Program-made: the position numbers and the translations under genes
The notes under the pieces: model-generated
Seen by the model: the letters and a program-made list of their open reading frames with translations, nothing else
Databases searched by the model: none
What the model was told of the DNA's origin: nothing
Part shown: positions 1 through 64,000 of the stretch, piece by piece
Numbering within the stretch: the first letter of the stretch is position 1
Layout: every line of letters starts with the position of its first letter
Source of the DNA: a virus
Reading direction: 5' to 3' (one strand)
Length of the DNA: 64,000 bases
IMG/VR virus record: IMGVR_UViG_3300026521_000343
Location: 1-64,000 of that record

Positions 1-292
1 CCATATCAAATTCAACTTCTTTACAATTTGGAGAAAGTTTACTGTGAATATAATATTCAACATCTCTTCCTGCTAAAAAACTTACGTTTCTGCCATATAC
101 TCCAAATGTATAATCTCCTATATCCCCGACAACTGATATTCCCATAGGTGTTACTGCAATATTGAAAGCATACACATTTGTGTTTGATTTGGAACATTTC
201 CATATTTCACAATCATCACCTTTTGCCAATAATGTATATTCATGCTCTTTTAATACTTCTTTTGCATTGCTTATGTATTTTTCTTTACTCAT
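1..292 (-). CDS. Hypothetical phage protein, 3' end off window
   Basis: The reading frame opens with ATG (MSKEKYISNAKEVLKEHEY...) and stays open to the left edge for 97 codons, so the C-terminus is missing. The visible part begins with a charged helix and then looks like a compact alpha/beta domain (IWKCSKSNTNVYAF, MGISVVGDIGDYTFGVYGR). I do not recognise the family. It begins two bases downstream of the clamp-like gene and is the last visible gene of the leftward early operon of P1, so it is likely co-transcribed with replication accessory genes. Function unknown. Confidence 0.6.
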   Translation of the reverse strand, partial: MSKEKYISNAKEVLKEHEYTLLAKGDDCEIWKCSKSNTNVYAFNIAVTPMGISVVGDIGDYTFGVYGRNVSFLAGRDVEYYIHSKLSPNCKEVEFDM

Positions 293-293
293 T

Positions 294-908
294 TTAATTA
301 CCCTCATTAAAAATAGACAACTGATCAATAATAGGCATTATTACAACTACAAAACTTCCATTTTTTTCTGATATTTTTATAGGTCTTTCGCGGGATTCAA
401 TGCCAACATACCCACCAAGAAAATCACCATCCCCTTTTACATTTATCTTTGGAATAAACTTTGGATTTATCTGTATTTTGTTGAGTGCCAATATCCCATC
501 TATCTGTGAGCTTTGCGTAAAAGGTATCTTCTCTTTCATATCTGTTGGAATAATACTTTTGTAGGGAGGATATTTGAACATATCCATAGACACATCTCTC
601 TTTGATATTGTAATTATCTCTTCATGATCTTTATCAAGACATTTTATTTGCCCACTACTTAATTCAAAATAGAGAGCCTTAGTCTGTTTTAGTGCTAAAT
701 CAACTATGCTTTTATGTACGAGAAATGGAGCGGAGTCTTGCTCCACTATTTCTGCATCATAATGTTTAGCAGCACCAAGCACTCTTGTATTTGTTGCCAC
801 TATGTACTCACTATCTACATATAGATAATTAAGTTCTAGTTTTGGGCTACGCACATCTATATATGGTGCAACTATTGCTAAGTTTTCTTTTGTTACTATT
901 GTTTTCAT
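294..908 (-). CDS. Sliding-clamp (DnaN)-like protein
   Basis: This 204-residue protein resembles a piece of the bacterial DNA polymerase III beta clamp. Residues 34-47 (YIVATNTRVLGAAK) resemble the clamp's TDGHRLA segment, and FKYPPYKSIIP (about 111-121) resembles the conserved FPDY..VIP segment. DnaN is about 365 residues with three similar domains; this is little more than half of that, so it may be a reduced clamp, a clamp mimic that captures host polymerase, or a regulator. It is read in the leftward early operon, its ATG overlapping the stop of a 46-residue gene. The helicase of the same phage is encoded near 7 kb. Family assignment is by motif only. Confidence 0.55.
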   Translation of the reverse strand: MKTIVTKENLAIVAPYIDVRSPKLELNYLYVDSEYIVATNTRVLGAAKHYDAEIVEQDSAPFLVHKSIVDLALKQTKALYFELSSGQIKCLDKDHEEIITISKRDVSMDMFKYPPYKSIIPTDMKEKIPFTQSSQIDGILALNKIQINPKFIPKINVKGDGDFLGGYVGIESRERPIKISEKNGSFVVVIMPIIDQLSIFNEGN

Positions 909-1045
909 CTCAATCCCTTTAGCATCTGTTGTATTTCTTTTTTTGCTATTTTAAGGCTCTCACGATTTTTAATGTTTGCAAGAGCATGACCGTTGATATT
1001 TGCTGTGTTGTGTATCTGTTGTAATACTTTTTCAAAAGCACTCAT
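905..1045 (-). CDS. Small hypothetical protein, 46 aa
   Basis: A 46-residue basic helical protein (starts MSAFEKVLQQIHNTANI, ends EIQQMLKGLR). A clear ribosome binding site (AAGGAGA) precedes its ATG, and its TGA overlaps the ATG of the clamp-like gene (ATGA), so the two are translationally coupled. Function unknown; the coupling suggests it may act with the clamp-like protein. Confidence 0.55.
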   Translation of the reverse strand: MSAFEKVLQQIHNTANINGHALANIKNRESLKIAKKEIQQMLKGLR

Positions 1046-1183
1046 CTAATCTTTCTCCTTGATGATTATTCCATGACCATCTTTTCTCAATATAACCGTT
1101 AATAAACATTGTAAGTACCTCACATCAAGAGATAGGTGCTCATGCTTTGTACCGTTTTTATAAGTCGCTTGAAGTGACCACAT
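1046..1183 (-). CDS. Small hypothetical protein, 45 aa
   Basis: Encodes 45 residues (MWSLQATYKNGTKHEH...GIIIKEKD). Its last codons contain the ribosome binding site of the next small gene, a packing typical of a phage early operon. The central stretch reads like a short beta hairpin. No family recognised. Confidence 0.5.
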   Translation of the reverse strand: MWSLQATYKNGTKHEHLSLDVRYLQCLLTVILRKDGHGIIIKEKD

Positions 1184-1185
1184 AA

Positions 1186-1452
1186 TTATTCTCCCATTCT
1201 GTGCGTATGCGTATGATGACCGAACATCAGCATCGCTACAGCTTTCTTTTTGTTTTTTGTTTTTTTAATGTTTTCAAACGTTAAGTGCTCAACCCAGTAG
1301 TTAAAGAACTTCTTGTTGTAATACTTTGCTGCATCTTCATTATTCATCCTTTGAGGAAGTTTTATCTTGTTGATGGCCTTCTCTGCATCGAGCGTATCAA
1401 GATCTTGCAACTGCAGTTTATTTTCATACCAGACTTCGCCGTGGGTTTTCAT
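1186..1452 (-). CDS. Hypothetical early protein, 88 aa
   Basis: An 88-residue, very basic protein with a His-rich C-terminus (FGHHTHTHRMGE). The middle is helical and rich in Lys and Asn. It begins inside an ATGA overlap with the upstream 51-residue membrane protein and lies two bases before the next gene. No known domain is visible; a nucleic-acid-binding or host-takeover role is only a guess from charge and position. Confidence 0.55.
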   Translation of the reverse strand: MKTHGEVWYENKLQLQDLDTLDAEKAINKIKLPQRMNNEDAAKYYNKKFFNYWVEHLTFENIKKTKNKKKAVAMLMFGHHTHTHRMGE

Positions 1453-1604
1453 CGCCGCTTCCTGGTATAAAAATCTCTGATTGTATAGTCCTTTCGTGTA
1501 AGATATCTGTCATCTTTTTTCTTACTTAAAAGCCATCGAACTGCAATAGCACTTATGACTATTGCAGCCTCAATCAAAAGTACATCTGCAGTTGACATTT
1601 CCAT
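1449..1604 (-). CDS. Small single-span membrane protein, 51 aa
   Basis: Residues 5-26 (ADVLLIEAAIVISAIAVRWL) form one membrane span, followed by a basic cytoplasmic tail (LSKKKDD...YTRKRR), so the N-terminus is probably outside. Its TGA overlaps the next ATG. Function unknown; small membrane proteins in early operons are often superinfection-exclusion or membrane-anchoring factors. Confidence 0.5.
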   Translation of the reverse strand: MEMSTADVLLIEAAIVISAIAVRWLLSKKKDDRYLTRKDYTIRDFYTRKRR

Positions 1605-1652
1605 TTTTTAACCTTTTTGTGTTACAATTTCTTTGTTCGTTATTTTGAGACT

Positions 1653-1730
1653 TTAGAATAACTTTTCGGCGAGATGTTCCAGCATCTCCTCGAACCTTTC
1701 AAAACTGCTTTTAATCCGTTGTGCCATCAT
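1653..1730 (-). CDS. Very short ORF, 25 aa, coupled
   Basis: Starts MMAQRIKSSFERFEEM and could form one amphipathic helix. Its ATG overlaps the TGA of the upstream 87-residue gene (ATGA), and no other gene occupies this strand here. That is the only support; it may be a non-functional reinitiation product. Confidence 0.3.
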   Translation of the reverse strand: MMAQRIKSSFERFEEMLEHLAEKLF

Positions 1731-1990
1731 TTAATCCTTTTAAAATTACCATCTACTTTTACATAGATATTTACATCCGAAAAGTGATAGTTTCCACCGA
1801 CTCCACCTTTAACTTCACCTTCATGTAGATTTTTAATATTAGGTATCTCAACTGGAAAAGGTATATGTTTTCCTTTATCATCAACATGATAACTTTGTTG
1901 TGATCTATATCTTGAATTGTTTTTTATCTTTGCATATAGTTGTGTCAATAGTGACTCCTTTACTTTTAATGACCCACTTGATTTGCACAT
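1727..1990 (-). CDS. Hypothetical early protein, 87 aa
   Basis: A Lys/Asn/Gly-rich protein with a central low-complexity loop (HEGEVKGGVGGNYHFSDV) and a C-terminal beta strand (NIYVKVDGNFKRIK). No family recognised. The ATG has no good ribosome binding site of its own but lies within the end of a short upstream reading frame, so translation is probably coupled. Confidence 0.5.
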   Translation of the reverse strand: MCKSSGSLKVKESLLTQLYAKIKNNSRYRSQQSYHVDDKGKHIPFPVEIPNIKNLHEGEVKGGVGGNYHFSDVNIYVKVDGNFKRIK

Positions 1991-2067
1991 TGTAAAGAGG
2001 TGAAGGGGGTTCTATTATCAAATCTTTGTGCAATATTGCAGTGAGCGTTACCGGTTATTTTATTCAT
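1966..2067 (-). CDS. Possible leader ORF, 33 aa
   Basis: A short frame (MNKITGNAHCNIAQRF...) with a good ribosome binding site (AAGGAAAG) and an ATGA overlap with the 32-residue membrane protein before it. It overlaps the next gene by 25 bases, which would let it deliver ribosomes to that gene. The protein looks unstructured, so translation rather than product may matter. Confidence 0.3.
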   Translation of the reverse strand: MNKITGNAHCNIAQRFDNRTPFTSLQCANQVGH

Positions 2068-2162
2068 GATCTTTCCTTATGTGCAAATATTCCTACAAAG
2101 AACCCTGTAAACCAAATCCCAAGTATCCATATAAATGCTTCTATACTGTCCAGTTGAATCAT
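2064..2162 (-). CDS. First leftward gene: single-span membrane peptide, 32 aa
   Basis: Residues 7-27 (IEAFIWILGIWFTGFFVGIF) form one hydrophobic span with a short basic tail (AHKERS). A strong ribosome binding site (AAAGGGGATAAGTA) precedes the ATG. It is the first gene after the long leader of the P1 leftward promoter, the position often used by host-takeover or exclusion peptides. Function unknown. Confidence 0.45.
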   Translation of the reverse strand: MIQLDSIEAFIWILGIWFTGFFVGIFAHKERS

Positions 2163-2449
2163 TACTTATCCCCTTTATGATACGCAACGTGGCGTGTTTA
2201 TTATAAATCTCTGTGCAACACATACCATGGAGAATCTATGTCGTAGTATCTATGGGTACTGTTATGTGCTGCATTAAGGTTTATGCTTCATTATAAGCGA
2301 ACTGCCTTTCCCAGCTCTACACGATGCCTTTAAATCGCATAGTTTTTTCACTACTGTTTCTCTTAGCCTGTGTTTTCGGACAGGTTTACATGTAAAGTAA
2401 CTCAAACAAGGCCACCATTTTTCAGATGGTTTCTTGTTTTGTTGAAAGT
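2163..2449 (-). promoter_or_regulatory. Structured untranslated leader of leftward operon
   Basis: About 290 bases separate the leftward promoter from its first gene. Near the 5' end the RNA can form a hairpin with outer stem AAACAAG/CTTGTTT and inner stem ACCAT/ATGGT. A 12-base palindrome TTTACATGTAAA (2385-2396) and a second hairpin CCTGT/ACAGG follow. A seven-codon ORF (MRFKGIV) lies further down without a clear ribosome binding site. I see no tRNA and no conventional gene. It may carry antitermination or attenuation signals, or a small RNA. Confidence 0.4.
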
Positions 2450-2479
2450 ATTGTACATTAATTATTTACATTATGTCAA
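2450..2479 (-). promoter_or_regulatory. P1 leftward early promoter with operator
   Basis: On the minus strand TTGACA (2474-2479) and TACAAT (2450-2455) are separated by 18 bases. The same layout and nearly the same bases occur at the rightward promoter at 5850-5879. The 17-base operator GTACATTAATTATTTAC (2453-2469) sits between and over the -10, so a bound repressor would block polymerase. Confidence 0.75.
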
Positions 2480-2495
2480 GTAAAATATATAATTT

Positions 2496-2512
2496 GTAAA
2501 AATTTAATGTAC
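2496..2512. promoter_or_regulatory. Second left operator, 17 bp
   Basis: GTAAAAATTTAATGTAC fits the pattern GTAMAT-N5-ATGTAC shared by sites at 2453-2469, 5792-5808 and 5860-5876. It lies between the leftward promoter and the sce7726 promoter, 43 bases from the first site. Probably bound by the CI-like and/or Cro-like protein of P1. Confidence 0.5.
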
Positions 2513-2548
2513 ATTTCTTATCTAAAAACTAAAAGGTATAGAATTTGC

Positions 2549-2554
2549 TATAAT
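2549..2554 (+). promoter_or_regulatory. Promoter -10 for sce7726-family gene
   Basis: TATAAT preceded by TTTGC (TTTGCTATAAT), an extended -10 of the type common in Campylobacterota, with no convincing -35. The predicted start leaves a short leader containing the ribosome binding site before the ATG at 2574. This would let the gene be expressed in a lysogen independently of the leftward promoter. Confidence 0.5.
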
Positions 2555-2573
2555 TACAAAACAGGATAGTAGA

Positions 2574-3272
2574 ATGAACACTAATACAAATGATGCTAAA
2601 AATATTACAAAAAGCTTTATTGAATATTTAAATGCAAAAAATGCTGATAAAGTAATAACAACAGAGATATCTATAAATACCTCATTTGGCGTTAAAGTTG
2701 CAGATGTTGTTATGTCAAATGGACATCTTGTCGCATATGAAATAAAAAGTGAACTTGACAATACATCAAGACTGTATGAACAGATAGCAGGATACACAGA
2801 GGTGTTTGACTATGTCTATGTTGTGTATTGGGGAAGAAAATTTTCTTTAAATACTCTTGATCTTCCAGATCATATAGGTGCTATAGAAGCATATCGAGAT
2901 AAAAATGATGAAATATCTTTTAAAATTATAAAAAAAGCATATAAGAATTATAAACTTGATGCAAAAAAAGTTGCTGAGATAATGTGGAAAAGTGAACTCA
3001 ATTATTACCTTCGTAAAAAATCTATAAAAACAAAAACTTCCTATCGTAAAGATAAACTATCTGAACTATTCATACAACACTATTCAAAAAAAGAAGCTAA
3101 TAGTATCTTGCGAGATATTTTTAAAGGAAGGTATAAAAGAGGTTTTGATTCTTTTCTTGAAGCATCCGAAGATCCATTGAAAAAACTCACAAAAAATAAA
3201 GTGGATGTTAACTATATAATTTATAAGCATAATGCTGAAATTCAAAAGAGATGTGCCATAGAAGTGATATGA
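2574..3272 (+). CDS. sce7726-family protein, nuclease-like
   Basis: A 232-residue protein whose N-terminal half matches what I know of the sce7726 family: KVADVVMSNGHLVAYEIKSELD (about 41-62) is a D-Xn-E-X-K arrangement as in PD-(D/E)XK nucleases, followed by YEQIAGYTEVFDYVYVV, a segment typical of restriction-endonuclease-like folds. The C-terminal half is helical and very basic, suited to DNA binding. In bacteria these genes are usually found beside sce7725-family genes; here that partner lies convergently and the 3' ends overlap by 31 bases. It has its own promoter, so it is probably a lysogeny-expressed moron. A phage-defence role is inference. Confidence 0.65.
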   Translation: MNTNTNDAKNITKSFIEYLNAKNADKVITTEISINTSFGVKVADVVMSNGHLVAYEIKSELDNTSRLYEQIAGYTEVFDYVYVVYWGRKFSLNTLDLPDHIGAIEAYRDKNDEISFKIIKKAYKNYKLDAKKVAEIMWKSELNYYLRKKSIKTKTSYRKDKLSELFIQHYSKKEANSILRDIFKGRYKRGFDSFLEASEDPLKKLTKNKVDVNYIIYKHNAEIQKRCAIEVI

Positions 3273-4291
3273 TGAGATATCATTCTATGTTTCCATGTTC
3301 CACCGGATCTAAATTTTTCTATATCGTCATTGGCAACATCTTGAATAAACTTACATGTATCACAATGCGATACTGAAAAGTCGCTTACATTAGTTATAAC
3401 TCTTTGACACAGTTCTTGATACTGATGATAATTTCCTTTTGTATCCGCAGTAAATTTGCACATGCTGCCATCACTGTTTGTATAGTTTAGAAATGGATAG
3501 TATAAAAAACCTTGTCCTTCTTCTAGTTCAAGTTTTGATTGTATTTTTGTTGTGAGTGTGTAGTCTGCATATGATAAATTTGCACCAGGAACACTATTGC
3601 AAAAATAATTAAATCTTTCAAGATGATGGTTTTTGATGTGATCACACATACCGTCTGTCTTTATTCTATGTTCATTAAAGAAACATTCTCCTATTAAAAT
3701 CAAGTTATTTTGAAACTTTTCGTTTGTTAGATTTTTTACAATATCTAAACTTGGTTGGGTTGTTAATTTGTCTGTATCTAAAATAATATCACACTCAAGT
3801 TCATCATCGTAAAATGCAAATATTTGACTGAGAAGATCTGCATCGCTACTTATATATGTTGCATCAGAAAAGATGCGGATTGCAAAATGTTCAAAGTTTG
3901 ACTCTATTTTTCTAATGAGTTTAATGTTGTCTCTAAAACTTTTTCTCTGTGTTTCGTGAGAGTAGTCAAAAGATATTACAGGAGTAAACGGTTTATATTT
4001 TTTGGACTCAAAGTATTCTCTAAGTTGTATAAAAAAATCATATTTTTTTTGTGCATCATCAAGTTCAAACATACCTACAACATCATTATTCGTGTATTGT
4101 GATAGATCTATAAAGCATTCATTGTTTGTTAAATATTCTTGTGTTTTTGTAAAAGTATTGTCGAAAAATTTATCAATATTATCATATTTACACTCTATAA
4201 GTTCAATTATAGGCTTTGTTTGTATTGTATGTTTTACTGAACCAAGACCTTTAAGTTCGTTGAGTTTGTTTTTAATTACTGGATGATACAT
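3242..4291 (-). CDS. sce7725-family protein
   Basis: Starts at the second Met (MYHPVIKNKLNELKGLG...), which has a ribosome binding site (AAGGACACC) and matches the usual start of the family. The order of motifs (KPIIELIECK near the start, PVISFDY, FAIRIFSD, DIILDTDKL, GANLSYADY mid-to-late, HHITSMAHLF at the end) looks like sce7725/phage beta-protein-type proteins, thought to have a TIM-barrel-like core. Length 349 residues is normal. It is the last gene of the repressor-led operon and overlaps the preceding membrane protein gene by 20 bases. Biochemical function is not established; its pairing with sce7726 suggests a defence or exclusion module. Confidence 0.65.
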   Translation of the reverse strand: MYHPVIKNKLNELKGLGSVKHTIQTKPIIELIECKYDNIDKFFDNTFTKTQEYLTNNECFIDLSQYTNNDVVGMFELDDAQKKYDFFIQLREYFESKKYKPFTPVISFDYSHETQRKSFRDNIKLIRKIESNFEHFAIRIFSDATYISSDADLLSQIFAFYDDELECDIILDTDKLTTQPSLDIVKNLTNEKFQNNLILIGECFFNEHRIKTDGMCDHIKNHHLERFNYFCNSVPGANLSYADYTLTTKIQSKLELEEGQGFLYYPFLNYTNSDGSMCKFTADTKGNYHQYQELCQRVITNVSDFSVSHCDTCKFIQDVANDDIEKFRSGGTWKHRMISHHITSMAHLF

Positions 4292-4688
4292 TTGAGGTGT
4301 CCTTATGATTTTCATTTAAATGGTAGTAATTGAATGCATTAAATCCTAAAGAGGCAACGAGACCTATCAGAACAAGCCAAAGACGCCAATCTTTATATTT
4401 TTTATTTTCTAAATACTCTTTTGTTACCATTTTTGCTTCGAGTTCACTTTTGAATGATTGTAATAAAATTGAATTATTCTCAGATTTTTGAATTAATGTT
4501 GCTATATCAACAGAGCTTTGATTGATTTTTTTAGAGTTTGATTTCAGTTCCCATATTTCATGCTTAACATCTTCTATAGTTTGATTTATATGCTGTAGAT
4601 CTTTCTCTGTAGATATTTTAATTATTTCAAGATCTGTTATTAGTTTGTGAAATTTTTCTTCAAAAATATCGGCTGTTTTATCACTCAC
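4272..4688 (-). CDS. Coiled-coil protein with C-terminal membrane anchor
   Basis: 138 residues from a GTG start (VSDKTADIFEEKF...), chosen because AAAAGGA lies just upstream and it overlaps the nuclease stop; a longer frame begins at 4727 inside the nuclease gene. A long heptad-rich coiled coil (about residues 5-95) leads to one membrane span (WRLWLVLIGLVASLGFNAF) and a short outer tail. It resembles small membrane-tethered coiled-coil proteins found beside phage lysogeny genes. Co-transcribed with the repressor; a superinfection-exclusion or sensor role is possible but unproven. Confidence 0.6.
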   Translation of the reverse strand: MSDKTADIFEEKFHKLITDLEIIKISTEKDLQHINQTIEDVKHEIWELKSNSKKINQSSVDIATLIQKSENNSILLQSFKSELEAKMVTKEYLENKKYKDWRLWLVLIGLVASLGFNAFNYYHLNENHKDTSNVSSSN

Positions 4689-5112
4689 ACCAATCCTTTT
4701 TATGTCCGCCGTGATAAGAAACGGCAAGGTTGTTTTTTATAAGCTCGTTTGAAACAGGTTTTCCATCAACATAAACGTCAGCAATTAATCTAAAATACTT
4801 GCCTCTTCTAATATTACGCAGTTCTATCTTGTGTGCGTTTCTCAAAAGTGATACAGTAACTTTTTTTGCATCTCTTGCGAGAATCTTCTCTTTTTCACAA
4901 TGCGCTTTAATCTCTGGAGTATCTATTCCGTTTATGCGAATTGACATTCTTTTCCCAATAATATCTGGATAATCTTTTATGTCTGCTCTAAATGTATCAC
5001 CATCATAAATACTTGTGACTTTCAAGACGGTAGCACTTCCAAAAGTCATATCTTTTAGAGATTGTGCATATAGAGCAGATAATAAGAGAAGTGTAAAAAT
5101 AAGTATTTTCAT
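4681..5112 (-). CDS. Secreted thermonuclease-like protein (SNase fold)
   Basis: A 143-residue staphylococcal-nuclease-like protein with an N-terminal signal peptide (MKILIFTLLLLSALYAQS). Conserved elements are visible: YDGDTF (Ca-binding Asp), IRINGIDTPE (catalytic Arg and Glu region), and KYFRLIADVYVDGKPVSNELI, with the second catalytic Arg. It should degrade nucleic acid in the periplasm. It follows the repressor by two bases with little ribosome binding site of its own, so it is probably made in the lysogen, where a periplasmic nuclease could destroy incoming phage DNA or supply nucleotides. Host homologues exist, so capture from a host is likely. Confidence 0.8.
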   Translation of the reverse strand: MKILIFTLLLLSALYAQSLKDMTFGSATVLKVTSIYDGDTFRADIKDYPDIIGKRMSIRINGIDTPEIKAHCEKEKILARDAKKVTVSLLRNAHKIELRNIRRGKYFRLIADVYVDGKPVSNELIKNNLAVSYHGGHKKDWCE

Positions 5113-5114
5113 AA

Positions 5115-5780
5115 TTAACTTTTAATCTTTAATTTACTACCAAAAGTAGGGTGTAACATTGCAAATGGCTTTCCTACAATTTCAAGCTCAAGACCCTCTT
5201 TTTTAGGGTTGATTATAGCCGGCGAGTTTCGTGACAACAAGAGTACTTCACCGTTTCCCAAAAACTCAACATCTTTTATCTGGACTGTATTCCCATAGCG
5301 AACAAGATAAGTGCCATTTATTTCTACAAATCCTCTTCCGTTTACCATATCTATGAAAACAATGTCATTTTCATAGTAAAGTGGTTCCATTGAGTTTCCT
5401 GCTATTTTTATGGCAAGAGTGTTCTCATCAAGTTTTATATGATCTGGTAGTAAGTCTTTTGGATAGTAAAGCTTCTCTGCCCTTTCAACTGCTAAGGCTT
5501 CAGCGCCAGCACCCGCATCAATTGTTGGTAGTTCTATATAGGAATCTGTTTCTGTTTGAATTATTGAAATATCTGATGTATTTGCTTGATATAAATCATC
5601 AACATTTATTCCAAAAAAATTTGCAATATTTCGAGCATGTTTTGCTGGAATATAACCTTGTGCTTTAAAATTACTAAAATTTTGCCTAGAAATACCTACA
5701 GCACTATAAAACTGCCCTTTTTTTACATGTGTTTTATTCAATAGTTTTTCTACTACTTCATAATCAATATTGTTGCTCAT
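5115..5780 (-). CDS. CI-type repressor with S24 peptidase domain
   Basis: 221 residues. The N-terminal HTH (about 12-62: KKGQFYSAVGISRQNFSNFKAQG...) is followed by a linker with a likely Ala-Gly self-cleavage site (DAGAGAEA, about 91-98) and a LexA/CI-like S24 domain with the catalytic Ser in GNSMEPLYYENDIVFID and a Lys in VQIKDVEF. It keeps P1 lysogenic and should be inactivated after RecA activation. It heads a leftward operon with the nuclease, coiled-coil and sce7725 genes. Three operator-like sites lie just upstream between it and the Cro-like gene. Confidence 0.88.
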   Translation of the reverse strand: MSNNIDYEVVEKLLNKTHVKKGQFYSAVGISRQNFSNFKAQGYIPAKHARNIANFFGINVDDLYQANTSDISIIQTETDSYIELPTIDAGAGAEALAVERAEKLYYPKDLLPDHIKLDENTLAIKIAGNSMEPLYYENDIVFIDMVNGRGFVEINGTYLVRYGNTVQIKDVEFLGNGEVLLLSRNSPAIINPKKEGLELEIVGKPFAMLHPTFGSKLKIKS

Positions 5781-5791
5781 CTAATACCCTT

Positions 5792-5808
5792 GTAAATAAA
5801 TATTGTAC
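5792..5808. promoter_or_regulatory. Right operator, repressor-proximal
   Basis: GTAAATAAATATTGTAC fits the 17-base pattern GTAMAT-N5-ATGTAC with one change in the right half. It is 12 bases from the repressor start codon, so binding here could autoregulate the repressor. A different dyad, TTTACA-AAA-TGTAAA, follows at 5830-5844. Confidence 0.45.
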
Positions 5809-5849
5809 ACTATTCAAAATATAAAATCTTTTACAAAATGTAAACTAAC

Positions 5850-5879
5850 TTGACATAAGGTACATTATTGATGTACAAT
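5850..5879 (+). promoter_or_regulatory. P1 rightward early promoter with operator
   Basis: TTGACA (5850-5855) and TACAAT (5874-5879) are 18 bases apart. The perfect dyad GTACAT-TATTG-ATGTAC (5860-5876) fills the spacer and overlaps the -10. The core copies the leftward promoter at 2450-2479, so both are probably controlled together by the repressor. Confidence 0.8.
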
Positions 5880-5885
5880 TCAAGC

Positions 5886-6155
5886 ATGAAAGATATAGAA
5901 TTTGTAAAAAATACATTAAAAGATAACAATATCGCATTTTCAGATTATGCAAAAGCAATTGGCACAACTCGACAAAATGTACAGAATTGGACTTATGGTG
6001 ACGGAATACCAAAAAAATATTTGCTTAAAACTGCAAAATATTTATCTGAAATATCTTGTCGAGATATTAGTGTTGAAAATTTGTTATCCATACCAAATGA
6101 TACAAAATCCACATCAGAAAAAACTACTACATCCAAAAAAGAAAAGGTAGCATAA
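5886..6155 (+). CDS. Cro-like HTH regulator
   Basis: From ATG 5886 the product has 89 residues (MKDIEFVKNTLKDNNIAFSD...). Residues 15-50 (IAFSDYAKAIGTTRQNVQNWTYGDGIPKK) form a helix-turn-helix of the XRE/Cro type; the C-terminus is Lys/Ser/Thr-rich. It is divergent from the repressor and first in the rightward operon, the place of cro. In-frame codons upstream (ATG 5871) fall inside the -10 box and cannot lie on this transcript; transcription should begin about where the 5886 ATG is, giving a leaderless message. Confidence 0.7.
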   Translation: MKDIEFVKNTLKDNNIAFSDYAKAIGTTRQNVQNWTYGDGIPKKYLLKTAKYLSEISCRDISVENLLSIPNDTKSTSEKTTTSKKEKVA

Positions 6156-6646
6156 TGAGAGATCATATCCACAACAAACGTCCAAAAGATGCAAAACTTT
6201 GTACGATGATACGCGCAAGCATTACAAAAAGCAGAAAGTACATCGGTCTCTCTTTTGAAGAGGCTGCTAACGAGCTAGGACTTACAGAGGGAACACTTGC
6301 AAACAAGCTAAAACCTGCAAAAGCTGAGAACGATATGACTCTGAGCGAGTTCATACACTTTCTTGAGCTTACAGGCGACTTGTCTGCTCTTGAATATATA
6401 GCAGGTCTGTTTGAGATGGTTCTTGTCAAAAAGAGTATAGAAAAAGCAAATGTAGCAGACATAAACCTACTTGTAGATATTTCCAATATGGAAAATGCTG
6501 ATGTGTTCCGTGTTGTAAAGAAGTCCATGAGTGATGGCGTGATAGATGAAGATGAAAAAGCATCCATACTCAAAGAGATAGAAGAAGCACAACGTGCAAA
6601 CGCAAGACTTAAAGACCTTGTGTTGCATCTCGCAAGTAAGGAGTAG
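6155..6646 (+). CDS. CII-like phage regulator (CP76-type)
   Basis: 163 residues. The segment AANELGLTEGTLANKLKPAKAENDMTLSEFIHFLELTGD (about 37-75) has the form of the phage CII/CP76 regulator domain: an HTH followed by an NKL-P motif and a helix ending in TGD. The C-terminal half is a charged helix, likely for oligomerisation. It starts in the stop of the Cro-like gene (TAATG). Expected to help choose between lysis and lysogeny or to activate early genes. Confidence 0.6.
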   Translation: MRDHIHNKRPKDAKLCTMIRASITKSRKYIGLSFEEAANELGLTEGTLANKLKPAKAENDMTLSEFIHFLELTGDLSALEYIAGLFEMVLVKKSIEKANVADINLLVDISNMENADVFRVVKKSMSDGVIDEDEKASILKEIEEAQRANARLKDLVLHLASKE

Positions 6647-6648
6647 CT

Positions 6649-6927
6649 ATGGCATCACCGTTTAAACAAGGCTCTCAACCATACAAACTTAACGAGTACT
6701 TCAAGCAAGGACTCTCTCTCACGCATGAAGAAGCACATGAAAAGCTTGCTGTAGGCAGATTGGCACAGCGTATGCAGGACCTTAAAAAGAAGTATCTTGA
6801 GTATGCAGGGTGGAATCCTATCATGGTGCTCCATGAGAGTAACAAGCGTGGCGGAACACACGCAAGATACTTTTACAAAGGCATGGGTTGTATTCATGAG
6901 AGCAATCCTAATGCAAAAGAGTACTGA
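6649..6927 (+). CDS. Small HTH_39-like DNA-binding protein
   Basis: 92 residues that look like the phage HTH_39 winged-helix type: NEYFKQGLSLTHEEAHEKLAVGRLAQRMQDLKKKY (about 15-48) carries the conserved pattern of a helix rich in hydrophobics followed by RLAxRxxDL. It lies two bases after the CII-like gene and overlaps the helicase start. Probably a regulator or a replication accessory. Confidence 0.5.
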   Translation: MASPFKQGSQPYKLNEYFKQGLSLTHEEAHEKLAVGRLAQRMQDLKKKYLEYAGWNPIMVLHESNKRGGTHARYFYKGMGCIHESNPNAKEY

Positions 6928-8186
6928 TGCCTGACTATCTTTATAACTTAGCATTTGAAAGGGCCATACTCTCTTCTATCATATTTGAGCCTGCATCATT
7001 TGAAGATGTCATAGGTGTGCTGCAAGATACAGACTTTTACCTTCCTTCTCATAGTCATATCTACACGGCCGTAACGACACTTTTTAAAAATGAGATACCA
7101 ATAGATGAGGAGTTCATCAAAAGAGAGCTCGTAAAGAAAAAACAGTTTGATGAACAGGTAATGCTTGAGATCTTATCTGCAAACCCTATAGCTAACATAA
7201 AAGCGTACATAGAAGAGGTCATAGATAAATCAAGGCTAAGACAGCTATTGAGTCTCTCAGGAAGCATACGCAAACATGCTATCGAAGAGTGCGATACAAG
7301 TGACGCTATCATATCTCGTGTTGAGAGTGAACTTGAGTCCATCATAAACAGAAATTCTACAGGCATAGAGATTGTAGATATAGACGACATAGAAGACAAA
7401 GAGACAGAGTTTGTCCTTAAAGGATGGATGCCAATACCTGTTGGAACGGTGACAATAGTTTCTGCACCTGGTGGAACAGGTAAGAGTTGGTTGGCAAACC
7501 AAATGGCACTGAGATATAAAGCTGAAACAAATAAAACTCCCGTCCTTTGGCTCTCAGAAGATCCGCTGCACGACTCTAAATCAAGAGCACAATCAATCAA
7601 CAAAGATATCTTACATAACGATGGATCTGTGAGAAATATACGCTTCATAGCAGACTCTCCAATGCCACTTATGCAAAACAAAAAGTTTTCATTCTCTGAC
7701 TTTTACAAGATGCGAAGAGCATTTAAAGCGTATGACTTTATAGCCCTTGACCCATTGCTTGCATTTTATGTTTCAGATGAAAATGATAACTCTCAAGCGA
7801 GACAGTTTATGCAACCTTTTATGAACTGGGCAAGAGAAGAGAACAAGTGTATCATCTTCTTACACCACTCGAAAAAAGGGGGAGAAGGTGTTAAGACAAG
7901 AGGTGCAGGTGCGTTTGTAGACGCATGTAGAACTGTATATGAGATAGAGAAGATAGACGGTGATGACAATTCAGGAAAAAGAAAACTCATACTATCAAAA
8001 GACAATCTAGGAGCCATAAAGCACCTTGAAGCATTTACGATGCAGCGACAGATTACACCGAGTAGAAATGACATACCGATAGTAAGAGAAACAATATACG
8101 ATTCAGATATGCCTTTTAAAGGTAGTAAAATCGCTTCAAATCCAACACAAACAGAAAACAGCTCTGTTGAAATGCCTTTATTATGA
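6927..8186 (+). CDS. Replicative DNA helicase (DnaB N domain plus RecA-like ATPase)
   Basis: 419 residues. The N-terminal 110 residues (LAFERAILSSIIFEP..., FYLPSHSHIYTAV, YIEEVIDKSRLRQLL) match the DnaB N-terminal domain that binds primase. The ATPase core has Walker A APGGTGKS (about 185-192), Walker B YDFIALDP (about 272-279) and LHHSKKGG. The core looks closer to RepA/AAA_25 helicases than to classic DnaB, which is common in phages. It should unwind DNA at the phage fork. It overlaps the initiator gene by four bases. The C-terminal tail (PTQTENSSVEMPLL) is disordered and ends in a hydrophobic tip. Confidence 0.82.
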   Translation: MPDYLYNLAFERAILSSIIFEPASFEDVIGVLQDTDFYLPSHSHIYTAVTTLFKNEIPIDEEFIKRELVKKKQFDEQVMLEILSANPIANIKAYIEEVIDKSRLRQLLSLSGSIRKHAIEECDTSDAIISRVESELESIINRNSTGIEIVDIDDIEDKETEFVLKGWMPIPVGTVTIVSAPGGTGKSWLANQMALRYKAETNKTPVLWLSEDPLHDSKSRAQSINKDILHNDGSVRNIRFIADSPMPLMQNKKFSFSDFYKMRRAFKAYDFIALDPLLAFYVSDENDNSQARQFMQPFMNWAREENKCIIFLHHSKKGGEGVKTRGAGAFVDACRTVYEIEKIDGDDNSGKRKLILSKDNLGAIKHLEAFTMQRQITPSRNDIPIVRETIYDSDMPFKGSKIASNPTQTENSSVEMPLL

Positions 8187-8992
8187 GAATGATGTATAAA
8201 ACTTACCCAACAGACTATGTCCAGGAACTCAAGTCAAACAAAAAGCGCAAGAAAGCTCGTGCATTTATGGAGTACTGGGATGACATGGAGTTTGGAGATC
8301 ATAACTCCTATGGCTTTTATGCAAAGAGCTGGGAAGTTTCAAAAAGTACAGCATACGCATGGATAGATGAGTTTATGCAAGAAATAGGGCTTTTTTTGAG
8401 TCATTGGGACATCAGAAACAAACAACACTATAAGCATGCAAAAAAATCAACCGAACGCCAACCGAACGAAACGAACGCTAATAAACCCAAAAATATAGGC
8501 GTTTTTGATGAAGTTCAAGAACGCCAACCGAACGAAGCTCTTAATCTAAATAATAACAATAATAAAGCAGAAATGCAAAACAAAAAAGAGTTTTGGTGGC
8601 AAGACAAAGATTTTAATGATCTCTTTTTTATCTATGGAGCAAATACTAAATACAAGGGTAAAAAAGAAGAAGCATTTGAAGTTTTTAAATATATAGATGT
8701 TGATATCAACATTTTAAAGATAGCAGCTATGAGATATCTGCATGATCCAGATACTGAAGGTAAGAGATATAACTTAACTAACTTTTTGAAAAATGAAATG
8801 TATGTATCTTATATGCCAAACTATATACATGTAGAGATAGATGCAGGTGTATTTGAAGGTATCTATGATAACAAGACATATGAGTTTAAAAGTGTTGATG
8901 GAAAATCATTTGGGAAGATAGAACCTAAGCTGCTTCTTGAACTGTTTGAGAGTGGAAAGCTTAGATATTTAAAAGAGATAAAAAGGGGTTGA
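8183..8992 (+). CDS. Replication initiator / helicase-loader-like protein
   Basis: 269 residues. The N-terminus (about 20-75: RAFMEYWDDMEFGDHNSYGFYAKSW..., SKSTAYAWIDEFM) has a winged-helix look like phage replication proteins. A disordered linker (about 85-130) contains the repeat ERQPNE twice and a run of Asn, and a C-terminal helical domain follows (FNDLFFIYGANTKYKGKKEEAF). This N-HTH, linker, C-domain layout and position after the helicase are those of lambda O/DnaT-like initiators. The linker DNA holds 18-base direct repeats that may be the origin. Confidence 0.6.
   Translation: MRMMYKTYPTDYVQELKSNKKRKKARAFMEYWDDMEFGDHNSYGFYAKSWEVSKSTAYAWIDEFMQEIGLFLSHWDIRNKQHYKHAKKSTERQPNETNANKPKNIGVFDEVQERQPNEALNLNNNNNKAEMQNKKEFWWQDKDFNDLFFIYGANTKYKGKKEEAFEVFKYIDVDINILKIAAMRYLHDPDTEGKRYNLTNFLKNEMYVSYMPNYIHVEIDAGVFEGIYDNKTYEFKSVDGKSFGKIEPKLLLELFESGKLRYLKEIKRG
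8453..8536 (+). repeat. Putative origin iterons inside initiator gene
   Basis: GAACGCCAACCGAACGAA occurs twice (8453-8470 and 8519-8536), 66 bases apart. Shorter copies of CGAACG lie between, and an A/T-rich stretch (AATAATAACAATAATAAAG) follows. Repeats next to an A/T-rich segment within an initiator gene is the layout of the lambda origin inside gene O. Confidence 0.5.
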
Positions 8993-8993
8993 T

Positions 8994-9245
8994 GTGGCAA
9001 ATATGGTTGAGATAGTTGAAAGAATGAAAGATGTACTTGCAGTGAAGTATGAAGATAAGGTTCTTGATAAGAATATTGCGTATGAACTTGGCATTGCACC
9101 AGATAACTTGGCGGCAAAGAAGTCACGTAACTTAGTTCCATACGATCACTTAACATCGTTTTGTGTTTCGTACAAAATAAGTACCGATTGGCTATTTTTC
9201 GGAATAGGTGCAAAAGAGAGAGATTATGCCAAAAAAAATATGTAA
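8994..9245 (+). CDS. Small CI-like HTH protein
   Basis: 83 residues starting at GTG 8994, preceded by AAAGGGG. The sequence (VLDKNIAYELGIAPDNLAAKKSRN..., IPTDW-like KISTDWLFFG) matches the HTH domain at the N-terminus of phage CI/S24 repressors, without the peptidase domain. It follows the initiator by one base. It may be a late or replication-stage regulator, or the DNA-binding part of a second immunity system. Confidence 0.6.
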   Translation: MANMVEIVERMKDVLAVKYEDKVLDKNIAYELGIAPDNLAAKKSRNLVPYDHLTSFCVSYKISTDWLFFGIGAKERDYAKKNM

Positions 9246-9609
9246 CCAAGTGAATTGCAATACTCTCATCCCTATGAGTGAGAGATATTGTCCTAAACAT
9301 AAGAGAGATGTGACAGCTAAGAAGAATAGTGATTATAATAAGTTCAAGCGAAATAAATCACATCAATCTTTTTATAATTCACACGAGTGGAAGAAAGCAA
9401 GAACTATAGCAATGCAAAGAACTGGTGGACTTTGTGAAGATTGTATGGAGTTTGATTTGATTGTTAAAGCTGATGTTGTGGATCATATCATTCCAATATC
9501 TAAAGACTTTTCAAAACGATTAGACCAAACAAATCTGCGTCCACTTTGCCATTCTCACCACAACAAAAAAACAGCTCAAGAAAACTCAAATAAGGGAGGG
9601 GGTCTATGA
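9226..9609 (+). CDS. HNH endonuclease
   Basis: 127 residues from ATG 9226 (MPKKICNQVNCNT), chosen for its AGAGAGA ribosome binding site; an earlier ATG lies at 9208. Zinc Cys pairs (CNQVNC, CPKH, CEDC) surround the HNH core VVDHIIPISKDF...NLRPLCHSHHNKKT. In HK97-type phages an HNH protein encoded just before terminase works with TerL in DNA cleavage and packaging. Its stop overlaps the next small gene. Confidence 0.82.
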   Translation: MPKKICNQVNCNTLIPMSERYCPKHKRDVTAKKNSDYNKFKRNKSHQSFYNSHEWKKARTIAMQRTGGLCEDCMEFDLIVKADVVDHIIPISKDFSKRLDQTNLRPLCHSHHNKKTAQENSNKGGGL

Positions 9610-9755
9610 TTTCTACAGATGCAAAGTCGTCCTTATCGACACCCCTCACAAGTTTTTACAAACTCTATTTTCAATGGGGTGGCTATTTTGCTGTGTTTAT
9701 GGTGTTTTTTTTAAGTTTTGGAAATAAATTTCTTAACCTTAAACGAGGAGTATAG
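9606..9755 (+). CDS. Small membrane protein, 49 aa
   Basis: Preceded by a very strong ribosome binding site (GGGAGGGGG) and overlapping the HNH stop (ATGA). Residues 23-43 (WGGYFAVFMVFFLSFGNKF) form one membrane span. It sits between HNH and the small terminase. Function unknown. Confidence 0.5.
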   Translation: MISTDAKSSLSTPLTSFYKLYFQWGGYFAVFMVFFLSFGNKFLNLKRGV

Positions 9756-9758
9756 AAT

Positions 9759-10310
9759 ATGGCAAAGGGTATTGACTGGGAATTTATTAGATCTGAATAT
9801 GAAGAGACAACAAAGTCAATTCGCCTGATGGCTAAAGAAAATGATGTTACTCATGGTGCGATTCAAAGGAGAATCAAGAAAGAGGAGTGGACCAGGAGTG
9901 CAGCAGTAGAAGTGATCAGTGATAAAGCTCTTGTAGGTTCTAATCCACTCCTGGATAAAGTCGCCATCAGAAAAACAAAAGAGATCATTGATGCTTTGGG
10001 TGATAATTACTCACCACTTGATGAGCCACTTGTAGCTGCTTTTGCTCTGAACTATTCGAAGTGGATTACTACGCAGAAGATCATTAAAGATGAGGGTTCC
10101 ATAGCAGTCAGCTCAAAAGGGAGCCTTTATATATCTCCGTATGAAAATCTTGCGAAGATGTATGAGAACACTTTTATTAAAATTGCCGGCCAGCTTGGTC
10201 TGTCAATCTCTTCACGCAAAAGAATTGGAATTTCTACAAAGTCCGACACGGAGGAGGCTTCATTATTTGATATAACAAAGGAGCTGATGGAGTGTGATGT
10301 AGATGTCTGA
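9759..10310 (+). CDS. Terminase small subunit, P27 family
   Basis: 183 residues. An N-terminal HTH (IRLMAKENDVTHGAIQRRIKKEEW, about 22-45) should recognise the packaging site. The C-terminal part (YISPYENLAKMYENTFIKIAGQLGLSISSRKRI, about 126-158) carries the P27/Terminase_4 signature. It overlaps the large subunit by eight bases. Recruits phage DNA to the TerL motor. Confidence 0.82.
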   Translation: MAKGIDWEFIRSEYEETTKSIRLMAKENDVTHGAIQRRIKKEEWTRSAAVEVISDKALVGSNPLLDKVAIRKTKEIIDALGDNYSPLDEPLVAAFALNYSKWITTQKIIKDEGSIAVSSKGSLYISPYENLAKMYENTFIKIAGQLGLSISSRKRIGISTKSDTEEASLFDITKELMECDVDV

Positions 10311-11988
10311 AACAAAAGAGGATTATCGTATACCATACTATGAAAAAACGTTTGAAAGGCATAGAAACGATTTAATTGCGGTTGAATCTGGTTTTCGTGA
10401 TGATATTAGATTTAACAAGAAACTTGGACTAGCGTATATTGTTATCATTGAGAAACTTTGTCACTTTGAAGGTGAGCTTGCGGGTGAGCCTATTGTACTA
10501 GAAGAGTGGCAAAAAAAAGCCTTAGTTATTTGTTTTGGATGGCAAAAAAAGAGACTCGACAAAGATGGAAAACCTTTACTAAAGGACGGAAAACCACAGT
10601 GGATACGCAGGTTTAACACTGCATTTTGGTTTATAGCTCGTAAAAACGGTAAGAGTATTTTAGCTTCTGGTGTTGCTGTTTCTGAGGCAGTGCTTAGTGC
10701 TGAGTATGGAAACCAAATCGTTTCTTTTGCAACTAAAAAGGATCAGGCAAAGATTGTATGGAAAGGGTGTGAGAGGATGGTCAGGCTCAATAAAGAGCTC
10801 TCAAAAAAGTCTCTTATAGCTTACTCAACTATAGAGATAAAACCAACACAAACGACCATCAAACCGCTTGGGCGTGATTCTCAAACAGAGGATGGACTCA
10901 GCATTGGTCTTGGAATAGGGGATGAGATACATGCACATAGTGACCGTGGTATGATAGAAGTTGTAGAGTCGTCTCAAGGCGCAAGGCTCCAGCCTATGAT
11001 GTTCTACATAACAACAGCAGGATTTAATACTGCATCAGTAGGGTACCAGGAGTATGAGTATGCAAAAGATGTTCTTGATGGAATCATAGAAGATGACAGC
11101 TACTTCGCATTTGTCTGTGAGCTAGATAAGGATGATGATCCGTTTGATGAGAGTGTATGGTACAAGGCAAATCCAAACCTTGGTGTTTCAAAAAGCTATG
11201 ACTATATGCGTAAGATGGCAAAACAGGCAAAAGAGCGTACGGAAACACTCAACAACTTCCTCGTAAAAGATTTAAACAGATGGGTGACAGCTGAAGAGCA
11301 TTTTATAGTGCTTGATGATTGGAATGCATGTGGCGTTGATAAGTATGATGTAAATGATGCCGTATCTGTATTTCTTGGTGTTGACTTGTCTCGCAGTGAT
11401 GATTTTACGGCAGTTGCAGTAACGTATATGTTTAAAAATGGAACTTTCTACACTACGCAGCACTATTACATACCAGCTGACAATGTAAGAGAACGTGCAC
11501 GCGAGCTAAGAGTTCCTTTGGAAAGTTGGATATTGCAAGAGCATATTACTGCAACACCAGGTGCAACGATAGACCTTAAATATATAGCAAAAGATATCAT
11601 TGAAAAAATAAATGTGCAAAATATAGATGAGGTGTGTTATGATCCTTACAGAGCTGCTACGCTGATATCTGAGATAGAAAAAGCGAGCGGTTTTGAAAAC
11701 TGTGTTCAAATACGCCAGGGATACTTAACTATAAGTGAACCAACTTTTAACTTCCGTGATTACATAAGAAGTAAAAAGCTACTGCACGATAAAAATCCAG
11801 TTACAAGATGGATGGTTTCAAATATGACTGTAATTCCTGATGCTGCAGGAAATGTAAAACCAGACAAAACAAAGCCAAACAGGAAAATAGATGGATGTGC
11901 TGCAATTATAAACACACTCGCCCGTGCCATTGCGTATGAACCGCAAGAGGAGAGTGTGTATGAGAGTAGGGGTGTTAGGAGTGTGTGA
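10303..11988 (+). CDS. Terminase large subunit (Terminase_1, HK97-like)
   Basis: 561 residues. The ATPase has an FWFIARKNGKS Walker A-type segment (about 108-118) and a Walker B-like GLGIGDEIHAH. The nuclease domain begins at VFLGVDLSRSDDFTAVAV (about 355-372) with the first metal-binding Asp, and NRKIDGCAAIINTLARA lies near the end with the last conserved Asp. Length and motif order fit the HK97/phiC31 group. It cuts and pumps DNA into the prohead. The expected next gene, portal, is displaced by 1.7 kb of reversed cargo. Confidence 0.92.
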   Translation: MSETKEDYRIPYYEKTFERHRNDLIAVESGFRDDIRFNKKLGLAYIVIIEKLCHFEGELAGEPIVLEEWQKKALVICFGWQKKRLDKDGKPLLKDGKPQWIRRFNTAFWFIARKNGKSILASGVAVSEAVLSAEYGNQIVSFATKKDQAKIVWKGCERMVRLNKELSKKSLIAYSTIEIKPTQTTIKPLGRDSQTEDGLSIGLGIGDEIHAHSDRGMIEVVESSQGARLQPMMFYITTAGFNTASVGYQEYEYAKDVLDGIIEDDSYFAFVCELDKDDDPFDESVWYKANPNLGVSKSYDYMRKMAKQAKERTETLNNFLVKDLNRWVTAEEHFIVLDDWNACGVDKYDVNDAVSVFLGVDLSRSDDFTAVAVTYMFKNGTFYTTQHYYIPADNVRERARELRVPLESWILQEHITATPGATIDLKYIAKDIIEKINVQNIDEVCYDPYRAATLISEIEKASGFENCVQIRQGYLTISEPTFNFRDYIRSKKLLHDKNPVTRWMVSNMTVIPDAAGNVKPDKTKPNRKIDGCAAIINTLARAIAYEPQEESVYESRGVRSV

Positions 11989-11991
11989 TAG

Positions 11992-12020
11992 TTGAAAGTG
12001 TTACTTTATTTCGCTATAAT
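11992..12020 (+). promoter_or_regulatory. Promoter after TerL, upstream of cargo
   Basis: TTGAAA (11992-11997) and TATAAT (12015-12020) are exactly 17 bases apart, the best sigma-70 promoter match in the window. It points into a 150-base region with no real gene, where ATAGCAAA is later complemented by TTTGCTAT and a nine-residue frame follows a strong ribosome binding site. Confidence 0.6.
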
Positions 12021-12144
12021 TCCATAGCAAAAAGAAAGTGTGTTGCAAAAGGTAACTTATTTATTAAATAGTTTACTTAATTGTGGCACTAAGTTTGCTA
12101 TTTGTAAGAGTATGTTAATATTTTTACAATTCAAAGGAGAGAAA

Positions 12145-12174
12145 ATGTTAAAAAGAGAATGGGGAAATATATAG
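12145..12174 (+). other. Nine-codon ORF with strong RBS (remnant or peptide)
   Basis: AAAGGAGAGAAA directly precedes ATG and the frame MLKREWGNI then a stop. It lies downstream of the 11992 promoter and ends two bases before the reversed DUF4760 gene. It may be the 5' stump of a gene cut when the cargo inserted, or a true short peptide or regulatory RNA. Confidence 0.35.
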
Positions 12175-12175
12175 T

Positions 12176-12949
12176 CTAACATCTATTGTTAGCTATAAAA
12201 TTTCTGATTTGTAGGTACATATTTTCGTTTCCATCGTGTTTTTTTATCACATGGTTAATATACACTTCAAAAAGTCTAAATGCATCTCTTATAGGTGAAC
12301 ACATTAGGCTTTTTATCACATCTTCATCTAAAATATCATTGTTTACACCAGCTGCTAAGTATTCATATTCATTTAATAATCCATATATACTGTCTTTAAC
12401 TGCAAGACCATCTATTTCATCAATAAAGTGAATTATATGTTCATCTTTTTGTTCTCGTGGTAAATTTTTATAATCATCTTTTGAATGTTGCCCATGAAAT
12501 ACAAAACTTCCATCTTCCATAAATATTCCCATTGCATTATGAATCTCAGCTACTGAATATGGTGTTGCTTTGTTCTTTTTTCTCTCTCTGTAGTTTAAAA
12601 TAGGATTGATAACTTCTATATGCTTTGTGATATTGTCAAGAACTGTATGTGCTTGCGTCATTGCAAGTTGCTTTTTATTCCATTCATTATTTTTTTCAAA
12701 TTGTTTTCTATTGAGTCTAAATTGATTGGCAGCTATTCCTAAAGATACAACAAGCATAAGGGAACCAAGAGCTTTTATGATGTTTATAATTTTATCATCA
12801 AAAGAAAAGAATGAAGCAATAGATAAAATAGCAATCATCACACCAAACAAAATCCATAATATGCTCTGTTCAGCTTTTCCACACCATTTGTCTTTTTTAA
12901 AACAACTAAACTTAAACTTCATTATAGATTTGAGTTTTTTAAGTTTCAC
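12176..12949 (-). CDS. DUF4760-type membrane protein (cargo)
   Basis: 257 residues from a GTG start with GAGGAG upstream. Two membrane spans (about 30-50, ILWILFGVMIAILSIASFF, and 59-76, LGSLMLVVSLGIAANQF) precede a soluble helical domain with features of DUF4760: a helix with HTVLDNITKHIEVINPIL, then SIYGLLNEYEYLAAGVNNDILDEDVIKSL. It is the second gene of a two-gene operon behind the HIRAN gene, on the strand opposite to the head operon. This suggests lysogenic expression. A membrane sensor or effector role is inference. Confidence 0.6.
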   Translation of the reverse strand: MKLKKLKSIMKFKFSCFKKDKWCGKAEQSILWILFGVMIAILSIASFFSFDDKIINIIKALGSLMLVVSLGIAANQFRLNRKQFEKNNEWNKKQLAMTQAHTVLDNITKHIEVINPILNYRERKKNKATPYSVAEIHNAMGIFMEDGSFVFHGQHSKDDYKNLPREQKDEHIIHFIDEIDGLAVKDSIYGLLNEYEYLAAGVNNDILDEDVIKSLMCSPIRDAFRLFEVYINHVIKKHDGNENMYLQIRNFIANNRC

Positions 12950-12951
12950 TC

Positions 12952-13392
12952 CTACATCTCCTCTTTATTATGATTTTGTTTTTCTTTCTTGGTTTTAGGA
13001 GTCTTTTTCTCAAGCAATTGAAACTCTATCTTTGCACCTTTTTCACTTGCTCCTGCATATCTTTGTCTTATTTTGTAGTTTTTATATGTATCATTAGGTG
13101 CCAGTATGGATGCAATATCAGCCGGTATATATCCAAGTAAAATTCTTTTTTGAGATTTAAAAAAGAAAAAACTTGTCAAAGTTACATTTCCAACTACCAT
13201 TATCGCATTTTTATCATGTTCATTGCCTGGTTCTGCTTGTAGTTCTATTTGATGATTTAAACCATTTACAAACGCTAAGCAGTTGTCTATTCTGTAGTTT
13301 GTTCCTGCTGTTGTTATGGTATAAGCGATTTTATACCCTTTTGGTATAGATTCATCAAATTTTATATCTTTATATCCCATATTCACATCCAT
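12952..13392 (-). CDS. HIRAN-domain protein (cargo)
   Basis: 146 residues. The span IELQAEPGNEHDKNAIMVVG ... LGYIPADIASILAP (about 50-110) has the HIRAN signature (EP.N..D.NAI ... GYIP). HIRAN domains bind ends of DNA, as in HLTF and some bacterial nucleases and restriction-linked proteins. No other catalytic domain is present; the C-terminus is a Lys-rich tail. The second Met (13380) is an alternative start. The DUF4760 gene starts immediately after it. In this position it is likely an accessory (moron) gene, possibly for sensing damaged or foreign DNA. Confidence 0.65.
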   Translation of the reverse strand: MDVNMGYKDIKFDESIPKGYKIAYTITTAGTNYRIDNCLAFVNGLNHQIELQAEPGNEHDKNAIMVVGNVTLTSFFFFKSQKRILLGYIPADIASILAPNDTYKNYKIRQRYAGASEKGAKIEFQLLEKKTPKTKKEKQNHNKEEM

Positions 13393-13462
13393 TATATTAA
13401 TAACATAATTGTACCAAACTTCTTTTTGTTTAGCTGTGTTTTATTATTTTTTTACAACAACA

Positions 13463-13484
13463 TTGCGTATTCGCAAGCTTTTTT
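13463..13484 (+). terminator. Intrinsic terminator between cargo and portal
   Basis: TTGCG-TATT-CGCAA followed by GC and six T residues. The stem is only five pairs, so moderate strength. It would stop rightward transcripts crossing the reversed cargo before the portal operon. Confidence 0.45.
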
Positions 13485-13517
13485 AAAATCTTTCTTTTTT
13501 TGATGTAGATTTCTTTT

Positions 13518-13727
13518 ATGGAAATTTTTAGATACATCATAGCACTTTACATATTTTTTGCACTTATCATCGGAGCATTTGCTTATGCTGCTGCACTTTC
13601 TTTTCCTGCTGTGGCAAACTATGCTTATTCCGTTGCACTTATTGTTCATGCTGTTGTGATGTTTGTTCTTTTTGTGCTTGAGCTTAAAAGCACTCCGACA
13701 AAAGAGCAACAAAGTGAGTCTGCATGA
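13518..13727 (+). CDS. Small two-span membrane protein
   Basis: 69 residues, two hydrophobic helices (about 5-30 and 36-56) and a polar tail (KSTPTKEQQSESA). It overlaps the portal gene by four bases, so it belongs to the head operon. No strong ribosome binding site. Function unknown; may be a late membrane factor. Confidence 0.5.
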   Translation: MEIFRYIIALYIFFALIIGAFAYAAALSFPAVANYAYSVALIVHAVVMFVLFVLELKSTPTKEQQSESA

Positions 13728-14956
13728 GTCTTATTTCACGCATGATGCAAAGAGATGCAGTTTCGACTTTATCAAAACCTACAGAGTGGCTTAGCTCTAT
13801 GTTTGGAGGATTGTCATCTTCTGGTGTCCATGTAACAGCAGAGAGATCACTCCAACACACATCTGTCTATTCATGCGTAAATATTCTGAGCGAAACGCTC
13901 TCAACACTTCCTCTGTTTCTCTACAAAGAGGAGACAAAAAACAAAAAAAACATTAAACAAAAAGCAAAAACACACCCACTTTACACGCTTTTACTTGATG
14001 AGCCAAATGAAGACATGACATCAGTCTCTTACATCCAGCTAGTTATGCTGGAACTTACACTCAGAGGGAACCATTATTCGCAGATTGTCCGTAACAAATC
14101 CGGAAAAGTAACTGCTATTTATCCACTTAAGAACGAACTTATGCAGATAGTTCGTCTTGAGAGCGGGAAACTTGCATATATTTACAGACATACGACACTT
14201 GGTGAAGTTCCTCTTGATGCTAATGAGGTACTTCATTTCAAAGGTATGACACTTGATGGCATTATAGGTATTTCTCCTATTACATACAACAGACATACTA
14301 TCGGTGCTTCCATCGCTATGGAAGAGTTTGGCTCTACACTTTTTAAAAACGGTGCTACGCCATCGGGTGTCGTAAGTGGTGAGGGTGTAAAGTCTATGAG
14401 CGACACCGCATTTGAGCGTTTTAAAAAGAGTTTTAGAGAAGCATACACTGGAATTATGAATGCAGGAAAGCCACTTATACTTGAGGATGGATTCAAATTT
14501 ACTCCTATTACTATCTCAAATAGAGATGGCCAGTACATAGAGTCCCGTAAGTTCACCAAAGCAGAGATAGCATCTATCTTTAGAGTACCACTTCACATGA
14601 TAAATGAGCTCGACAAAGCAACTTTCTCAAATATTGAACACCAATCTATCAAGTTTGTAACAGATGCCATTTACCCATGGGCTGTTCGTATAGAAAAAGA
14701 ACTTAAAAAGAAACTTCTAACAAAAGAGGAGAAGAGAAGCTTTTATATGAAGTTCTCTCTTGCAGCACTCCTACGCGGTGATGTTGGCAGCAGATATGCA
14801 GCATATGAGTCCGCCATCACAAAAGGGTGCTGGATGAGCAGAAATGAAGTGCGAGAACTTGAAGATTTGAATCCTATAGACGGACTTGATGAAATGATAG
14901 TACCACTAAATTTTGGAAAGGAAGGTGACGCTAATGGCGAAAAAACAACGAAGTAA
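13724..14956 (+). CDS. Portal protein, HK97 family
   Basis: 410 residues matching the Phage_portal (HK97 gp3) type: HTSVYSCVNILSETLSTLPLFLYK near residue 45, PNEDMTSVSYIQLVMLELTLRGNHY, then EVLHFKGMTLDGIIGISPI and FRVPLHMINELDKATFSNIEHQS. Twelve copies form the ring at one capsid vertex through which DNA passes. It overlaps the protease gene start. Confidence 0.93.
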   Translation: MSLISRMMQRDAVSTLSKPTEWLSSMFGGLSSSGVHVTAERSLQHTSVYSCVNILSETLSTLPLFLYKEETKNKKNIKQKAKTHPLYTLLLDEPNEDMTSVSYIQLVMLELTLRGNHYSQIVRNKSGKVTAIYPLKNELMQIVRLESGKLAYIYRHTTLGEVPLDANEVLHFKGMTLDGIIGISPITYNRHTIGASIAMEEFGSTLFKNGATPSGVVSGEGVKSMSDTAFERFKKSFREAYTGIMNAGKPLILEDGFKFTPITISNRDGQYIESRKFTKAEIASIFRVPLHMINELDKATFSNIEHQSIKFVTDAIYPWAVRIEKELKKKLLTKEEKRSFYMKFSLAALLRGDVGSRYAAYESAITKGCWMSRNEVRELEDLNPIDGLDEMIVPLNFGKEGDANGEKTTK

Positions 14957-15584
14957 AGCTGACATTATCGCTCGTATGAATGAAGTAGGCATTACGAATC
15001 GCTCATGCGGTCGTATGGTTCGCCGTGTAAGCTCTAATGCTGAACGAAAAAATGAGAGCGTGATTGATGTAGAGAATCGAACTATACCATTTATCTTGGT
15101 TAGTAGCGATAACGCAGGAGAGAGATATGACTGGTGGAAAGATGAAGTATATATTGAAGAGCTTGATCCAAATGGTGCTCGTCTTGATGAGCTTAAAACA
15201 TTTTTTAAAGACCACAATCAAGCAGTCGATACCGCCATAGGCCGCATTGAAAATACTCGTGTAGATGGAAATGAGATTAAGGCAGATGTGGTTTTTGGAA
15301 CAGATGAAGATGCTTCTAAGGTTTTTACAAAGTACCAGGACAGAATACTTACAGATGTAAGTGTCGGCTACTATGTAAATGACATCGTAGTTACAAGTAA
15401 AAAAGATGAACCAGATCATATCTTAGTAACTGATTACACATTGGTAGAGCTTTCTGCTGTGTGGAAAGGTTTTGATAAAGGTGCGACTATGGGTCGCTCA
15501 AAAACAGTACAAAAAGAGGCTGTACAACTGCGAAATACAGATGTACTTCGTAGAAAATTCAATTTAAAATTAAAGGAGATCTAA
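14934..15584 (+). CDS. Prohead serine protease, HK97 U35 type
   Basis: Start set at ATG 14934 (MAKKQRSKADII) because AAGGAAGGTGA precedes it. 216 residues. The His of FFKDHNQAVDTAIGRIENT and the Ser of LTDVSVGYYV are in the places of the catalytic residues of HK97 gp4, with a Glu in TLVELSAVWKG. It cleaves the capsid delta domain during maturation. Stop and capsid ATG overlap. Confidence 0.9.
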   Translation: MAKKQRSKADIIARMNEVGITNRSCGRMVRRVSSNAERKNESVIDVENRTIPFILVSSDNAGERYDWWKDEVYIEELDPNGARLDELKTFFKDHNQAVDTAIGRIENTRVDGNEIKADVVFGTDEDASKVFTKYQDRILTDVSVGYYVNDIVVTSKKDEPDHILVTDYTLVELSAVWKGFDKGATMGRSKTVQKEAVQLRNTDVLRRKFNLKLKEI

Positions 15585-16771
15585 TGAACAGATTAGAAAA
15601 AATGCGTGCAAAACTTGCACAACTACAAAGTCGTATGACAACGATGTTAAATGAGAATCCTGATGGACTCGATGATACACTCAGTGCTGAGTATGATCAG
15701 TTAGAAGCTGACTTTGATGCAATACGTGCAGATATTGAACAAGAAGAGAAGCGTGTTGCAAAACGTCAAGAACGTGAAACTTTTTTAGCTCAAAATCAAA
15801 GAGCACCACTTGTAACTGGTGAGAGTTTTGGAGAGAAAAAAGGTGAAGATGGAGATGGTGAAGCTTCGTATCGTTCAGCATTTTGGGCTGCACAGATGAG
15901 AAAACCACTCACAGACCAACAAACACGTAGCTTAAATACTGGTACCGGAGATAAAGGCGGTTTTTTAGTTCCTGAGGTATTTGAAACAACAATTATTGAA
16001 AAACTTACAGAAAAGTCTTTTATTAGATCACTTGCTACAGTAAGTACATCTTCATCAACTACAAATATACCGGTTGATGGTGATGATGGAGCAAACGGAT
16101 GGATAGAAGAGGGTGCAGCATATCCAGAGAGTGATCCTACTATTGCTCAAGTTATTATGAAAGCCTACAAAAATGGTCGAATTATCAAAGTTTCAGAAGA
16201 AGCTCTACAAGATAGTTTTACAAGCATTGAAGCGTTTATAGCAAATAAATTTGCAAAGTCAACAACAAAAGCAGAAGAGTTGGCATTTGTTACAGGTGAT
16301 GGAGTTGGTAAACCAAAAGGTTTCTTACTTGACGCAACTCTTGGAAAAACTGCAGCATCAAATAATGCAATTACTGCAGATGAAATTTTAGACCTATGGG
16401 GTTCTATTGATGAAGATTATGCAGGTGAAGCAACTTGGATGATGAATAGAAATACAGTTCTTTCATTGATGAAGTTAAAAGATGGTAACGGTGATTATAT
16501 CATCAACAAAGGTTTGCAAGGTGAGCCAAAAACTCTTCTTGGTCGTCCTATTGTAATTAACAAGCATATGCCAGACATTGGTTCTGCTGCGAAGCCTATC
16601 GCATTTGGTGATTTCTCTTACTACTTCATTAAAGACAGAAAAGCTATGGAGATGAAGCGTCTTGATGAGAAGTATGCAGATACAGGTCATGTTGGTTTTA
16701 GAATTGATAAGCGTGTAGATGGAAGACTTGTTATTTCAGAAGCTATTAATTATCTACAAATGGCAGTGTAA
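15584..16771 (+). CDS. Major capsid protein, HK97 fold
   Basis: 395 residues. The first 80-100 residues form a coiled coil (RLEKMRAKLAQLQSRM...QEEKRVAKRQERE), the scaffolding delta domain removed by the protease. The shell domain starts around LNTGTGDKGGFLVPEVFETTIIEKL and contains the E-loop, NGWIEEGAAYPESDPTI, and RIDKRVDGRLVISEAINYLQM at the end, a classic HK97 capsid C-terminus. Likely assembles a T=7-like shell. Confidence 0.95.
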   Translation: MNRLEKMRAKLAQLQSRMTTMLNENPDGLDDTLSAEYDQLEADFDAIRADIEQEEKRVAKRQERETFLAQNQRAPLVTGESFGEKKGEDGDGEASYRSAFWAAQMRKPLTDQQTRSLNTGTGDKGGFLVPEVFETTIIEKLTEKSFIRSLATVSTSSSTTNIPVDGDDGANGWIEEGAAYPESDPTIAQVIMKAYKNGRIIKVSEEALQDSFTSIEAFIANKFAKSTTKAEELAFVTGDGVGKPKGFLLDATLGKTAASNNAITADEILDLWGSIDEDYAGEATWMMNRNTVLSLMKLKDGNGDYIINKGLQGEPKTLLGRPIVINKHMPDIGSAAKPIAFGDFSYYFIKDRKAMEMKRLDEKYADTGHVGFRIDKRVDGRLVISEAINYLQMAV

Positions 16772-16782
16772 AAGGCTGAACT

Positions 16783-17163
16783 ATGAGTAAATTAAAACTC
16801 AAACTGCTAACTGGTCGAAGTGGACCAGATGGCAGCCATGCACCAGGTGATAAGATTGATTTGCCTGTAAAAGAGGCTATCGCTCTTATTGACTCAAATC
16901 AGGCTGAACCTATAAATAAAAAATCATATGATATCGCAAAGAAAAAGTTGCAATCTATTGAAGATGAAGAGCGGGTAAAAGAGGCTGAGGCAAATGCGAT
17001 TTTAAAAAAAGAGTCTCTCGAACTTGAATTGCGTGAGCTTTATGAAAAAGTTGCATTAAAAGTTGCAGAGATTGAGGGAATCGTCTTAAGTGATGATGAA
17101 ATCAAAGCTTTTGTAGATGAAAAGATGCAGGGCGAACCACTAAAAAAAGAGGATGCAAAGTAG
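16783..17163 (+). CDS. Hypothetical head-region protein
   Basis: 126 residues. A small N-terminal domain (KLLTGRSGPDGSHAPGDKIDLPVKEAIALIDSNQA, about 5-40) resembles short beta domains found in head-fibre or head-decoration proteins, followed by a long acidic coiled coil (about 50-120). It lies between capsid and connector genes, so a head completion or decoration role is likely, but no family is certain. Confidence 0.5.
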   Translation: MSKLKLKLLTGRSGPDGSHAPGDKIDLPVKEAIALIDSNQAEPINKKSYDIAKKKLQSIEDEERVKEAEANAILKKESLELELRELYEKVALKVAEIEGIVLSDDEIKAFVDEKMQGEPLKKEDAK

Positions 17164-17733
17164 ATGAAGTTCAAACTCATTACACCACCGTCATTAACAC
17201 CAGTCACACTTGATGAGGCAAAAGCACATCTAAGAGTGCTGCATGATGATGACAACACATACATTACTTATCTTATAGAAGCTGCAACAGAGCAGGCTGA
17301 AGAGATAACATCAAGACAGTTTGTTGAAGCTACTTGGGAGTTGTATGTAGATGGGTTTAGTGAGTCTATTGAGTTGGCAAAATCTCCTCTTATTGCGGTT
17401 GATAAAATCGAGTATATACCAGATGGGAGTGATACTTTTGTACTTCTCGATGCTTCGCTGTACAGAGTAGATGATATTAGTGAACCGGCTGTTGTTTATA
17501 AAAATCGAAATGTAAACTACCCGAGTGTAGCAGATCAAGAGAGCAGTGTAAAAATTACTTTTAGAAGTGGGTATGTCAGTGGTGTTCCTACAGCACTCAA
17601 GCAGTGGATGCTTATTCGCATAGCGACTATGTATGAGAACCGCGAAGAGATAGTTATTGGAACAATAACATCATATCTACAAAGTGAGTATAACAACTTT
17701 CTTATATCTAAATACAGAGTAGGCAGATTATGA
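17164..17733 (+). CDS. Head-tail connector, gp6 / phiE125 gp8-like
   Basis: 189 residues with the connector pattern: PVTLDEAKAHLRVLHDDDNTYITYLIEAATEQAEEITSR (about 13-51) is the typical helical N-terminus, followed by beta segments and a C-terminal helix WMLIRIATMYENREEIV. It forms the ring below the portal. It overlaps the head closure gene by four bases. Confidence 0.85.
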   Translation: MKFKLITPPSLTPVTLDEAKAHLRVLHDDDNTYITYLIEAATEQAEEITSRQFVEATWELYVDGFSESIELAKSPLIAVDKIEYIPDGSDTFVLLDASLYRVDDISEPAVVYKNRNVNYPSVADQESSVKITFRSGYVSGVPTALKQWMLIRIATMYENREEIVIGTITSYLQSEYNNFLISKYRVGRL

Positions 17734-18044
17734 GATCTGGAAACTTGAAGCGTAAAATCACTATTCAAACTTACAACGAAACTCCAAATGAATTTGGTGA
17801 AGTTGTCAAAGAGTGGGTTGATTTTACAATAGCTTATGCTTCCATAACTCCACTAAGTGCAAAAGAGTTTTACAAAGCAGGTACACACAACGAAGTGACT
17901 CATAAAATTGAGTTACGTTTTATTAGTGGCATAGTGCCAAAAATGCGTGTGATATATGGATCTCGTGAATTTAGCATTGAAAGTGTTTTAAACATTCGCG
18001 AAGAAAATAAAACGCTGCAATTGATTTGTACTGAGGTGGTGTAG
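17730..18044 (+). CDS. Head closure protein (SPP1 gp16-like)
   Basis: 104 residues, all-beta, with the Phage_H_T_join pattern: MRSGNLKRKITIQTYNETPNEFGEVVKEWVDF at the start, ELRFISGIVPKMRVIYGSREFSIESVLNIREENKTLQLICTEV at the end. It seals the connector after packaging and forms the tail docking surface. Confidence 0.87.
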   Translation: MRSGNLKRKITIQTYNETPNEFGEVVKEWVDFTIAYASITPLSAKEFYKAGTHNEVTHKIELRFISGIVPKMRVIYGSREFSIESVLNIREENKTLQLICTEVV

Positions 18045-18575
18045 ATGAGTGAAGTTCGCGGTATGGATGAGTTGTTAAAAAACTTAAAAACACTTCCTGA
18101 AAAGCTACAAAAAAGAGTTCTGGTTGGTGCTGTTCGTGCCGGTGCCAAACCTATCATAAAAGAGGCAAGAAAACTTGCTCCAAAAGACAGTGGAATGTTA
18201 AAAGAGAGTATAGGTGTAACAAAGTTTAAAACGAGAAAAAAAACTCTTGTATGGTTCGTGGTATCACCAAGAGTGAAAAAGTTTAAAATGAAAGCAACCG
18301 ATACGGATAGCGGAAAAAATGTAGTCTTAACAATGCTTAATGATCCGTGGTATGCTCACTTTGTAGAGTATGGAACTTATGCAAAACTAGATCACCCACT
18401 TGTAAAACGTGTAGGTGGGAAACGAGGTAAAAAAAGGAATCAGATTGCAGCTAAAGGTTATGGGATAAAACCACACCCGTTTATGCGACCAGCTTTTGAA
18501 AAAGAGGGCGAAAACAGCATAAAGTATGTACGAGAGTACATAGCAAAACGACTTGATAAGGAACTTTCAAGATGA
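18045..18575 (+). CDS. HK97 gp10-family head-tail protein
   Basis: 176 residues. VRGMDELLKNLKTLPEKLQKRVLVGAVRAGAKPIIKEARKLAP (about 3-46) and DPWYAHFVEYGTYAK ... HPFMRPAFEKE are the hallmark segments of the family. It takes part in head-tail joining or tail completion. It starts right after the head closure stop and overlaps the next gene. Confidence 0.87.
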   Translation: MSEVRGMDELLKNLKTLPEKLQKRVLVGAVRAGAKPIIKEARKLAPKDSGMLKESIGVTKFKTRKKTLVWFVVSPRVKKFKMKATDTDSGKNVVLTMLNDPWYAHFVEYGTYAKLDHPLVKRVGGKRGKKRNQIAAKGYGIKPHPFMRPAFEKEGENSIKYVREYIAKRLDKELSR

Positions 18576-18901
18576 TTGAAAAAGATCTGTATGCAGCATT
18601 GAAAACTGTATGCCCTAGAGTATATCCTATGTTTATGCCGGATGATGCAGTCTATCCGTCTATTACTTATCAGGTTGTTTTTTCAGGCACAGAGCAAAGT
18701 GTGTCAGGAAATGTGTGCGGTAAAAACACACGTTTTCAAGTTGATATATACGCAAAAAGTTACAGCGAGGCCAAGAGCCTTAGAGATGAAGCTATAAGCA
18801 AGATAGTTGATCTAAGTGGTGGAGATATTTCTTCACATGATTTGTACGAAGATACGGTTGAACTACATAGACAAATGATTGATTTTAAAATTAAGGAGTA
18901 A
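18572..18901 (+). CDS. Tail completion protein, DUF3168 family
   Basis: 109 residues. IEKDLYAALKTVCPRVYPMFMPDDAVYPSITYQVVFS matches the start of the DUF3168 family, with RFQVDIYAKSYSEAKSLRDEAIS following. Members act as tail terminators capping the tail tube. Position between gp10-like and tail tube genes agrees. Confidence 0.85.
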   Translation: MIEKDLYAALKTVCPRVYPMFMPDDAVYPSITYQVVFSGTEQSVSGNVCGKNTRFQVDIYAKSYSEAKSLRDEAISKIVDLSGGDISSHDLYEDTVELHRQMIDFKIKE

Positions 18902-18904
18902 AAA

Positions 18905-19318
18905 ATGAGTATTCAAACAAAAGGAATAATCCTAAAAGCAAACGATAAGACTGTTGGTTGTTTTCAATCTGTAGGTGATATTGATTTATCAAGAGGGGTT
19001 AAAGAGTATGAGTGCTTAAACAATGGAGACATTGAATTAGCAGTTGGAAATATTAGAGCAGGTGACATTCCAATCGGAGTCAAATATGATCCTGCAGATG
19101 CAGCAGGTGCAGGTGAGCTTGAAGCATCATTCAAGACAGGTATTGCTATTTCGTTCGACGTAGAACTATCTGACATCGGAACAACAAATGGAACAACTTT
19201 CTCATGGACCGGTGCAGTTGTTACAAGCTGGAAAGTAACACCTGAGCAAAACGGTTTTGTACTAGCAACATTCACTGTAAAATTAAATGGTGAGCCAACA
19301 ATCACAGCGGCGGCATAG
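18905..19318 (+). CDS. Major tail tube protein
   Basis: 137 residues, mostly beta. The start (IQTKGIILKANDKTVGCFQSVGDIDLSRGVKEY) and end (KVTPEQNGFVLATFTVKLNGEPTI) look like tail tube proteins of the lambda V/TP901 type, and the next genes are the frameshifted chaperones. A strong ribosome binding site (AAGGAGTAAAA) fits a highly expressed protein. Confidence 0.82.
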   Translation: MSIQTKGIILKANDKTVGCFQSVGDIDLSRGVKEYECLNNGDIELAVGNIRAGDIPIGVKYDPADAAGAGELEASFKTGIAISFDVELSDIGTTNGTTFSWTGAVVTSWKVTPEQNGFVLATFTVKLNGEPTITAAA

Positions 19319-19319
19319 T

Positions 19320-19805
19320 ATGAGAATTCAACTTGACTATAAAATAAATATTGATGTTAAAGAGGGGAACAAAACTAAAGAGAAGTTATCAATTTTCTTT
19401 AGGGAGTTTTCAAAATCTGAGAAAAAAGAGCATGAGCAATTAAGAAAAAGTTTTGAAAGAATATTCAAAAAAATTAAAAAGCTAAATGTAAAATTTATCT
19501 CTTGCAAAAAGAAAATAGAGCTATATGAACTTGACGGAGACTATAAGAAAGCTCTCTTGGAGATAGAAAAATCAGAAAAACTTGGTGCAGACTTAGAAGT
19601 TTTAGTGGAAGAGTTGGATGAACTTGGAGGAGAGGACAAAGAAGAGTTTGCGGAGACAGCAGCAAAAGATAGATTTAACTTACTTGTTAGTGGAAAAGAC
19701 AAAGAGAAGCTAGAACAGTATGCAGAGATAAAAGGTTTTGCAAACTTAATGAAAGATTTGGATCTAGCGAAAGCAGATTTAGAAAAAAAGCAATTTGGCG
19801 AATAG
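19320..19805 (+). CDS. Tail assembly chaperone, gpG-like
   Basis: 161 residues from ATG 19320, one base after the tail tube stop. Helical and strongly charged (KSEKKEHEQLRKSFERIFKKIKKL, then ALLEIEKSEKLGADLEVLVEELDEL). It ends LEKKQFGE. Just before its end the codons GAA AAA AAG form the slippery heptamer A_AAA_AAG, so part of the ribosomes should shift -1 to make a G-T fusion, as in lambda. The product coats the tape measure during tail assembly. Confidence 0.78.
   Translation: MRIQLDYKINIDVKEGNKTKEKLSIFFREFSKSEKKEHEQLRKSFERIFKKIKKLNVKFISCKKKIELYELDGDYKKALLEIEKSEKLGADLEVLVEELDELGGEDKEEFAETAAKDRFNLLVSGKDKEKLEQYAEIKGFANLMKDLDLAKADLEKKQFGE
19784..19790 (+). promoter_or_regulatory. -1 frameshift site A_AAA_AAG
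   Basis: The frame-0 codons are gaA AAA AAG C, a perfect slippery heptamer. A -1 shift re-reads the final G and enters a frame open for 108 codons to the start of the tape measure gene. The same heptamer is used at the same place in P2 (54292-54298). Confidence 0.8.
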
Positions 19806-20116
19806 CTAAATACATAAGAGATGATGGGGACTTTGACAGTCTTCATCTTTTTGAAAAAGTATTAGCTAATATCGCCATTAACTGCCAATTCGCATATGGT
19901 GCGATGGGGAGAGTTGGCTTCTTATATGAGTCGATGAAAGATGAAATAAAGTGGAAAGGGTTAAGCCCTAAACATTACATCAAGATTGTCTCTAAAATAG
20001 GATACATCTTATCTATGGAAGAGAAAGAGTATCAAAAAGAGAAAGTAAGCAAAGAGCAAATGAGCGATAGTGCTATAAGCGAAGTGTTTTTAAAAGCGTT
20101 TGGAGATGGGAAATGA
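19790..20116 (+). CDS. Tail chaperone T domain, made by -1 frameshift
   Basis: This frame is entered from the gpG-like gene by the -1 shift and reads AIWRIAKYIRDDGDFDSLHLFEKVL... to FLKAFGDGK, 108 residues added to the G part. It has no good start of its own (an ATG at 19904 lacks a ribosome binding site and would lose a conserved part). The helical content and position just before the tape measure are those of gpT, which binds the tail tube protein. Confidence 0.75.
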   Translation, partial: AIWRIAKYIRDDGDFDSLHLFEKVLANIAINCQFAYGAMGRVGFLYESMKDEIKWKGLSPKHYIKIVSKIGYILSMEEKEYQKEKVSKEQMSDSAISEVFLKAFGDGK

Positions 20117-22878
20117 GTTATAAAGCTGGAACAGTAGTAATAGACATCAAAGCAGATACAGCAAAGCTTGTAGCTGGGATGGACAAAGCTCAAAGAACTG
20201 TAACTAAATCTATTGATAATATAAAAACTGCAATAATCTCTATGGCTGCGGCTTATGCTGGGATTGAGAGTGTGAGAGCATTTGGCGGAATGATTAGTGA
20301 TTCTATTGATGCTGCTGATAATGTTGGAAAACTTGCTCAAAAACTTGGAATGACTACCGAAGAACTTTCAAAACTTCAATACACTGCACAGCTTGCTGAC
20401 GTATCAAACGGAGAGTTGACAGCCGGTTTAAGTGCATTGATACGAAGACTAAATAATTTTCAACAAGACGGAGGCGGTGCAGCAAAGGATGCATTTGCAG
20501 AGCTTGGGATTAGTGCAGAGTATGCGAGAGAGCATTTAACTTCAACCGATGCAGCATTTAAAGAGATAATAAAAAGACTTGAGGAGATGCCAGATGGGTA
20601 CAAAAAGACGGCAATTGCTCAAGACATTTTTAGTAAAAGTGCCAGCGGACTTCTTAAAATAACAGCAACAGACTTGCAAAGCTTAGGTGACGAGGCTCAA
20701 AAGATAGGGTTGTCAATTTCTCAAGGTACTTATGAAATGGCAGCTGCATACCATGATCAAATGGATCAACTCGATGCAAGGCTGAAAGGAATCAAACAGA
20801 CCGTAGCATTTAGCGTAATAGCGCCTATGGATGCCGCATCAAAGACAGCAGTTGATATGTACGATGAAATGTTCGATACTCCTATTGAACAAATGCAGGA
20901 GTTTGAGAGTATTGCAACAAATTCTATTAAAAACGTTGCAAATAGTGTTGGTTTCATAAAAGATGCTTTTACAGGAACAGAGATTGTAATTAATGGGGTA
21001 GAAATTGCATTTTTAGAGTTTGTTAAATCAATCCAAGACAGTTCAAACTATATAAATTCATCGTTTCAGTGGTGGGAAGACAAGTTAAATAATGTAACTG
21101 GTAAAAAAACAAACTTTTTTAATACCGTCGATACAACTGCAACTATGAAAATTATTGACGACTTGAAAAAAGAGACAGAGTCGTTAATAAAAACAATACA
21201 CGATGGTAGAGATGTTTCAGATAACTTTTCAAATAACCTTATAATAAATCTAAAAAAAATCAAGAAAGAGGCAGAAAAAACAAGCAAAGCAGTCGGAGGT
21301 ATTGGCGGAGGCGGCAAAAAATCAAAAAATACTAATGACATCAAAAAAGACAACGCGCAATGGATAAAAGATCTACAGGATTTCTATAATATTGATATTG
21401 AAAAAGGTTTAAACGATCAAGGTAAAAAAGTAGAAACAACTTTCCAAAACTGGGGAGACACTTTAAATAGTTCTATATCAAACTCAATAGTTGATGCCCT
21501 CCAGAGCGGTGATGTAATGGGAGCGATACAAGGGCTTGGAAGTTCTTTTGGATCATCAGTTCTACAATCATCAACAACTAATCTTGTAGGTAACTTTGGG
21601 AGTATGGCATCAAGCGGTACTCTAATGTCGATGGGTGGATTTGGTGGAATGGCAGCAGGGCTTGGAATTGGTGCTTTGTCGGGTTCTTTGTTTGGCGGAA
21701 GTTCGTCAAAGCCAAAGGATTATACTTCGATAATAGACAGTGCATCTTTCACAAACGGAATAAATATTGATATTGGAGACTATGACAATAATTTTTCTAA
21801 GTTTATTGATGGGCTAGATTCAGCATCAGCAAAACTTGAAGACTTTGGAAATGTTGGTAGTGCTCAAACCGATAAAATGAATACACTTACAAATTTAATA
21901 GACAAAGATAGTAACTTAATAAAAGAGTATGAAGCAAGCATTAAAAAATCAGAATATGCACTCGGAGAAGATTATGATAATTTAGATTCACGAAACTTCA
22001 GTGACATAAACAACATATACTTTTTAACAAAAGACTCAAATAGATTAAACAAAGAAATTGATAATGCTAAATCAGAGTTAAGCAGTATCTTATCTTCAAG
22101 TTTAGCGGACTCTTTAAATTTCGACAACATGTCAGCACAAGATGCTAGTAATCTTATTGGTGATTTTGATATTTCATCTTATAACAATGTTTTGGAGCAA
22201 ATAAACGAACTTGCAATTAAGGCAAAACAGCAAGGAGGGGAGTTAAGTGATGAAGATAATACAACACTACTTGATCTATACACGTCTTCTTTATACACAA
22301 CAGGTCAAGATTACGCAGATGCAATAAGCATAATAGATGATGCACTTAATACTTCCAAAGACAATATTAAATTATGGGAAGACAGCTTTAAATCTCAAGA
22401 TGAATTGGCTCAAGATATGGCTAATAATTTAGGTGTAACACTCGCAACGACTAATGATGGTCTAAACTCTCTTTTTGATACTTTAAAAGGTGGTGTCGAT
22501 GGGCTAAATGATGCAGAGAGTGATTTGCTCATGGCAAATAAAGCGTTAATAGATGCAAATAATCAAGCGATAACAGATGCATTTCTTGGCTCTTACAGCC
22601 CTCTCACATTGTCACAGAAAACAGACTACGCAAATAGCATTGCAAGCGGAGCAATACCATCAAATTTAAGCGACAGCGAAAGCTATTATCTTGCATTACA
22701 AACTACTATGAATAGTGCAGTAAGTGAGGACGAAGCGACACGAGCATTTAACAGATACATCGCAGACATAAGCACTGTTGAGCCAGACAGCACAAGGACA
22801 GATATAGTGAATGAATTACGCTCAAATAGAGAAACATTAAATGATATCGCAAATAGATTAGACAGGTTGGAAGCATGA
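20113..22878 (+). CDS. Tail tape measure protein
   Basis: 921 residues. The N-terminal 150 residues (VIDIKADTAKLVAGMDKAQRTVTKSIDNI...KLGMTTEELSKLQYTAQ) are typical of tape measures; a long helical body follows, with a Gly/Ser-rich hydrophobic stretch (about 500-535). From residue 417 (WIKDLQDFYNIDIEKG) onward the protein is clearly homologous to the P2 tape measure, while the first 416 residues are not. Its length sets the tail length. The end DRLEA overlaps the next gene by four bases. Confidence 0.9.
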   Translation: MSYKAGTVVIDIKADTAKLVAGMDKAQRTVTKSIDNIKTAIISMAAAYAGIESVRAFGGMISDSIDAADNVGKLAQKLGMTTEELSKLQYTAQLADVSNGELTAGLSALIRRLNNFQQDGGGAAKDAFAELGISAEYAREHLTSTDAAFKEIIKRLEEMPDGYKKTAIAQDIFSKSASGLLKITATDLQSLGDEAQKIGLSISQGTYEMAAAYHDQMDQLDARLKGIKQTVAFSVIAPMDAASKTAVDMYDEMFDTPIEQMQEFESIATNSIKNVANSVGFIKDAFTGTEIVINGVEIAFLEFVKSIQDSSNYINSSFQWWEDKLNNVTGKKTNFFNTVDTTATMKIIDDLKKETESLIKTIHDGRDVSDNFSNNLIINLKKIKKEAEKTSKAVGGIGGGGKKSKNTNDIKKDNAQWIKDLQDFYNIDIEKGLNDQGKKVETTFQNWGDTLNSSISNSIVDALQSGDVMGAIQGLGSSFGSSVLQSSTTNLVGNFGSMASSGTLMSMGGFGGMAAGLGIGALSGSLFGGSSSKPKDYTSIIDSASFTNGINIDIGDYDNNFSKFIDGLDSASAKLEDFGNVGSAQTDKMNTLTNLIDKDSNLIKEYEASIKKSEYALGEDYDNLDSRNFSDINNIYFLTKDSNRLNKEIDNAKSELSSILSSSLADSLNFDNMSAQDASNLIGDFDISSYNNVLEQINELAIKAKQQGGELSDEDNTTLLDLYTSSLYTTGQDYADAISIIDDALNTSKDNIKLWEDSFKSQDELAQDMANNLGVTLATTNDGLNSLFDTLKGGVDGLNDAESDLLMANKALIDANNQAITDAFLGSYSPLTLSQKTDYANSIASGAIPSNLSDSESYYLALQTTMNSAVSEDEATRAFNRYIADISTVEPDSTRTDIVNELRSNRETLNDIANRLDRLEA

Positions 22879-24323
22879 TATTTAATATACCGGTAGGATT
22901 TGAGTTTATAAGTACTGACGTTCCTTATCAAGTGGCAGAGTATGATGAAAATATCACATACGCAGATGGTGACGAGGCAAGAATAGATGATGATATTTAT
23001 CAAGTGTTCAACTATGAAGAAAATGTACCGTTTCCAGACTTTCAAGATTATAGATATTACCATACAGGAAGCAAGGTTAACTTAAACGGGATAGGGTACA
23101 GAAAATCAATGTCAATTAATGATAGAGGATGCTGGGGAACTCTTGACGCTGCTACTGTAGTAGGGGATTATGATGCTATAAATTTTGAGTTTTGGGATGG
23201 AAAAACTTTCGGAGTCGGGTTCAATGTTGGAAGTAACAATGCTCCTTGTGAAAGTGATGTTACATACACTTTTATTGACGATGGAGACGTAGATAATTAT
23301 AAAAATGTTCGAATAACAAAAACATTAAATTCAGATGGAACGGTATCAGAAGTAGGAACAATAAAATTATACAATGAAATAACACCTGATAAAGATGGTG
23401 GATATGTAATCATAGGCGGAAAAGTTTCAAAAGTATTTGGAGTGACTGCGGATGATGTTCAAGATAAACTGCTGAAAGATGGAACATGGATTAAATTAGA
23501 AAATAATTATGAAACAGTAAATAAGCACAATCTTCTCGAGCTTAGAAAATCAATTAAAAAAGCTCCATTTGATACTAAACAGTTTACAAGAGTTGAAGTT
23601 AACGGACCTCAAAAATGGATAATTAAACCAAATGGAAGTTACAACAGTATTGCTATCGGTGGAGTAAGCGGTAATTATCTATATGTTGAGTTTGCAGAAA
23701 ATGAAAATCCATTAGCATCAGAGGTGTTACAAAGCAATACAATATCATTAAAAGAAAATCGTATCGCTTCTACACAACTTAGAAAAGATGGCACAGAGAT
23801 ATTTTTAGACTATCCTGAACCAACAACTCAGATTATATATAGCAATGAAAACGCTCCATATATTATTATAACAGTAACGCCAATCGCACAAGACTATTCA
23901 GTTGTTGGATATGTTGAGAAATCAAGTATCGGAACTATAGTGCCATGTTTAGTAATTGAAGCAGGGGCGACTAAACAAATATTCAAGCATAGAATTATAA
24001 ATTATGGAAAAAGTGAGGTAAACAAAACCACTGGATACATTGAATATATTAAAGGAAATAGAGCTTTAAGATTCTCTGGAAGCTTTTATTCAATCCTAAC
24101 AAAGTATGACAAGGCAATACTTTTGGATAAAAAATTCAATGATGATCTTATTGTAGTAGATGGAAGCGACAATATCAATAATGATGAATCAGATAGCAAA
24201 AACATATTTTCATCAACAAAAATTATCGGAAGACTTCGAGATCTTGGAAGAGAAACTAAAGAGACAGATGGCATTCTTGACAATACTTTACCGGTTCCAT
24301 TTGAATTTGAGGAGGTAGTGTAA
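22875..24323 (+). CDS. Tail tip / distal tail protein
   Basis: 482 residues, mostly beta. First gene after the tape measure, where distal tail or hub proteins are encoded. It shares its N-terminus (VPYQVAEYDENITYADGDEARIDDDIYQVFNY) and C-terminus (KIIGRLRDLG...PFEFEEVV) with the P2 protein at 57220, with a more divergent middle (GCWGTLDAATVV..). I know no named family. Its C-terminal FEFEEVV overlaps the next start (TAATG). Confidence 0.6.
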   Translation: MIFNIPVGFEFISTDVPYQVAEYDENITYADGDEARIDDDIYQVFNYEENVPFPDFQDYRYYHTGSKVNLNGIGYRKSMSINDRGCWGTLDAATVVGDYDAINFEFWDGKTFGVGFNVGSNNAPCESDVTYTFIDDGDVDNYKNVRITKTLNSDGTVSEVGTIKLYNEITPDKDGGYVIIGGKVSKVFGVTADDVQDKLLKDGTWIKLENNYETVNKHNLLELRKSIKKAPFDTKQFTRVEVNGPQKWIIKPNGSYNSIAIGGVSGNYLYVEFAENENPLASEVLQSNTISLKENRIASTQLRKDGTEIFLDYPEPTTQIIYSNENAPYIIITVTPIAQDYSVVGYVEKSSIGTIVPCLVIEAGATKQIFKHRIINYGKSEVNKTTGYIEYIKGNRALRFSGSFYSILTKYDKAILLDKKFNDDLIVVDGSDNINNDESDSKNIFSSTKIIGRLRDLGRETKETDGILDNTLPVPFEFEEVV

Positions 24324-25933
24324 TGTTTGACAGCACAGAGGTATTTCCTGCACAGCTTGCAACCGTTATTGCAGAGGGCTTTAGTTCCAACTTCAAAAAA
24401 GGCATAGCGTGTCTTAACAATAGAGTTGTAGCAAATAATAACAACTCTGTGAGTCTCACTTTTTTATTTAAAGAAAAAGAGCAAAGCGCAGGCTTCTTGG
24501 GATGGTATGTAAACAATTTAGAGTATGGTACAAAAGAGTTTTTAATTGATGTACCTATGTTTGGTATATATAAAACATGGCGCTGTGTATTTACTTCTGA
24601 TCTTGCTGAGAATGTCATCTCTACAGAGGTAAGAAAAATTACTATGAAAGCTCGTATTCTTGATGATATAACTCTGGTTAGAAATGTTTATAGTCCACTT
24701 TTATCAATGCCGCTCATTAACTCACTAAAGATGATAAAAGGAAGTGGTGCAGCAACATTTACAAGAGCATCTACAGCAACGTATATGGAGAATGGTGTGC
24801 TTAAATATGCAGCAGTTGATGAGCCACGCTTTGAAGAAGATGGGATACTTATTGAGACAAGTAGTACGAATTTACAATTATATAGCTCAAAGATTACAAC
24901 AGCAGACTATCTTGCAGGAAATGATGGAGTTTTAATTGAAGACTATAAATCTATTGATGGAAACTTAAACGCTGCACTTCTTAAATCATCAGTAGATGGG
25001 GATACTTATTTTTATGCTTATAGAAGCAATACTTTAAGTGTCAGCGATGTTTACACAACTAGCGTTTTTGTCAATATAGGAAATATGACGCAAGGCTCAA
25101 AAGTTTATATACGAACACACTCTAATATAACCAATACTACAAACTCATCTTATGTGGGGGTATTCAGTGACGGAACTGAGTATATCTCTGATACAGATGG
25201 AATTTTGCTTAATCATAATATTGAACATATTATTGACGATTGGTATAGATTACAACTAACTACTACTGTTGGTGATGTAAACGGAGATGGTAGTGATGTA
25301 ACAAGTAACTACTATAGTATAGTCACCGTATCTGATGGAACAACTTTAGGTGATGGCGTTGTGTTCTGTTTTCCTCAAATAGAGAAGTTACCATTTGCGA
25401 CAAGCTTTATACCTACAGGTTCAATAACAGCAACGAGAGAACTTGAGTACCTCAATATACCAAGACCGTCAGATTTAAACTTAGAGAGAGATGGAGAAGT
25501 TGCAATATCTTTTGAATATGAGTCACTCGGAGTTACTGACGATAACCAGTGGATAATAGGTTTATACACTAGTGTTACTGATAAGATTGGATGCCATATA
25601 AGTCCTAACTCTGCAATAGGTGCAGACTTAGGCTCTGATGGAAATTCTTACTACACTAGAGCAGGATATACATCTAATTATCCTAAAGGTAAATTTACCA
25701 TGGTAGCCAGTGCTGAAGATAAAGTTTTAAAAGCATACTTAAATGGCGATTTGCAAGCAACTACAATATTACAAGGAAATAGCTTAACTGATACTCAAAA
25801 TAGTGCTTATGATTATATTAGAATTGGTAACTACAAACAAAGCACAACAGATAAAACAACACAGTTTTCTGGGCATTTAAAAAATCTTAAAATATTTCAT
25901 ACTCTCACAGATAAAGAGGCAAAACTACTATGA
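24323..25933 (+). CDS. Tail tip protein with LamG-like binding domains
   Basis: 536 residues. Residues 1-120 form a conserved module shared with the P2 protein at 58656 (FKEKEQSAGFLGWYVNNLEYG, WRCVFTSDLAENV). GAATFTRASTATYMENGVLKYA (about 145-166) is the phage head-spike/fibre type motif, followed by carbohydrate-binding-like beta domains and a concanavalin/LamG-like C-terminus (VAISFEYESL...VLKAYLNGD...YIRIGNYK). Probably a structural tail-tip protein that also contacts surface glycans. Confidence 0.6.
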   Translation: MFDSTEVFPAQLATVIAEGFSSNFKKGIACLNNRVVANNNNSVSLTFLFKEKEQSAGFLGWYVNNLEYGTKEFLIDVPMFGIYKTWRCVFTSDLAENVISTEVRKITMKARILDDITLVRNVYSPLLSMPLINSLKMIKGSGAATFTRASTATYMENGVLKYAAVDEPRFEEDGILIETSSTNLQLYSSKITTADYLAGNDGVLIEDYKSIDGNLNAALLKSSVDGDTYFYAYRSNTLSVSDVYTTSVFVNIGNMTQGSKVYIRTHSNITNTTNSSYVGVFSDGTEYISDTDGILLNHNIEHIIDDWYRLQLTTTVGDVNGDGSDVTSNYYSIVTVSDGTTLGDGVVFCFPQIEKLPFATSFIPTGSITATRELEYLNIPRPSDLNLERDGEVAISFEYESLGVTDDNQWIIGLYTSVTDKIGCHISPNSAIGADLGSDGNSYYTRAGYTSNYPKGKFTMVASAEDKVLKAYLNGDLQATTILQGNSLTDTQNSAYDYIRIGNYKQSTTDKTTQFSGHLKNLKIFHTLTDKEAKLL

Positions 25934-26391
25934 GTTTAATATTAAATACGCTCCAAGACCTTTCAAGTGCTATTGCACAAATTGGTGGCGCTGGCTCAAA
26001 TATAAACGCTGCAATGCTTGAAAATTTAAAAAGCTCTGCATTTGCTCGTGCTTTTGGTGACGCTACCAAGCGGTTTAAAGTTGCTAATCCTGTTAGTGAT
26101 AATGATGCTGTAAATCTTCAATCACTTAAAGAGATTGGTATTGATCAAAAATATTATGATGAGACAGCAAATAGATCAGTGAATATAACTTATAAAAACA
26201 CTACAAAGAAACCAATTCTTATATTACTTACAAATAAAAATACATCAAATTATTATTTTTTAATAGATGGAGATAATGTAAGTAAATTTTCTTCTAGCGG
26301 AAATTTATTAAATAGTAGTTACATAATTCCTCCAGATAGTACATATATGCTTAGTGGTGGAACAATAGAATTATGGATTGAACTTAAATAG
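25930..26391 (+). CDS. Tail tip fibre-like protein
   Basis: 153 residues. The N-terminal half (LNTLQDLSSAIAQIGGAGSNINAAMLENLKSSAFARAFGDATKRFKVANP) is nearly the same as in the P2 protein at 60197; the C-terminal half (YKNTTKKPILILLTNKN...LSGGTIELWIELK) is a beta domain that differs. Conserved attachment plus variable tip suggests a short fibre or adaptor for the spike. Overlaps the preceding gene by four bases. Confidence 0.5.
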   Translation: MSLILNTLQDLSSAIAQIGGAGSNINAAMLENLKSSAFARAFGDATKRFKVANPVSDNDAVNLQSLKEIGIDQKYYDETANRSVNITYKNTTKKPILILLTNKNTSNYYFLIDGDNVSKFSSSGNLLNSSYIIPPDSTYMLSGGTIELWIELK

Positions 26392-26396
26392 GAGGG

Positions 26397-26885
26397 ATGA
26401 TGAGATATTTTAAAAATAATGACAATGATATATCAGCTTATGATGATGACGTAGTAATAGATATTGATGAAACTATCACAGAGATTACAGAGGCAGAAGC
26501 TAAAGCGATAGCCAATCCTCCTGCTACAGATGTAGAGATATTCGCACATAATGTAGCAGTAAAAACAGATGATATTACAACAGCATTTAATGCTGCAGCT
26601 GAAGCAATATCAAACGCACTCCCACACGAGATGGCATCTTGGAGGAAGCAGGAGGATGAAGCAAGAGCATATTTAGCAGACAACTCAGTACCAACACCCG
26701 CTTTAAGTGCTCTGGTCGTAGCGAGAGATAAAGGAGAAACGGTGTTTGAACTGGCAACTAAAGTAGTAGTTAATGCAGATACTTATGCAAGTGTATATTT
26801 TCCACTTTTAGGAAAATTCCAAAACAAAATGAGCGAAATTACTTTAACAAAAACAACAGCAGATCTGACTGCAATTAAATTTTAA
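26397..26885 (+). CDS. Tail fibre assembly-like protein
   Basis: 162 residues. The start (MRYFKNNDNDISAYDDDVVIDIDETITEITEAEAKAIANPP) has the look of tail fibre assembly proteins, which begin with a short beta segment quoting the fibre tip and continue into a helical chaperone (DIEIFAHN..., EMASWRKQEDEARAYLADN). Two ATG codons follow AGGAGGG; the second (26400) has the better spacing. P2 lacks this gene at the matching site, so it was gained or lost as a unit. Confidence 0.55.
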   Translation: MMRYFKNNDNDISAYDDDVVIDIDETITEITEAEAKAIANPPATDVEIFAHNVAVKTDDITTAFNAAAEAISNALPHEMASWRKQEDEARAYLADNSVPTPALSALVVARDKGETVFELATKVVVNADTYASVYFPLLGKFQNKMSEITLTKTTADLTAIKF

Positions 26886-26896
26886 GGAGAGAAGAG

Positions 26897-27157
26897 ATGA
26901 GAGAAATTGACGTAACAACAAAACAGTTGTCTGTAGAGATGATACCAAGCGAGGAAGTGCAGATAACGAGCTGTAATGCAATTCAGAACTGCTCAAATAC
27001 TTATGTGCTGTATAGCTTCGAGCCATTTAGTGCTACAAACTTAGGAGCTACTCTTGCACTTGGAGGATTGTTAACTATGCCGATTGGAGAAGCAACTATT
27101 TATCTCAAAGCAAGTAGCCAGCCGACACATATTGAAGCGTTTGGAGTTGCGTTATGA
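26897..27157 (+). CDS. Small conserved tail protein, 86 aa
   Basis: 86-residue beta protein with a full-length homologue in P2 at 60702 (both: EIDVT-KQL start, then CSN-Y-LYS-EPF, and YLKASSQP-HIE-FGVAL end). A ribosome binding site (AAGGAGAG) precedes the ATG. It lies between the tip proteins and the spike and may link them. Function unknown. Confidence 0.5.
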   Translation: MREIDVTTKQLSVEMIPSEEVQITSCNAIQNCSNTYVLYSFEPFSATNLGATLALGGLLTMPIGEATIYLKASSQPTHIEAFGVAL

Positions 27158-29310
27158 GTAAAAATTTAGATTTTACACGAAATTCAAAAGAGTTAAGAGA
27201 TACAATGAAATGGAATAAAGTTGTATATACAAGAGAACAACTAAAAACAGCTAAAGGTACTATTGGAGATATTATATTCCAAAAAGATATTGACCTGAAG
27301 TATGAATGGGTAGAGCCACAACTTACTGATAATGGTGGCACTATTATTAATACTAATGGAGATACAATAGGGAGTTGGAAAGCAATTTTTAGTGGTAATG
27401 TAAATCCTATTTGGTTTGGCGTTAAGAGCGGAGAAAGTGCATATTCAACAGCTAATAGTATAGCTTTTGATAAAGTTAGAACTTATTGTAAAAATAATTC
27501 ATTAAAGGCAGTATTGCCAGATGGAAATTATTATATATCCGAAACTCTTGTTCTGGATTATGATTTTAGTGGAACATCTAGAAAAAATACTGTAATAATA
27601 CAAAATTTTCCTAATTTAAAATATGGTGATGGGGAAATGTACGCTACCTATGACGACATGATTTCCAGTGAATTAGAAACAAGATTGTATTATCATTATA
27701 GTGATACAACAAAAAATATCTTTGAATATGTTTTTCCAAAAACAGCTGTTGTGCAATTAATTTCTCATGAGTATTTAGAAGTATCAAATTTTTCAGTAAA
27801 AGGTGGAAATGACGCAATTTACAATGACGATACATTAACTAGAGTAATACCAGTAACATGTGTTAGTACATTTAATTTTAATTTAGATAATAAAGAAATG
27901 ATACACCATTTTAATAGATCTAAACTTTCTAATATCAGAGCATATAATGGCTATGTCTTATATGCTTTAACTGGGTGGATATCTATATTTGATAGTTTAT
28001 TTGGAACAGGAGGATACATTGGTGCGTATATGTACGAATTTAATAATAATAGTATTGATATAAAAATGGAAAATGTTAAACTACCTTTAGACATACATGA
28101 AGCTGATGTTTTATTTTTTAATACTGTTTCTGCCGAAGGTTATATATCTATGTTACCTTCACAAATGAGTAGATGTAAAAATATAGAAATAAACGGAATT
28201 TATGTAGAATCAAATGGTACTAATAACCCTCTTTTTGAAATAGGCGTGAGAGAGGCGGTAAACCCACCATGGAATGATTACAATAAATGTTTTAATATAA
28301 ATATTTTAAATTGTTTACCCGGTACAGTTACGGGTGATACACTAGCACCAGTTTTAAAAATAGATAGTGCCAATGGTATTACACTGACTGGGTTGCAAAT
28401 ACAACTAGATAGACCTAATGTAAGTACCACTAATTTAAGCATGAATGTTAATCACAATGGATTTGTAACTACAAGTAATAATATAATAAAAACTATTGAT
28501 AATAATATAAAACCTTTAAATTTATCGCCAAATCCTGTTTTTAAATATAATTTATCTGGATATTATTTTGCAGATAGAGATAGCACACATACAATAATCG
28601 AAAGTGGCGTAGAAATTACTAGCCCTAGATGTGGTAAAGTAATAAAAGTTGTAGCAGATGGGAATGGTTTATCTGGTATAAGTTTATATCTTAAATATTT
28701 AGATTTTCCTAAATATTTAAAAGCTGGTGATCAAGTTAGCATTGGTGTCTGGGTATATGTACCGTATACAAATGATACTAAAGACTACACACCATTTCTT
28801 TCATCAAGAATACAAGATTTAGATAGTAATGGTAGTGATGGTGTTGGCAAATCTATTGTTGGTAAACCTGTATATATAACATCTACACATATTGTCCCAG
28901 AAAATTTGTCGCATGTAATAGCTACATTGTATATGAATACATCAGGTACAATGCCTGCCGGCACAGTAATGTATCTAATGTCATTTGACGTTTTTTGTGG
29001 GAGTAACGTTATTGCTGCTGGTAATAATAATTTTAATCCAGATTTTTCACCAATAGCTACTGACACTGGTAGTTATTTAAAATATAAAACGACTGGTGTG
29101 TATTACAATAATATAGAAGCAGGTGCTAGGATAGATAACCCTGATTATGGTTCCGTGGATGGTGCTAGTCCAGAGTTAGTATGTAATAACTTTGGAGATA
29201 GTTTTAATTATTTTATTCCTATTGGGATACCCCCTGTGCTACCAACAATAAATCAAGGAGCGGGTACTTGGTGGCTGAACAATGGTGTATTAACTCAAGG
29301 GAGTGATTAA
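27154..29310 (+). CDS. Tail spike, pectate-lyase-like beta helix
   Basis: 718 residues. A short head-binding part is followed by NPIWFGVKSGESAYSTANSIAFDKVRTYC ... KAVLPDGNYYISETL (about 88-132), the entry of the pectate-lyase-like right-handed beta helix found in tail spikes. The rest is rich in short strands. The C-terminal 220 residues (GKVIKVVADGNGLSGISLYLKY...) look like a jelly-roll/carbohydrate-binding domain. It probably binds and may cut a host surface polysaccharide. The gene is unusually AT-rich compared with its neighbours, suggesting recent acquisition. P2 has an unrelated spike in this place. Confidence 0.7.
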   Translation: MSKNLDFTRNSKELRDTMKWNKVVYTREQLKTAKGTIGDIIFQKDIDLKYEWVEPQLTDNGGTIINTNGDTIGSWKAIFSGNVNPIWFGVKSGESAYSTANSIAFDKVRTYCKNNSLKAVLPDGNYYISETLVLDYDFSGTSRKNTVIIQNFPNLKYGDGEMYATYDDMISSELETRLYYHYSDTTKNIFEYVFPKTAVVQLISHEYLEVSNFSVKGGNDAIYNDDTLTRVIPVTCVSTFNFNLDNKEMIHHFNRSKLSNIRAYNGYVLYALTGWISIFDSLFGTGGYIGAYMYEFNNNSIDIKMENVKLPLDIHEADVLFFNTVSAEGYISMLPSQMSRCKNIEINGIYVESNGTNNPLFEIGVREAVNPPWNDYNKCFNINILNCLPGTVTGDTLAPVLKIDSANGITLTGLQIQLDRPNVSTTNLSMNVNHNGFVTTSNNIIKTIDNNIKPLNLSPNPVFKYNLSGYYFADRDSTHTIIESGVEITSPRCGKVIKVVADGNGLSGISLYLKYLDFPKYLKAGDQVSIGVWVYVPYTNDTKDYTPFLSSRIQDLDSNGSDGVGKSIVGKPVYITSTHIVPENLSHVIATLYMNTSGTMPAGTVMYLMSFDVFCGSNVIAAGNNNFNPDFSPIATDTGSYLKYKTTGVYYNNIEAGARIDNPDYGSVDGASPELVCNNFGDSFNYFIPIGIPPVLPTINQGAGTWWLNNGVLTQGSD

Positions 29311-29312
29311 AA

Positions 29313-29660
29313 ATGCCGCATAACAATTTTAATGACATAAGTGTTACAGCTACGATGGTGGCTGTAATATCTGCACTCTGGGGTGCAATTTTAAACTTTG
29401 CAAAAAGAGATACTTCTGAAAAAACTGCATTTAGAAAAATACTTATTTTTATATCTGATTTAATGATCAGTAATGGTTTTACGATGCTAACTTATTTGGG
29501 CTTTGTTGGATATGGAGTAAATGATTTACTATCAGTGTCTATCGCAGGATTTATGGGATACTTGGGAATAAGGTCATCTCACCTTATTGAGTTAGTAATC
29601 GCTGAAAAAGTTGGTGCTAAAAAAACATTTGATTATATTAAAGAAGAGGGGTATGAATAA
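29313..29660 (+). CDS. Phage holin (LydA-like), copy 1
   Basis: 115 residues with three hydrophobic segments (about 12-28, 44-66, 72-90) and a charged C-terminus (KVGAKKTFDYIKEEGYE), as in small phage holins of the LydA type. It forms the membrane lesion that ends the lytic cycle. The first 16 residues differ from the copy at 62777, but the rest is the same protein, and 275 nt are identical at DNA level. See the repeat entry. Confidence 0.78.
   Translation: MPHNNFNDISVTATMVAVISALWGAILNFAKRDTSEKTAFRKILIFISDLMISNGFTMLTYLGFVGYGVNDLLSVSIAGFMGYLGIRSSHLIELVIAEKVGAKKTFDYIKEEGYE
29361..29635 (+). repeat. 275-nt direct repeat in holin gene, left copy
   Basis: Compared line by line with 62825-63099, I find no difference over 275 nt; the flanks diverge on both sides (upstream immediately, downstream after a few more near-identical bases). 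The copies bound a 33,464-nt unit carrying the P2 genome. Confidence 0.9.
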
Positions 29661-30025
29661 TGTGGAGTCAAATAGCTAGTATTTTTACAGGCGGTGCAAC
29701 AACGGCAATCAGCGATATAGCGAAAGAGTGGATACAGACCGACAAAGAGAGTGCTGAGGCTAAAGCAATAATGGTTAAAACACTTGACCCTAACGGGAAA
29801 ATGCGGAGAGACTTGTCACAATTCGCTTCAAGAATGTATGGGCTATATTTGATTATCACTTTAATACTTCTTGTTATGATTTATTTTAAGATAGGTGATG
29901 TTGAGGCTGGGAAACTTGTTGCTGATAAAATAACTGATCTGTTTACCCCAATAACAACATCATGGGGGTTGATTGTTTCAGCTTCATTTGGTGTTAATTT
30001 TGCTAATGTAAAAAAGGGAGTTTAA
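29660..30025 (+). CDS. Small lysis-region membrane protein (3TM holin-like)
   Basis: 121 residues with two clear membrane spans (about 64-80, YLIITLILLVMIYFK, and 98-115) and a soluble helical N-terminus (SAEAKAIMVKTLDPNGKMRRDL). Layout resembles the 3TM holin family of gene-transfer agents and phages (DUF3154-like), as does the gene at 63600. It lies between holin and endolysin. Probably assists lysis. The A of its start codon is the last base of the holin stop. Confidence 0.55.
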   Translation: MWSQIASIFTGGATTAISDIAKEWIQTDKESAEAKAIMVKTLDPNGKMRRDLSQFASRMYGLYLIITLILLVMIYFKIGDVEAGKLVADKITDLFTPITTSWGLIVSASFGVNFANVKKGV

Positions 30026-30433
30026 GTGAGAAGTAAATATTTCAAAGTACACGAATTAGTACCTAAGAAAATGTACGAAAAGTATGGTAAAAAATCTTGG
30101 AGATATGTCGATACAAGATTGATTGAAAGCATCGACAAATTAAAAGAGATTTTTAATCTAGGTACTATGACGATAAATAATTATGTTTGGGGTGGTAGCA
30201 GGGAGTGGAGCGGTATTAGAACACCTGAAAGCCCATATTACAGCTACGGTTCGCAACATAGCTATGCAAATGCGATTGATGCTGTATTTAGTGACTATTC
30301 AGCCGAAGAAGTGCGAAACTACATTATAAACAATCAACACGAATTTACACACATTAAAGGCATGGAACTAGGCGTTGATTGGTTACACATTGATTTGAGA
30401 AACGAAGATGAGCTAACACTTTTTACAGTATAA
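30026..30433 (+). CDS. M15-type peptidase endolysin
   Basis: 135 residues from a GTG start. The metal-binding pattern of M15 peptidases is present: GSQHSYANAIDAVF (His and Asp, about 83-96) and DWLHIDLRN (His, about 120-128). No signal peptide, so it depends on the holin. It cleaves peptide cross-links in peptidoglycan. Under the nested-phage reading this is the endolysin of P2. The end lies 31 bases from the SSB tail coding region on the other strand. Confidence 0.8.
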   Translation: MRSKYFKVHELVPKKMYEKYGKKSWRYVDTRLIESIDKLKEIFNLGTMTINNYVWGGSREWSGIRTPESPYYSYGSQHSYANAIDAVFSDYSAEEVRNYIINNQHEFTHIKGMELGVDWLHIDLRNEDELTLFTV

Positions 30434-30464
30434 CTATCTATGTATTTTTTGGCATCTTCTATTG

Positions 30465-30596
30465 TCAAAACGTAATTTCGTCTAAGTTTACATCAATCTC
30501 AGGCACTTGATTATGGGATGGTCTCTCTTGCTTCGGTTGGTTTGATTGCCCGTTGTTTTGTTGTTGTGGCGGTGGCGTTGGTTGCCCTTGTGCATT
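30465..30596 (-). pseudogene. Detached C-terminal tail of SSB
   Basis: Directly in frame after the SSB stop (TAA) the codons continue for 43 residues: NAQGQPTPPPQQQNNG...VPEIDVNLDEITF, then TGA. This Gln/Pro-rich linker with an acidic hydrophobic tip is the normal end of an SSB, used to bind partner proteins. It has no start codon or ribosome binding site of its own, so it is either lost by a nonsense mutation (for example CAA to TAA) or added by readthrough. Confidence 0.75.
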
Positions 30597-31019
30597 TTAA
30601 TATTCATAAGTCGGCTGCGGTCTTTGCTGCTGTTGTTGATAGCTTTGTGCTTGCCCTTGAGAAGTAGCATTGTAGCCACCACCTTGATTGTTATCACCTT
30701 TTGAGTCTAGCATTTGCATTGTCTCTACAATAACAGAGTGTTTTGATCTTTTTTGTCCATTTTGGTCAACCCATTGTTCAAAATTTAATCTTCCCTCAAC
30801 AAGGATCTTACTTCCTTTTCTAAGGTATTGGTTTGCAACTTCGGCACTTCTTCCAAAAAAAGTAATATCAACGAAACATACTTCCTCTTTTTTCTCACCA
30901 TTGCTGGTAAATTTACGGCTTGTAGCAATTGCACTTTTTGCAATGCCCGTTCCGCTTTGAGAGTATTTTAACTCTACGTCCCTCGTCATATTCCCTACTA
31001 AAATTATTTTATTAAACAT
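30597..31019 (-). CDS. ssb: Single-stranded DNA-binding protein, truncated tail
   Basis: 140 residues. The OB fold is intact (MFNKIILVGNMTRDVELKYS, VDITFFGRSAEVANQYLRKGSKILVEGRL, to about residue 108), followed by a Gln-rich linker ending QPTYEY. The acidic tip lies after the stop codon, in frame, so the protein should bind ssDNA but not recruit partners through the tip unless the stop is read through. Last gene of the P2 leftward recombination operon with ERF, Gp157-like and NinB; its start overlaps the stop of the preceding gene. Confidence 0.9.
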   Translation of the reverse strand: MFNKIILVGNMTRDVELKYSQSGTGIAKSAIATSRKFTSNGEKKEEVCFVDITFFGRSAEVANQYLRKGSKILVEGRLNFEQWVDQNGQKRSKHSVIVETMQMLDSKGDNNQGGGYNATSQGQAQSYQQQQQRPQPTYEY

Positions 31020-31251
31020 AAGTTACATCCTTTTTATTTTCAATTCCATCTATCCACGAAAGCAAAACTATACCTGCTTCCATCAACTCTTTAGAGTGTT
31101 TTACCATCTCACCGTTAAAACCGCCTAGATATTCCATATCAACTGCAACGTCTTGCATATAATAAACTAACTTATTCATCTTTTCAATAAGCAAATCTTT
31201 GCTGTTTTCTCGCTCACTATTTCCTATTAATCTTAAACATTCGTTTTTCAT
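31012..31251 (-). CDS. Hypothetical protein, 79 aa
   Basis: Start at ATG 31251 (MKNECLRLIGNSERENS), one base after the NinB stop, with AGAGAGGAA as ribosome binding site. An all-helical small protein (LLIEKMNKLVYYMQDVAVDMEYLGG...). It overlaps the SSB start. Likely a recombination or replication accessory; family not recognised. Confidence 0.5.
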   Translation of the reverse strand: MKNECLRLIGNSERENSKDLLIEKMNKLVYYMQDVAVDMEYLGGFNGEMVKHSKELMEAGIVLLSWIDGIENKKDVTYV

Positions 31252-31252
31252 C

Positions 31253-31663
31253 TTATAATTCCTCTCTATTTGGGAACGGTGGCACAACTACGCCTTTATT
31301 CCCTAGTGCTAATGAAATAACATCTATAATCTTTTCAAACTCATTTTTGTTTAGTTTCGTTGTCGAGTTTTTATTATACAATGATTTCACAACTGCTTTG
31401 AAAATATTCTCCTTGACAGTTTCCATCGTCCACGTGGTATCAGCCTTGATAACTTGAGATACATATAATCCGTGATGATTTAATGTGTTTGCGATTTGCC
31501 CACACCATAGATGCAGGGATTTATTTTGTTGCATAGAACGAATATCAATGTTTTTAATATCAACTTCATAAATAGCTCCATCACTCATCTTTTTGAGTTT
31601 TTCAACATCTTCGTCAGAGAATGGAATTAATATTCCACGCTCTTTTTTAAATGCTATTTTCAT
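31253..31663 (-). CDS. ninB: NinB-like recombination protein
   Basis: 136 residues resembling lambda NinB (Orf): RSMQQNKSLHLWCGQIANTLNHHG (about 48-71), ADTTWTMETVKENIFKAVVKSLYNKNSTTKLNKNEFEKIIDVIS. NinB binds ssDNA and can replace RecFOR functions in phage recombination. It sits beside ERF and SSB, consistent with a phage annealing system. It overlaps the Gp157-like gene by 17 bases. Confidence 0.75.
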   Translation of the reverse strand: MKIAFKKERGILIPFSDEDVEKLKKMSDGAIYEVDIKNIDIRSMQQNKSLHLWCGQIANTLNHHGLYVSQVIKADTTWTMETVKENIFKAVVKSLYNKNSTTKLNKNEFEKIIDVISLALGNKGVVVPPFPNREEL

Positions 31664-32162
31664 CTATCTTTTTTCTTAATTTGTTTATTTTTAAAGTTGG
31701 CTCTTTATGTACAACTTCAAGTCTAGCACCATCAACATTAACACCATCTTCAATAGCATTTTTAATTGCTGTCTTATCAAGAACCGTTTTAAAATAACCT
31801 GCATTGACTAAAGCCTCTTCATTCTCTACAATAAGCTCAATTTTTGGCTTAGAATTTAGAATAGAGACACTTGATACTGCCATACCGCTTAACTTACTTA
31901 CTCCAACATCACTTAACCATTTTGAAGAACCTATCTTGATAGTTTCAATCTGTTTTTGAACATCTGCTTTTAATGCCTTAATATTTGCCTCAGCCTCCTT
32001 AATGTTATCAATCTTTGCTTCAAGATTTGCAGCTGAAAACGCAATGTAGTCAGCTACAGCCTCAGGTGATTTTTCTTTTAACTTCCAATCTAAAATTGCG
32101 CCTACATTTTCAATATTTGCGGTCTCTAAAGAAGTTTGCTTTGTATTTAGTCCTTTTTCCAT
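31647..32162 (-). CDS. Siphovirus Gp157-like protein
   Basis: 171 residues. A long central coiled coil (LEAKIDNIKEAEANIKALKADVQKQIETI, about 47-75) and the C-terminal part PKIELIVENEEALVNAGYFKTVLDKTAIKNAIEDGVNVDGARLEVVHKEPTLKI match the Gp157 family, which accompanies ERF/RecT and SSB genes. Exact role is unknown; it was named for phage-resistance effects in streptococci. Overlaps the ERF stop. Confidence 0.7.
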   Translation of the reverse strand: MEKGLNTKQTSLETANIENVGAILDWKLKEKSPEAVADYIAFSAANLEAKIDNIKEAEANIKALKADVQKQIETIKIGSSKWLSDVGVSKLSGMAVSSVSILNSKPKIELIVENEEALVNAGYFKTVLDKTAIKNAIEDGVNVDGARLEVVHKEPTLKINKLRKKIDENSI

Positions 32163-32758
32163 TATTTAGCCTTTTTGATTTTCTTTTGGAGAGAATCAAC
32201 TGCTTGTTGGAAATAAGCTTGAGGAAACTCTTTTAGTGTTGTTGCATTGTAGTATGCCAAAAACTCAATTAAGTCGGCTTTAGAAGCATCTACTAGCGAA
32301 TTAAGCATATTGAACTGCTTGTCTGTGATTGTATTTTTCAATTCCTGATTTATATCATCACCTGTTTGTAACATAAGTATTTTCAAGAGAGCATTTTTAA
32401 CTGCGTATGTCAAACATTTGTTTGCTGCTTTATCACTATTATCTTCTGCATGAGCTTCACTTCTTATAACAATTTCAGAGCCATCATCAACGTCTATAAA
32501 TTTAACATCATAAACAGCTTCCATTCTTATTTTTTTAGTTCCGCTTTTTGCTGCACCATCAACAGAGATTCCTTTTTCTATTTGATAAGGAACTACAATT
32601 ACACCCTCATCTACAAAATGCTCTCTCACTACGCTCAACACTTTATCATGTGTTACTATTGAAAAAGTGTTATTTCCAAAGCCAAGTCTGCCATCTTTTG
32701 CTACAAACTCAACTTTTTTCATTATGTTATTTATCTTTTTATATATCCCGTTACTCAT
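32162..32758 (-). CDS. ERF-type single-strand annealing protein
   Basis: 198 residues from ATG 32758 (MSNGIYKKINNIMKKVEFV), which has AGGGAGAAAA upstream; a longer frame to 32791 lacks one. ERF features are present: VVREHFVDEGVIVVPYQIEKG, then AVYDVKFIDVDDGSEIVIRSEAHAEDNSDKAANKCLTYAVKNALLKILMLQTGDD (about 75-150). It anneals complementary strands and could promote recombination with related phage DNA, which bears on the nested arrangement of P2. Confidence 0.82.
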   Translation of the reverse strand: MSNGIYKKINNIMKKVEFVAKDGRLGFGNNTFSIVTHDKVLSVVREHFVDEGVIVVPYQIEKGISVDGAAKSGTKKIRMEAVYDVKFIDVDDGSEIVIRSEAHAEDNSDKAANKCLTYAVKNALLKILMLQTGDDINQELKNTITDKQFNMLNSLVDASKADLIEFLAYYNATTLKEFPQAYFQQAVDSLQKKIKKAK

Positions 32759-32769
32759 ATCTTTTCTCC

Positions 32770-32952
32770 CTAGAATGGAATAATAATCCACCCGTTTTTT
32801 AAATCTCCAATTACTTTTTTAATATCCTTAACTTCATCAAGCATCGGCATTAAATCGTAACACTCACCACCTTTCCAAACAGTCGCAAATTCTGCTTTTT
32901 TATAATCATAATCTGCTAGTTCAAAAAGCTCTTTTAAAAGTTCCTTTTTCAT
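32770..32952 (-). CDS. Hypothetical early protein, 60 aa
   Basis: 60 residues, an acidic helical N-terminus (MKKELLKELFELADYDYKKAEF) and a hydrophobic end (GWIIIPF). ATG overlaps the stop of the 29-residue gene before it. No family recognised. Confidence 0.5.
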   Translation of the reverse strand: MKKELLKELFELADYDYKKAEFATVWKGGECYDLMPMLDEVKDIKKVIGDLKNGWIIIPF

Positions 32953-33038
32953 CGCATTAACTTTATCATTCGCAGATCAAGTTTCATTGACTTGCACTTT
33001 TTAATGTTGTTTTTGCATTCTTGTATTAACTTTTTCAT
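32949..33038 (-). CDS. Very short ORF, 29 aa
   Basis: Starts MKKLIQECKNNIKKCKSM, basic. Supported by a strong ribosome binding site (AAGGAGTG) and ATGA overlaps with the genes on both sides. Product may be functional or only serve coupling. Confidence 0.4.
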   Translation of the reverse strand: MKKLIQECKNNIKKCKSMKLDLRMIKLMR

Positions 33039-33169
33039 AATGCACTCCTTAAACAAATTGCAATACCACCCGCTCTCATAATCTTCTTCATAAGCGTTTT
33101 AGCTTGTTTTGCATTATCGAAATAGGTGCTGATCCATTTACCTTGATGTAGTTCTCTTGTTACCCACAT
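33035..33169 (-). CDS. Small hypothetical protein, 44 aa
   Basis: Starts MWVTRELHQGKWISTYFDNA and continues KQAKTLMKKIMRAGGIAICLRSAL. Strong ribosome binding site (AAGGAGAA) and ATGA overlap with the next frame. The compact beta-helix look resembles small phage proteins of unknown role. Confidence 0.5.
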   Translation of the reverse strand: MWVTRELHQGKWISTYFDNAKQAKTLMKKIMRAGGIAICLRSAL

Positions 33170-33181
33170 TTCTAATTCTCC

Positions 33182-33808
33182 TTATACTTTGATATATCTA
33201 TGATTTTTAATACATTTTAAAGTTCTATCTAAATTTTTAAAATTTTTAAAATCAAAAGATGCTTTTTTTGAAAGTCTTGATATTTTACTTTGATTTACTT
33301 TTGTAATAAATGATAATCCAGAAAACGTGCAAATTTTACTTTCTTTCATTTTAACAATTATTGATTCTTTATCATACGCTTCAAGAGTTAAATTTAAAAT
33401 ATTACTATCAATATATTGTATAAAATCATCTACACTTTTAACAAGATGTTTTGTTACAAATTTATGCAACACTATAAATCTTCTATACTTTTCATTATTA
33501 TCGATACCGAATAAAGAGAGCCTATAATTATAATCAAGAGTTAGATTAATTTCTTTGTTATAATAAAATGAAAAATTACAACAAAGGTTATTTAATTCAT
33601 CTAGAAAATTTTTTATTCTAACCATATAATATTCATCTATATTATCTGCACATTTGTCGCAAAAATAATAATCTTTATCAGTTATATCTCTAACAGTTGA
33701 AAAAATATCTCCAACATATAGTTCATTGATATTCATTGTTGATCCATACTCAATAATATTATTATTTCTATATGCATTATCATCTCCACAAATATAACAA
33801 TAGCTCAT
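33182..33808 (-). CDS. Zinc-finger-like protein of unknown function
   Basis: 208 residues, very rich in Asn, Ile and Lys. Two Cys pairs, CYICGDD near the start and FCDKCADN near residue 50, can hold a zinc ion. The C-terminal third (ICTFSGLSFITKVNQSKISRLSKKASF) might be an HTH. It is more AT-rich than the genes beside it, a sign of separate origin. Overlaps the 80-residue gene by four bases. No family recognised. Confidence 0.5.
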   Translation of the reverse strand: MSYCYICGDDNAYRNNNIIEYGSTMNINELYVGDIFSTVRDITDKDYYFCDKCADNIDEYYMVRIKNFLDELNNLCCNFSFYYNKEINLTLDYNYRLSLFGIDNNEKYRRFIVLHKFVTKHLVKSVDDFIQYIDSNILNLTLEAYDKESIIVKMKESKICTFSGLSFITKVNQSKISRLSKKASFDFKNFKNLDRTLKCIKNHRYIKV

Positions 33809-34047
33809 GATAAAGCCTTTATATTCCCTACTAATTTTACATTTTTATCTTTTAGCTCATTTGCAGCCTTAACAGCATTTATTTCTGTCTTATAGCTTTC
33901 TATTATTTGGTGAGACATTTTAGACATCGCAATAGCTTCGTTACTATCACATTCTCCAGCTCTTAACTTAATCATTTGCTCGAACATAAACTTTCTTAAT
34001 GTTGCCAATGTATTATCTGCCTTTTCTTGCTCAGTAATAATTTCCAT
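33805..34047 (-). CDS. Hypothetical helical protein, 80 aa
   Basis: 80 residues, all helical (LRKFMFEQMIKLRAGECDSNEAIAMSKMSHQIIESYKTEINAV). Similar small proteins occur at the head of phage recombination operons. Good ribosome binding site (AAAAGGA). Function unknown. Confidence 0.5.
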   Translation of the reverse strand: MEIITEQEKADNTLATLRKFMFEQMIKLRAGECDSNEAIAMSKMSHQIIESYKTEINAVKAANELKDKNVKLVGNIKALS

Positions 34048-34049
34048 AA

Positions 34050-34163
34050 CTAATCCTTTTTATTATCATAATACTCAAAAATAAATATAGTAATTACTGT
34101 AAATAGCCACAGCAACACCACGCCAAAAATCCCATAAATCATATTGAAATAATATTCAGTCAT
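34050..34163 (-). CDS. Small membrane protein, 37 aa
   Basis: Starts MTEYYFNMIYGIFGVV; residues 8-30 form one membrane span and the tail is charged (EYYDNKKD). ATG overlaps the stop of the 43-residue gene. Function unknown. Confidence 0.45.
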   Translation of the reverse strand: MTEYYFNMIYGIFGVVLLWLFTVITIFIFEYYDNKKD

Positions 34164-34291
34164 CGAAGTGCCAATTCTAAGCACAGTGCAAAAATAATTG
34201 ATATAACAATACTTTCTATAAATAGAGATTTAATAGGGTGCTTCATACACCATCGCCAATAATTTCGCTCTACCTCATTAAAACTTTTCAT
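34160..34291 (-). CDS. First leftward P2 gene: small membrane protein, 43 aa
   Basis: 43 residues: an amphipathic start (MKSFNEVERNYWRWCMKH) and one span (about 23-41, LFIESIVISIIFALCLELA). The ribosome binding site AAAAAAGGAG lies in an inverted repeat with the upstream leader, so translation may be controlled. Function unknown. Confidence 0.5.
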   Translation of the reverse strand: MKSFNEVERNYWRWCMKHPIKSLFIESIVISIIFALCLELALR

Positions 34292-34296
34292 AATAT

Positions 34297-34412
34297 CTCC
34301 TTTTTTGAACTTAAAAAGCTCACGACACACATCAAGGAAAAAATGATAAAACCTTTTAAAAACAAAATATCGAGTTCAAAATAAAGGAGTAACTATTTTT
34401 TTTAATGTGTGT
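34297..34412 (-). promoter_or_regulatory. Leader with RBS-sequestering interleaved repeats
   Basis: On the minus strand, in order: ACACACAT, CTCCTTTATTTTGAAC, ATGTGTGT, GTTCAAAAAAGGAG. The first and third pair (34405-34412 with 34325-34332), and the second and fourth pair (34374-34389 with 34297-34310, 14 pairs with a 2-nt bulge). The pairs interleave as in a pseudoknot, and the last strand is the ribosome binding site of the first leftward gene. Confidence 0.5.
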
Positions 34413-34648
34413 AATCAACTTTTTTAGAAACACACCGTTCGGAATTTAGCTGAATTGGAGATGTGCTTCATCAAAAAGTTTAAATCGGTTTATTTAGTGA
34501 CCGAAATTCTATTTTAATCCATTCACTATCTAGGACTTATAAATAAATATTAAGAAATAAAATCTCTTAAATAACTCAAACAAAAAGCTAAACTTCTCGT
34601 TTGCATAGGAAAATTATAATAGAATATTTCTTAAATGTTTATTAATTT
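34413..34648. other. P2 divergent control region, no gene seen
   Basis: About 240 bases, very AT-rich, between the leftward leader and the rightward operator. An extended -10-like TATAAT (in AAAATTATAATAG near 34614) may start rightward transcription. I find no ORF with a ribosome binding site, no tRNA and no repressor gene. Confidence 0.4.
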
Positions 34649-34682
34649 AGTAATACCTTTTACAATTTGTAAAGTAATACCT
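34649..34682. promoter_or_regulatory. P2 operator: paired direct repeats around a dyad
   Basis: AGTAATACCT occurs at 34649-34658 and 34673-34682, 24 bases apart, and the dyad TTTACAA-T-TTGTAAA (34659-34673) lies between. The dyad is close to the TTTACA-AAA-TGTAAA site of P1. It precedes the first rightward gene by about 50 bases. Probably a binding site for the RHH protein encoded next or for a host regulator. Confidence 0.5.
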
Positions 34683-34734
34683 ATTTAAGGTTAGTTATTG
34701 TAGAATTTCACATATACATATTAAAAGGAATAGA

Positions 34735-34896
34735 ATGAAAGTGTTTTCAATAAAGCTGAATGAGGCTGATTATAATCTACTAAGGACCGCTGCAATGAAG
34801 TCATATGATGCAGATAAGCATAAGAAGTCTTACGGGGTTGGAACGTTTATTAAAGAGGCTTCAATTTCAAAAGCTAAAAGGGTGGTTAAAAAATGA
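34735..34896 (+). CDS. Small RHH-like regulator, 53 aa
   Basis: 53 residues: a beta strand (MKVFSIKLNEADYNLL) followed by two helices with the GVGTFIKEASISKA stretch typical of ribbon-helix-helix proteins. Ribosome binding site AAAAGGAAT. First gene after the operator, so probably an autoregulator of the P2 rightward operon. ATG overlaps next gene's stop/start (ATGATAAG). Confidence 0.5.
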   Translation: MKVFSIKLNEADYNLLRTAAMKSYDADKHKKSYGVGTFIKEASISKAKRVVKK

Positions 34897-35231
34897 TAAG
34901 TAAAGAATTATTAAGTGCTGTTACAGGAATGGAATGCAGTGAAGGAAGAGAATTATATGGGAAATGGAGCAACAAGATAGAGTTCTCTATATCTAAGCAC
35001 AATCATTTTAACTATGCAGTAAAAGATACGATTAACATCTATGAACTTGCGTATAAATGCAAAAAATGGGCTTTAAAGAATAATGTAAAATTGTGGTCAA
35101 TCTTAGATAGTTACAATAGTGCAATAGTGAGAATTAATGAAATTAGCAAAAGAGAATTTTATTCACACACAGAGCCAGATGCAATATTTAAAGCTTGTGA
35201 ATGGATATTAGAAAATAAAGATAAGAAATAA
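34893..35231 (+). CDS. Hypothetical early protein, paralogue of 43536 gene
   Basis: 112 residues. Start ISKELLSAVTGMEC, middle TINIYELAYKCKKWALKNN and end HTEPDAIFKACEWILENKDKK have close parallels in the protein encoded at 43536 (LLSKELLGEVLGRE, DINIYELANLCKEWAFTKN, KTEPESVFKVCKWVHDQIKEK). Two members of one family in a single phage suggests duplication with divergence. Function unknown. Confidence 0.55.
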   Translation: MISKELLSAVTGMECSEGRELYGKWSNKIEFSISKHNHFNYAVKDTINIYELAYKCKKWALKNNVKLWSILDSYNSAIVRINEISKREFYSHTEPDAIFKACEWILENKDKK

Positions 35232-35446
35232 TGGATAACATCGCACAACTAAACACACAGCTAGACAGAGATAAAGTGCTAGACAATGCTATTTATTATG
35301 CAATATGCGGGCTACACGGCTTAAAAGATGGTGACACTATTACAAGTGTGGTGAGGCTTGAAATTGCTATGTATTATATTCAGAGAGCTATTAACAATAT
35401 TAAGGAGAATAAGAACTATGAATCAAAAACAAAGAATACTAACTGA
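35231..35446 (+). CDS. Hypothetical protein, 71 aa
   Basis: 71 residues, helical (LDRDKVLDNAIYYAICGLHGLKDGDTITSVVRLEIAMYYIQRAINNI). Starts on the last base of the previous stop (TAATGG) and overlaps the next gene by 29 bases. No family recognised. Confidence 0.5.
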   Translation: MDNIAQLNTQLDRDKVLDNAIYYAICGLHGLKDGDTITSVVRLEIAMYYIQRAINNIKENKNYESKTKNTN

Positions 35447-35642
35447 CTTGTTAAAAGGCTTACACGTCAATATGCTTAACGACCTGGAACGATACGGAAG
35501 CAGTTGCAGAAGCAGAATATCCGAACTACGTGCTAGTGGTTACCCAATAAAAGATTATTTTGAACTTTCACCAAACGGAAGCAGATACAAAGTTTATTTT
35601 CTTGATGCGGAATATCTAAAGGAGTATCACAATGCAAAATAA
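35418..35642 (+). CDS. HTH_39-like DNA-binding protein
   Basis: 74 residues from ATG 35418 with AAGGAG upstream. ILTDLLKGLHVNMLNDLERYGSS and SRISELRASGYPI follow the HTH_39 pattern, ending in a wing (NGSRYKVYFLD). Same family type as the P1 protein at 6649. Probably regulatory. Confidence 0.55.
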   Translation: MNQKQRILTDLLKGLHVNMLNDLERYGSSCRSRISELRASGYPIKDYFELSPNGSRYKVYFLDAEYLKEYHNAK

Positions 35643-35844
35643 AGAGAAGTTGGAAGAGTTGAAACGAGATCACGACATAGAAATCAGAATGAGAACTGAT
35701 TTTGAGTTTGCACTTGAAACAATATCGGAGAAACACAACATCACAGCGGATGATATTTCAAATTTTAAAGATACTATTACGGAATTAAAAGAGTATTGGA
35801 ACGACATTAGTTGTGATGAGGTTTTTGAAGCTGTTTTGTCGTAG
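35632..35844 (+). CDS. Hypothetical acidic protein, 70 aa
   Basis: 70 residues, acidic and helical (EELKRDHDIEIRMRTDFEFALETISEKHNITADDIS). Last gene before a promoter and structured leader. No family recognised. Confidence 0.5.
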   Translation: MQNKEKLEELKRDHDIEIRMRTDFEFALETISEKHNITADDISNFKDTITELKEYWNDISCDEVFEAVLS

Positions 35845-35872
35845 CAAAGTTTTTAATTAAGCTTTGTTTTGG

Positions 35873-35878
35873 TATAAT
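35873..35878 (+). promoter_or_regulatory. Promoter -10 of replication genes
   Basis: TATAAT preceded by TTTTGG (extended -10), no clear -35. Predicted start near 35885, about seven bases before the first stem of the pseudoknot-like leader. It should drive the DnaB-N, organiser and helicase genes. Confidence 0.55.
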
Positions 35879-35891
35879 TACAGCATACAAA

Positions 35892-35964
35892 ATTCAATAA
35901 ATGCAAGTTCATAACTTAGCGGTCTCGCTTGCATTTATTGAGTCTTGAAGTGAAGAGACCGCTA
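35892..35964 (+). ncRNA. Pseudoknot-like leader RNA 1
   Basis: Stem 1 pairs 35892-35907 with 35928-35943 (16 pairs, core CAATAAATGCAAG/CTTGCATTTATTG). Its loop holds TAGCGGTCTC (35917-35926), which is exactly complementary to GAGACCGCTA downstream (35955-35964). The stems interleave, so they form an H-type pseudoknot or compete. TAGCGGT recurs at 36005-36011, next to the ribosome binding site of the following gene, giving a possible alternative partner. Confidence 0.6.
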
Positions 35965-36027
35965 TCCTTCACATATAAAACAATCAAACTCTAAAATTAA
36001 AATCTAGCGGTAACTAAAGGTTACATA

Positions 36028-36396
36028 ATGGAAAATAAAATATACAAGGCTTCTGCTACATACGACATAGAAAAATCTATAATAGTATCAGTAATAGAAA
36101 ATAGCTTTATTGGTAACGATAATAGAATAGTTGATGTTTCTCTTAATAGCTCTTATTTTAACGATAGTTTTCATAAGTTGATAGTCAATGCCATAAATAG
36201 ATTAAAAGAGCTTGGAGAGCCTATAGACTCAGATTTTATACGACTTAAGTTTATAGAGGTTAAAAAATGGAATACTGATTATGATAATAAATTGATTGAA
36301 ATTATGTATCATAATCCAATAGGTACACTTGATCTGTTTAATAGCTATTATTCAAAACTTAAGAAACTAAATAACAGCAAGGTGGCAATGATATGA
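36028..36396 (+). CDS. Stand-alone DnaB N-terminal-like domain protein
   Basis: 122 residues. YDIEKSIIVSVIENSF, YFNDSFHKLIVNAINRLKELGEPIDSDFIRLKF and YHNPIGTLDLFNSYYSKLKKLN parallel the N-terminal domain of the P1 helicase (for example LSSIIFEP, FYLPSHSHIYTAV, IPIDEEFIKREL, NPIANIKAYIEEV). The ATPase part is encoded two genes later. The DnaB N domain binds primase and stabilises the hexamer ring, so the pair may work as a split helicase. Overlaps the next gene by four bases. Confidence 0.6.
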   Translation: MENKIYKASATYDIEKSIIVSVIENSFIGNDNRIVDVSLNSSYFNDSFHKLIVNAINRLKELGEPIDSDFIRLKFIEVKKWNTDYDNKLIEIMYHNPIGTLDLFNSYYSKLKKLNNSKVAMI

Positions 36397-37052
36397 AAAA
36401 AGCATTTAATTTTTATGCTTCTTATGATGAAGTATTTCAGGAACTTGATTTAAATCAAAAAGGAATAATGATAAATGCTATCTTAGACGTTCAGTTTTTA
36501 AGAAAACATATAGATGATATATCATTCAAAGATAAGATACTTTCTATAGTATGGAAAGGTATGAAGCACAGTATTTTAAAACAGATAGATGGATATTGTA
36601 GAGCAAATAAAACACCCTATAATAGGGAGCTTTTTGCCCCTAAGGCAGACTTTCAACCTAGCCCTAAGGCAGACTTTCAACCTAGCCCCAAGCAAGTACA
36701 AGTACAAGTACAAGAGGAAGAACAAGAGCCTATTGTCCAAACTAAAAGTTTAGACGCTAGTTTTAAAATTGCAGAGTATTTATTAAATAACATCTTAAAG
36801 TTAAATACATCTTTTAAGAGACCTAACCTAAATACATGGGCTAAAGATATTGACAAAGCTATAAGAATTGACAATAGAACAGAAGAACAACTAAAATATT
36901 GTATTGACTGGATATATTCACATGAAGGAAGCTTTTGGCAAAAAAATATCTTAAGTGGGAAAAAACTAAGAGAAAAGTTTGATACAATAAATATGCAAAT
37001 GATTACAAAAGATAATAGTCAAACATCAGGGAACATAATATGCAACTGGTAG
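36393..37052 (+). CDS. Replisome organiser / helicase-loader-like protein
   Basis: 219 residues. The N-terminus (KKAFNFYASYDEVFQELDLNQKGIMINAI...SIVWKGMK) looks like DUF6291. A repetitive linker (PKADFQPS twice, then QVQVQVQ) leads to a C-terminal domain (RPNLNTWAKDIDKAIRIDNRTEEQLKYCIDWIYSHEGSFWQKNILSGKKLREKFD) typical of phage replisome organisers. It should bind the origin and load the helicase. Mid-gene repeats may be origin iterons. Confidence 0.65.
   Translation: MKKAFNFYASYDEVFQELDLNQKGIMINAILDVQFLRKHIDDISFKDKILSIVWKGMKHSILKQIDGYCRANKTPYNRELFAPKADFQPSPKADFQPSPKQVQVQVQEEEQEPIVQTKSLDASFKIAEYLLNNILKLNTSFKRPNLNTWAKDIDKAIRIDNRTEEQLKYCIDWIYSHEGSFWQKNILSGKKLREKFDTINMQMITKDNSQTSGNIICNW
36638..36714 (+). 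repeat. Tandem repeats inside replisome organiser gene
   Basis: A 24-base unit (starting CCCTAAGGCAGACTTTCAAC) is present twice in tandem at 36638-36661 and 36662-36685, followed by CAAGTA three times at 36693-36710. In frame they encode PKADFQPS repeats and QV repeats. Possible replication origin, by analogy with lambda O and the similar P1 gene; simple tandem expansion in a linker is the alternative. Confidence 0.45.
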
Positions 37053-38020
37053 ATAAATTTGAAGAGTTAGCAAAAGAAATAAGAGAAATTACTCTTGCAG
37101 TAGATAGTGCAACTAAACAAGAAAATTGGGATCAAGTAACAGTATTAAAAAGAGAACTATACACAAAGAAAATAGAACAAATAGATGAACTTGAGAGTGA
37201 AAATGCTTTAGCCTCAACACTTACAGCAAAGCAATTAAGAGGCGATGTTGAGGCAAGACCACATATCCCTAGATATGAAACAGGGATAGGAGCACTTGAC
37301 GAAAAGTTAAAAGGTGGAATTGAATCTGGTACATTTATTCAGCTAGCTGGCGAAAGTTTTGCAGGAAAAACACACTTAACATTAGAGATATTATCAAACA
37401 TTTCTAATGCGAATAAAGTTTTGTTTTTTAACTTTGAAATGGGTGATACTAGAATTTCAAATAGACTATACAAGTTGCTAACAACAGAAAAGCAATGGAA
37501 TAATTTTCTAATAAATTCAAAAGCACGAAAGATAAATGATATTATAAAGGAGATAAAAAGTCGAGCAAGAGATGGCATCAGATTTTTTGCAATTGACTCT
37601 AAAATGAAAATTGAAGTACCTAGTGAAAATGATGCTTATAAAGCTATAAATGAAATATCAAAACAGTTGTCTAAAGTTGCACAACAAGAAGAGATAATTA
37701 TTTTCTTGATTAATCAAATGAATGAAGAAGATCAAAAAAATAATAGACTGGCATTTAAAGGAAGTGGAGATCAGATGTACGACACAGATATAGCCTTGTT
37801 TTATATGGTAAAAAAAGAAAAGAATGTAAACCCTGAACAATGGAAGCGAACTTTAGTTTGTAGAAAAAACAGGCAAGATGAAATATTATTTAGTGTCGAT
37901 TTACATTTAGACCATACAGGCAAAACAGTAGGAGATGGTGTTGCATATTCGTATGAAAATATAAAGCAGCCAGAAGTTACAGAGTACAATCAAAACAATA
38001 TCTCAATGAGTGTACTTTAG
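37040..38020 (+). CDS. Replicative helicase ATPase (DnaB C-terminal type)
   Basis: 326 residues. An N-terminal coiled coil (about 1-60) replaces the DnaB N domain. The RecA-like core has GIGALDEKLKGGIESGTFIQLAGESFAGKTHLTL (Walker A about 107-114), KVLFFNFEMGD, IRFFAIDS (Walker B) and IIIFLINQMNEED, as in DnaB. The N domain is encoded separately at 36028. It overlaps the organiser gene by 13 bases. Unwinds the phage replication fork. Confidence 0.75.
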   Translation: MQLVDKFEELAKEIREITLAVDSATKQENWDQVTVLKRELYTKKIEQIDELESENALASTLTAKQLRGDVEARPHIPRYETGIGALDEKLKGGIESGTFIQLAGESFAGKTHLTLEILSNISNANKVLFFNFEMGDTRISNRLYKLLTTEKQWNNFLINSKARKINDIIKEIKSRARDGIRFFAIDSKMKIEVPSENDAYKAINEISKQLSKVAQQEEIIIFLINQMNEEDQKNNRLAFKGSGDQMYDTDIALFYMVKKEKNVNPEQWKRTLVCRKNRQDEILFSVDLHLDHTGKTVGDGVAYSYENIKQPEVTEYNQNNISMSVL

Positions 38021-38054
38021 TATAAAAACAAGAAATATTTAACTTTATCTTTGA

Positions 38055-38060
38055 TACAAT
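38055..38060 (+). promoter_or_regulatory. Promoter -10 upstream of second structured leader
   Basis: TACAAT preceded by TTTGA. Predicted start near 38067, about five bases before the first stem of leader 2, the same relation as at 35873-35892. Confidence 0.45.
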
Positions 38061-38071
38061 ACTTATGTAGA

Positions 38072-38140
38072 AAGTTTATGCGAGGAGTCTATCTACACGC
38101 TCCCCAGCACTAGACTCTTCACATAAATTTAGTCTGGGGA
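38072..38140 (+). ncRNA. Pseudoknot-like leader RNA 2, covers RBS
   Basis: Stem 1 pairs 38072-38091 with 38111-38130 (19 pairs with one C/A mismatch; core GAGTCTA/TAGACTC and AAGTTTATG/CATAAATTT). Its 19-nt loop holds TCCCCAG (38101-38107), complementary to CTGGGGA (38134-38140). The latter contains the ribosome binding site of the ATG at 38149, so stem 2 would block translation. Same topology as leader 1. Confidence 0.6.
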
Positions 38141-38148
38141 TGCTACAC

Positions 38149-38796
38149 ATGAAAAACATATTATTCAACACAGAAATGACAAAAGCTATATTAGACGGTA
38201 AAAAAACTCAAACAAGAAGAGTTGCAAAAGTCTATGATGTAGATCCATATTATGTAAAAGACAATATAGATGAAGTTATAAAAAAGCACTCCAAGTATCA
38301 AAAAGGTGATATTCTTTGGGTAAGAGAACCTGCAAAGGTTATCGACTATATAGAATCAAATATTACAATGAAAGTTGAGTATGTTGATGGAGAAACTAAA
38401 ATAATTGATATACCAGAAAGATTTTTAGATGAGAATGGATATATAAAAGCTTCTTGGATTAAAAATATGAAAGGCATTCCAAACGGATGTATAAAGGAGA
38501 TGGCTCGTATCTTTTTAAAGATTACAGATGTTCGTGTCGAGAGATTGCAAGATATTACTTATCAAGATATTTTATACGAGGGAAAAAATGATCCATATGC
38601 GGATGTTTATGGCACAGGATGGTTGGAAAATAAAGCAACTTTAATATCCCCACAAGATAGTGAGTTTAAGCAAATAAGTGATTGGATTATAATGTGGTGG
38701 ATAAATCTGTGGAACAAAACATCACCAAGAAGTTATAAATGGGATGATAATCCTTATGTATTTGTTTATGAATTTGAAAGAGTAAATAATGACTAA
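38149..38796 (+). CDS. ASCH-domain-like phage protein
   Basis: 215 residues from ATG 38149 (MKNILFNTEMTKAILDGKKTQTRRV), a start matching phage proteins of the ASCH/PUA-like type; GDILWVREPAKV, EMARIFLKITDVRVERLQDITYQDILYEG and WINLWNKTSPRSYKWDDNPYVFVYEFERV complete the pattern. Such proteins may bind RNA or modified bases; role in phages unknown. ATG 38140 is an alternative. A structured leader with its own promoter precedes it. Confidence 0.65.
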   Translation: MKNILFNTEMTKAILDGKKTQTRRVAKVYDVDPYYVKDNIDEVIKKHSKYQKGDILWVREPAKVIDYIESNITMKVEYVDGETKIIDIPERFLDENGYIKASWIKNMKGIPNGCIKEMARIFLKITDVRVERLQDITYQDILYEGKNDPYADVYGTGWLENKATLISPQDSEFKQISDWIIMWWINLWNKTSPRSYKWDDNPYVFVYEFERVNND

Positions 38797-39283
38797 CTTA
38801 CAAAAAGCAATATCAGCAGCGACATTAATGAATACTCTATTTTTTGAGTATAAAGCAGGACAACTCAACACAACCGGCGAGAAAGTTCGCAAAAAGGTAG
38901 CTAAATTTATGAGACAGCGTGCAAAGTCAAACAAGAGTGACTATATCTTTTCAGTGCAAAAAACAGACGAGGCTTGGAGAGCAACTATAGACCACTTTGC
39001 AAAATACAAAATGAAAATTGAAGCAAAAACTACAATTTCAGCAATCTACAACTACTTTGCTCCAGAAATGCAAAAGTTTCTAAAACTAAGTGAAAAGCAA
39101 ATGGAAAAGTTTGCGATTGACTCGACAAGTGATGCAGAAGCAGAAGCTAACAGTAGCACAGTTGTTGATTATCTCGTGCAACAGATGGGGATAGAAAAGA
39201 AAAAAAGTGCCTTTGCAGGTAAAAAATTGACAATAAAAAACAATATTATCTTAGATGGTAAAATTGTTAAGGATGGTTTTTAG
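38789..39283 (+). CDS. Hypothetical protein, 164 aa
   Basis: 164 residues, basic and helical (GEKVRKKVAKFMRQRAKSNKSDYIF, FAPEMQKFLKLSEKQMEKFAID), with a beta C-terminus (KLTIKNNIILDGKIVKDGF). Overlaps the ASCH-like gene by eight bases. No family recognised. Confidence 0.5.
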   Translation: MTNLQKAISAATLMNTLFFEYKAGQLNTTGEKVRKKVAKFMRQRAKSNKSDYIFSVQKTDEAWRATIDHFAKYKMKIEAKTTISAIYNYFAPEMQKFLKLSEKQMEKFAIDSTSDAEAEANSSTVVDYLVQQMGIEKKKSAFAGKKLTIKNNIILDGKIVKDGF

Positions 39284-39284
39284 A

Positions 39285-39509
39285 ATGAAAGAAACATTAA
39301 TCAAAGGAAAAATAACAGATCACTTCAGTTCAGGTCGTACACACTACGCAGATCAAATAGACTTTAAAATTTCAGCGGTACACGAAAATGGAAAACTATC
39401 ACACTTTATTGTGGTTGATAGGAACAACGAACTTGCAATTAATAAGAAGTTTAAAACTGCGTCAGATGCGATTGAGGCAGGTCACGAAAAGTTTATGGGG
39501 TTAGTATGA
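39285..39509 (+). CDS. Hypothetical protein, 74 aa
   Basis: Start at ATG 39285 (MKETLIKGKITDHFSSGR), one base after the previous stop. A small alpha/beta protein (YADQIDFKISAVHENGKLSHFIVVDRNNELAINKKFKTASDAIEAGHEKF). Its TGA overlaps the next gene's ATG. No family recognised. Confidence 0.5.
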   Translation: MKETLIKGKITDHFSSGRTHYADQIDFKISAVHENGKLSHFIVVDRNNELAINKKFKTASDAIEAGHEKFMGLV

Positions 39510-39664
39510 AAGCTACTATATTATTCGCAATAATAATTGCTATTATTTCAATATCAACAATGTTTAATTTGAATAATTTTAGCAAAGAGTATAATAATTT
39601 TACTCTTTTGATTATGATTGTAGCATTTGGTTTTGCTAAAATATTAGAAGATAGAAAGAGTTAG
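39506..39664 (+). CDS. Small two-span membrane protein, 52 aa
   Basis: Two membrane spans (about 3-20, ATILFAIIIAIISISTMF, and 32-46, FTLLIMIVAFGFAK) and a charged end (ILEDRKS). ATGA overlap with the gene before. Function unknown. Confidence 0.5.
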   Translation: MKATILFAIIIAIISISTMFNLNNFSKEYNNFTLLIMIVAFGFAKILEDRKS

Positions 39665-39666
39665 TT

Positions 39667-40215
39667 TTGAGACTAAAAACCTGCAAAAACAAAGAATGTA
39701 AAATAAAATTTGAGCCAGAACGACCAATGCAGACGACTTGTTGTATTGAATGTGCGTTTGCGTATGTTAAACAGCAGAAAGAGAAGCGTGAAGAAGATAA
39801 AAAGAAAGAAGCAAGAAAAGCATTGCGTGAGTATAAAAAGAACGATAAACCTATTCTTCTTCAGTTAGCTCAAAAGCTAGTAAATCAGTATGCAAGAAAA
39901 AGGGACGAGAAAGAAAGGGGAAAAGTATGCTGCACATGCGGACAAACAACGGGGCAGATGGATGGCGGACATTTTTTGCCAACTTCCACATATGGATCAA
40001 TACGGTTTAATACTAATCAAATATTCCAGCAATGCAAAAAGTGTAATCGCTTTAACGGAGGCATGCCAAAAGAGTATAGAATTTTTATGATAGACAGATA
40101 TGGTGTTGAGTATGTAGAAAAGCTAGAATCAACAAAAGGAGAACTACGAAGATATACAGTTGAATACTACACTAAACTTATTAGAGTTGTTAGAAAAAAA
40201 ATTAAAAACATATAA
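39667..40215 (+). CDS. ninG: NinG/Rap-like recombination nuclease
   Basis: 182 residues from a TTG start. A Cys cluster at the N-terminus (CKNKECKIKF, CCIECAFAYV), a basic coiled coil, then CCTCGQTTGQMDGGHFLPTSTYGSIRFNTNQIFQQCKKCNRFNGG (about 93-138), the core of lambda NinG (Rap), an HNH-like nuclease for branched DNA. It complements NinB, ERF and SSB in P2. Confidence 0.85.
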   Translation: MRLKTCKNKECKIKFEPERPMQTTCCIECAFAYVKQQKEKREEDKKKEARKALREYKKNDKPILLQLAQKLVNQYARKRDEKERGKVCCTCGQTTGQMDGGHFLPTSTYGSIRFNTNQIFQQCKKCNRFNGGMPKEYRIFMIDRYGVEYVEKLESTKGELRRYTVEYYTKLIRVVRKKIKNI

Positions 40216-40242
40216 TTTATAAGTAATTAAGTTTACCTTTGA

Positions 40243-40248
40243 TATACT
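40243..40248 (+). promoter_or_regulatory. Promoter -10 and hairpin upstream of small RHH gene
   Basis: TATACT preceded by CTTTGA. CCTTTG (40236-40241) is complemented by CAAAGG (40264-40270 region), the latter being the ribosome binding site of the ATG at 40277. A third case in P2 where a promoter is followed by a short inverted repeat including the RBS. Confidence 0.4.
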
Positions 40249-40276
40249 TTTAACATATAAAAAGCAAAGGAATAGA

Positions 40277-40396
40277 ATGATAAAACTAACCAAGGAAGTA
40301 AAGGCAAAGCTTAAGATGGTTTCAGAAAAGCTAGACATGCCTATGAGTCAAGTAGTTAATATGTTGCTTAATGAATGGATAAAGAATAACAAATGA
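40277..40396 (+). CDS. Small RHH-like protein, 39 aa
   Basis: 39 residues: a strand (MIKLTKEVKAKLKMV) and helices SEKLDMPMSQVVNMLLNEWIK, a ribbon-helix-helix-like arrangement. Ribosome binding site AAAGGAAT. Stop overlaps the next ATG. Probably a local regulator. Confidence 0.45.
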   Translation: MIKLTKEVKAKLKMVSEKLDMPMSQVVNMLLNEWIKNNK

Positions 40397-40977
40397 TTCT
40401 TCTTTCAGACTATTGTGAAAAATACAACTACAGTAAAGCATCTGTAAGCGTTCAAATTAACAACGGCAATATGAATCCACGATACATTAAACGCATCACT
40501 AAAAAAGGTGCAAAACGTGCTTCATTCGTAATGATAAATGAGTCTGAAATAGCAAAAGATTTTGATGATTACAAAAAGTTAAAAGAGTTGATATTTAACT
40601 TATATTTGATTTTTGAAGACTACACAAAGAAAATCAACGGTCACACAGCCGAAAGCATAGGTGATGGCGATTCAGAGATGACACAGTGTATCTTAAGCAA
40701 AAACTCAAAAGACAGCAACTCGTTGATGCAGTATATGCGTAGAATGTTCGACATTGAGGAGCAAGTTTCATATAATGTTCGAGTCACTGAAAATATGAGC
40801 ATTATACTAAGCAAACTATTAACGTGGTTTGATAAAGTTGCGTATTTATACGAAAGAAATATCGAGAGACACAAAAGAATGAGCAGAGCAGATCTTATCA
40901 ATAAAATTCTTGACAACAGAATTGATAGACAATGCAACCCATCTTTTGAACGAAATAAATTAGAACATAGGAGTTAG
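40393..40977 (+). CDS. Hypothetical HTH protein, 194 aa
   Basis: 194 residues. The start (LLSDYCEKYNYSKASVSVQINNGNMNPRYIK) resembles an HTH that reads a cue for DNA; the middle and end are helical and highly charged (NIERHKRMSRADLINKILDNRIDRQ). Position in the nucleotide/accessory part of the operon. No family recognised. Confidence 0.45.
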   Translation: MILLSDYCEKYNYSKASVSVQINNGNMNPRYIKRITKKGAKRASFVMINESEIAKDFDDYKKLKELIFNLYLIFEDYTKKINGHTAESIGDGDSEMTQCILSKNSKDSNSLMQYMRRMFDIEEQVSYNVRVTENMSIILSKLLTWFDKVAYLYERNIERHKRMSRADLINKILDNRIDRQCNPSFERNKLEHRS

Positions 40978-40979
40978 AA

Positions 40980-41408
40980 ATGGATAAGGAAAAACTACAA
41001 CAAGATATTAATGAGATTAAAGAAAAACTTTCAGAAATGGAAGCAGAATTACAAATAAAAAACAAGTTTGAGTTTGTTTACGAAGATGGAAAAACATATT
41101 TTATAGGATCATACAGCACGGAAGTAGATTATATTGTTAGTAAAGAATGTGTTGAATATGGAAGATACAGAAAAACAAAACAATCAGCGGAAAAAGCATT
41201 GTTATTGCAAAAAGAAGTAATGAGATTACATTCATTAGTTGAACAACTTGATGGTGAAAATGGTAATTTTTTTATTTTTGAGCAATTTGGAGCATGGAAA
41301 ACTGGAAAAATTTTATATAATGATTTTTATCCTGGGATGGTTCTTATGTCAGAAAAATGTGCAAATGAAATCTGTAGAATGTTAAATGTTGGTGAGGTAG
41401 AGCTATGA
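40980..41408 (+). CDS. Hypothetical phage protein, 142 aa
   Basis: 142 residues. An N-terminal coiled coil (EKLQQDINEIKEKLSEMEAELQ), then KFEFVYEDGKTYFIGSYSTEVDYI and RYRKTKQSAEKALLLQKEVMRLHSLVEQLDG. The last segment is common in phage proteins of unknown function. Stop overlaps the next start. Confidence 0.5.
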   Translation: MDKEKLQQDINEIKEKLSEMEAELQIKNKFEFVYEDGKTYFIGSYSTEVDYIVSKECVEYGRYRKTKQSAEKALLLQKEVMRLHSLVEQLDGENGNFFIFEQFGAWKTGKILYNDFYPGMVLMSEKCANEICRMLNVGEVEL

Positions 41409-41683
41409 AAATAGATGAAAGAGAAGAGTTTGAAAAAGATATTAAAGAAGAGTGTTTTACTTTTCCGAACATTAAAAATAGTGAAAGTAAATATGATAGA
41501 AAATACAAAGGTGTAACGTTAGATGTGTATGATGTATTACTTGCATTTGATGTAAAGAATCCTGCGCTCCAACACCTTGTAAAAAAAGCTTTATGCGTGG
41601 GCATAAGAGGCCATAAAACTAAAGAGCAAGATTTGAAAGATATTCTAGATAGCGCAAAACGTGCTATTGAATTGGAAAAATAA
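41405..41683 (+). CDS. Conserved phage protein of unknown function, 92 aa
   Basis: 92 residues. KGVTLDVYDVLLAFDVKNPALQHLVKKALCVGIRGHKTKEQDLKDILDSAKRAIELE (about 35-91) is a conserved phage module often found in nucleotide-metabolism or early regions of E. coli and related phages. Function unknown. Confidence 0.6.
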   Translation: MKIDEREEFEKDIKEECFTFPNIKNSESKYDRKYKGVTLDVYDVLLAFDVKNPALQHLVKKALCVGIRGHKTKEQDLKDILDSAKRAIELEK

Positions 41684-41684
41684 A

Positions 41685-41975
41685 ATGTTTTGTAAATCAG
41701 ACCTACATGAAGTAACAAGTGATACAATGGCAGCAAGTATAGTCGCATCGGTAAAACGTAAAATATCTTCAACACACAAGATGGGAACGTGCAAACGCAC
41801 TAAAGACGGAAAGACGATTGATGCAATAACGTGTTTAACGTTCTATTCATTCAATGATGCTATTAAATCACTAGAGGAGCGACATCACATTCAGAAATAC
41901 AACGTTTCAAGAGATAAAAAGATTAAAGTTCTGAAAAAGCTTTATAAAAAGTTAAAAGGTGTAGAATATGAGTAA
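41685..41975 (+). CDS. Hypothetical basic protein, 96 aa
   Basis: 96 residues from ATG 41685 (MFCKSDLHEVTSDTMAASIV). Very basic (KRKISSTHKMGTCKRTKDGKT), C-terminus coiled (KKIKVLKKLYKKLKGVEYE). Possibly nucleic-acid binding. No family recognised. Confidence 0.45.
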   Translation: MFCKSDLHEVTSDTMAASIVASVKRKISSTHKMGTCKRTKDGKTIDAITCLTFYSFNDAIKSLEERHHIQKYNVSRDKKIKVLKKLYKKLKGVEYE

Positions 41976-42153
41976 GATTTTAGAAATGTTTAAAAGCGGT
42001 AAAAGTGCTTATGATATTCATCTGGAAACTGGTGAATCTATTAAGAAGATATACCACATTATAAAGAACGATGAGGTATCAAAAAATGCTCACAGAAAAG
42101 CTTTGAATGAAGCAAGAAGAGATTATGAAAATTATGCTAGTGGGAGATATTAA
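41968..42153 (+). CDS. Small HTH-like protein, 61 aa
   Basis: 61 residues. EMFKSGKSAYDIHLETGESIKKIYHIIKND is an HTH reminiscent of resolvase/terminase small subunit starts. Overlaps the gene before by eight bases and is followed by the dUTPase start one base after its stop. Confidence 0.45.
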   Translation: MSKILEMFKSGKSAYDIHLETGESIKKIYHIIKNDEVSKNAHRKALNEARRDYENYASGRY

Positions 42154-42154
42154 G

Positions 42155-42694
42155 ATGTTTAAAAAAATAAGAGAAGATGCAATACTGCCAACACGAGGCA
42201 GTAAATATTCTGCGTGTGTTGATGTGTATGCGAGTGAGGATGTTACGATAGAAGCTGGAGCTACAAAACTTGTAGGTCTTGGAGTTTGCATTGATGACAA
42301 AGAAATAAAAAGGATAGTATCACATCATTTCTATTATTTAGACAAAAACACAGATAAAGATTTTGAAGATGTAAAAAAAGAGTTTCTAAAATCTAACTAC
42401 CTCCAACTAATGCTAAGAAGTTCACTAGGTAAAAAAGGGTTAATACTTCCAAATGGTGTTGGTGTGATTGACTTAGATTACAAAGACGAATTGAAAATGA
42501 TTATTCATAATCCATTAGTTACAGCTTATTTTGGAGAGGGTGATCGGTTAGAGATAGGCTTGTATGACAAGTATGAAATAAAAAAAGGCGACAAAATAGG
42601 TCAAATAACGCTACTAGAACATAAGTCATATCTCTTTGGAATTGATAGCGAAGATGAGCGTGATGGTGGTTTTGGTAGCACGGGAGAACGATAA
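42155..42694 (+). CDS. dut: dUTPase
   Basis: 179 residues from ATG 42155 (MFKKIREDAILPTRGS), with GGGAGA upstream. dUTPase motifs are present: RGSKYSACVDVYA (I), RSSLGKKGLILPNG (II), GVIDLDYKDELKMIIHN (III), GDKIGQITLLE (IV) and RDGGFGSTG (V). About 35 extra residues (IKRIVSHHFYYLDKNTDKDFEDVKKEFLK) lie between I and II. It hydrolyses dUTP to dUMP, the substrate for the ThyX encoded next. Confidence 0.9.
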   Translation: MFKKIREDAILPTRGSKYSACVDVYASEDVTIEAGATKLVGLGVCIDDKEIKRIVSHHFYYLDKNTDKDFEDVKKEFLKSNYLQLMLRSSLGKKGLILPNGVGVIDLDYKDELKMIIHNPLVTAYFGEGDRLEIGLYDKYEIKKGDKIGQITLLEHKSYLFGIDSEDERDGGFGSTGER

Positions 42695-43533
42695 TGAAAA
42701 CTAAAACAGTAGCAGGGATTGAATATGAATTACCAACAGCAACACTTCTGCACGCAACACCTCTTGTAAATGCAGAATTGGCAGGTAGAACGTGTTACAA
42801 TAGCTTTGATAAGTCTGAACACGAATCAGTGCGTGAGTTTAATGGAAATCATATAGATGATGTTGAACACTCAGACTTGATGGACTCATTATGCCACGTG
42901 TACCATCATACAAGCGTGATTGAGCATATCAACTTGACATTCAATATCACAACATCACGTGGTGTGCTACATGAGCAGGCACGTCACAGAGTGCAATCAT
43001 TGAGTGTTCAATCTACACGTTACACGATGTCACCTGTTATTAACGCTTTTGTAGCTTCTATCTCAAACGGAAAAGCGATAGATACACTGTTCTACAAATC
43101 AGTATCAAAAGTAAATTTCCTTGTAACAAACGATGAAGATTATAATCATATTGAGTACGAAAGTGTGTTTAAAAAGTTGAACTTGCAATTAAAAAGATTA
43201 GGTCTTGTTGAGTTTTTAAATATCTCATTGGGGAAAGATCAAATAGAGTGGTTCGACGAAACAGAGGACAGTACAACTTTAAGACTTATTTCTAATAGAT
43301 TTTCAATGCTTAATAGGCTAAAGCAAAAAAAGAACGTTGGTGACAATTTTAAACACATAGTGACTGATAATTGGAAAGTAAATATGGTCGTTACTTTTAA
43401 TCTTAGAAGCTTGAAAAACTACTACACATTGCGTGACAGCGGTGCTTCTTTTTGGCAGATACGTGAATTGGCTAAAGCGATGAAAGAAGCAACACCTAAA
43501 AAGTATCTTGATCTGATAGTAAAGGAGAAGTGA
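42694..43533 (+). CDS. thyX: FAD-dependent thymidylate synthase
   Basis: 279 residues. The ThyX signature is seen as RHRVQSLSVQSTR (about 97-109), a variant of RHRxxSxNxxSxR. Also HTSVIEHINLTFNITTSRGVLHEQARH, and LRSLKNYYTLRDSGASFWQIRELAKAM near the end. It makes dTMP from dUMP using folate and FAD. Directly after dut (A shared in TAATG), the two form a dTTP supply unit. Confidence 0.92.
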   Translation: MKTKTVAGIEYELPTATLLHATPLVNAELAGRTCYNSFDKSEHESVREFNGNHIDDVEHSDLMDSLCHVYHHTSVIEHINLTFNITTSRGVLHEQARHRVQSLSVQSTRYTMSPVINAFVASISNGKAIDTLFYKSVSKVNFLVTNDEDYNHIEYESVFKKLNLQLKRLGLVEFLNISLGKDQIEWFDETEDSTTLRLISNRFSMLNRLKQKKNVGDNFKHIVTDNWKVNMVVTFNLRSLKNYYTLRDSGASFWQIRELAKAMKEATPKKYLDLIVKEK

Positions 43534-43535
43534 TT

Positions 43536-43952
43536 ATGGCATTACTAAGTAAAGAACTGTTGGGTGAGGTGCTAGGCAGAGAAGTAAAATCAGGTAGGAT
43601 AGATATTTATGACAACACATTGACATTTGCATATGAAAACGAAGATATGTGGAGCGATATAAACATATATGAATTGGCTAATTTGTGTAAAGAGTGGGCT
43701 TTTACAAAAAACCTTGATATAACAACATCGCGAACTAACTTAGGATATATAGCAACATTAAATGACAAGTATGGCGAACCGTTGTCGTATATATTTGATG
43801 ATTTGACATCATGCTACGCTCAACCTGATATATATATAAATTACCCAACATTACATAACGAATATGATATAGGAAAGTTTTATGCCAAAACTGAACCAGA
43901 ATCAGTGTTTAAAGTTTGTAAATGGGTGCATGACCAAATTAAGGAGAAGTGA
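43536..43952 (+). CDS. Hypothetical protein, paralogue of 34893 gene
   Basis: 138 residues from ATG 43536, with AAGGAGAAG at good distance. Shares LLSKELL, INIYELA-LCKEWA, TEPESVFK-CKWV with the early protein at 34893 and has an extra central segment (LTSCYAQPDIYINYPTLHNEYDIGKFY). Function unknown. Confidence 0.55.
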   Translation: MALLSKELLGEVLGREVKSGRIDIYDNTLTFAYENEDMWSDINIYELANLCKEWAFTKNLDITTSRTNLGYIATLNDKYGEPLSYIFDDLTSCYAQPDIYINYPTLHNEYDIGKFYAKTEPESVFKVCKWVHDQIKEK

Positions 43953-43954
43953 TT

Positions 43955-44248
43955 ATGAAAGTAGGTGACAAAGTATATTATCGTGAGCCTCATTATGGGG
44001 GAGGAAGCATAGTAGAAGTTAAAATAGAAGTTATAATGTCTGATGTCAAAAAAGATAGAAGCAAGGAAAAAGCACTCATTGTTTCAGCAAGTGATTCTGT
44101 GTATGAAAAGTTTATTTTTAAAATTAACGAACGTGACTTAGTTTCTGAGGAAGAGAATGAGCAGTTTGAAAGATTGAATGAGCTTATGAAGCAAAAAGAT
44201 TATATTGAAAATGAGATTGGAAATTTGAAAAAGGAACTTGCCATATGA
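43955..44248 (+). CDS. Hypothetical protein, 97 aa
   Basis: 97 residues from ATG 43955 with the same AAGGAGAAGTGATT leader as the gene before. A beta part (KVGDKVYYREPHYGGGSIVEVKIEVIM) reminiscent of small SH3/KOW-like domains, then a coiled coil (EENEQFERLNELMKQKDYIENEI). No family recognised. Confidence 0.45.
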   Translation: MKVGDKVYYREPHYGGGSIVEVKIEVIMSDVKKDRSKEKALIVSASDSVYEKFIFKINERDLVSEEENEQFERLNELMKQKDYIENEIGNLKKELAI

Positions 44249-44355
44249 AAAAAGAAATGATAAAATTAATTGAAAGTAAAAAGTGTAAATGCTTGACAAT
44301 ACAAGAGATGGATAAAATTTTAAAGGTGTTAAAAAATGGCGATATCGACACGTAA
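44245..44355 (+). CDS. Short ORF, 36 aa
   Basis: Starts MKKEMIKLIESKKCKCLTIQ. ATGA overlap with the gene before and a 20-base overlap with the small terminase. AAGGAAC upstream as ribosome binding site. May serve coupling. Confidence 0.4.
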   Translation: MKKEMIKLIESKKCKCLTIQEMDKILKVLKNGDIDT

Positions 44356-44860
44356 AAAGAATATTGTTATCGCTGATTGGAAAACGGGAGCATATAGTTT
44401 AAACTCCCTATCAAAAAAGCATAAAATATCTGTCAATTCTGTAAAGAAAATTTGCACAAATGTTGAGCAAGAAAATTCGGAGATTGTTGAGCTTTGCACG
44501 GTTGCTGAGTCGAAAAAATGCACAAAAAATGCACAGGAAATTAAAGCTATTAATGAAGTAGTTAAAAACAGATTAAAAGTGTATGATATTTCAAATACAA
44601 TACTTAAAGGAGTAGAGAAGCTTGCAAAAGGTGGTAAGGCTCAAAAGGTTGTTACAGAAAGTATGGGTGAGGGGGTGAGTAAGGCCACAATAGTAGAGCA
44701 CGACTTGCAAGCAAAAGACTATAAAGACTTGCAGGATGCAGTCGATAAAGCAAGTGTTACGCTGGGAGTAAATCAACGATTTTCACAAAGTCAAGTGAAT
44801 ATTCAAAATAATAATCAAATTAACCAACTCAACACTATCGACGACTTTTATGATAATTAG
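44336..44860 (+). CDS. Terminase small subunit-like protein
   Basis: 174 residues. N-terminal HTH (NIVIADWKTGAYSLNSLSKKHKISVNSVKKIC, about 9-40), central helical oligomerisation region (DISNTILKGVEKLAKGGKAQKVV, then LQAKDYKDLQDAVDKASVTLGVNQRF) and a polar tail. This is the usual layout for TerS next to PBSX-type TerL. A zinc protein gene lies between it and TerL. Confidence 0.75.
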   Translation: MAISTRKKNIVIADWKTGAYSLNSLSKKHKISVNSVKKICTNVEQENSEIVELCTVAESKKCTKNAQEIKAINEVVKNRLKVYDISNTILKGVEKLAKGGKAQKVVTESMGEGVSKATIVEHDLQAKDYKDLQDAVDKASVTLGVNQRFSQSQVNIQNNNQINQLNTIDDFYDN

Positions 44861-44875
44861 GGAAAAGGATAAGTT

Positions 44876-45337
44876 ATGAAATATAAGTGCATAGAGTGTG
44901 GAAAAACAGTAGATGCAAAAGACATCAATGAAATTATGAAAAAGAAAAAAATGTGTGAAAACTGCTTAGAAGAGAGCAAAAAAATATATAAGTGTAAATG
45001 CTACATTTGTGGCAGTAATTTTAATGCAAAAAGAGAAAATAGGAAAACTTGCTCGGATGAGTGTTATCATATTCATTTAAGCAATATTCAAAAAAAACAC
45101 TACGAAGAGAAAGTAAAAGGTGTAAAGTTTAAAAAACAATGTAGTTACTGCGGATGCGAATTTGAGGGTTCGCTTAGTACTAGATATTGTAGTGAAAAAT
45201 GCAGAGAAAATAATCTATTTAAAAAACACTTAAAAGAAGCAAATGAAGCGATAAGAATAGATAAAGTTAAAGTGTATGGAGCAAATGACGGAAAAATGAA
45301 ATCATTTATCAATGAAAGGTCGAGAAAAAATATATGA
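44876..45337 (+). CDS. Zinc-finger protein between TerS and TerL
   Basis: 153 residues with at least four Cys pairs: CIECGK, CENCLE, CYICGS-16-CSDEC and CSYCGC-13-CSEKC. The rest is basic. Position between terminase subunits is unusual; it may be an HNH-like packaging accessory without the HNH core, or a regulator. Overlaps TerL by four bases. Confidence 0.55.
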   Translation: MKYKCIECGKTVDAKDINEIMKKKKMCENCLEESKKIYKCKCYICGSNFNAKRENRKTCSDECYHIHLSNIQKKHYEEKVKGVKFKKQCSYCGCEFEGSLSTRYCSEKCRENNLFKKHLKEANEAIRIDKVKVYGANDGKMKSFINERSRKNI

Positions 45338-46698
45338 AATTGAACCCCGCACTAAAAGACTTCTGGAAAACACAAAAGCAAATCAAAGTTTTATACGGTG
45401 GGCGACTATCATCAAAGACAATGGATACAGCGGGGGTATTGCTTTTTTTAGGAGCAAAATACACTATAAGAGTAGCTTGTCTTAGACGTTTTCAAAATAG
45501 GATACAAGATAGCGTATATTCAACATTTAAAAGACTTATTAAAAATGATGATAGACTAAAATCGCAGTATGATGTAACTAAAAATTCAATAATTTCAAAA
45601 AGTGGAAGTGAATTTATATTCATGGGTATTCAGAGGAATATCGAAGACATAAAAGGACTTGACGACATAACCTTCACTTGGATAGAAGAAGCTGAGAATA
45701 TCACAGAAGAACAATGGAACTTAATAAGACCGACAATATTAAGGGAAGATAATTCTACTTGTTTACTTGTTTTTAATCCAAAATTTGCAACAGACTATAT
45801 TTATCAAGAATTTATAGCAAAGAACCACGACAATGTTTTAGTTAGGAAAATTAACTATGATGAAAACCCTTTTTTATCAAATAGTGCAAAACTTTTAATT
45901 TCTTCTGATAAAAAATCAATGGATAATGAAGACTTTGATGCCATGTATTTAGGGAAGCCAAAAGACAACGATGACGAGTCTATTATTAAGAGAAAATGGG
46001 TTGACGCTGCGATAGATTTTCACTTAAAATATTTTATAGAGCCGCAAGGTAAAAAATACATAGGTTTTGATGTCGCAGATAGTGGTAACGACAAGAATGC
46101 AACAGTAGAACGACACGCACATATAATTACTAATATCGAAGAGTGGCAAGGTAAAGAGGACGAGCTACAGAAATCTTTTACTAGAGTGTATAATAGAGCA
46201 GTAGAAATAAATGCGATTATAAATTATGACAGCATAGGTGTTGGAGCTGGCGCAGGTAGTAAGTTTCAAGAACTTAACGGAGATTATGGAGAAGTAGAGT
46301 ATCATAAATTCAATGCAGGCGGAAAAGTTCTTGATCCAGATAGAGAGTATAAAATTAATATCAAAAATATTGAAGCATTTTCAAACTTGAAAGCTCAACA
46401 GTGGCAGATAGTAGCGGATAGATTTAGAAATACTTATGAGATGATGCAAGGGATAAAAGAGTATAATGCATATGAAGTAATAAGTATAAGTTCAACGTGC
46501 AATAATGTAGATGGGTTAATAACAGAACTTTCAACACCTAGAAAAGACTATAATGCAAACGGTCAGTTAAAAGTTGAGAGTAAAAAAGATTTAGCAAAAC
46601 GTGGTATAAAGTCGCCAAATATCGCAGATGCTTTTATAATGAGTTTCTATCAAGGCGAAAAACAAGCACGCACATTCTCAACAAGGATAAACATATGA
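45334..46698 (+). CDS. Terminase large subunit, PBSX family
   Basis: 454 residues. IKVLYGGRLSSKTMDTA (Walker A-like, about 19-35), DDITFTWIEEAENITEEQW (Walker B, about 109-127), KYIGFDVADSGNDKNATV (nuclease Asp) and SPNIADAFIMSFY (last Asp) follow the Terminase_3/PBSX order. Not related closely to P1's TerL, so the two phages package by different modules. Overlaps the next gene by four bases. Confidence 0.92.
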   Translation: MKLNPALKDFWKTQKQIKVLYGGRLSSKTMDTAGVLLFLGAKYTIRVACLRRFQNRIQDSVYSTFKRLIKNDDRLKSQYDVTKNSIISKSGSEFIFMGIQRNIEDIKGLDDITFTWIEEAENITEEQWNLIRPTILREDNSTCLLVFNPKFATDYIYQEFIAKNHDNVLVRKINYDENPFLSNSAKLLISSDKKSMDNEDFDAMYLGKPKDNDDESIIKRKWVDAAIDFHLKYFIEPQGKKYIGFDVADSGNDKNATVERHAHIITNIEEWQGKEDELQKSFTRVYNRAVEINAIINYDSIGVGAGAGSKFQELNGDYGEVEYHKFNAGGKVLDPDREYKINIKNIEAFSNLKAQQWQIVADRFRNTYEMMQGIKEYNAYEVISISSTCNNVDGLITELSTPRKDYNANGQLKVESKKDLAKRGIKSPNIADAFIMSFYQGEKQARTFSTRINI

Positions 46699-46967
46699 CT
46701 GACGCATCACCAGATTATCTTTTAAACATATTGGACGCCGAAACTGCTAAAAAGGTATGGTCACACTTGCGAGGAATCAGAATCTATTTCCCTAAGTGCA
46801 AAAGTGAACATGATGAAATCAGAACGCTATATAAACAGATGACAACAACACGGGCAGACCGCATAAGAAGATTATCGGAACTTTATGAGATGAGCGAGTC
46901 GCAAATTAGAAAAGTCACTAAAGAGAACAAATCACTTTTCGAGGACACAGACAATGAAGAGAATTGA
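46695..46967 (+). CDS. Mor-like HTH protein, 90 aa
   Basis: 90 residues. The C-terminal part (IRIYFPKCKSEHDEIRTLYKQMTTTRADRIRRLSELYEMSESQIRKVTKE, about 28-79) resembles the HTH half of Mor/C activators or related phage proteins. Between TerL and minor head genes. May regulate late genes; alternatively a head accessory. Confidence 0.45.
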   Translation: MTDASPDYLLNILDAETAKKVWSHLRGIRIYFPKCKSEHDEIRTLYKQMTTTRADRIRRLSELYEMSESQIRKVTKENKSLFEDTDNEEN

Positions 46968-47973
46968 CGAACTTGCAAAGAAGTTATATGATGAGGTTTT
47001 AAACGAGTATAACATACAGGGAGAATTGAATAGAAAAGCACTAAGCGAACTACTTGAAGAGAAACTATCTAAATATAATGACGATACTCAAAAAGTCTTA
47101 GAAGAGCTGATTTATACTCAACTATCAGATAGTATTGCAGCGAAAGCAGTTGATGCACTCATCCCAGACAAACTTACATTATCAGAAATGCTTTACAATA
47201 ACAGCGAAAAAGTATCTAAAGAGAGTTTAGCACTTCTAACAGATGGGATTAAAGCCAAAAAAACAATTCAAAAAATAAGCAAAAAGTTATATGATGGATA
47301 CGACTTCAACGATAATGAAGTTCTTGATATTAAGCGTAAGCTGCCAAAATATCTACAAAGAGAACTAAAAAAAGATAAGGCAAGTCAAGAATTTATCAAG
47401 TATGTTGATAATATTAAAACTAAGCCACTTAAAACAGCTCTAAAAGGGATAGAGGATAAACTAGGCGAAGCGAATAGTAAAGCACTAGAAAAGGCTTTAA
47501 AAACAGTTTTAGAAGAAAATAGCAGATACTACGCAACACGAATAGCAAACACAGAAAGCCACCGTGCGAGAAATCTAACACGTGCTAATGACTATTTAAA
47601 AAACAATGACATAGAGTTTGTTAAACTTGAAATGAGTTCACGTCATAGCATTATAGATATTTGCGACTATCACGCAAGGTTAGATTTAGGATATGGGCGT
47701 GGGATAGTTCCTAAAGACAAAATGCTGACGCTTCCATTCCACCCAAACTGTATGTGCAGATATAAGCCATATTATAAAAAAGTAACAAAGACAAAAGTAA
47801 AAGATGAACAAAAAGAAACTATGAAGCAATTTTCATTTAATCAGCAGAGGCAAATAGTAGGTAGTGAAGAAAAATTAAAAGAGTTTCATAATGGGAAAGA
47901 TATATATAGTCTATTTAATAGGATAAGACCAAATTATAGATTAGAAAAATATGTTGATGTTTTAAAAGTATAG
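46954..47973 (+). CDS. Minor head protein, Mu F-like
   Basis: 339 residues. The conserved block ARIANTESHRARNLTRANDYLKN ... HPNCMCRYKPYYK (about 195-270) is the Phage_Mu_F (SPP1 gp7) domain, with the Cys/His-rich end. N-terminal 190 residues are helical. Usually encoded next to portal; here portal is reversed and 0.6 kb away. A terminator overlaps its end. Confidence 0.85.
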   Translation: MKRIDELAKKLYDEVLNEYNIQGELNRKALSELLEEKLSKYNDDTQKVLEELIYTQLSDSIAAKAVDALIPDKLTLSEMLYNNSEKVSKESLALLTDGIKAKKTIQKISKKLYDGYDFNDNEVLDIKRKLPKYLQRELKKDKASQEFIKYVDNIKTKPLKTALKGIEDKLGEANSKALEKALKTVLEENSRYYATRIANTESHRARNLTRANDYLKNNDIEFVKLEMSSRHSIIDICDYHARLDLGYGRGIVPKDKMLTLPFHPNCMCRYKPYYKKVTKTKVKDEQKETMKQFSFNQQRQIVGSEEKLKEFHNGKDIYSLFNRIRPNYRLEKYVDVLKV

Positions 47974-47989
47974 ATAATATATACTTTTT
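47964..47989 (+). terminator. AT-rich terminator after Mu F-like gene
   Basis: AAAAGTATA-GATAATA-TATACTTTT followed by T: nine-pair stem and a T run. It overlaps the last codons of the head gene. It would end the terminase transcript before the acidic-protein moron. Confidence 0.5.
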
Positions 47990-48006
47990 AAGATTGTTTA
48001 AAGAAA

Positions 48007-48020
48007 ATTATAGTTATAAT
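48007..48020 (+). promoter_or_regulatory. Moron promoter with dyad operator
   Basis: TATAAT at 48015-48020. ATTATA-GT-TATAAT (48007-48020) is a perfect dyad overlapping it, a possible operator for the small HTH protein encoded downstream. Confidence 0.5.
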
Positions 48021-48045
48021 TACATTAACAAGAAAAGGATTTATA

Positions 48046-48324
48046 ATGAAAAAGCAAGATATTTATAACGAGATCAATAAGGTTTCATCAAATGATAAAG
48101 ATTTTATTTTAGTTAACGATGAGGTTATTGTTCAAAATTCAAACTTAAATGATGATTGGTTTTGTTTATCGGAATATTATGACGAAGAAGAAACTGACAA
48201 AGAATTTTCATTTGAAAAAGTAGAGTATGTAGATGGAGAAGTTTTTGCAAGAGAAGATGGATCATTGATTGATGTTGATTTTAAACAACCTGTTGGATGT
48301 GTAATTAGATATGAAGTCAAATAA
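48046..48324 (+). CDS. Small very acidic protein (moron)
   Basis: 92 residues with 24 Asp/Glu against 10 Lys/Arg (net about -14), for example EYYDEEETDKEFSFEKVEYVDGEVFAREDGSLIDVDF. One domain of mostly beta structure. Clear promoter and ribosome binding site (AAAAGGAT). The acidic character fits DNA mimics and anti-restriction or anti-CRISPR proteins, but no family is recognised. It is followed by an overlapping HTH gene, the order known from acr-aca loci. It lies between two terminators, hence an independent unit. Confidence 0.55.
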   Translation: MKKQDIYNEINKVSSNDKDFILVNDEVIVQNSNLNDDWFCLSEYYDEEETDKEFSFEKVEYVDGEVFAREDGSLIDVDFKQPVGCVIRYEVK

Positions 48325-48469
48325 AGTTAATAAATCAACTCTTCAAGAGTTGGCTAACTATCTTGGTGTTTCTTTGTCTGCTGTAAAGCAATATAAAAAA
48401 GAAAAGAGAAAAATAATGCTAATAGGTTTGTATTATTATGAGAAAAATAAAAAAAAGGCGGGTGAATGA
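48311..48469 (+). CDS. Small HTH regulator, 52 aa (Aca-like position)
   Basis: 52 residues: STLQELANYLGVSLSAVKQYKKEKR (about 9-33) is an XRE-type HTH; the rest is a basic helix. Overlaps the acidic protein gene by 14 bases. It probably represses the shared promoter. Its last codons are within the terminator stem. Confidence 0.55.
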   Translation: MKSNKVNKSTLQELANYLGVSLSAVKQYKKEKRKIMLIGLYYYEKNKKKAGE

Positions 48470-48479
48470 AGTCCGCCTT
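48455..48479 (-). terminator. Terminator of reversed portal operon
   Basis: AAGGCGG (48455-48461) pairs with CCGCCTT (48473-48479). On the minus strand the stem is followed by eight T residues and more A/T. It ends the leftward portal transcript. On the plus strand the same stem may also slow transcripts of the moron. Confidence 0.7.
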
Positions 48480-48556
48480 AAGAAGTTCCAAAAAGAAAAA
48501 GTATCATGAGTTTGCCTTGGTTGGCAGTTGTTATTATAATATAAAAATATTAATAT

Positions 48557-49828
48557 CTACTTTATCCCATCTTCAATTTCACTTTTAATAATATCCATGT
48601 CTTCAATATCAACACTCGATAGATCATTAGACACAATTTGCTGTAATTTCAACTGTTCATACTTAGGTAAATCATAACCTAACGCTTTGATATCTGATAG
48701 TATTCCAACTTCTTTTTCTACATCAACGATGTTAAAGCTTTTTGGATAATTTATAACCACGTCATTGTTTATACCTAAATATAAACACGCAATATTAAAA
48801 CAATTTCTTTCGAAATCTTCAAGACGCATTGCAAAGTTGGATAATGATCCATTAAGACCTTGAAATTTAATATCTAGTGCAATTCCGCTTTCTTGCTGAT
48901 TGTTTGTTAAAATGTCATATGCAATTTTATTAATATCATTTGTGATGTTTTCTATCTCATTCTGATAAATATTTGCGCTGTTATTGTCTGGTGCAATAAA
49001 GTCAGGTGCTTTTAAATCTTTTCCGTAAACCAAAGCATTATCAGTCGATACTTTTATTTCACTTTCACTATTTCCAGTCGCATTGATTGTAAGAAGTGCG
49101 AATGTTTGCCCTCTCAATATCTCATCAAGTTCGCTTTTCAAGTTATAGTGGCGTTTCTGCAGATAAGCGATTTGATTAAACTCTCCACTATCTGGAAATA
49201 TACCGTTTTCGCCAAAGCTTACAACAGGGCATACACCTAAATTATGATCACTACCATCTACAACCTTGCCATCTTCAATCACTTTCCACGAAGTGCGGTC
49301 ATAATATCTAATTACTTCTTTTTTGTCATCCTCTTCAAAAGTTGAATTGTCAATTACTGACTTATAAGAAATATACTCAAACTTGCCAAATTCATCTAAC
49401 TTGTATTTATCAACACTTGATATGTCTATTTTAGTGAAATACGGAACTGCTCTTTTTTCAATTTGTGTTTTTAAATCTGTAGGAATATCTTTAGGCATAT
49501 CAATCAGCACAATCCCACTTCCTAAAGCTTTTGACTCTTTTGCAAAACTTGACATAAATACATCAATAGAATTTCCCGAATTGTCCGCATCATTGAAAAT
49601 CATCTTAATCAGATTGCTTGATGACATTCTAAATGGAGCTGTCTTGAATAAATACCCGTTATATCTATTTATCTTAGATGCAAACATATTAGTGTAATAA
49701 GCTATCTTTTGACGCTCCTTGAATTTTTCATCGCTTTCACGAGGGAATTTATCAATGTATCCACCATTTAAGAAGCCTCCGCTACCGTCATACGCCTCTT
49801 TTATAAACTTGTAATCTTTAATATCCAT
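48557..49828 (-). CDS. Portal protein, reversed
   Basis: 423 residues. Portal-like features: FKERQKIAYYTNMFASKINRYNGYLFKTAPF (about 37-67), GSGIVLIDMPKD, SYKSVI...RYYDRTSWKVIEDGKV, then QKRHYNLKSELDEILRGQTFALLTI and a helical C-terminus. It looks like the DUF4055/SPP1-related type. No other portal is present in P2. It is last in a four-gene leftward operon, opposite to terminase and capsid. Overlaps the gp10-like gene by 11 bases. Confidence 0.75.
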   Translation of the reverse strand: MDIKDYKFIKEAYDGSGGFLNGGYIDKFPRESDEKFKERQKIAYYTNMFASKINRYNGYLFKTAPFRMSSSNLIKMIFNDADNSGNSIDVFMSSFAKESKALGSGIVLIDMPKDIPTDLKTQIEKRAVPYFTKIDISSVDKYKLDEFGKFEYISYKSVIDNSTFEEDDKKEVIRYYDRTSWKVIEDGKVVDGSDHNLGVCPVVSFGENGIFPDSGEFNQIAYLQKRHYNLKSELDEILRGQTFALLTINATGNSESEIKVSTDNALVYGKDLKAPDFIAPDNNSANIYQNEIENITNDINKIAYDILTNNQQESGIALDIKFQGLNGSLSNFAMRLEDFERNCFNIACLYLGINNDVVINYPKSFNIVDVEKEVGILSDIKALGYDLPKYEQLKLQQIVSNDLSSVDIEDMDIIKSEIEDGIK

Positions 49829-50279
49829 TTGTTACCCTTTGAAATATAGTATCTAACTTTTTAAATGTATCTTTTACGCCTTTTTCTAGGAAGTTGTCTC
49901 CTTTGTACCCAGGATGATTTACTCCTTTTGTGAATACAAACTGATTTACGCTTGAAAATCTAAGCGACTTTTTATTTTTTGATGCAATGGGGTGCTTTTT
50001 AGTGCCGAATAAAACAAATAATGCGTAGTTTGTTGGTCTTCCTTTCACATCCACAATCATACCGTGATCTTCTATAAATACCTCACCATGCAATGATTTT
50101 TTATTCACACTTAAAGATATATTATCTTCCATATTTCCCGTTACGTGATGCGGTTTAGCTCTTTTTTTTACATTATCATACGCATCGTGAGTTACTTCTG
50201 ATATTAAGTTTTTGGATAAGTTTTTGTCAATATTTCCTAAAGTCTTGTTTATGTCTTCAAGACCATAAACCTTAATCAT
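49818..50279 (-). CDS. HK97 gp10-like head-tail protein, reversed
   Basis: 153 residues. VYGLEDINKTLGNIDKNLSKNLISEVTHDAYDNVKKRAKPHHVTGNMEDNISLSV at the start and NYALFVLFGTKKHPI ... GDNFLEKGVKDTFKKL at the end match the gp10/minor-capsid type. Part of the reversed head-tail joining operon. Start codon overlaps the stop of the tail completion gene. Confidence 0.72.
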   Translation of the reverse strand: MIKVYGLEDINKTLGNIDKNLSKNLISEVTHDAYDNVKKRAKPHHVTGNMEDNISLSVNKKSLHGEVFIEDHGMIVDVKGRPTNYALFVLFGTKKHPIASKNKKSLRFSSVNQFVFTKGVNHPGYKGDNFLEKGVKDTFKKLDTIFQRVTNGY

Positions 50280-50659
50280 TATTGAATATCCGTGATGTTG
50301 AAGTTAGCTATTGCACTTTTTAAATTTGTAAGTTTATCACCATCAGGTGTATTTGATTCAAAAAAGCAAGTACCATAATTTACTTTATATTGAATTGCAT
50401 CAATAATACTTTTTTCCATTTCGTACATTTTTTTATACATAAGTTCTAAATCTTTGTTTTTAATATCAAACCCATACACAACACTGAAAGATAAGTCTTT
50501 AAATGTTGTTCCTTTTGCAGTATCCATCCCAGATACAATACGGATAAAAGGGCAGTCTTTAGATCCTATCCCTACTTCAAGACCTATTTTAACACTTTTA
50601 GCATCTGGAATTGTCTCAAGCTTTGATTTAATATCAAGCAATACGTCATAAATTTCCAC
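50279..50659 (-). CDS. Tail completion / terminator-like protein, reversed
   Basis: 126 residues: helix IYDVLLDIKSKLETIPDAKSVKIGLEVG, then CPFIRIVSGMD, FSVVYGFDIKNKDLELMYKKMYEMEKSIIDAI. Layout of tail terminator proteins (gpU/DUF3168-like). No exact family match by eye. One base separates it from the connector gene. Confidence 0.55.
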   Translation of the reverse strand: MEIYDVLLDIKSKLETIPDAKSVKIGLEVGIGSKDCPFIRIVSGMDTAKGTTFKDLSFSVVYGFDIKNKDLELMYKKMYEMEKSIIDAIQYKVNYGTCFFESNTPDGDKLTNLKSAIANFNITDIQ

Positions 50660-50660
50660 G

Positions 50661-50960
50661 TTATCCCCTTGCTATTTGAACTGAAGATATAGAAATGTTT
50701 GACGAGTTATTCAATGCTAAAGAAATATACTCATCATATTCTTTTTTGTAAGCCTTGTATCTTTCTGGCATACCCTCGTTTTCAAGCTGATTTAGTGATA
50801 ATTTTATATACACTTTAGTTTTGACAAGTTTTTCAATGTAAAAAGTATCGCTGATATTCAGCTTACCTACCTCGTCAATAGCTTTTGATTCTGCGTTGTT
50901 CAACTCTATTTCGTCAATGCTATCAACAATGAATCCATCTTCATATGTATAATTTGCCAT
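50661..50960 (-). CDS. Head-tail connector-like protein, reversed
   Basis: 99 residues, helical, with ELNNAESKAIDEVGKLNISDTFYIEKLVKTKVYIKLSLNQLENEGMPERYKAYKKEYDEYI, similar to small gp6-like adaptors. First gene of the reversed operon, with AAAAGGTT as ribosome binding site. A -10-like ATATAAA lies upstream in a divergent region shared with the scaffold gene. Confidence 0.55.
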   Translation of the reverse strand: MANYTYEDGFIVDSIDEIELNNAESKAIDEVGKLNISDTFYIEKLVKTKVYIKLSLNQLENEGMPERYKAYKKEYDEYISLALNNSSNISISSVQIARG

Positions 50961-51058
50961 TATTAAACCTTTTTAATACTTTATTTGTTTATATAGTTAT
51001 CTCTTGGAAAAAGCCGAATAATTAAGCTTTCATAATGTGATAATTAATTCGGGAGGAA
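50961..51058. promoter_or_regulatory. Divergent promoter region, portal versus capsid operons
   Basis: 98 bases between divergent start codons. CCGAATAATTA (51014-51024 region) is nearly the complement of TAATTAATTCGG just before the scaffold ribosome binding site (GGGAGGAA), forming a hairpin. TATATAGTTAT and its complement offer -10 candidates for both directions. Confidence 0.4.
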
Positions 51059-51733
51059 TTGAAAATGTTTAAAAAACTGCAAGAACTGCTAGAGGCAGGG
51101 AAAATCACATCAGAGTTGGCATCAGATTTAGATGCTGAAATATCAACAAGTTTGACAGAGTTGAGAAATGAAAATGCTTCGTGGCGGACTAAGTATAACG
51201 ACTTAAACAAAAACTTTGAGTCAATTTCACAAACAAAAACAGAGTTAGAAACTAAGTTGAGCAACTTTGATGATGCTATTTCTAGAGCAAAAGAAGATGG
51301 AAAAAGCGAACTTGTTACACAGCTTGAGGCGCAGAAACAAGAAACACAATCACTTCAAGAGTCTTTGTCAAATATCGAAAATGAAAACAAGTCATTAAGA
51401 ATTGACACGTCTTTAAATAGTGCATTAAGCAAATTTGATGTTATCGACAGTGGAATTTTAGCAAGTGTACTAAAAAACAATGTTGTGATTGATGGCGAAA
51501 ATGTAACTTACAAAGATGGTGAGAGTTCAGTTCCTCTTGAAGACGGGCTTAGAAAATTCTTTGAGGATAAACCACATCTTTTGAAAGCAAAAGGCAATGG
51601 TGGAAGTGGTGCAGGTGGAAACGGAAACAGTGGTGGCGGAAATAAATCTTATTTAGAGATGAGCGACGCAGAAATAGCGGAGAGTGTTAAGGCAAATGGC
51701 GTTGATACATTCGCAAAAAGTATTAAAGGTTAA
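51059..51733 (+). CDS. Scaffold protein
   Basis: 224 residues. Long coiled coil (about 30-125: LTELRNENASWRTKYNDLNKNFESI...NIENENKSLRID), then a Gly-rich linker (GNGGSGAGGNGNSGGGNKS) and a short C-terminal helix that may bind capsid. Strong ribosome binding site and position directly before the capsid gene are typical for scaffold. Confidence 0.78.
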   Translation: MKMFKKLQELLEAGKITSELASDLDAEISTSLTELRNENASWRTKYNDLNKNFESISQTKTELETKLSNFDDAISRAKEDGKSELVTQLEAQKQETQSLQESLSNIENENKSLRIDTSLNSALSKFDVIDSGILASVLKNNVVIDGENVTYKDGESSVPLEDGLRKFFEDKPHLLKAKGNGGSGAGGNGNSGGGNKSYLEMSDAEIAESVKANGVDTFAKSIKG

Positions 51734-51735
51734 TT

Positions 51736-52677
51736 ATGGCAATTCAAATTCAAAATGAAGTAATTCAGGCGGTAGCTATCGGGCAAATTAAAGATACGTT
51801 GCTTAAAGCTCAACAAGCAACACAAGGTGCAATTACAATCGGTAAAGGTATTCACAAGGGAGACTTTAAAGATGAGACATTCTTTGCAAATTTTGGCAAT
51901 CCTGAGAGACGTGATCCGAATACACAGACCGCCGTAACTCCAAACAGATTAAGCACTCTTGAAGACACAGCAGTTAAGTTATACTTCCGTGATGATGTGT
52001 TTGTTACTATGACAGAACTTGAAAGATACGGAACTACTCTTGATTCAATGAATCGTGGTATCGGTATTCAACTTGGCACAGCTATCGCAAGATGGGCTAT
52101 TCAAAAATCACTTATTGCATCAGTCGCTGCTATAAATTCAGAAGCTGGTCTTGTGAATGGTGATGGAACTTTAGACGTAGATACTGCAATGTTAAGCGGT
52201 TCAATGTTTAAACTTGGAGATATGTATGAAGATGTGAAAGTTTTTGTTGCTCCTTCTCAAATTACAGGAAAGTTACTTGGAAATGCTATCGGTGCAAATA
52301 CTGACCAAATTGCATACGGTGCTGTTTATGATGGTACCGTGGGTACACTTGGTCGTAATATTTGGACAGTAGATTCTCCAGCTTTATCTTGGGATGATGG
52401 AACTGAACAAGGTCACTATACGCTTGGTCTCACAAGCGGTGCTGTTGTTGTTGATGAGAGTGAAACTATTAAGATGCTTAATCAGTTATTAACTCTTGAG
52501 TCAAATGCTGGTTATAACTTTCACTCAGAGGGCGCATATACTGTTGGTGTAAAAGGCTTTACATATGATACTGCTCAAGGTGCAAACCCTACTGATGCAA
52601 TTCTAGGTGCTTCTGCAAGTTGGAATCTGGTTGACCAAATAAAAGGCTCTGCGGGCGTTATTGCAAAAAGTAAATAG
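51736..52677 (+). CDS. Major capsid protein, second type
   Basis: 313 residues. QAVAIGQIKDTLLKAQQATQGAITIG, FFANFGNPERRDPNT, ELERYGTTLDSMNRGIGIQLGTAIARWAIQKSLIASVAAI and VKVFVAPSQITGKLL are features of capsid proteins of the non-protease, scaffold-using type. No delta domain, in contrast to P1's capsid. Follows scaffold by two bases. Confidence 0.82.
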   Translation: MAIQIQNEVIQAVAIGQIKDTLLKAQQATQGAITIGKGIHKGDFKDETFFANFGNPERRDPNTQTAVTPNRLSTLEDTAVKLYFRDDVFVTMTELERYGTTLDSMNRGIGIQLGTAIARWAIQKSLIASVAAINSEAGLVNGDGTLDVDTAMLSGSMFKLGDMYEDVKVFVAPSQITGKLLGNAIGANTDQIAYGAVYDGTVGTLGRNIWTVDSPALSWDDGTEQGHYTLGLTSGAVVVDESETIKMLNQLLTLESNAGYNFHSEGAYTVGVKGFTYDTAQGANPTDAILGASASWNLVDQIKGSAGVIAKSK

Positions 52678-52685
52678 GTGATACT

Positions 52686-52898
52686 ATGAAAGTTTTAGAC
52701 TTTACGGGAACTTACAAGGAAAAAGACGGCGAGGCGGTTGTTACCGCCAACCCAAAATATATAGATAAATATTGTTGTATTGGATTCGAAAAAGTAGTAG
52801 CACATGAGAGGCATAAAGACGCTTTAAAAGGTGTTGAAAACGTATCTTTTGTAAAAGTGAAAACAAATGCAAAAACTAAAGCAACTAAAGAAAAGTAA
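52686..52898 (+). CDS. Small head-region protein, 70 aa
   Basis: 70 residues: a beta start (KVLDFTGTYKEKDGEAVVTANPKYIDKYCCIGF) and Lys/Thr-rich tail. After capsid and before the tail tube, possibly a head or neck accessory. No family recognised. Confidence 0.5.
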   Translation: MKVLDFTGTYKEKDGEAVVTANPKYIDKYCCIGFEKVVAHERHKDALKGVENVSFVKVKTNAKTKATKEK

Positions 52899-53028
52899 AA
52901 ATTCAAAGCTCATTGCAGATGGTGGTGAGCTTGTTTTTAAAAACGGAATTTGTGAGGTTAAAAAACTCACTAAAGATATTAACTTCTTTGTATCTAATGG
53001 GTATTTAGAAGTGATTAAGGAGAAATAA
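52867..53028 (+). CDS. Small protein, 53 aa
   Basis: 53 residues (MQKLKQLKKSKNSKLIADGG...NGYLEVIKEK). Starts inside the previous gene's Lys-rich end and stops on the tail tube ATG (TAATG). A compact beta part (ELVFKNGICEVKKLTKDINFFVSNG). A different frame of the 70-residue gene could be joined by frameshift. Function unknown. Confidence 0.5.
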   Translation: MQKLKQLKKSKNSKLIADGGELVFKNGICEVKKLTKDINFFVSNGYLEVIKEK

Positions 53029-53933
53029 TGGCTAGTCAAATAGTAGCTAAAAATACATTTCTTTTCTCAACTTCTGGAACTCCAGATGCGGGTGATGTGA
53101 TTACGACAAATGATAACGTATTCGTAAATCCTAAGCCTAAATCAGTTTCTTACAAGGACGTAGGAAATGGGCAGATAGGCAATGAGAAAACAAAAACGAT
53201 AGGCGACTACGTTACGGCAGAGTTTGAAGTAAATGTTAACGTTAAGCCTAGTGGAACAAAAGGAAACGCTCCATCTTACGGAGAATTATTTAAAGTGTGT
53301 GGGCTAACTGAAACGATTGTTGCTGACGAGAGTGTTACTTATGCGATTGGCGACAGAGTTCCAGGAGCTGCTAAAGCGTATATGGACGACACAGTGCGCA
53401 ACATAGTAGGAATTGCGGGAGATTTTACACTAGGCGGAAATATTGGAGAACTTGCTACTTTTAAATTTAGCCTTAAAGGCTTTACAGATCTAGAAGAAAC
53501 ATCTGAAAGCAATCCCGCTGTTACGATAGATCAAAGCACAAACTTATCTATTGAAAGCATTACAGCTATTACAGTAGGCGGTGCAACTGTTAATATGCAA
53601 AGCTTTGAATTTGCAACGGGAAACCAAACTGACAGCATCTACTCAGTAGGTAGAAAAGAGTTTTATATCTACGATTTGAAGCCAACTGTAAAAGTAACTG
53701 CAATCAAGACGAAAGGAAACGGCACTTATTGGGCGGACTTGAAAAATAACACGCTAAAAGAGATTAAAGTAGTGCTAGGCTCGGGAGATGGTGGAACTGT
53801 AACCTTTACTGCTTCATACTGCAACCCTGCTGATATTTCAGACAGCGATTCAAGCGGAAAAGTGGTGTACAATAACACTTGGGTGTGCCAATCAAACAAC
53901 GGTGGTGATAACTTCTCTTTAGTTTACACTTAG
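53028..53933 (+). CDS. Major tail tube protein
   Basis: 301 residues, beta-rich. ASQIVAKNTFLFSTSGTPDAGDVITTNDNVFVNPKPKSVSYKDVGNGQIGNEKTKTIGDYVTAEFEVNVNVKPSG looks like a tail tube protein with a larger, two-domain form. It directly precedes the frameshifted chaperones. Unrelated by eye to P1's tube protein. Confidence 0.78.
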   Translation: MASQIVAKNTFLFSTSGTPDAGDVITTNDNVFVNPKPKSVSYKDVGNGQIGNEKTKTIGDYVTAEFEVNVNVKPSGTKGNAPSYGELFKVCGLTETIVADESVTYAIGDRVPGAAKAYMDDTVRNIVGIAGDFTLGGNIGELATFKFSLKGFTDLEETSESNPAVTIDQSTNLSIESITAITVGGATVNMQSFEFATGNQTDSIYSVGRKEFYIYDLKPTVKVTAIKTKGNGTYWADLKNNTLKEIKVVLGSGDGGTVTFTASYCNPADISDSDSSGKVVYNNTWVCQSNNGGDNFSLVYT

Positions 53934-53995
53934 AAAAGCGGGTTTGTAGTTATCCCGCTACCCAAAAACTGCAATCAAAACTACAAGGAAAAATC

Positions 53996-54301
53996 ATGTC
54001 AAAAGTATTCAGTGCAAAACGCAAAACAATCGAGGTCACTTACGAGTTTTTAAACGGAGACACAAAAGAAATCATAGCAAACAGCCTATCATCAAAAGAG
54101 CAGGAAGAAATTACAAATAATACCATTGAAAATGGAACAGACGTAATCGAGAATTACAAAAGTATTGTAAAAAAACAACTAAGTAAAAATGCTAAAAAAT
54201 TGGTGAGTGATATCATTAAAGAGCAATATGAAGAGGGCGACATTATAGAATTTTCAAACGCACTTTCTGAAACGATAAGAGAGGAAAAAGAAAAAAAGTA
54301 G
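53996..54301 (+). CDS. Tail assembly chaperone, gpG-like
   Basis: 101 residues: KRKTIEVTYEFLNGDTKEIIANSLSSKEQEEITNN, then helical, ending SETIREEKEKK. The final codons GAA AAA AAG TAG hold the slippery heptamer A_AAA_AAG immediately before the stop, so a -1 shift escapes termination. Confidence 0.8.
   Translation: MSKVFSAKRKTIEVTYEFLNGDTKEIIANSLSSKEQEEITNNTIENGTDVIENYKSIVKKQLSKNAKKLVSDIIKEQYEEGDIIEFSNALSETIREEKEKK
54292..54298 (+). promoter_or_regulatory. -1 frameshift site A_AAA_AAG
   Basis: The heptamer lies directly before TAG. After the shift, the next codon is GTA and the frame stays open to 54582. It matches the P1 site at 19784-19790 although the proteins around it differ. Confidence 0.8.
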
Positions 54302-54582
54302 ATCGCCTCGTTCAATTTGCAAAAGAGTACAAAAATAAAGAGTCTTGCTATCATTTGGAAAAATACAAAGATGATTTAAGTGAAGATATAGACATAATAT
54401 GGCTCGAGGGCGAAGAGCATGAAATAAGTGATGTTTGGCTTCTTAGCTTGGAAAGCGGTTTCAATGGGGCTACTTGTAGTTATCAAATTGTTAAAGACTT
54501 TTGCAAACAGAAAAAACTAGACATTATCGAAGTGTTTAGAGTTTGCAAAACAATGACAGATAATTTTAATTCAAAGGGATAA
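54298..54582 (+). CDS. Tail chaperone T domain, made by -1 frameshift
   Basis: 94 residues (VDRLVQFAKEYKNKESCYHLEKY...MTDNFNSKG) joined to the 101 of the G part, 195 in total. No independent ribosome binding site or good start. Helical, with a Trp/Cys-containing core. Position and expression mode are those of lambda gpT. Confidence 0.75.
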   Translation, partial: VDRLVQFAKEYKNKESCYHLEKYKDDLSEDIDIIWLEGEEHEISDVWLLSLESGFNGATCSYQIVKDFCKQKKLDIIEVFRVCKTMTDNFNSKG

Positions 54583-54583
54583 A

Positions 54584-57223
54584 ATGCAAAAAGATTTAAA
54601 AATAAAAATTAGCATTGACAAAAAGACCGGTGAATTAAAAGTTATCTCTAGCGAGTTTGACGAGCTCGGCAATAAAATAAATGATGCTGACGTAAACACA
54701 AACAGTTTAACTTCAAGTTTAATTGGTGTTGCTAAAGGCGTAGTAGGAATCTATGCTGTAAATAAAGCATTTCGTGCCGTTACAGACAGTGGGTTTGCTT
54801 TCAATATGCAACTAGAAGATGCGAAAGCGGGTCTAACTGCTTTGTCAGTAGCTGTTCAAGATAAATCTATACCCGTTATGGAGCGATACAATATCGGCAA
54901 TAAAGAAGCTATTGAAACACTAAGAGAACTCCAAAGAATAAACGTTGAAACCCCACACACACTAAATCAAACAAACCAAATTTACAAAGCTATGTACGTG
55001 TCAATGAAAAAGGCAGGTGCGTCTACTAAAGATATGGTAGAAATTACGAGATCATTGTCAATCGCATCAGGAGCTGCGGGAATAGAGTTTAATTCACTAT
55101 TAGCTGGTGTAGATGGTTTGGCAAGTGGTACGGTTTTAGTCAATAGTGATTTAGGTAGATTTTTATCCTCATTAGGCTTGACTAATCAAAAACTAAAAGA
55201 GAGTAAAAATGTAGTTAAACTCCTTGAAGATACATTGAAAGATTTTAAAGCTGCAGATACTATGAAAGTGTCACTATCTAATCTTGAAAACGCTTGGAAC
55301 TCACTCACAGGAGAAATAACAAAGACATCATTTGAGGCATCAAAAAAAGAGATAAATTCATTAGCAGGTACATTTAATGAACTTACTCACTGGATACACG
55401 AAGCAGGTGTGCAATGGTCTTCTGTTTTTGAAGTTACAAAAAGTGGTAAACTAGATGATTTAAAAATAAAACTTAAAGACATTGAAGATAGAATAAAATC
55501 TATTAAAGAGAAACAAACCGGTTTTTTAAGTGGAATTTTAAATCAAAAAGATATTTACAATGACTTGCAAGCTAGATTATTAGAAAAGAGCGAATTAGAA
55601 AAAACAATAGCAGATTTAAAGAAAAAACAAAAAAATAGTGTAAAAGAAATACACGAGTATAAAAATAAAATAAGCAGTTCTGAAGCTAAAAAGTTTATCA
55701 GTAATTTAGATTACGAAACTGAATTAGAATTTGACAAAATTTCTGCAAAGTGGGATTATGAGGACAAATTAGCAGAAGATGCGAAAAAACAAAAACTAAA
55801 AGATAGTCAAGACTGGATCAAGTCACTAAAAGAATTTTATGCTATTGATGTCACAAAAGGGCTGAACGATCAAAAAACAAAAGAAAAAACAAAAGTAACT
55901 TTTGAAGATTGGGGAAAAACTCTAAACAGTTCCATATCAAACTCAATAGTAGATGCACTTCAAAGCGGAGACGTTGAGGGAGCGATACAAGGGCTTGGAA
56001 GTTCAATCGGATCTTCAATGCTTCAATCTTCTACTTCTAACTTAGTCGCAGGAGGAAGTCAACTGTCTGCAGCTGGTGGTGCTATGTCAATGGGCGGAAT
56101 CTACGGAATAGCAGCTGGGCTTGGGATTGGTGCAGTATCAAAATTCATGGATAATGGGACAGCATCAAAAACGTCTCAACAATACGCTGATGAAGCATTT
56201 AATAAATTTATCTCAAACATTGAAAAGGCTTCAAAAGCACTTGAATCATTCGGCAACGTAGGTAGCTCATTCTCAACCGAACTAGACACATTAAATAAAG
56301 AGATACAAGTAAAACAAAATATTTTAAATGAGTATAACTCAAAACCGCATTATATTGTTACTAAGTCAATGAGGGATACTGTTTCAAACGACATAAACAG
56401 ACTCACTTCTCGTAAAAATGAAATTCTTGTAAACCAACTTGGCGGAAGCATAGACTTTTCGAGGATGAACCTATCAGACGTAAGCAAAGCTCTTCCTGCT
56501 AACTTCTCGTTAGATTCTTATAACAACGCTCTTGATGATATTAATAGACTTGCACTTAAGGCAAAAGAAGTCGGTTTCAACAATATGAGTGAAGCCGATA
56601 TACAACGCTTCACGGACTTAACTGCTAACGGCAGCGTATGGCAAGCAGGTAAAGACTACGCTGATGCTATATCATTGATTGATGATGCAATGAAGAAATC
56701 AGTATCGAATATCAAAGCATATGAGGATAGTTTTAAGACACCTCGACAGTTAGCAGAAGATATGGCGAAAGACTTAGGAGTGACACTTGCAAGCTCAACT
56801 AAGGGGCTTGACAATCTTTTCAACTCTTTAAAGGGCGGAGTCGATGGACTAAACGATGCTGAAAGTGAACTTTTAAAAGCAAACAAAGACTTAATAGACT
56901 CGAATATGCAATCATTGAATAATGCGTTTTTAGGGCAGTATAGCCCACTTACAATGAGCCAAAAAACAGACTATGCAAATAGCATTGCAAGTGGAGCAAT
57001 CCCGTCAAACTTAAGCAGTAGTGAAAGTTCATTACTTGCATTGCAAACAGCTATGAATAGCACGACGGACGAGAACGAAGCGACCAAAGCTTTTAACCGA
57101 TACATTGCAACGAATGATGCAACAGAGCCAGACAGCACGAGGACAGACATAGTGAACGAACTTCGCTCAAATAGAGAAACACTTAACGATATAGTTGATA
57201 GGCTTGAAAGGATTGAAGCATGA
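54584..57223 (+). CDS. Tail tape measure protein
   Basis: 879 residues. N-terminal part: KDLKIKISIDKKTGELKVISSEFDELGNKINDADVN, then TETPHTLNQTNQIYKAMYVSMKKAGA-like segments and AGVDGLASGTVLVNSDLGRFLSSLGL, as in tape measures with a conserved N-terminal domain. From residue 411 (WIKSLKEFYAIDVTKG) onward it is homologous to the P1 protein, to the last residues (RETLNDIVDRLERIEA). The different N-terminal halves match the different head/tail tube modules. Confidence 0.9.
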   Translation: MQKDLKIKISIDKKTGELKVISSEFDELGNKINDADVNTNSLTSSLIGVAKGVVGIYAVNKAFRAVTDSGFAFNMQLEDAKAGLTALSVAVQDKSIPVMERYNIGNKEAIETLRELQRINVETPHTLNQTNQIYKAMYVSMKKAGASTKDMVEITRSLSIASGAAGIEFNSLLAGVDGLASGTVLVNSDLGRFLSSLGLTNQKLKESKNVVKLLEDTLKDFKAADTMKVSLSNLENAWNSLTGEITKTSFEASKKEINSLAGTFNELTHWIHEAGVQWSSVFEVTKSGKLDDLKIKLKDIEDRIKSIKEKQTGFLSGILNQKDIYNDLQARLLEKSELEKTIADLKKKQKNSVKEIHEYKNKISSSEAKKFISNLDYETELEFDKISAKWDYEDKLAEDAKKQKLKDSQDWIKSLKEFYAIDVTKGLNDQKTKEKTKVTFEDWGKTLNSSISNSIVDALQSGDVEGAIQGLGSSIGSSMLQSSTSNLVAGGSQLSAAGGAMSMGGIYGIAAGLGIGAVSKFMDNGTASKTSQQYADEAFNKFISNIEKASKALESFGNVGSSFSTELDTLNKEIQVKQNILNEYNSKPHYIVTKSMRDTVSNDINRLTSRKNEILVNQLGGSIDFSRMNLSDVSKALPANFSLDSYNNALDDINRLALKAKEVGFNNMSEADIQRFTDLTANGSVWQAGKDYADAISLIDDAMKKSVSNIKAYEDSFKTPRQLAEDMAKDLGVTLASSTKGLDNLFNSLKGGVDGLNDAESELLKANKDLIDSNMQSLNNAFLGQYSPLTMSQKTDYANSIASGAIPSNLSSSESSLLALQTAMNSTTDENEATKAFNRYIATNDATEPDSTRTDIVNELRSNRETLNDIVDRLERIEA

Positions 57224-58656
57224 CATTTCATATACCAATTGATAGTGAATTAGTAAGCACGGATGTTGCTTATCAGGTTGCTGAGTATGATGAAAATGCA
57301 ACATATTCAGATGGCGAAGAAGTAAGAAAAGGCGATGATATTTATCAAGTGTTCAACTACAGTGATACAACACCATACCCAGATTATATTGACTATTACC
57401 CATATGCTTGGAAAGACAAAGTTAATATTAATGGTGTTGGGTATGAGAAGTATGACATTGTAACGGGCGTTGGTTGTTGGCAGATTGTGGATGCTTTATC
57501 TGTAACTAATTCTAAGTTAGGGGCAGATGTAGATGCAACTGATATAGATATGGCTATCTTTAATACTTGGGATGGTGTAGCAGATGGAGTTTGGCATCAG
57601 TTTTCAGTGCAAGGTGGCAACTGTAGCTCTATAAATGGAAATGACTATTTTAAATTCACAACGTTATCAGTTTATGACGACCACTATACAGTTCAAGTAA
57701 TGCAAAACGATACAGACTCAGACACAGATGCAACGTTAGCTGGAAATATAGAAATGTATCCAGATAATAAGATAATAGCAAGACCTAACCCGTATTTTAT
57801 AAAAGGTGAAGATGGGTACATTAAAAAGGTTTTTGGCTTTACTTCTGATTTTATTGCAGAAGAGGGGATAAAAAAGGGATTATGGAAAAAGTTAGATAAG
57901 AATTATGATGAAATAAATAAACATAAATTAGAATTTTTAAGAAAATCAGTTAAATCAGTCCCGTTTGACACTAAACAATTTACAAGTGTTTCTGTAGTTG
58001 GCAAACAAAATTGGACAGTTAAATCAGGTAGCAGAATAACAAGCTTGATACTAGGCAGTATAAAATCTTCATCAATTACGATACAAAGGCTAGACATATC
58101 AGACACTGTTCACGATATAATAACAATAACTCCTAAGATACTAATACTTGACGGAAAGAATCAGGAGCCGACTACCGAGATAATTTATTTCAATGACGAT
58201 TTAATCACAAGAAGTGTAATCATTACAATTTCAGCACAGACACAAGTCGCTGTTTCTCAAGTTGGAACTATAATGTTGTGCAACTATTTAGACATAGGAG
58301 CGACAGACCTTAGTTTTTCTCACAACGTGAAAAACTATGATAAAAATCAAGTAAGTCAAACTAGTGGATATGTTGACCACATTAAGGGTAATCGTGTAAT
58401 TCAACACAAGGGTAGTTTTTATATAAATATTACTGATTACGACAAAACTGTTATGATTAATAAAAGATTTACACAAGAACTTATAGCTATTGATAGTAGC
58501 GATAATGTAGATAATGAAGAATCAGACAGTGAAAGAGTTTTTTCGTCAACAAGAATAATAGGCAGATTAAAACAGATGAGTTTAAAAACAGATGTTAAAG
58601 ATAACATTATTAACAAAAATGTTAGAGTATCATTTGAATTCGAGGAGATAGTGTAA
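57220..58656 (+). CDS. Tail tip / distal tail protein
   Basis: 478 residues, homologue of the P1 protein at 22875 over the N-terminus (VAYQVAEYDENATYSDGEEVRKGDDIYQVFNY) and C-terminus (VFSSTRIIGRLKQMS...VSFEFEEIV). The middle is less alike. Overlaps the tape measure by four bases. Named family not recognised. Confidence 0.6.
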   Translation: MTFHIPIDSELVSTDVAYQVAEYDENATYSDGEEVRKGDDIYQVFNYSDTTPYPDYIDYYPYAWKDKVNINGVGYEKYDIVTGVGCWQIVDALSVTNSKLGADVDATDIDMAIFNTWDGVADGVWHQFSVQGGNCSSINGNDYFKFTTLSVYDDHYTVQVMQNDTDSDTDATLAGNIEMYPDNKIIARPNPYFIKGEDGYIKKVFGFTSDFIAEEGIKKGLWKKLDKNYDEINKHKLEFLRKSVKSVPFDTKQFTSVSVVGKQNWTVKSGSRITSLILGSIKSSSITIQRLDISDTVHDIITITPKILILDGKNQEPTTEIIYFNDDLITRSVIITISAQTQVAVSQVGTIMLCNYLDIGATDLSFSHNVKNYDKNQVSQTSGYVDHIKGNRVIQHKGSFYINITDYDKTVMINKRFTQELIAIDSSDNVDNEESDSERVFSSTRIIGRLKQMSLKTDVKDNIINKNVRVSFEFEEIV

Positions 58657-60200
58657 TGTTTGATAGTACAGATAGATTCCCAACGCAATTAGCAGACATA
58701 ACAGTATCAGGATTCAGTGCATCCGCTAGCCTTGGAATTAGATGCTTAAACAAGAAAGTAATAAATAGCAGTAACAACAATGTGTCATTTACATTTTTAT
58801 TTAAAGAAAAAGAGCAAAGCGCAGGCTTCTTGGGATGGTATATAAACAATTTAGAGTATGGTACTAAAGAGTTTTTGGTTGATGTGCCTATGTTTGGAAT
58901 TATGAAAACGTGGCGATGTGTTTTTACTACAAAATTAGCAGAAAATGTTGTATCTACGGAAGTTAGAAAAATCTCAATGACAGCAAGAATACTTGATGAT
59001 TTAACTCTTGTTAGAAATGTTTATAACTCATTATTATCTATGTCTTTAATAAACTCATTAGAGATGACTCAAGGAGCAGGAGATGCTACATTTACAAGGG
59101 CATCAGCTGCCACCTATAGAGAAAATAATATACTAAAATATGCATCTATTGATGAGCCACGATTTGAAAGTAATGGGGTACTTACTGAGCGTTCATCTGA
59201 AAATATTGCAACTTACTCATCTATAGATAGTGCAAATTGGTCTGCAACACGTGCAGATATTACAGTCGGGGATAAAAAGTTTATTGATAGTATTGAGAAT
59301 ATGGCTAAGGTAATATGTAATGAAGATGGACAAGTGTATATAGACCAACAGTATTTAAGCATTTCAGGTCAGGCATATTCACAATCATTTTATGTTGAAA
59401 AAGGAAATACGGATGGACTATTCAGAATAGTATTTCACGCAAACTCTTTTACTGACAGTATCGCTGCTTACTTTGACTTAAATCTTGGAACAGTAGAGCA
59501 CGTTAATGACGGAGTCACTGCAAATATTGAATATATATCAGACGGGATATATAGAATATCAGCTACAGCGGTAGCTACAACTGACAATACAACTGATAAT
59601 TACTTATCATTATTATATGCTACTAATAACTTAACAGTTAATGATTACTTTTATGTATGTGGTGCTCAACTTGAGAAAAATACTGAAACGTCTAGTTATA
59701 TTAAAACGGTAGATACACCTATCTTAAGAAGTAGAGATATATTTACAGTTCCGATGGAAAGCAATTTTATAGACTTGTCTAGTGGTGAGGAATTTACAAT
59801 ATCGTTTGATTTTAATTATGGCGGCAATACCACAGAAAGCAATCAGTGGATAATCGCTAACTATGTTGATTCTATTAATAATTTCGGAATGTATGTTACG
59901 CCAACTAATGAAGCTCATTTTACATTTGATGGAAATGGAACACTGTCAGATGTATCATATATGATATCAACAAACACGCAGACAAAAGTAATTATATGCT
60001 TTGAAGATAATATATTTAGTGTATATATAAATAACGTATTAATTGGAGAAACATTATCAAAAGGAATGACAACAAGCGGAAATAATTATATTATATTCGG
60101 TGGTTACAATTTGACAACAAACAATTTAGGAAGATGTAATTATAAAAACATAAAAACATTCAATGTAAAATTAACAGACAGAGAGAGAGCTTTGTTATGA
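58656..60200 (+). CDS. Tail tip protein with LamG-like domains
   Basis: 514 residues. The first 130 residues are close to the P1 protein at 24323 (FKEKEQSAGFLGWYINNLEYG), including a 48-nt stretch that is identical at DNA level. GDATFTRASAATYRENNILKYA and a LamG-like end (FTISFDFNYGG..., FSVYINNVLIGE) follow. Probably a structural and glycan-binding tip component. Confidence 0.6.
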   Translation: MFDSTDRFPTQLADITVSGFSASASLGIRCLNKKVINSSNNNVSFTFLFKEKEQSAGFLGWYINNLEYGTKEFLVDVPMFGIMKTWRCVFTTKLAENVVSTEVRKISMTARILDDLTLVRNVYNSLLSMSLINSLEMTQGAGDATFTRASAATYRENNILKYASIDEPRFESNGVLTERSSENIATYSSIDSANWSATRADITVGDKKFIDSIENMAKVICNEDGQVYIDQQYLSISGQAYSQSFYVEKGNTDGLFRIVFHANSFTDSIAAYFDLNLGTVEHVNDGVTANIEYISDGIYRISATAVATTDNTTDNYLSLLYATNNLTVNDYFYVCGAQLEKNTETSSYIKTVDTPILRSRDIFTVPMESNFIDLSSGEEFTISFDFNYGGNTTESNQWIIANYVDSINNFGMYVTPTNEAHFTFDGNGTLSDVSYMISTNTQTKVIICFEDNIFSVYINNVLIGETLSKGMTTSGNNYIIFGGYNLTTNNLGRCNYKNIKTFNVKLTDRERALL

Positions 60201-60685
60201 GTTTGGTATTAGACACACTTCAAGACCTCGCAGATGCCATTGCAAAGATAGGAGGCGCAGGTTCAAAGGTAAACGCAGGGATGCTTGAGAATTTAAAAAG
60301 CAATGCCTTCGCAAGGGCATTCGGAGATGCCACGAAACGTTTTAAAGTTGCGGATGCTAAAGACGATAAAGACGCTGTTAATATGCAGTCACTTAAAGAG
60401 ATTGGAGTAGGGCAGACTTGGATTGATGAAACTTCAAATAGAGCCAAAGGAGTTACTTATACAAATACATCAAATAAGCCAATACAGCTTTTATTGAATT
60501 TGGGTGGAGATGGTAGCGGAAACAACAGCTGTACTTTTTACATAGACAATGTAGATAGTGGGGAAATCAGAACAGACCACGATGGAAAAACTATATCCCC
60601 TATTGTAAACATAATAATACCAGCTGGTAGTGTTTATAAAGTAGATGGTAGTTTAACTATTGTTAGATGGCTAGAACTTAAATAA
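60197..60685 (+). CDS. Tail tip fibre-like protein
   Basis: 162 residues. The first 75 residues (DTLQDLADAIAKIGGAGSKVNAGMLENLKSNAFARAFGDATKRFKVAD) match the P1 protein at 25930; the rest is a different beta domain. Probably the adaptor for the spike. Confidence 0.5.
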   Translation: MSLVLDTLQDLADAIAKIGGAGSKVNAGMLENLKSNAFARAFGDATKRFKVADAKDDKDAVNMQSLKEIGVGQTWIDETSNRAKGVTYTNTSNKPIQLLLNLGGDGSGNNSCTFYIDNVDSGEIRTDHDGKTISPIVNIIIPAGSVYKVDGSLTIVRWLELK

Positions 60686-60701
60686 AACAAGGAGATAGAA
60701 A

Positions 60702-60962
60702 ATGAAAGAAATTGACGTTACTAAAAAACAGTTAACAGTAAACTTAGAAAGCAATGAGGAAGCGCACATTACAAATGTGGCAACACTCCAAAATTGTTCA
60801 AATTCATACATACTTTTTAGTTATGAACCATTTGGTGCTGAAAATGAGGGTGCAATTTTGCCACTAAAAGAGCCTTTATTTTTGCCAGTTAACGTGACAG
60901 AAATATATATAAAAGCATCTAGTCAGCCGTCAAGAGTTGAGCTTTTTGGAGTATCATTATGA
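60702..60962 (+). CDS. Small conserved tail protein, 86 aa
   Basis: Full-length homologue of the P1 protein at 26897 (EIDVTKKQLTVNLESNEEAHI..., YIKASSQPSRVELFGVSL). Ribosome binding site AAGGAGAT. The fibre assembly-like gene present in P1 is absent between this and the fibre-like gene. Confidence 0.5.
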   Translation: MKEIDVTKKQLTVNLESNEEAHITNVATLQNCSNSYILFSYEPFGAENEGAILPLKEPLFLPVNVTEIYIKASSQPSRVELFGVSL

Positions 60963-62767
60963 GTAATTTTAATTTTGCATTTAACTCACAGAAAGGTCGT
61001 GAGGCTGTTATTAATTCTACGATAGTTAAAAGTGTTGAAGCACTTGAGAATATAGCTTTAACAGCTAAAGATGGACAAAAGTGCTACTTAGATGATGGAG
61101 GTCGTAGCGGTAACTTTACTATGCGTTCAGCACGAAGTAGTGAAAATGATGGGGGGACTATCTTCAATGGGATGGAGCGTGATGATGTTGTTTTTAAAAG
61201 TGTAAAATGGTTTGGTGCAAAAGTTGATAGTAATACTAATGACACTAACGTTTTGCAAACATTAATAGATTCTCAAAATCAAGAATGGCTTACAAATGGT
61301 GCTGAATACAAAGCACTTCCTATCTATGTACCTAGTGGCGAGTGTGTTATTTCTTCACTATACATTAAGGGGGGTACTAATTTAGTGTGTGATGGAGTCT
61401 TTAAACCTGCTGACGATATTTCACCCATGGTTTATATGGCAGGTTCTAACATAAACATAAATAAATTACACTTATACGGAAATTTAAGAAGTACATATGA
61501 AGGAACACCTTTTTGTATTAATACAGCAGACACAACTACTTCTGATATATTAGACACAGACCATTGGAAACAGATTTCATATGTGAACATTGGAGAACTC
61601 TATATTAATGGAGTTCAAGGGAAAAGCGAAGCTGGTTTTAAGGTAAGTTCAGACGTTGGTGTAAGCTGGTGGGAAATTGATAAACTAATTATTCGAGACT
61701 GTACTAAAGGTGTGGATATTTCAGTTACTAATGGAGGCTATTTCAACAGTGCTAAAATTAAAGGAGAGATACATCATTGTGTTAAGTCTATAAACTTAAC
61801 AACCGACGATACATCAGAAATTAGCTCAAATGTATTTGACTTTCATACACAGCCTTTGAATACTACTAGTGCAAGTGGAATTTCTTGTAATAGTGAGCGT
61901 GTTCATTATAATAAATTCTTAGGGCGAACTTGGGATTGGCAAACAAATTATAGTTATAGTATCTATGATATAGGACAGTATAACTCATATGATAATAACT
62001 TAGTAACGTTAGAAAAATATGGGAAGGTATTATTTGGCAGATATTCAAGACCGATACTTGAAGCTAATACTATGCCATCATATCAAAATTTATATCAATG
62101 GAATACACTATCTCATAATGGGATTGGTTTTCAAGATAATTTATTAGCAAATGCTGGCAAAACTAAATCAGGTGTAGTGATAACTACTAATAGCCCTAAT
62201 CATCACTATTCAATTCCGTATTTGTTTGAACAGCAATTTCATCCTAGTTACAATACGTATCTTGATTTCCCTACTGATGGAACGCCTCTCACTTTAGAAA
62301 TTGAATTCCCTGAAGTGCAAACAATTTATACAGTGGGTATTGGACTATTATACTTAACAAGTTCATGTACTGATTGTAAAATAGAGTTAGACCCAGATGG
62401 AAATGGGTATACTAATACTTTTCTTGATGTTACTGGGAACATAACACAAGAATTTATAGCTACTCGTGAAAACTCAGCAGGTTATTTATGTAAAAAAATG
62501 AGAATTACTTTTGATAACTTCGTGGATAAAAGTGACCCATTAAATATTGTACCAACTTCTGAGGATAACTTATCATTAAAATCATTAGCTGTTTTTGGGA
62601 TAGGAAAAAGACAAGCATTCGCATCAATGTGGGATAATAAATTCTTAGGACTTAAAGGAGTAGCTTCAAATGAAGTTCCTGATAATTCATTTTTTCTTGA
62701 CACAGATGACTCTACGCTCAAGTTCAAAACTGATGATGGTACTGTTAAGACAGTATCGTTAGCATAG
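60959..62767 (+). CDS. Tail spike, beta-helix type
   Basis: 602 residues. FKSVKWFGAKVDSNTNDTNVLQTLIDSQ ... ALPIYVPSGECVISSLYIKGGTNLVCDG (about 80-155) is the start of a pectate-lyase-like beta helix, followed by rungs (INKLHLYGNL, ISYVNIGELYINGV, INGGYFNSAKIKGEIHHC-type). The C-terminus (NSFFLDTDDSTLKFKTDDGTVKTVSLA) is a common phage tip motif. Not homologous to the P1 spike beyond the fold, so host-surface targets likely differ. Confidence 0.68.
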   Translation: MSNFNFAFNSQKGREAVINSTIVKSVEALENIALTAKDGQKCYLDDGGRSGNFTMRSARSSENDGGTIFNGMERDDVVFKSVKWFGAKVDSNTNDTNVLQTLIDSQNQEWLTNGAEYKALPIYVPSGECVISSLYIKGGTNLVCDGVFKPADDISPMVYMAGSNININKLHLYGNLRSTYEGTPFCINTADTTTSDILDTDHWKQISYVNIGELYINGVQGKSEAGFKVSSDVGVSWWEIDKLIIRDCTKGVDISVTNGGYFNSAKIKGEIHHCVKSINLTTDDTSEISSNVFDFHTQPLNTTSASGISCNSERVHYNKFLGRTWDWQTNYSYSIYDIGQYNSYDNNLVTLEKYGKVLFGRYSRPILEANTMPSYQNLYQWNTLSHNGIGFQDNLLANAGKTKSGVVITTNSPNHHYSIPYLFEQQFHPSYNTYLDFPTDGTPLTLEIEFPEVQTIYTVGIGLLYLTSSCTDCKIELDPDGNGYTNTFLDVTGNITQEFIATRENSAGYLCKKMRITFDNFVDKSDPLNIVPTSEDNLSLKSLAVFGIGKRQAFASMWDNKFLGLKGVASNEVPDNSFFLDTDDSTLKFKTDDGTVKTVSLA

Positions 62768-62776
62768 GATTTAAAA

Positions 62777-63124
62777 ATGCCACATAACAGCTTTAACGAT
62801 ATAAGCCCTATAGCAACTATCATAGCTGTAATATCTGCACTCTGGGGTGCAATTTTAAACTTTGCAAAAAGAGATACTTCTGAAAAAACTGCATTTAGAA
62901 AAATACTTATTTTTATATCTGATTTAATGATCAGTAATGGTTTTACGATGCTAACTTATTTGGGCTTTGTTGGATATGGAGTAAATGATTTACTATCAGT
63001 GTCTATCGCAGGATTTATGGGATACTTGGGAATAAGGTCATCTCACCTTATTGAGTTAGTAATCGCTGAAAAAGTTGGTGCTAAAAAAACATTTGATTAC
63101 ATTAAAGAAGAGGGATATGAGTAA
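62777..63124 (+). CDS. Phage holin (LydA-like), copy 2
   Basis: 115 residues, three hydrophobic segments. Residues 1-16 (MPHNSFNDISPIATII) differ at five positions from copy 1, and from residue 17 the proteins are the same. Stop overlaps the endolysin start (TAATGG). Confidence 0.78.
   Translation: MPHNSFNDISPIATIIAVISALWGAILNFAKRDTSEKTAFRKILIFISDLMISNGFTMLTYLGFVGYGVNDLLSVSIAGFMGYLGIRSSHLIELVIAEKVGAKKTFDYIKEEGYE
62825..63099 (+). repeat. 275-nt direct repeat in holin gene, right copy
   Basis: Identical by eye to 29361-29635. First difference downstream is T (29636) versus C (63100), then two further third-position differences up to the stop, after which the sequences are unrelated. Confidence 0.9.
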
Positions 63125-63597
63125 TGGCAGCGTTTAGTGAAGCAATTAAAAAAACTCTCATCTATGAGGGCGGTTATGTAAATGATCCTGATGATGCAGG
63201 TGGAGAGACAAACTTCGGCATCTCTAAACGCAGCTATCCAGATGTAGATATTAAAAACTTAACACTTGCCGGTGCAAAAGAGATCTACAGACGTGACTAC
63301 TGGGAGAGACTCAGAGCAGATGAGATAACGCATCAGCAAGTAGCCGATGAACTCTTTGACACTGCTGTAAATATGGGTGTGCGAACTGCTACGAAACTCA
63401 TACAAATGGCTTTGGATGTTCATCCAGATGGAAAACTTGGAAACATAACTCTTACATCACTCAACAAAAGTGATGCAGAGAAGATACTTTTGAAGTTTAA
63501 ACTAGCAAAAATTGCAAGGTACACATATCTCGCAAAAAAAAGACCTGCAAACAGAAAATATCTGTTGGGCTGGATAAACAGAACTTTGGGAGCGTAA
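63124..63597 (+). CDS. GH108 endolysin (N-acetylmuramidase)
   Basis: 157 residues. The catalytic Glu is in IYEGGYVNDPDDAGGETNFGIS (about 13-34), the GH108 signature; RDYWERLRADEITHQQVADELFDTAVNMG and the C-terminal PG_binding_3-like part (IQMALDVHPDGKLGNITLTSL) complete the family. It cuts peptidoglycan glycan strands. Base use (more G/C, CTC and GAG codons) resembles the P1 early and head genes more than the P2 genes before it, supporting a P1 origin. Confidence 0.9.
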   Translation: MAAFSEAIKKTLIYEGGYVNDPDDAGGETNFGISKRSYPDVDIKNLTLAGAKEIYRRDYWERLRADEITHQQVADELFDTAVNMGVRTATKLIQMALDVHPDGKLGNITLTSLNKSDAEKILLKFKLAKIARYTYLAKKRPANRKYLLGWINRTLGA

Positions 63598-63599
63598 TA

Positions 63600-64000
63600 A
63601 TGGGATTGTTTGATTTTTTAGGGAGTGGAATAGTTGAGAGTGTAGGGAAAGTAGCAGATGATCTTATCACGAGTGATGAAGAGAGAGCGGAAAAAGAGAA
63701 CGAAAAACTCAAAACAGAACTCTCATACAAAGCGCAGATGAGAGAAGCGGATGTTGCTGAGACAAAAGCGTTTATAGAAGACAAGCAGAGTGCAAGGAAG
63801 ATGAACAGTGATCTTGTTGCTTCTAAAGACTGGCTTGTGCGAAATACAGGAAGCCTGCTTGCTTGGTTTATTGTTATAGGAACTGTCGTGCTTGACTACA
63901 TGATAGCATTTGATAATCTCAAAGACGCAGTAGCAGATAAAGAGGTGTTGATGTTCATATTAGGAAGTATGAATACATATACAGCAGGTGTAATAAGCTT
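63600..64000 (+). CDS. 3TM holin-like protein (DUF3154 type), 3' end off window
   Basis: 133 visible residues from ATG 63600 (MGLFDFLGSGIVESVGKVADDLITSDEERAEKENE...). A soluble helix with KQSARKMNSDLVASKDWLVRNTGSLLAW leads into membrane spans (LLAWFIVIGTVVLDYMIAF and the end). This is the layout of the 3TM holin family. Follows the endolysin by two bases. The stop lies beyond the right edge. Confidence 0.72.
   Translation, partial: MGLFDFLGSGIVESVGKVADDLITSDEERAEKENEKLKTELSYKAQMREADVAETKAFIEDKQSARKMNSDLVASKDWLVRNTGSLLAWFIVIGTVVLDYMIAFDNLKDAVADKEVLMFILGSMNTYTAGVIS

Follow-up and report, generated by a model that had tools for sequence, protein, structure and literature searches.

Interleaved-Stem Leaders in Phages Related to Sulfurimonas Phage SNW-1: An Apparently Undescribed Family of Putative RNA Switches

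Introduction

The window, as the whole stretch of 64,000 nucleotides analysed here is called, is part of a 69,264-bp virus record. Sulfurimonas phage SNW-1 is its nearest named relative in a DNA search, and a Helicobacteraceae MAG holds one relative of its helicase. In the initial annotation, two leaders at predicted transcript starts were described in which the loop of a long stem is exactly complementary to a strand just downstream. The locus thus raises the question of whether such leaders are chance foldings, members of a known RNA family or a family of their own, and of what they might do at the ribosome-binding sites (RBS) of the genes that follow.

Results and Discussion

The Two Leaders and Their Genes

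Both leaders lie on the plus strand. The sequence upstream of leader 1 contains a promoter -10 box TATAAT at 35873-35878, and a purpose-written topology scan placed the 5' strand of stem 1 (A) at 35888-35908, the loop strand B, TAGCGGTCTC, at 35917-35926 and the 3' strand of stem 1 (A') at 35927-35947. Over 20 positions stem 1 has 18 Watson-Crick pairs, one G-U and one A-C. The loop strand is exactly complementary to the downstream strand B', GAGACCGCTA, at 35955-35964. As an alternative to B, strand B' could pair with TAGCGGT at 36005-36011 (B2, assigned from pairing energy), beside the RBS; directly after it comes the Shine-Dalgarno sequence AAAGG (36016-36020), held within a small hairpin, GTAAC-TAAAG-GTTAC, of the predicted fold (36010-36024, plus strand). 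The recurrence of TAGCGGT as an RBS-side partner, as first annotated, therefore stands, and the same layout recurs in other phages. The gene under leader 1 (36028-36396, plus strand) encodes a DnaB N-terminal domain (Pfam PF00772, 7.6e-5).

The helicase of the window is split over 36028-38020 into this gene, at 36028, and a gene for the DnaB C-terminal ATPase, at 37040, with a DnaD/RepO-like gene (36393) between them; N-domain and C-domain DnaB matches are likewise separate in L002, L003 and L018. A near-palindrome, GCAAAG...CTTTG(C), at 35843-35866 overlaps the region 5' of the leader 1 -10 box and, judged from its sequence, is likely a repressor operator. It is also present in L017 upstream of 2066, where everything 3' of the promoter differs.

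Leader 2 follows a -10 box TACAAT, read from the sequence, at 38055-38060. Scan and covariation agree on strand A at 38072-38091, loop strand B, TCCCCAG, at 38101-38107 and strand A' at 38111-38130, and strand B', CTGGGGA, at 38134-38140 is backed by two-sided changes. Stem 1 comprises 17 Watson-Crick pairs, two G-U and one A-C, and TCCCCAG pairs with CTGGGGA, which contains the Shine-Dalgarno sequence, as had been annotated; this layout, too, recurs in other phages. The gene under leader 2 (38149-38796, plus strand) is ASCH/DUF3850-like (PHROG 874, function unknown). Its start was taken as the ATG at 38149, 8 nt beyond the end of B'. The ATG at 38140 was set aside, since GGGGAGA stands at this place in the near-identical L017 copy. 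In that copy (L017 4822-4964) leader 2 is nearly unchanged, and the ASCH-like gene is represented by its first 22 codons only, followed by another reading frame.

Topology Scan of the Window and Related Phages

The scanner searched for the order A-B-A'-B', with stem 1 formed by A:A', stem 2 by B:B' and B in the loop of stem 1, and scored candidates with stacking energies. The top two interleaved-stem sites of the window were leader 1 (-49.1) and leader 2 (-41.2); the next site scored -33.6, and the best of 100 dinucleotide shuffles of the window -40.9. In 435.6 kb of 11 related phages, 20 sites scored -40 or better versus a shuffle mean of 0.08, two of the 20 being a leader's mirror image on the opposite strand, and none of the 20 was located inside a same-strand ORF of at least 100 aa.

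Replication-operon loci were retrieved by helicase homology. The topology was found 5' of the replication operon, with unrelated letters, in L002, L006, L010, L011, L023, L024, L033 and L034; L008 and L018 also carry it at the replication operon, in a less clear placement. Other copies precede an HNH-like gene (L004), a PAPS-reductase-like gene (L098), antirepressor-like genes (L106, L123, L141) and others, these names coming from a reading of N-terminal sequences, without family search. Some phages carry two or more leader copies. The annotated view that the topology is conserved rather than copied, and that such leaders at transcript starts form a family, is borne out by this recurrence with different sequences.

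Among six control phages (NrS-4, lambda, Lrm1, Bacillus 055SW001 and two Helicobacter phages), five matches scored -40 or lower and none was convincingly placed as a leader; hence, on this limited sampling, the family seems confined to a phage group related to Campylobacterota viruses. The GC-richer L025 and L141 may have other hosts. Matches at prophage-like dnaB loci of host genomes (L070-L089) were rejected, being GC-rich background or not located before a gene, and a search of 397 host-phylum genomes for the RepO-like protein gave one weak match. A near-perfect interleaved repeat in L114 (10581-10639), scoring -37.8 on either strand and located 25 nt 5' of an ORF, is a leader candidate at most.

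Conservation of Shape with Changing Letters

In the alignment of leader 2 with its L017 copy and the L004 leader, 96% of cells pair and each helix contains three two-sided changes; none of 500 shuffles gave covariation as good, the test comprising three sequences only. The leaders of L006, L033, L034 and L106 constitute a subfamily with the loop AAGCACC(T/C)... and the B' side ...(A/G/T)AAGCTT, in which stem 2 looks bipartite around a conserved internal loop and changes, for example, from TGTAGC/GCTACA to AGTCCG/CGGACT. A lack of compensatory changes in homologues would have spoken against the annotated idea; such changes were found in both helices, as in a conserved structured RNA. At the level of aligned sequences, these data demonstrate the leader pairings and their conservation by compensatory change.

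The cleanest series is provided by SNW-1, whose leader is located on the minus strand at 30727-30803 of OP810509, together with L140 and L141, whose DnaB proteins share 72% and 67% identity, respectively, with that of SNW-1. A strong stem 1 and a stem 2 of 8-13 bp are present in each of the three leaders, at the same place and in the same topology, with identity no higher than that of shuffled sequences (44 of 88 columns identical between SNW-1 and L140, 42 expected from shuffles). The gap between leader and dnaB holds a short, conserved ORF (43-48 codons) in all three, and 117 of 185 positions are kept in the stretch adjoining the leader, which is largely this ORF. The SNW-1 copy of the ORF (OP810509 about 30590-30725, minus strand) is absent from the annotation of that record. 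SNW-1 is a temperate phage of Sulfurimonas indica, and the leader is thus testable in a cultured system.

These comparisons bear on the possibility of a metabolite riboswitch or protein-binding leader, in which a ligand or a phage or host protein would stabilise the fold. Such a role would suit a 5' structure that is stable, lies near an RBS and can switch, and a protein that reads shape would have no need of conserved letters. However, a conserved unpaired core is not seen across the leaders, the genes downstream are diverse, a covariance model of leader 2 (R1) recovers near copies only and Rfam gave no match. This explanation is therefore considered improbable; a small-molecule riboswitch, in particular, is unlikely because the sequence core is not conserved, the orthologous leaders being at shuffled identity where an aptamer core would be expected. 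From the annotated proposal of a protein- or ligand-responsive RNA switch family, the ligand-responsive part is accordingly not retained, and the shared topology, the placement at transcript starts and the links to the RBS are what the sequence comparison bears out.

Two Layouts at the Ribosome-Binding Site

The distance from B' to the ATG has two peaks, mainly at 3-8 and 44-68 nt. In class A (leader 2, L004, L010, L022, L098, L099, L127, L025 and SNW-1) the Shine-Dalgarno sequence lies inside or abuts B', and 3-8 nt separate the end of B' from the start codon. Class B leaders have 44-68 nt between B' and the start codon, and in most members B' is complementary to a B2 segment beside the RBS of its own gene: TAGCGGT in leader 1, TTGCCG in L002, GGTCG in L023, TGTCAAG in L034, TGCTAGG (with G-U) in L033 and TTCCTG in L106. 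When B' strands were compared with all RBS regions, the own-pair mean was -7.6 kcal/mol, swapped pairs averaged -4.5, and not one permutation in 100,000 was as good; the own pair of leader 1 (-11.6) was the best among 15 RBS regions. A convincing B2 was missing in four of the 15 leaders with class B spacing (L011, L124, L126 and L008). B2 continues into a small hairpin holding the Shine-Dalgarno sequence in leader 1, L023 and L141, and the letters of this hairpin differ among them (GTATC-TAAAG-GATAC in L023, GCATC-ACGGA-GATGC in L141).

A TATAAT-like box is enriched 5' of stem 1 (p 8e-7, 26 leaders), a value which, like the other p-values given here, is not fully independent, since many leaders were picked by the scanner and relatives occur among them. 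In helices from a Watson-Crick-only search, 48 positions were G-U versus 14 A-C (p 2e-5), the leaders having been selected in the first place by a scan permitting G-U. By these sequence signals the leader is an RNA element read in the direction of the gene.

The same data weigh on a mechanism like that of ColIb-P9, whose repZ translation needs a 5' pseudoknot that is blocked by an antisense RNA (PMC9977716, PMC8383071). Here an antisense RNA across the leader would bind loop B and stop a pseudoknot needed by the downstream gene. A hairpin loop paired in a pseudoknot within a replication-gene leader does follow the ColIb-P9 logic, and UUGGCG, a motif named for ColIb-P9, is present in the L018, L024 and L141 loops. 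On the other hand, a box search on the opposite strand downstream of B' gave no significant enrichment of an antisense -10 box (p 0.075), the G-U bias favours a function of the sense strand, and the class A Shine-Dalgarno sequence sits within the pseudoknot itself. Antisense control of this type is thus regarded as very improbable.

Geometry and Proposed Mechanism

The spacer between stem 1 and B' in leader 2 is 3 nt only, so the full 20-bp stem 1 and the full stem 2 should not coexist; by a rough length rule, about six outer AU-rich pairs must open to form the pseudoknot. The A'-B' spacer is likewise too short for both full stems in 16 of the 26 leaders, and in short-spacer leaders our rough length rule requires the opening of 1-10 outer pairs. 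Stem 1 has a GC content of 27% in its outer half and 51% in its inner half (p 6e-5), and its length decreases as the spacer lengthens (rho -0.52, p 0.006). This geometry, as read from the sequences, fits a hairpin partly opening into a pseudoknot, that is, a two-state element and not a static fold.

A stem of about 12-26 bp near the predicted 5' end, which many leaders possess, might also merely protect the mRNA or mark a site of RNase III cleavage. Such a role would leave unexplained both the conserved B:B' pairing and the match of B' to its own RBS, and it is hardly credible as the whole function.

The leaders are probably cis-acting, 5'-terminal translational switches in which the hairpin/pseudoknot competes with pairing at the ribosome site, and the best reading of the sequences is that the targets would be replication, antirepressor-like and other genes. 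The long A:A' hairpin could form first during RNA synthesis; loop strand B would then pair with B' to give the pseudoknot, with weak outer pairs of the stem opening in leaders with a short spacer. In class A, as in leader 2, the pseudoknot would cover the Shine-Dalgarno sequence and block translation, and the plain hairpin would leave it free. In class B, as in leader 1, B':B2 pairing beside the small RBS hairpin would shut the RBS, which the pseudoknot would release by capturing B' away from B2. The output would presumably be translation, with the balance set by some factor or by folding kinetics. Whether the ON and OFF states have been assigned to the pseudoknot the right way round is an even call; similar genes follow class A and class B leaders, although under this model the pseudoknot would act in opposite senses in the two, which counts against the model.

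Comparison with Known RNAs

In an Rfam search at gathering scores, no leader-family match was obtained in the window or in L141, L123, L140, L002 and L023. C4 gave no match on leader 1 at E<=10, and the leaders do not qualify as members of the Rfam C4 antisense RNA family; low-threshold Rfam matches on leader 1 were rejected as implausible. Model R1 found essentially the own copies of leader 2 in 0.6 Mb and nothing in the 397 host-phylum genomes, an empty answer that carries little weight, and scanning DNA for patterns of the leader 2 and AAGCACCTGC subfamilies yielded already-known contigs only. The RNA family is defined by its pairing architecture and not by its letters: a covariance model of one leader misses the others. 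Since neither Rfam nor the literature searched yielded a match or a description, the regulatory RNA family is apparently undescribed, and it looks to be a new group of RNA gene switches.

The closest mechanism is that of the ColIb-P9 repZ pseudoknot, membership there or with P1 c4 not being claimed. As in the ColIb-P9 type, a hairpin loop can pair with a strand lying further 3', close to the RBS: in ColIb-P9 (IncI alpha) repZ, IncB and IncL/M, the loop of a long hairpin pairs near the RBS of the replication gene and the pseudoknot controls translation, and UUGGCG is shared by some class B loops. Unlike those plasmid leaders, the present ones occur in phages and also on non-replication genes, are almost unconserved in sequence, have B' directly after the stem and often containing the Shine-Dalgarno sequence, and gave no detected antisense promoter.

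The E. coli rpsO (S15) and T4 gene 32 leaders also form a pseudoknot at or near the RBS, that of rpsO being balanced with a hairpin form; both bind the product of their own gene, and the genes after the present leaders are diverse. In P4 CI RNA immunity, one segment of the replication-operon leader is complementary to two others in the same leader, as here, and CI acts via premature transcription termination; in contrast, the second target here adjoins the RBS, and a terminator was not identified. In P1/P7 c4, leader segments are complementary to the RBS region further down the same operon, as they are here. Both are operon leaders with an antirepressor gene possible downstream, but the present ones lack an Rfam family match and most copies precede replication genes.

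P1 c4 RNA is an operon-mate of the antirepressor genes; it blocks expression of ant and is required for full repression of these genes (PMC8198154). By analogy, the leaders might act also or mainly in trans: a short RNA processed from the leader of a resident prophage would use B' or loop B to bind the RBS segment in the mRNA of a relative, as do c4 RNA of P1/P7 and CI RNA of P4, and the changing code would set immunity groups. Consistent with such action are the antirepressor-like genes downstream of the leaders in L106, L123 and L141, the letters of the leader changing far faster than the adjoining stretch, and the comparison of the window with L017, in which promoter and upstream genes are common and leader 1 and the following replication genes differ. 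At spacers of 0-6 nt, moreover, intermolecular B:B' pairing would escape the steric problem. Against it, the window contains no evident second copy of a B/B' word as a target, and fast divergence can also be explained as drift under a constraint on pairing only. Action in trans is thus rather unlikely. The sole 10-base match to a B/B' word in the window, TAGCGGTAAC at 61105, was rejected as a trans target, as it lies inside a 602-codon ORF.

An unlikely and more far-reaching combination is that the leaders are RNA identity tags, whose private three-segment codes would control translation of replication or antirepressor genes and, in trans from a prophage, give superinfection immunity, the codes diversifying quickly on a fixed architecture. 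If so, the family would be nearly invisible to sequence or covariance search. Separately from the leaders, L123 contains at 599-635 a match to the Rfam abiF RNA family (42.4 bits).
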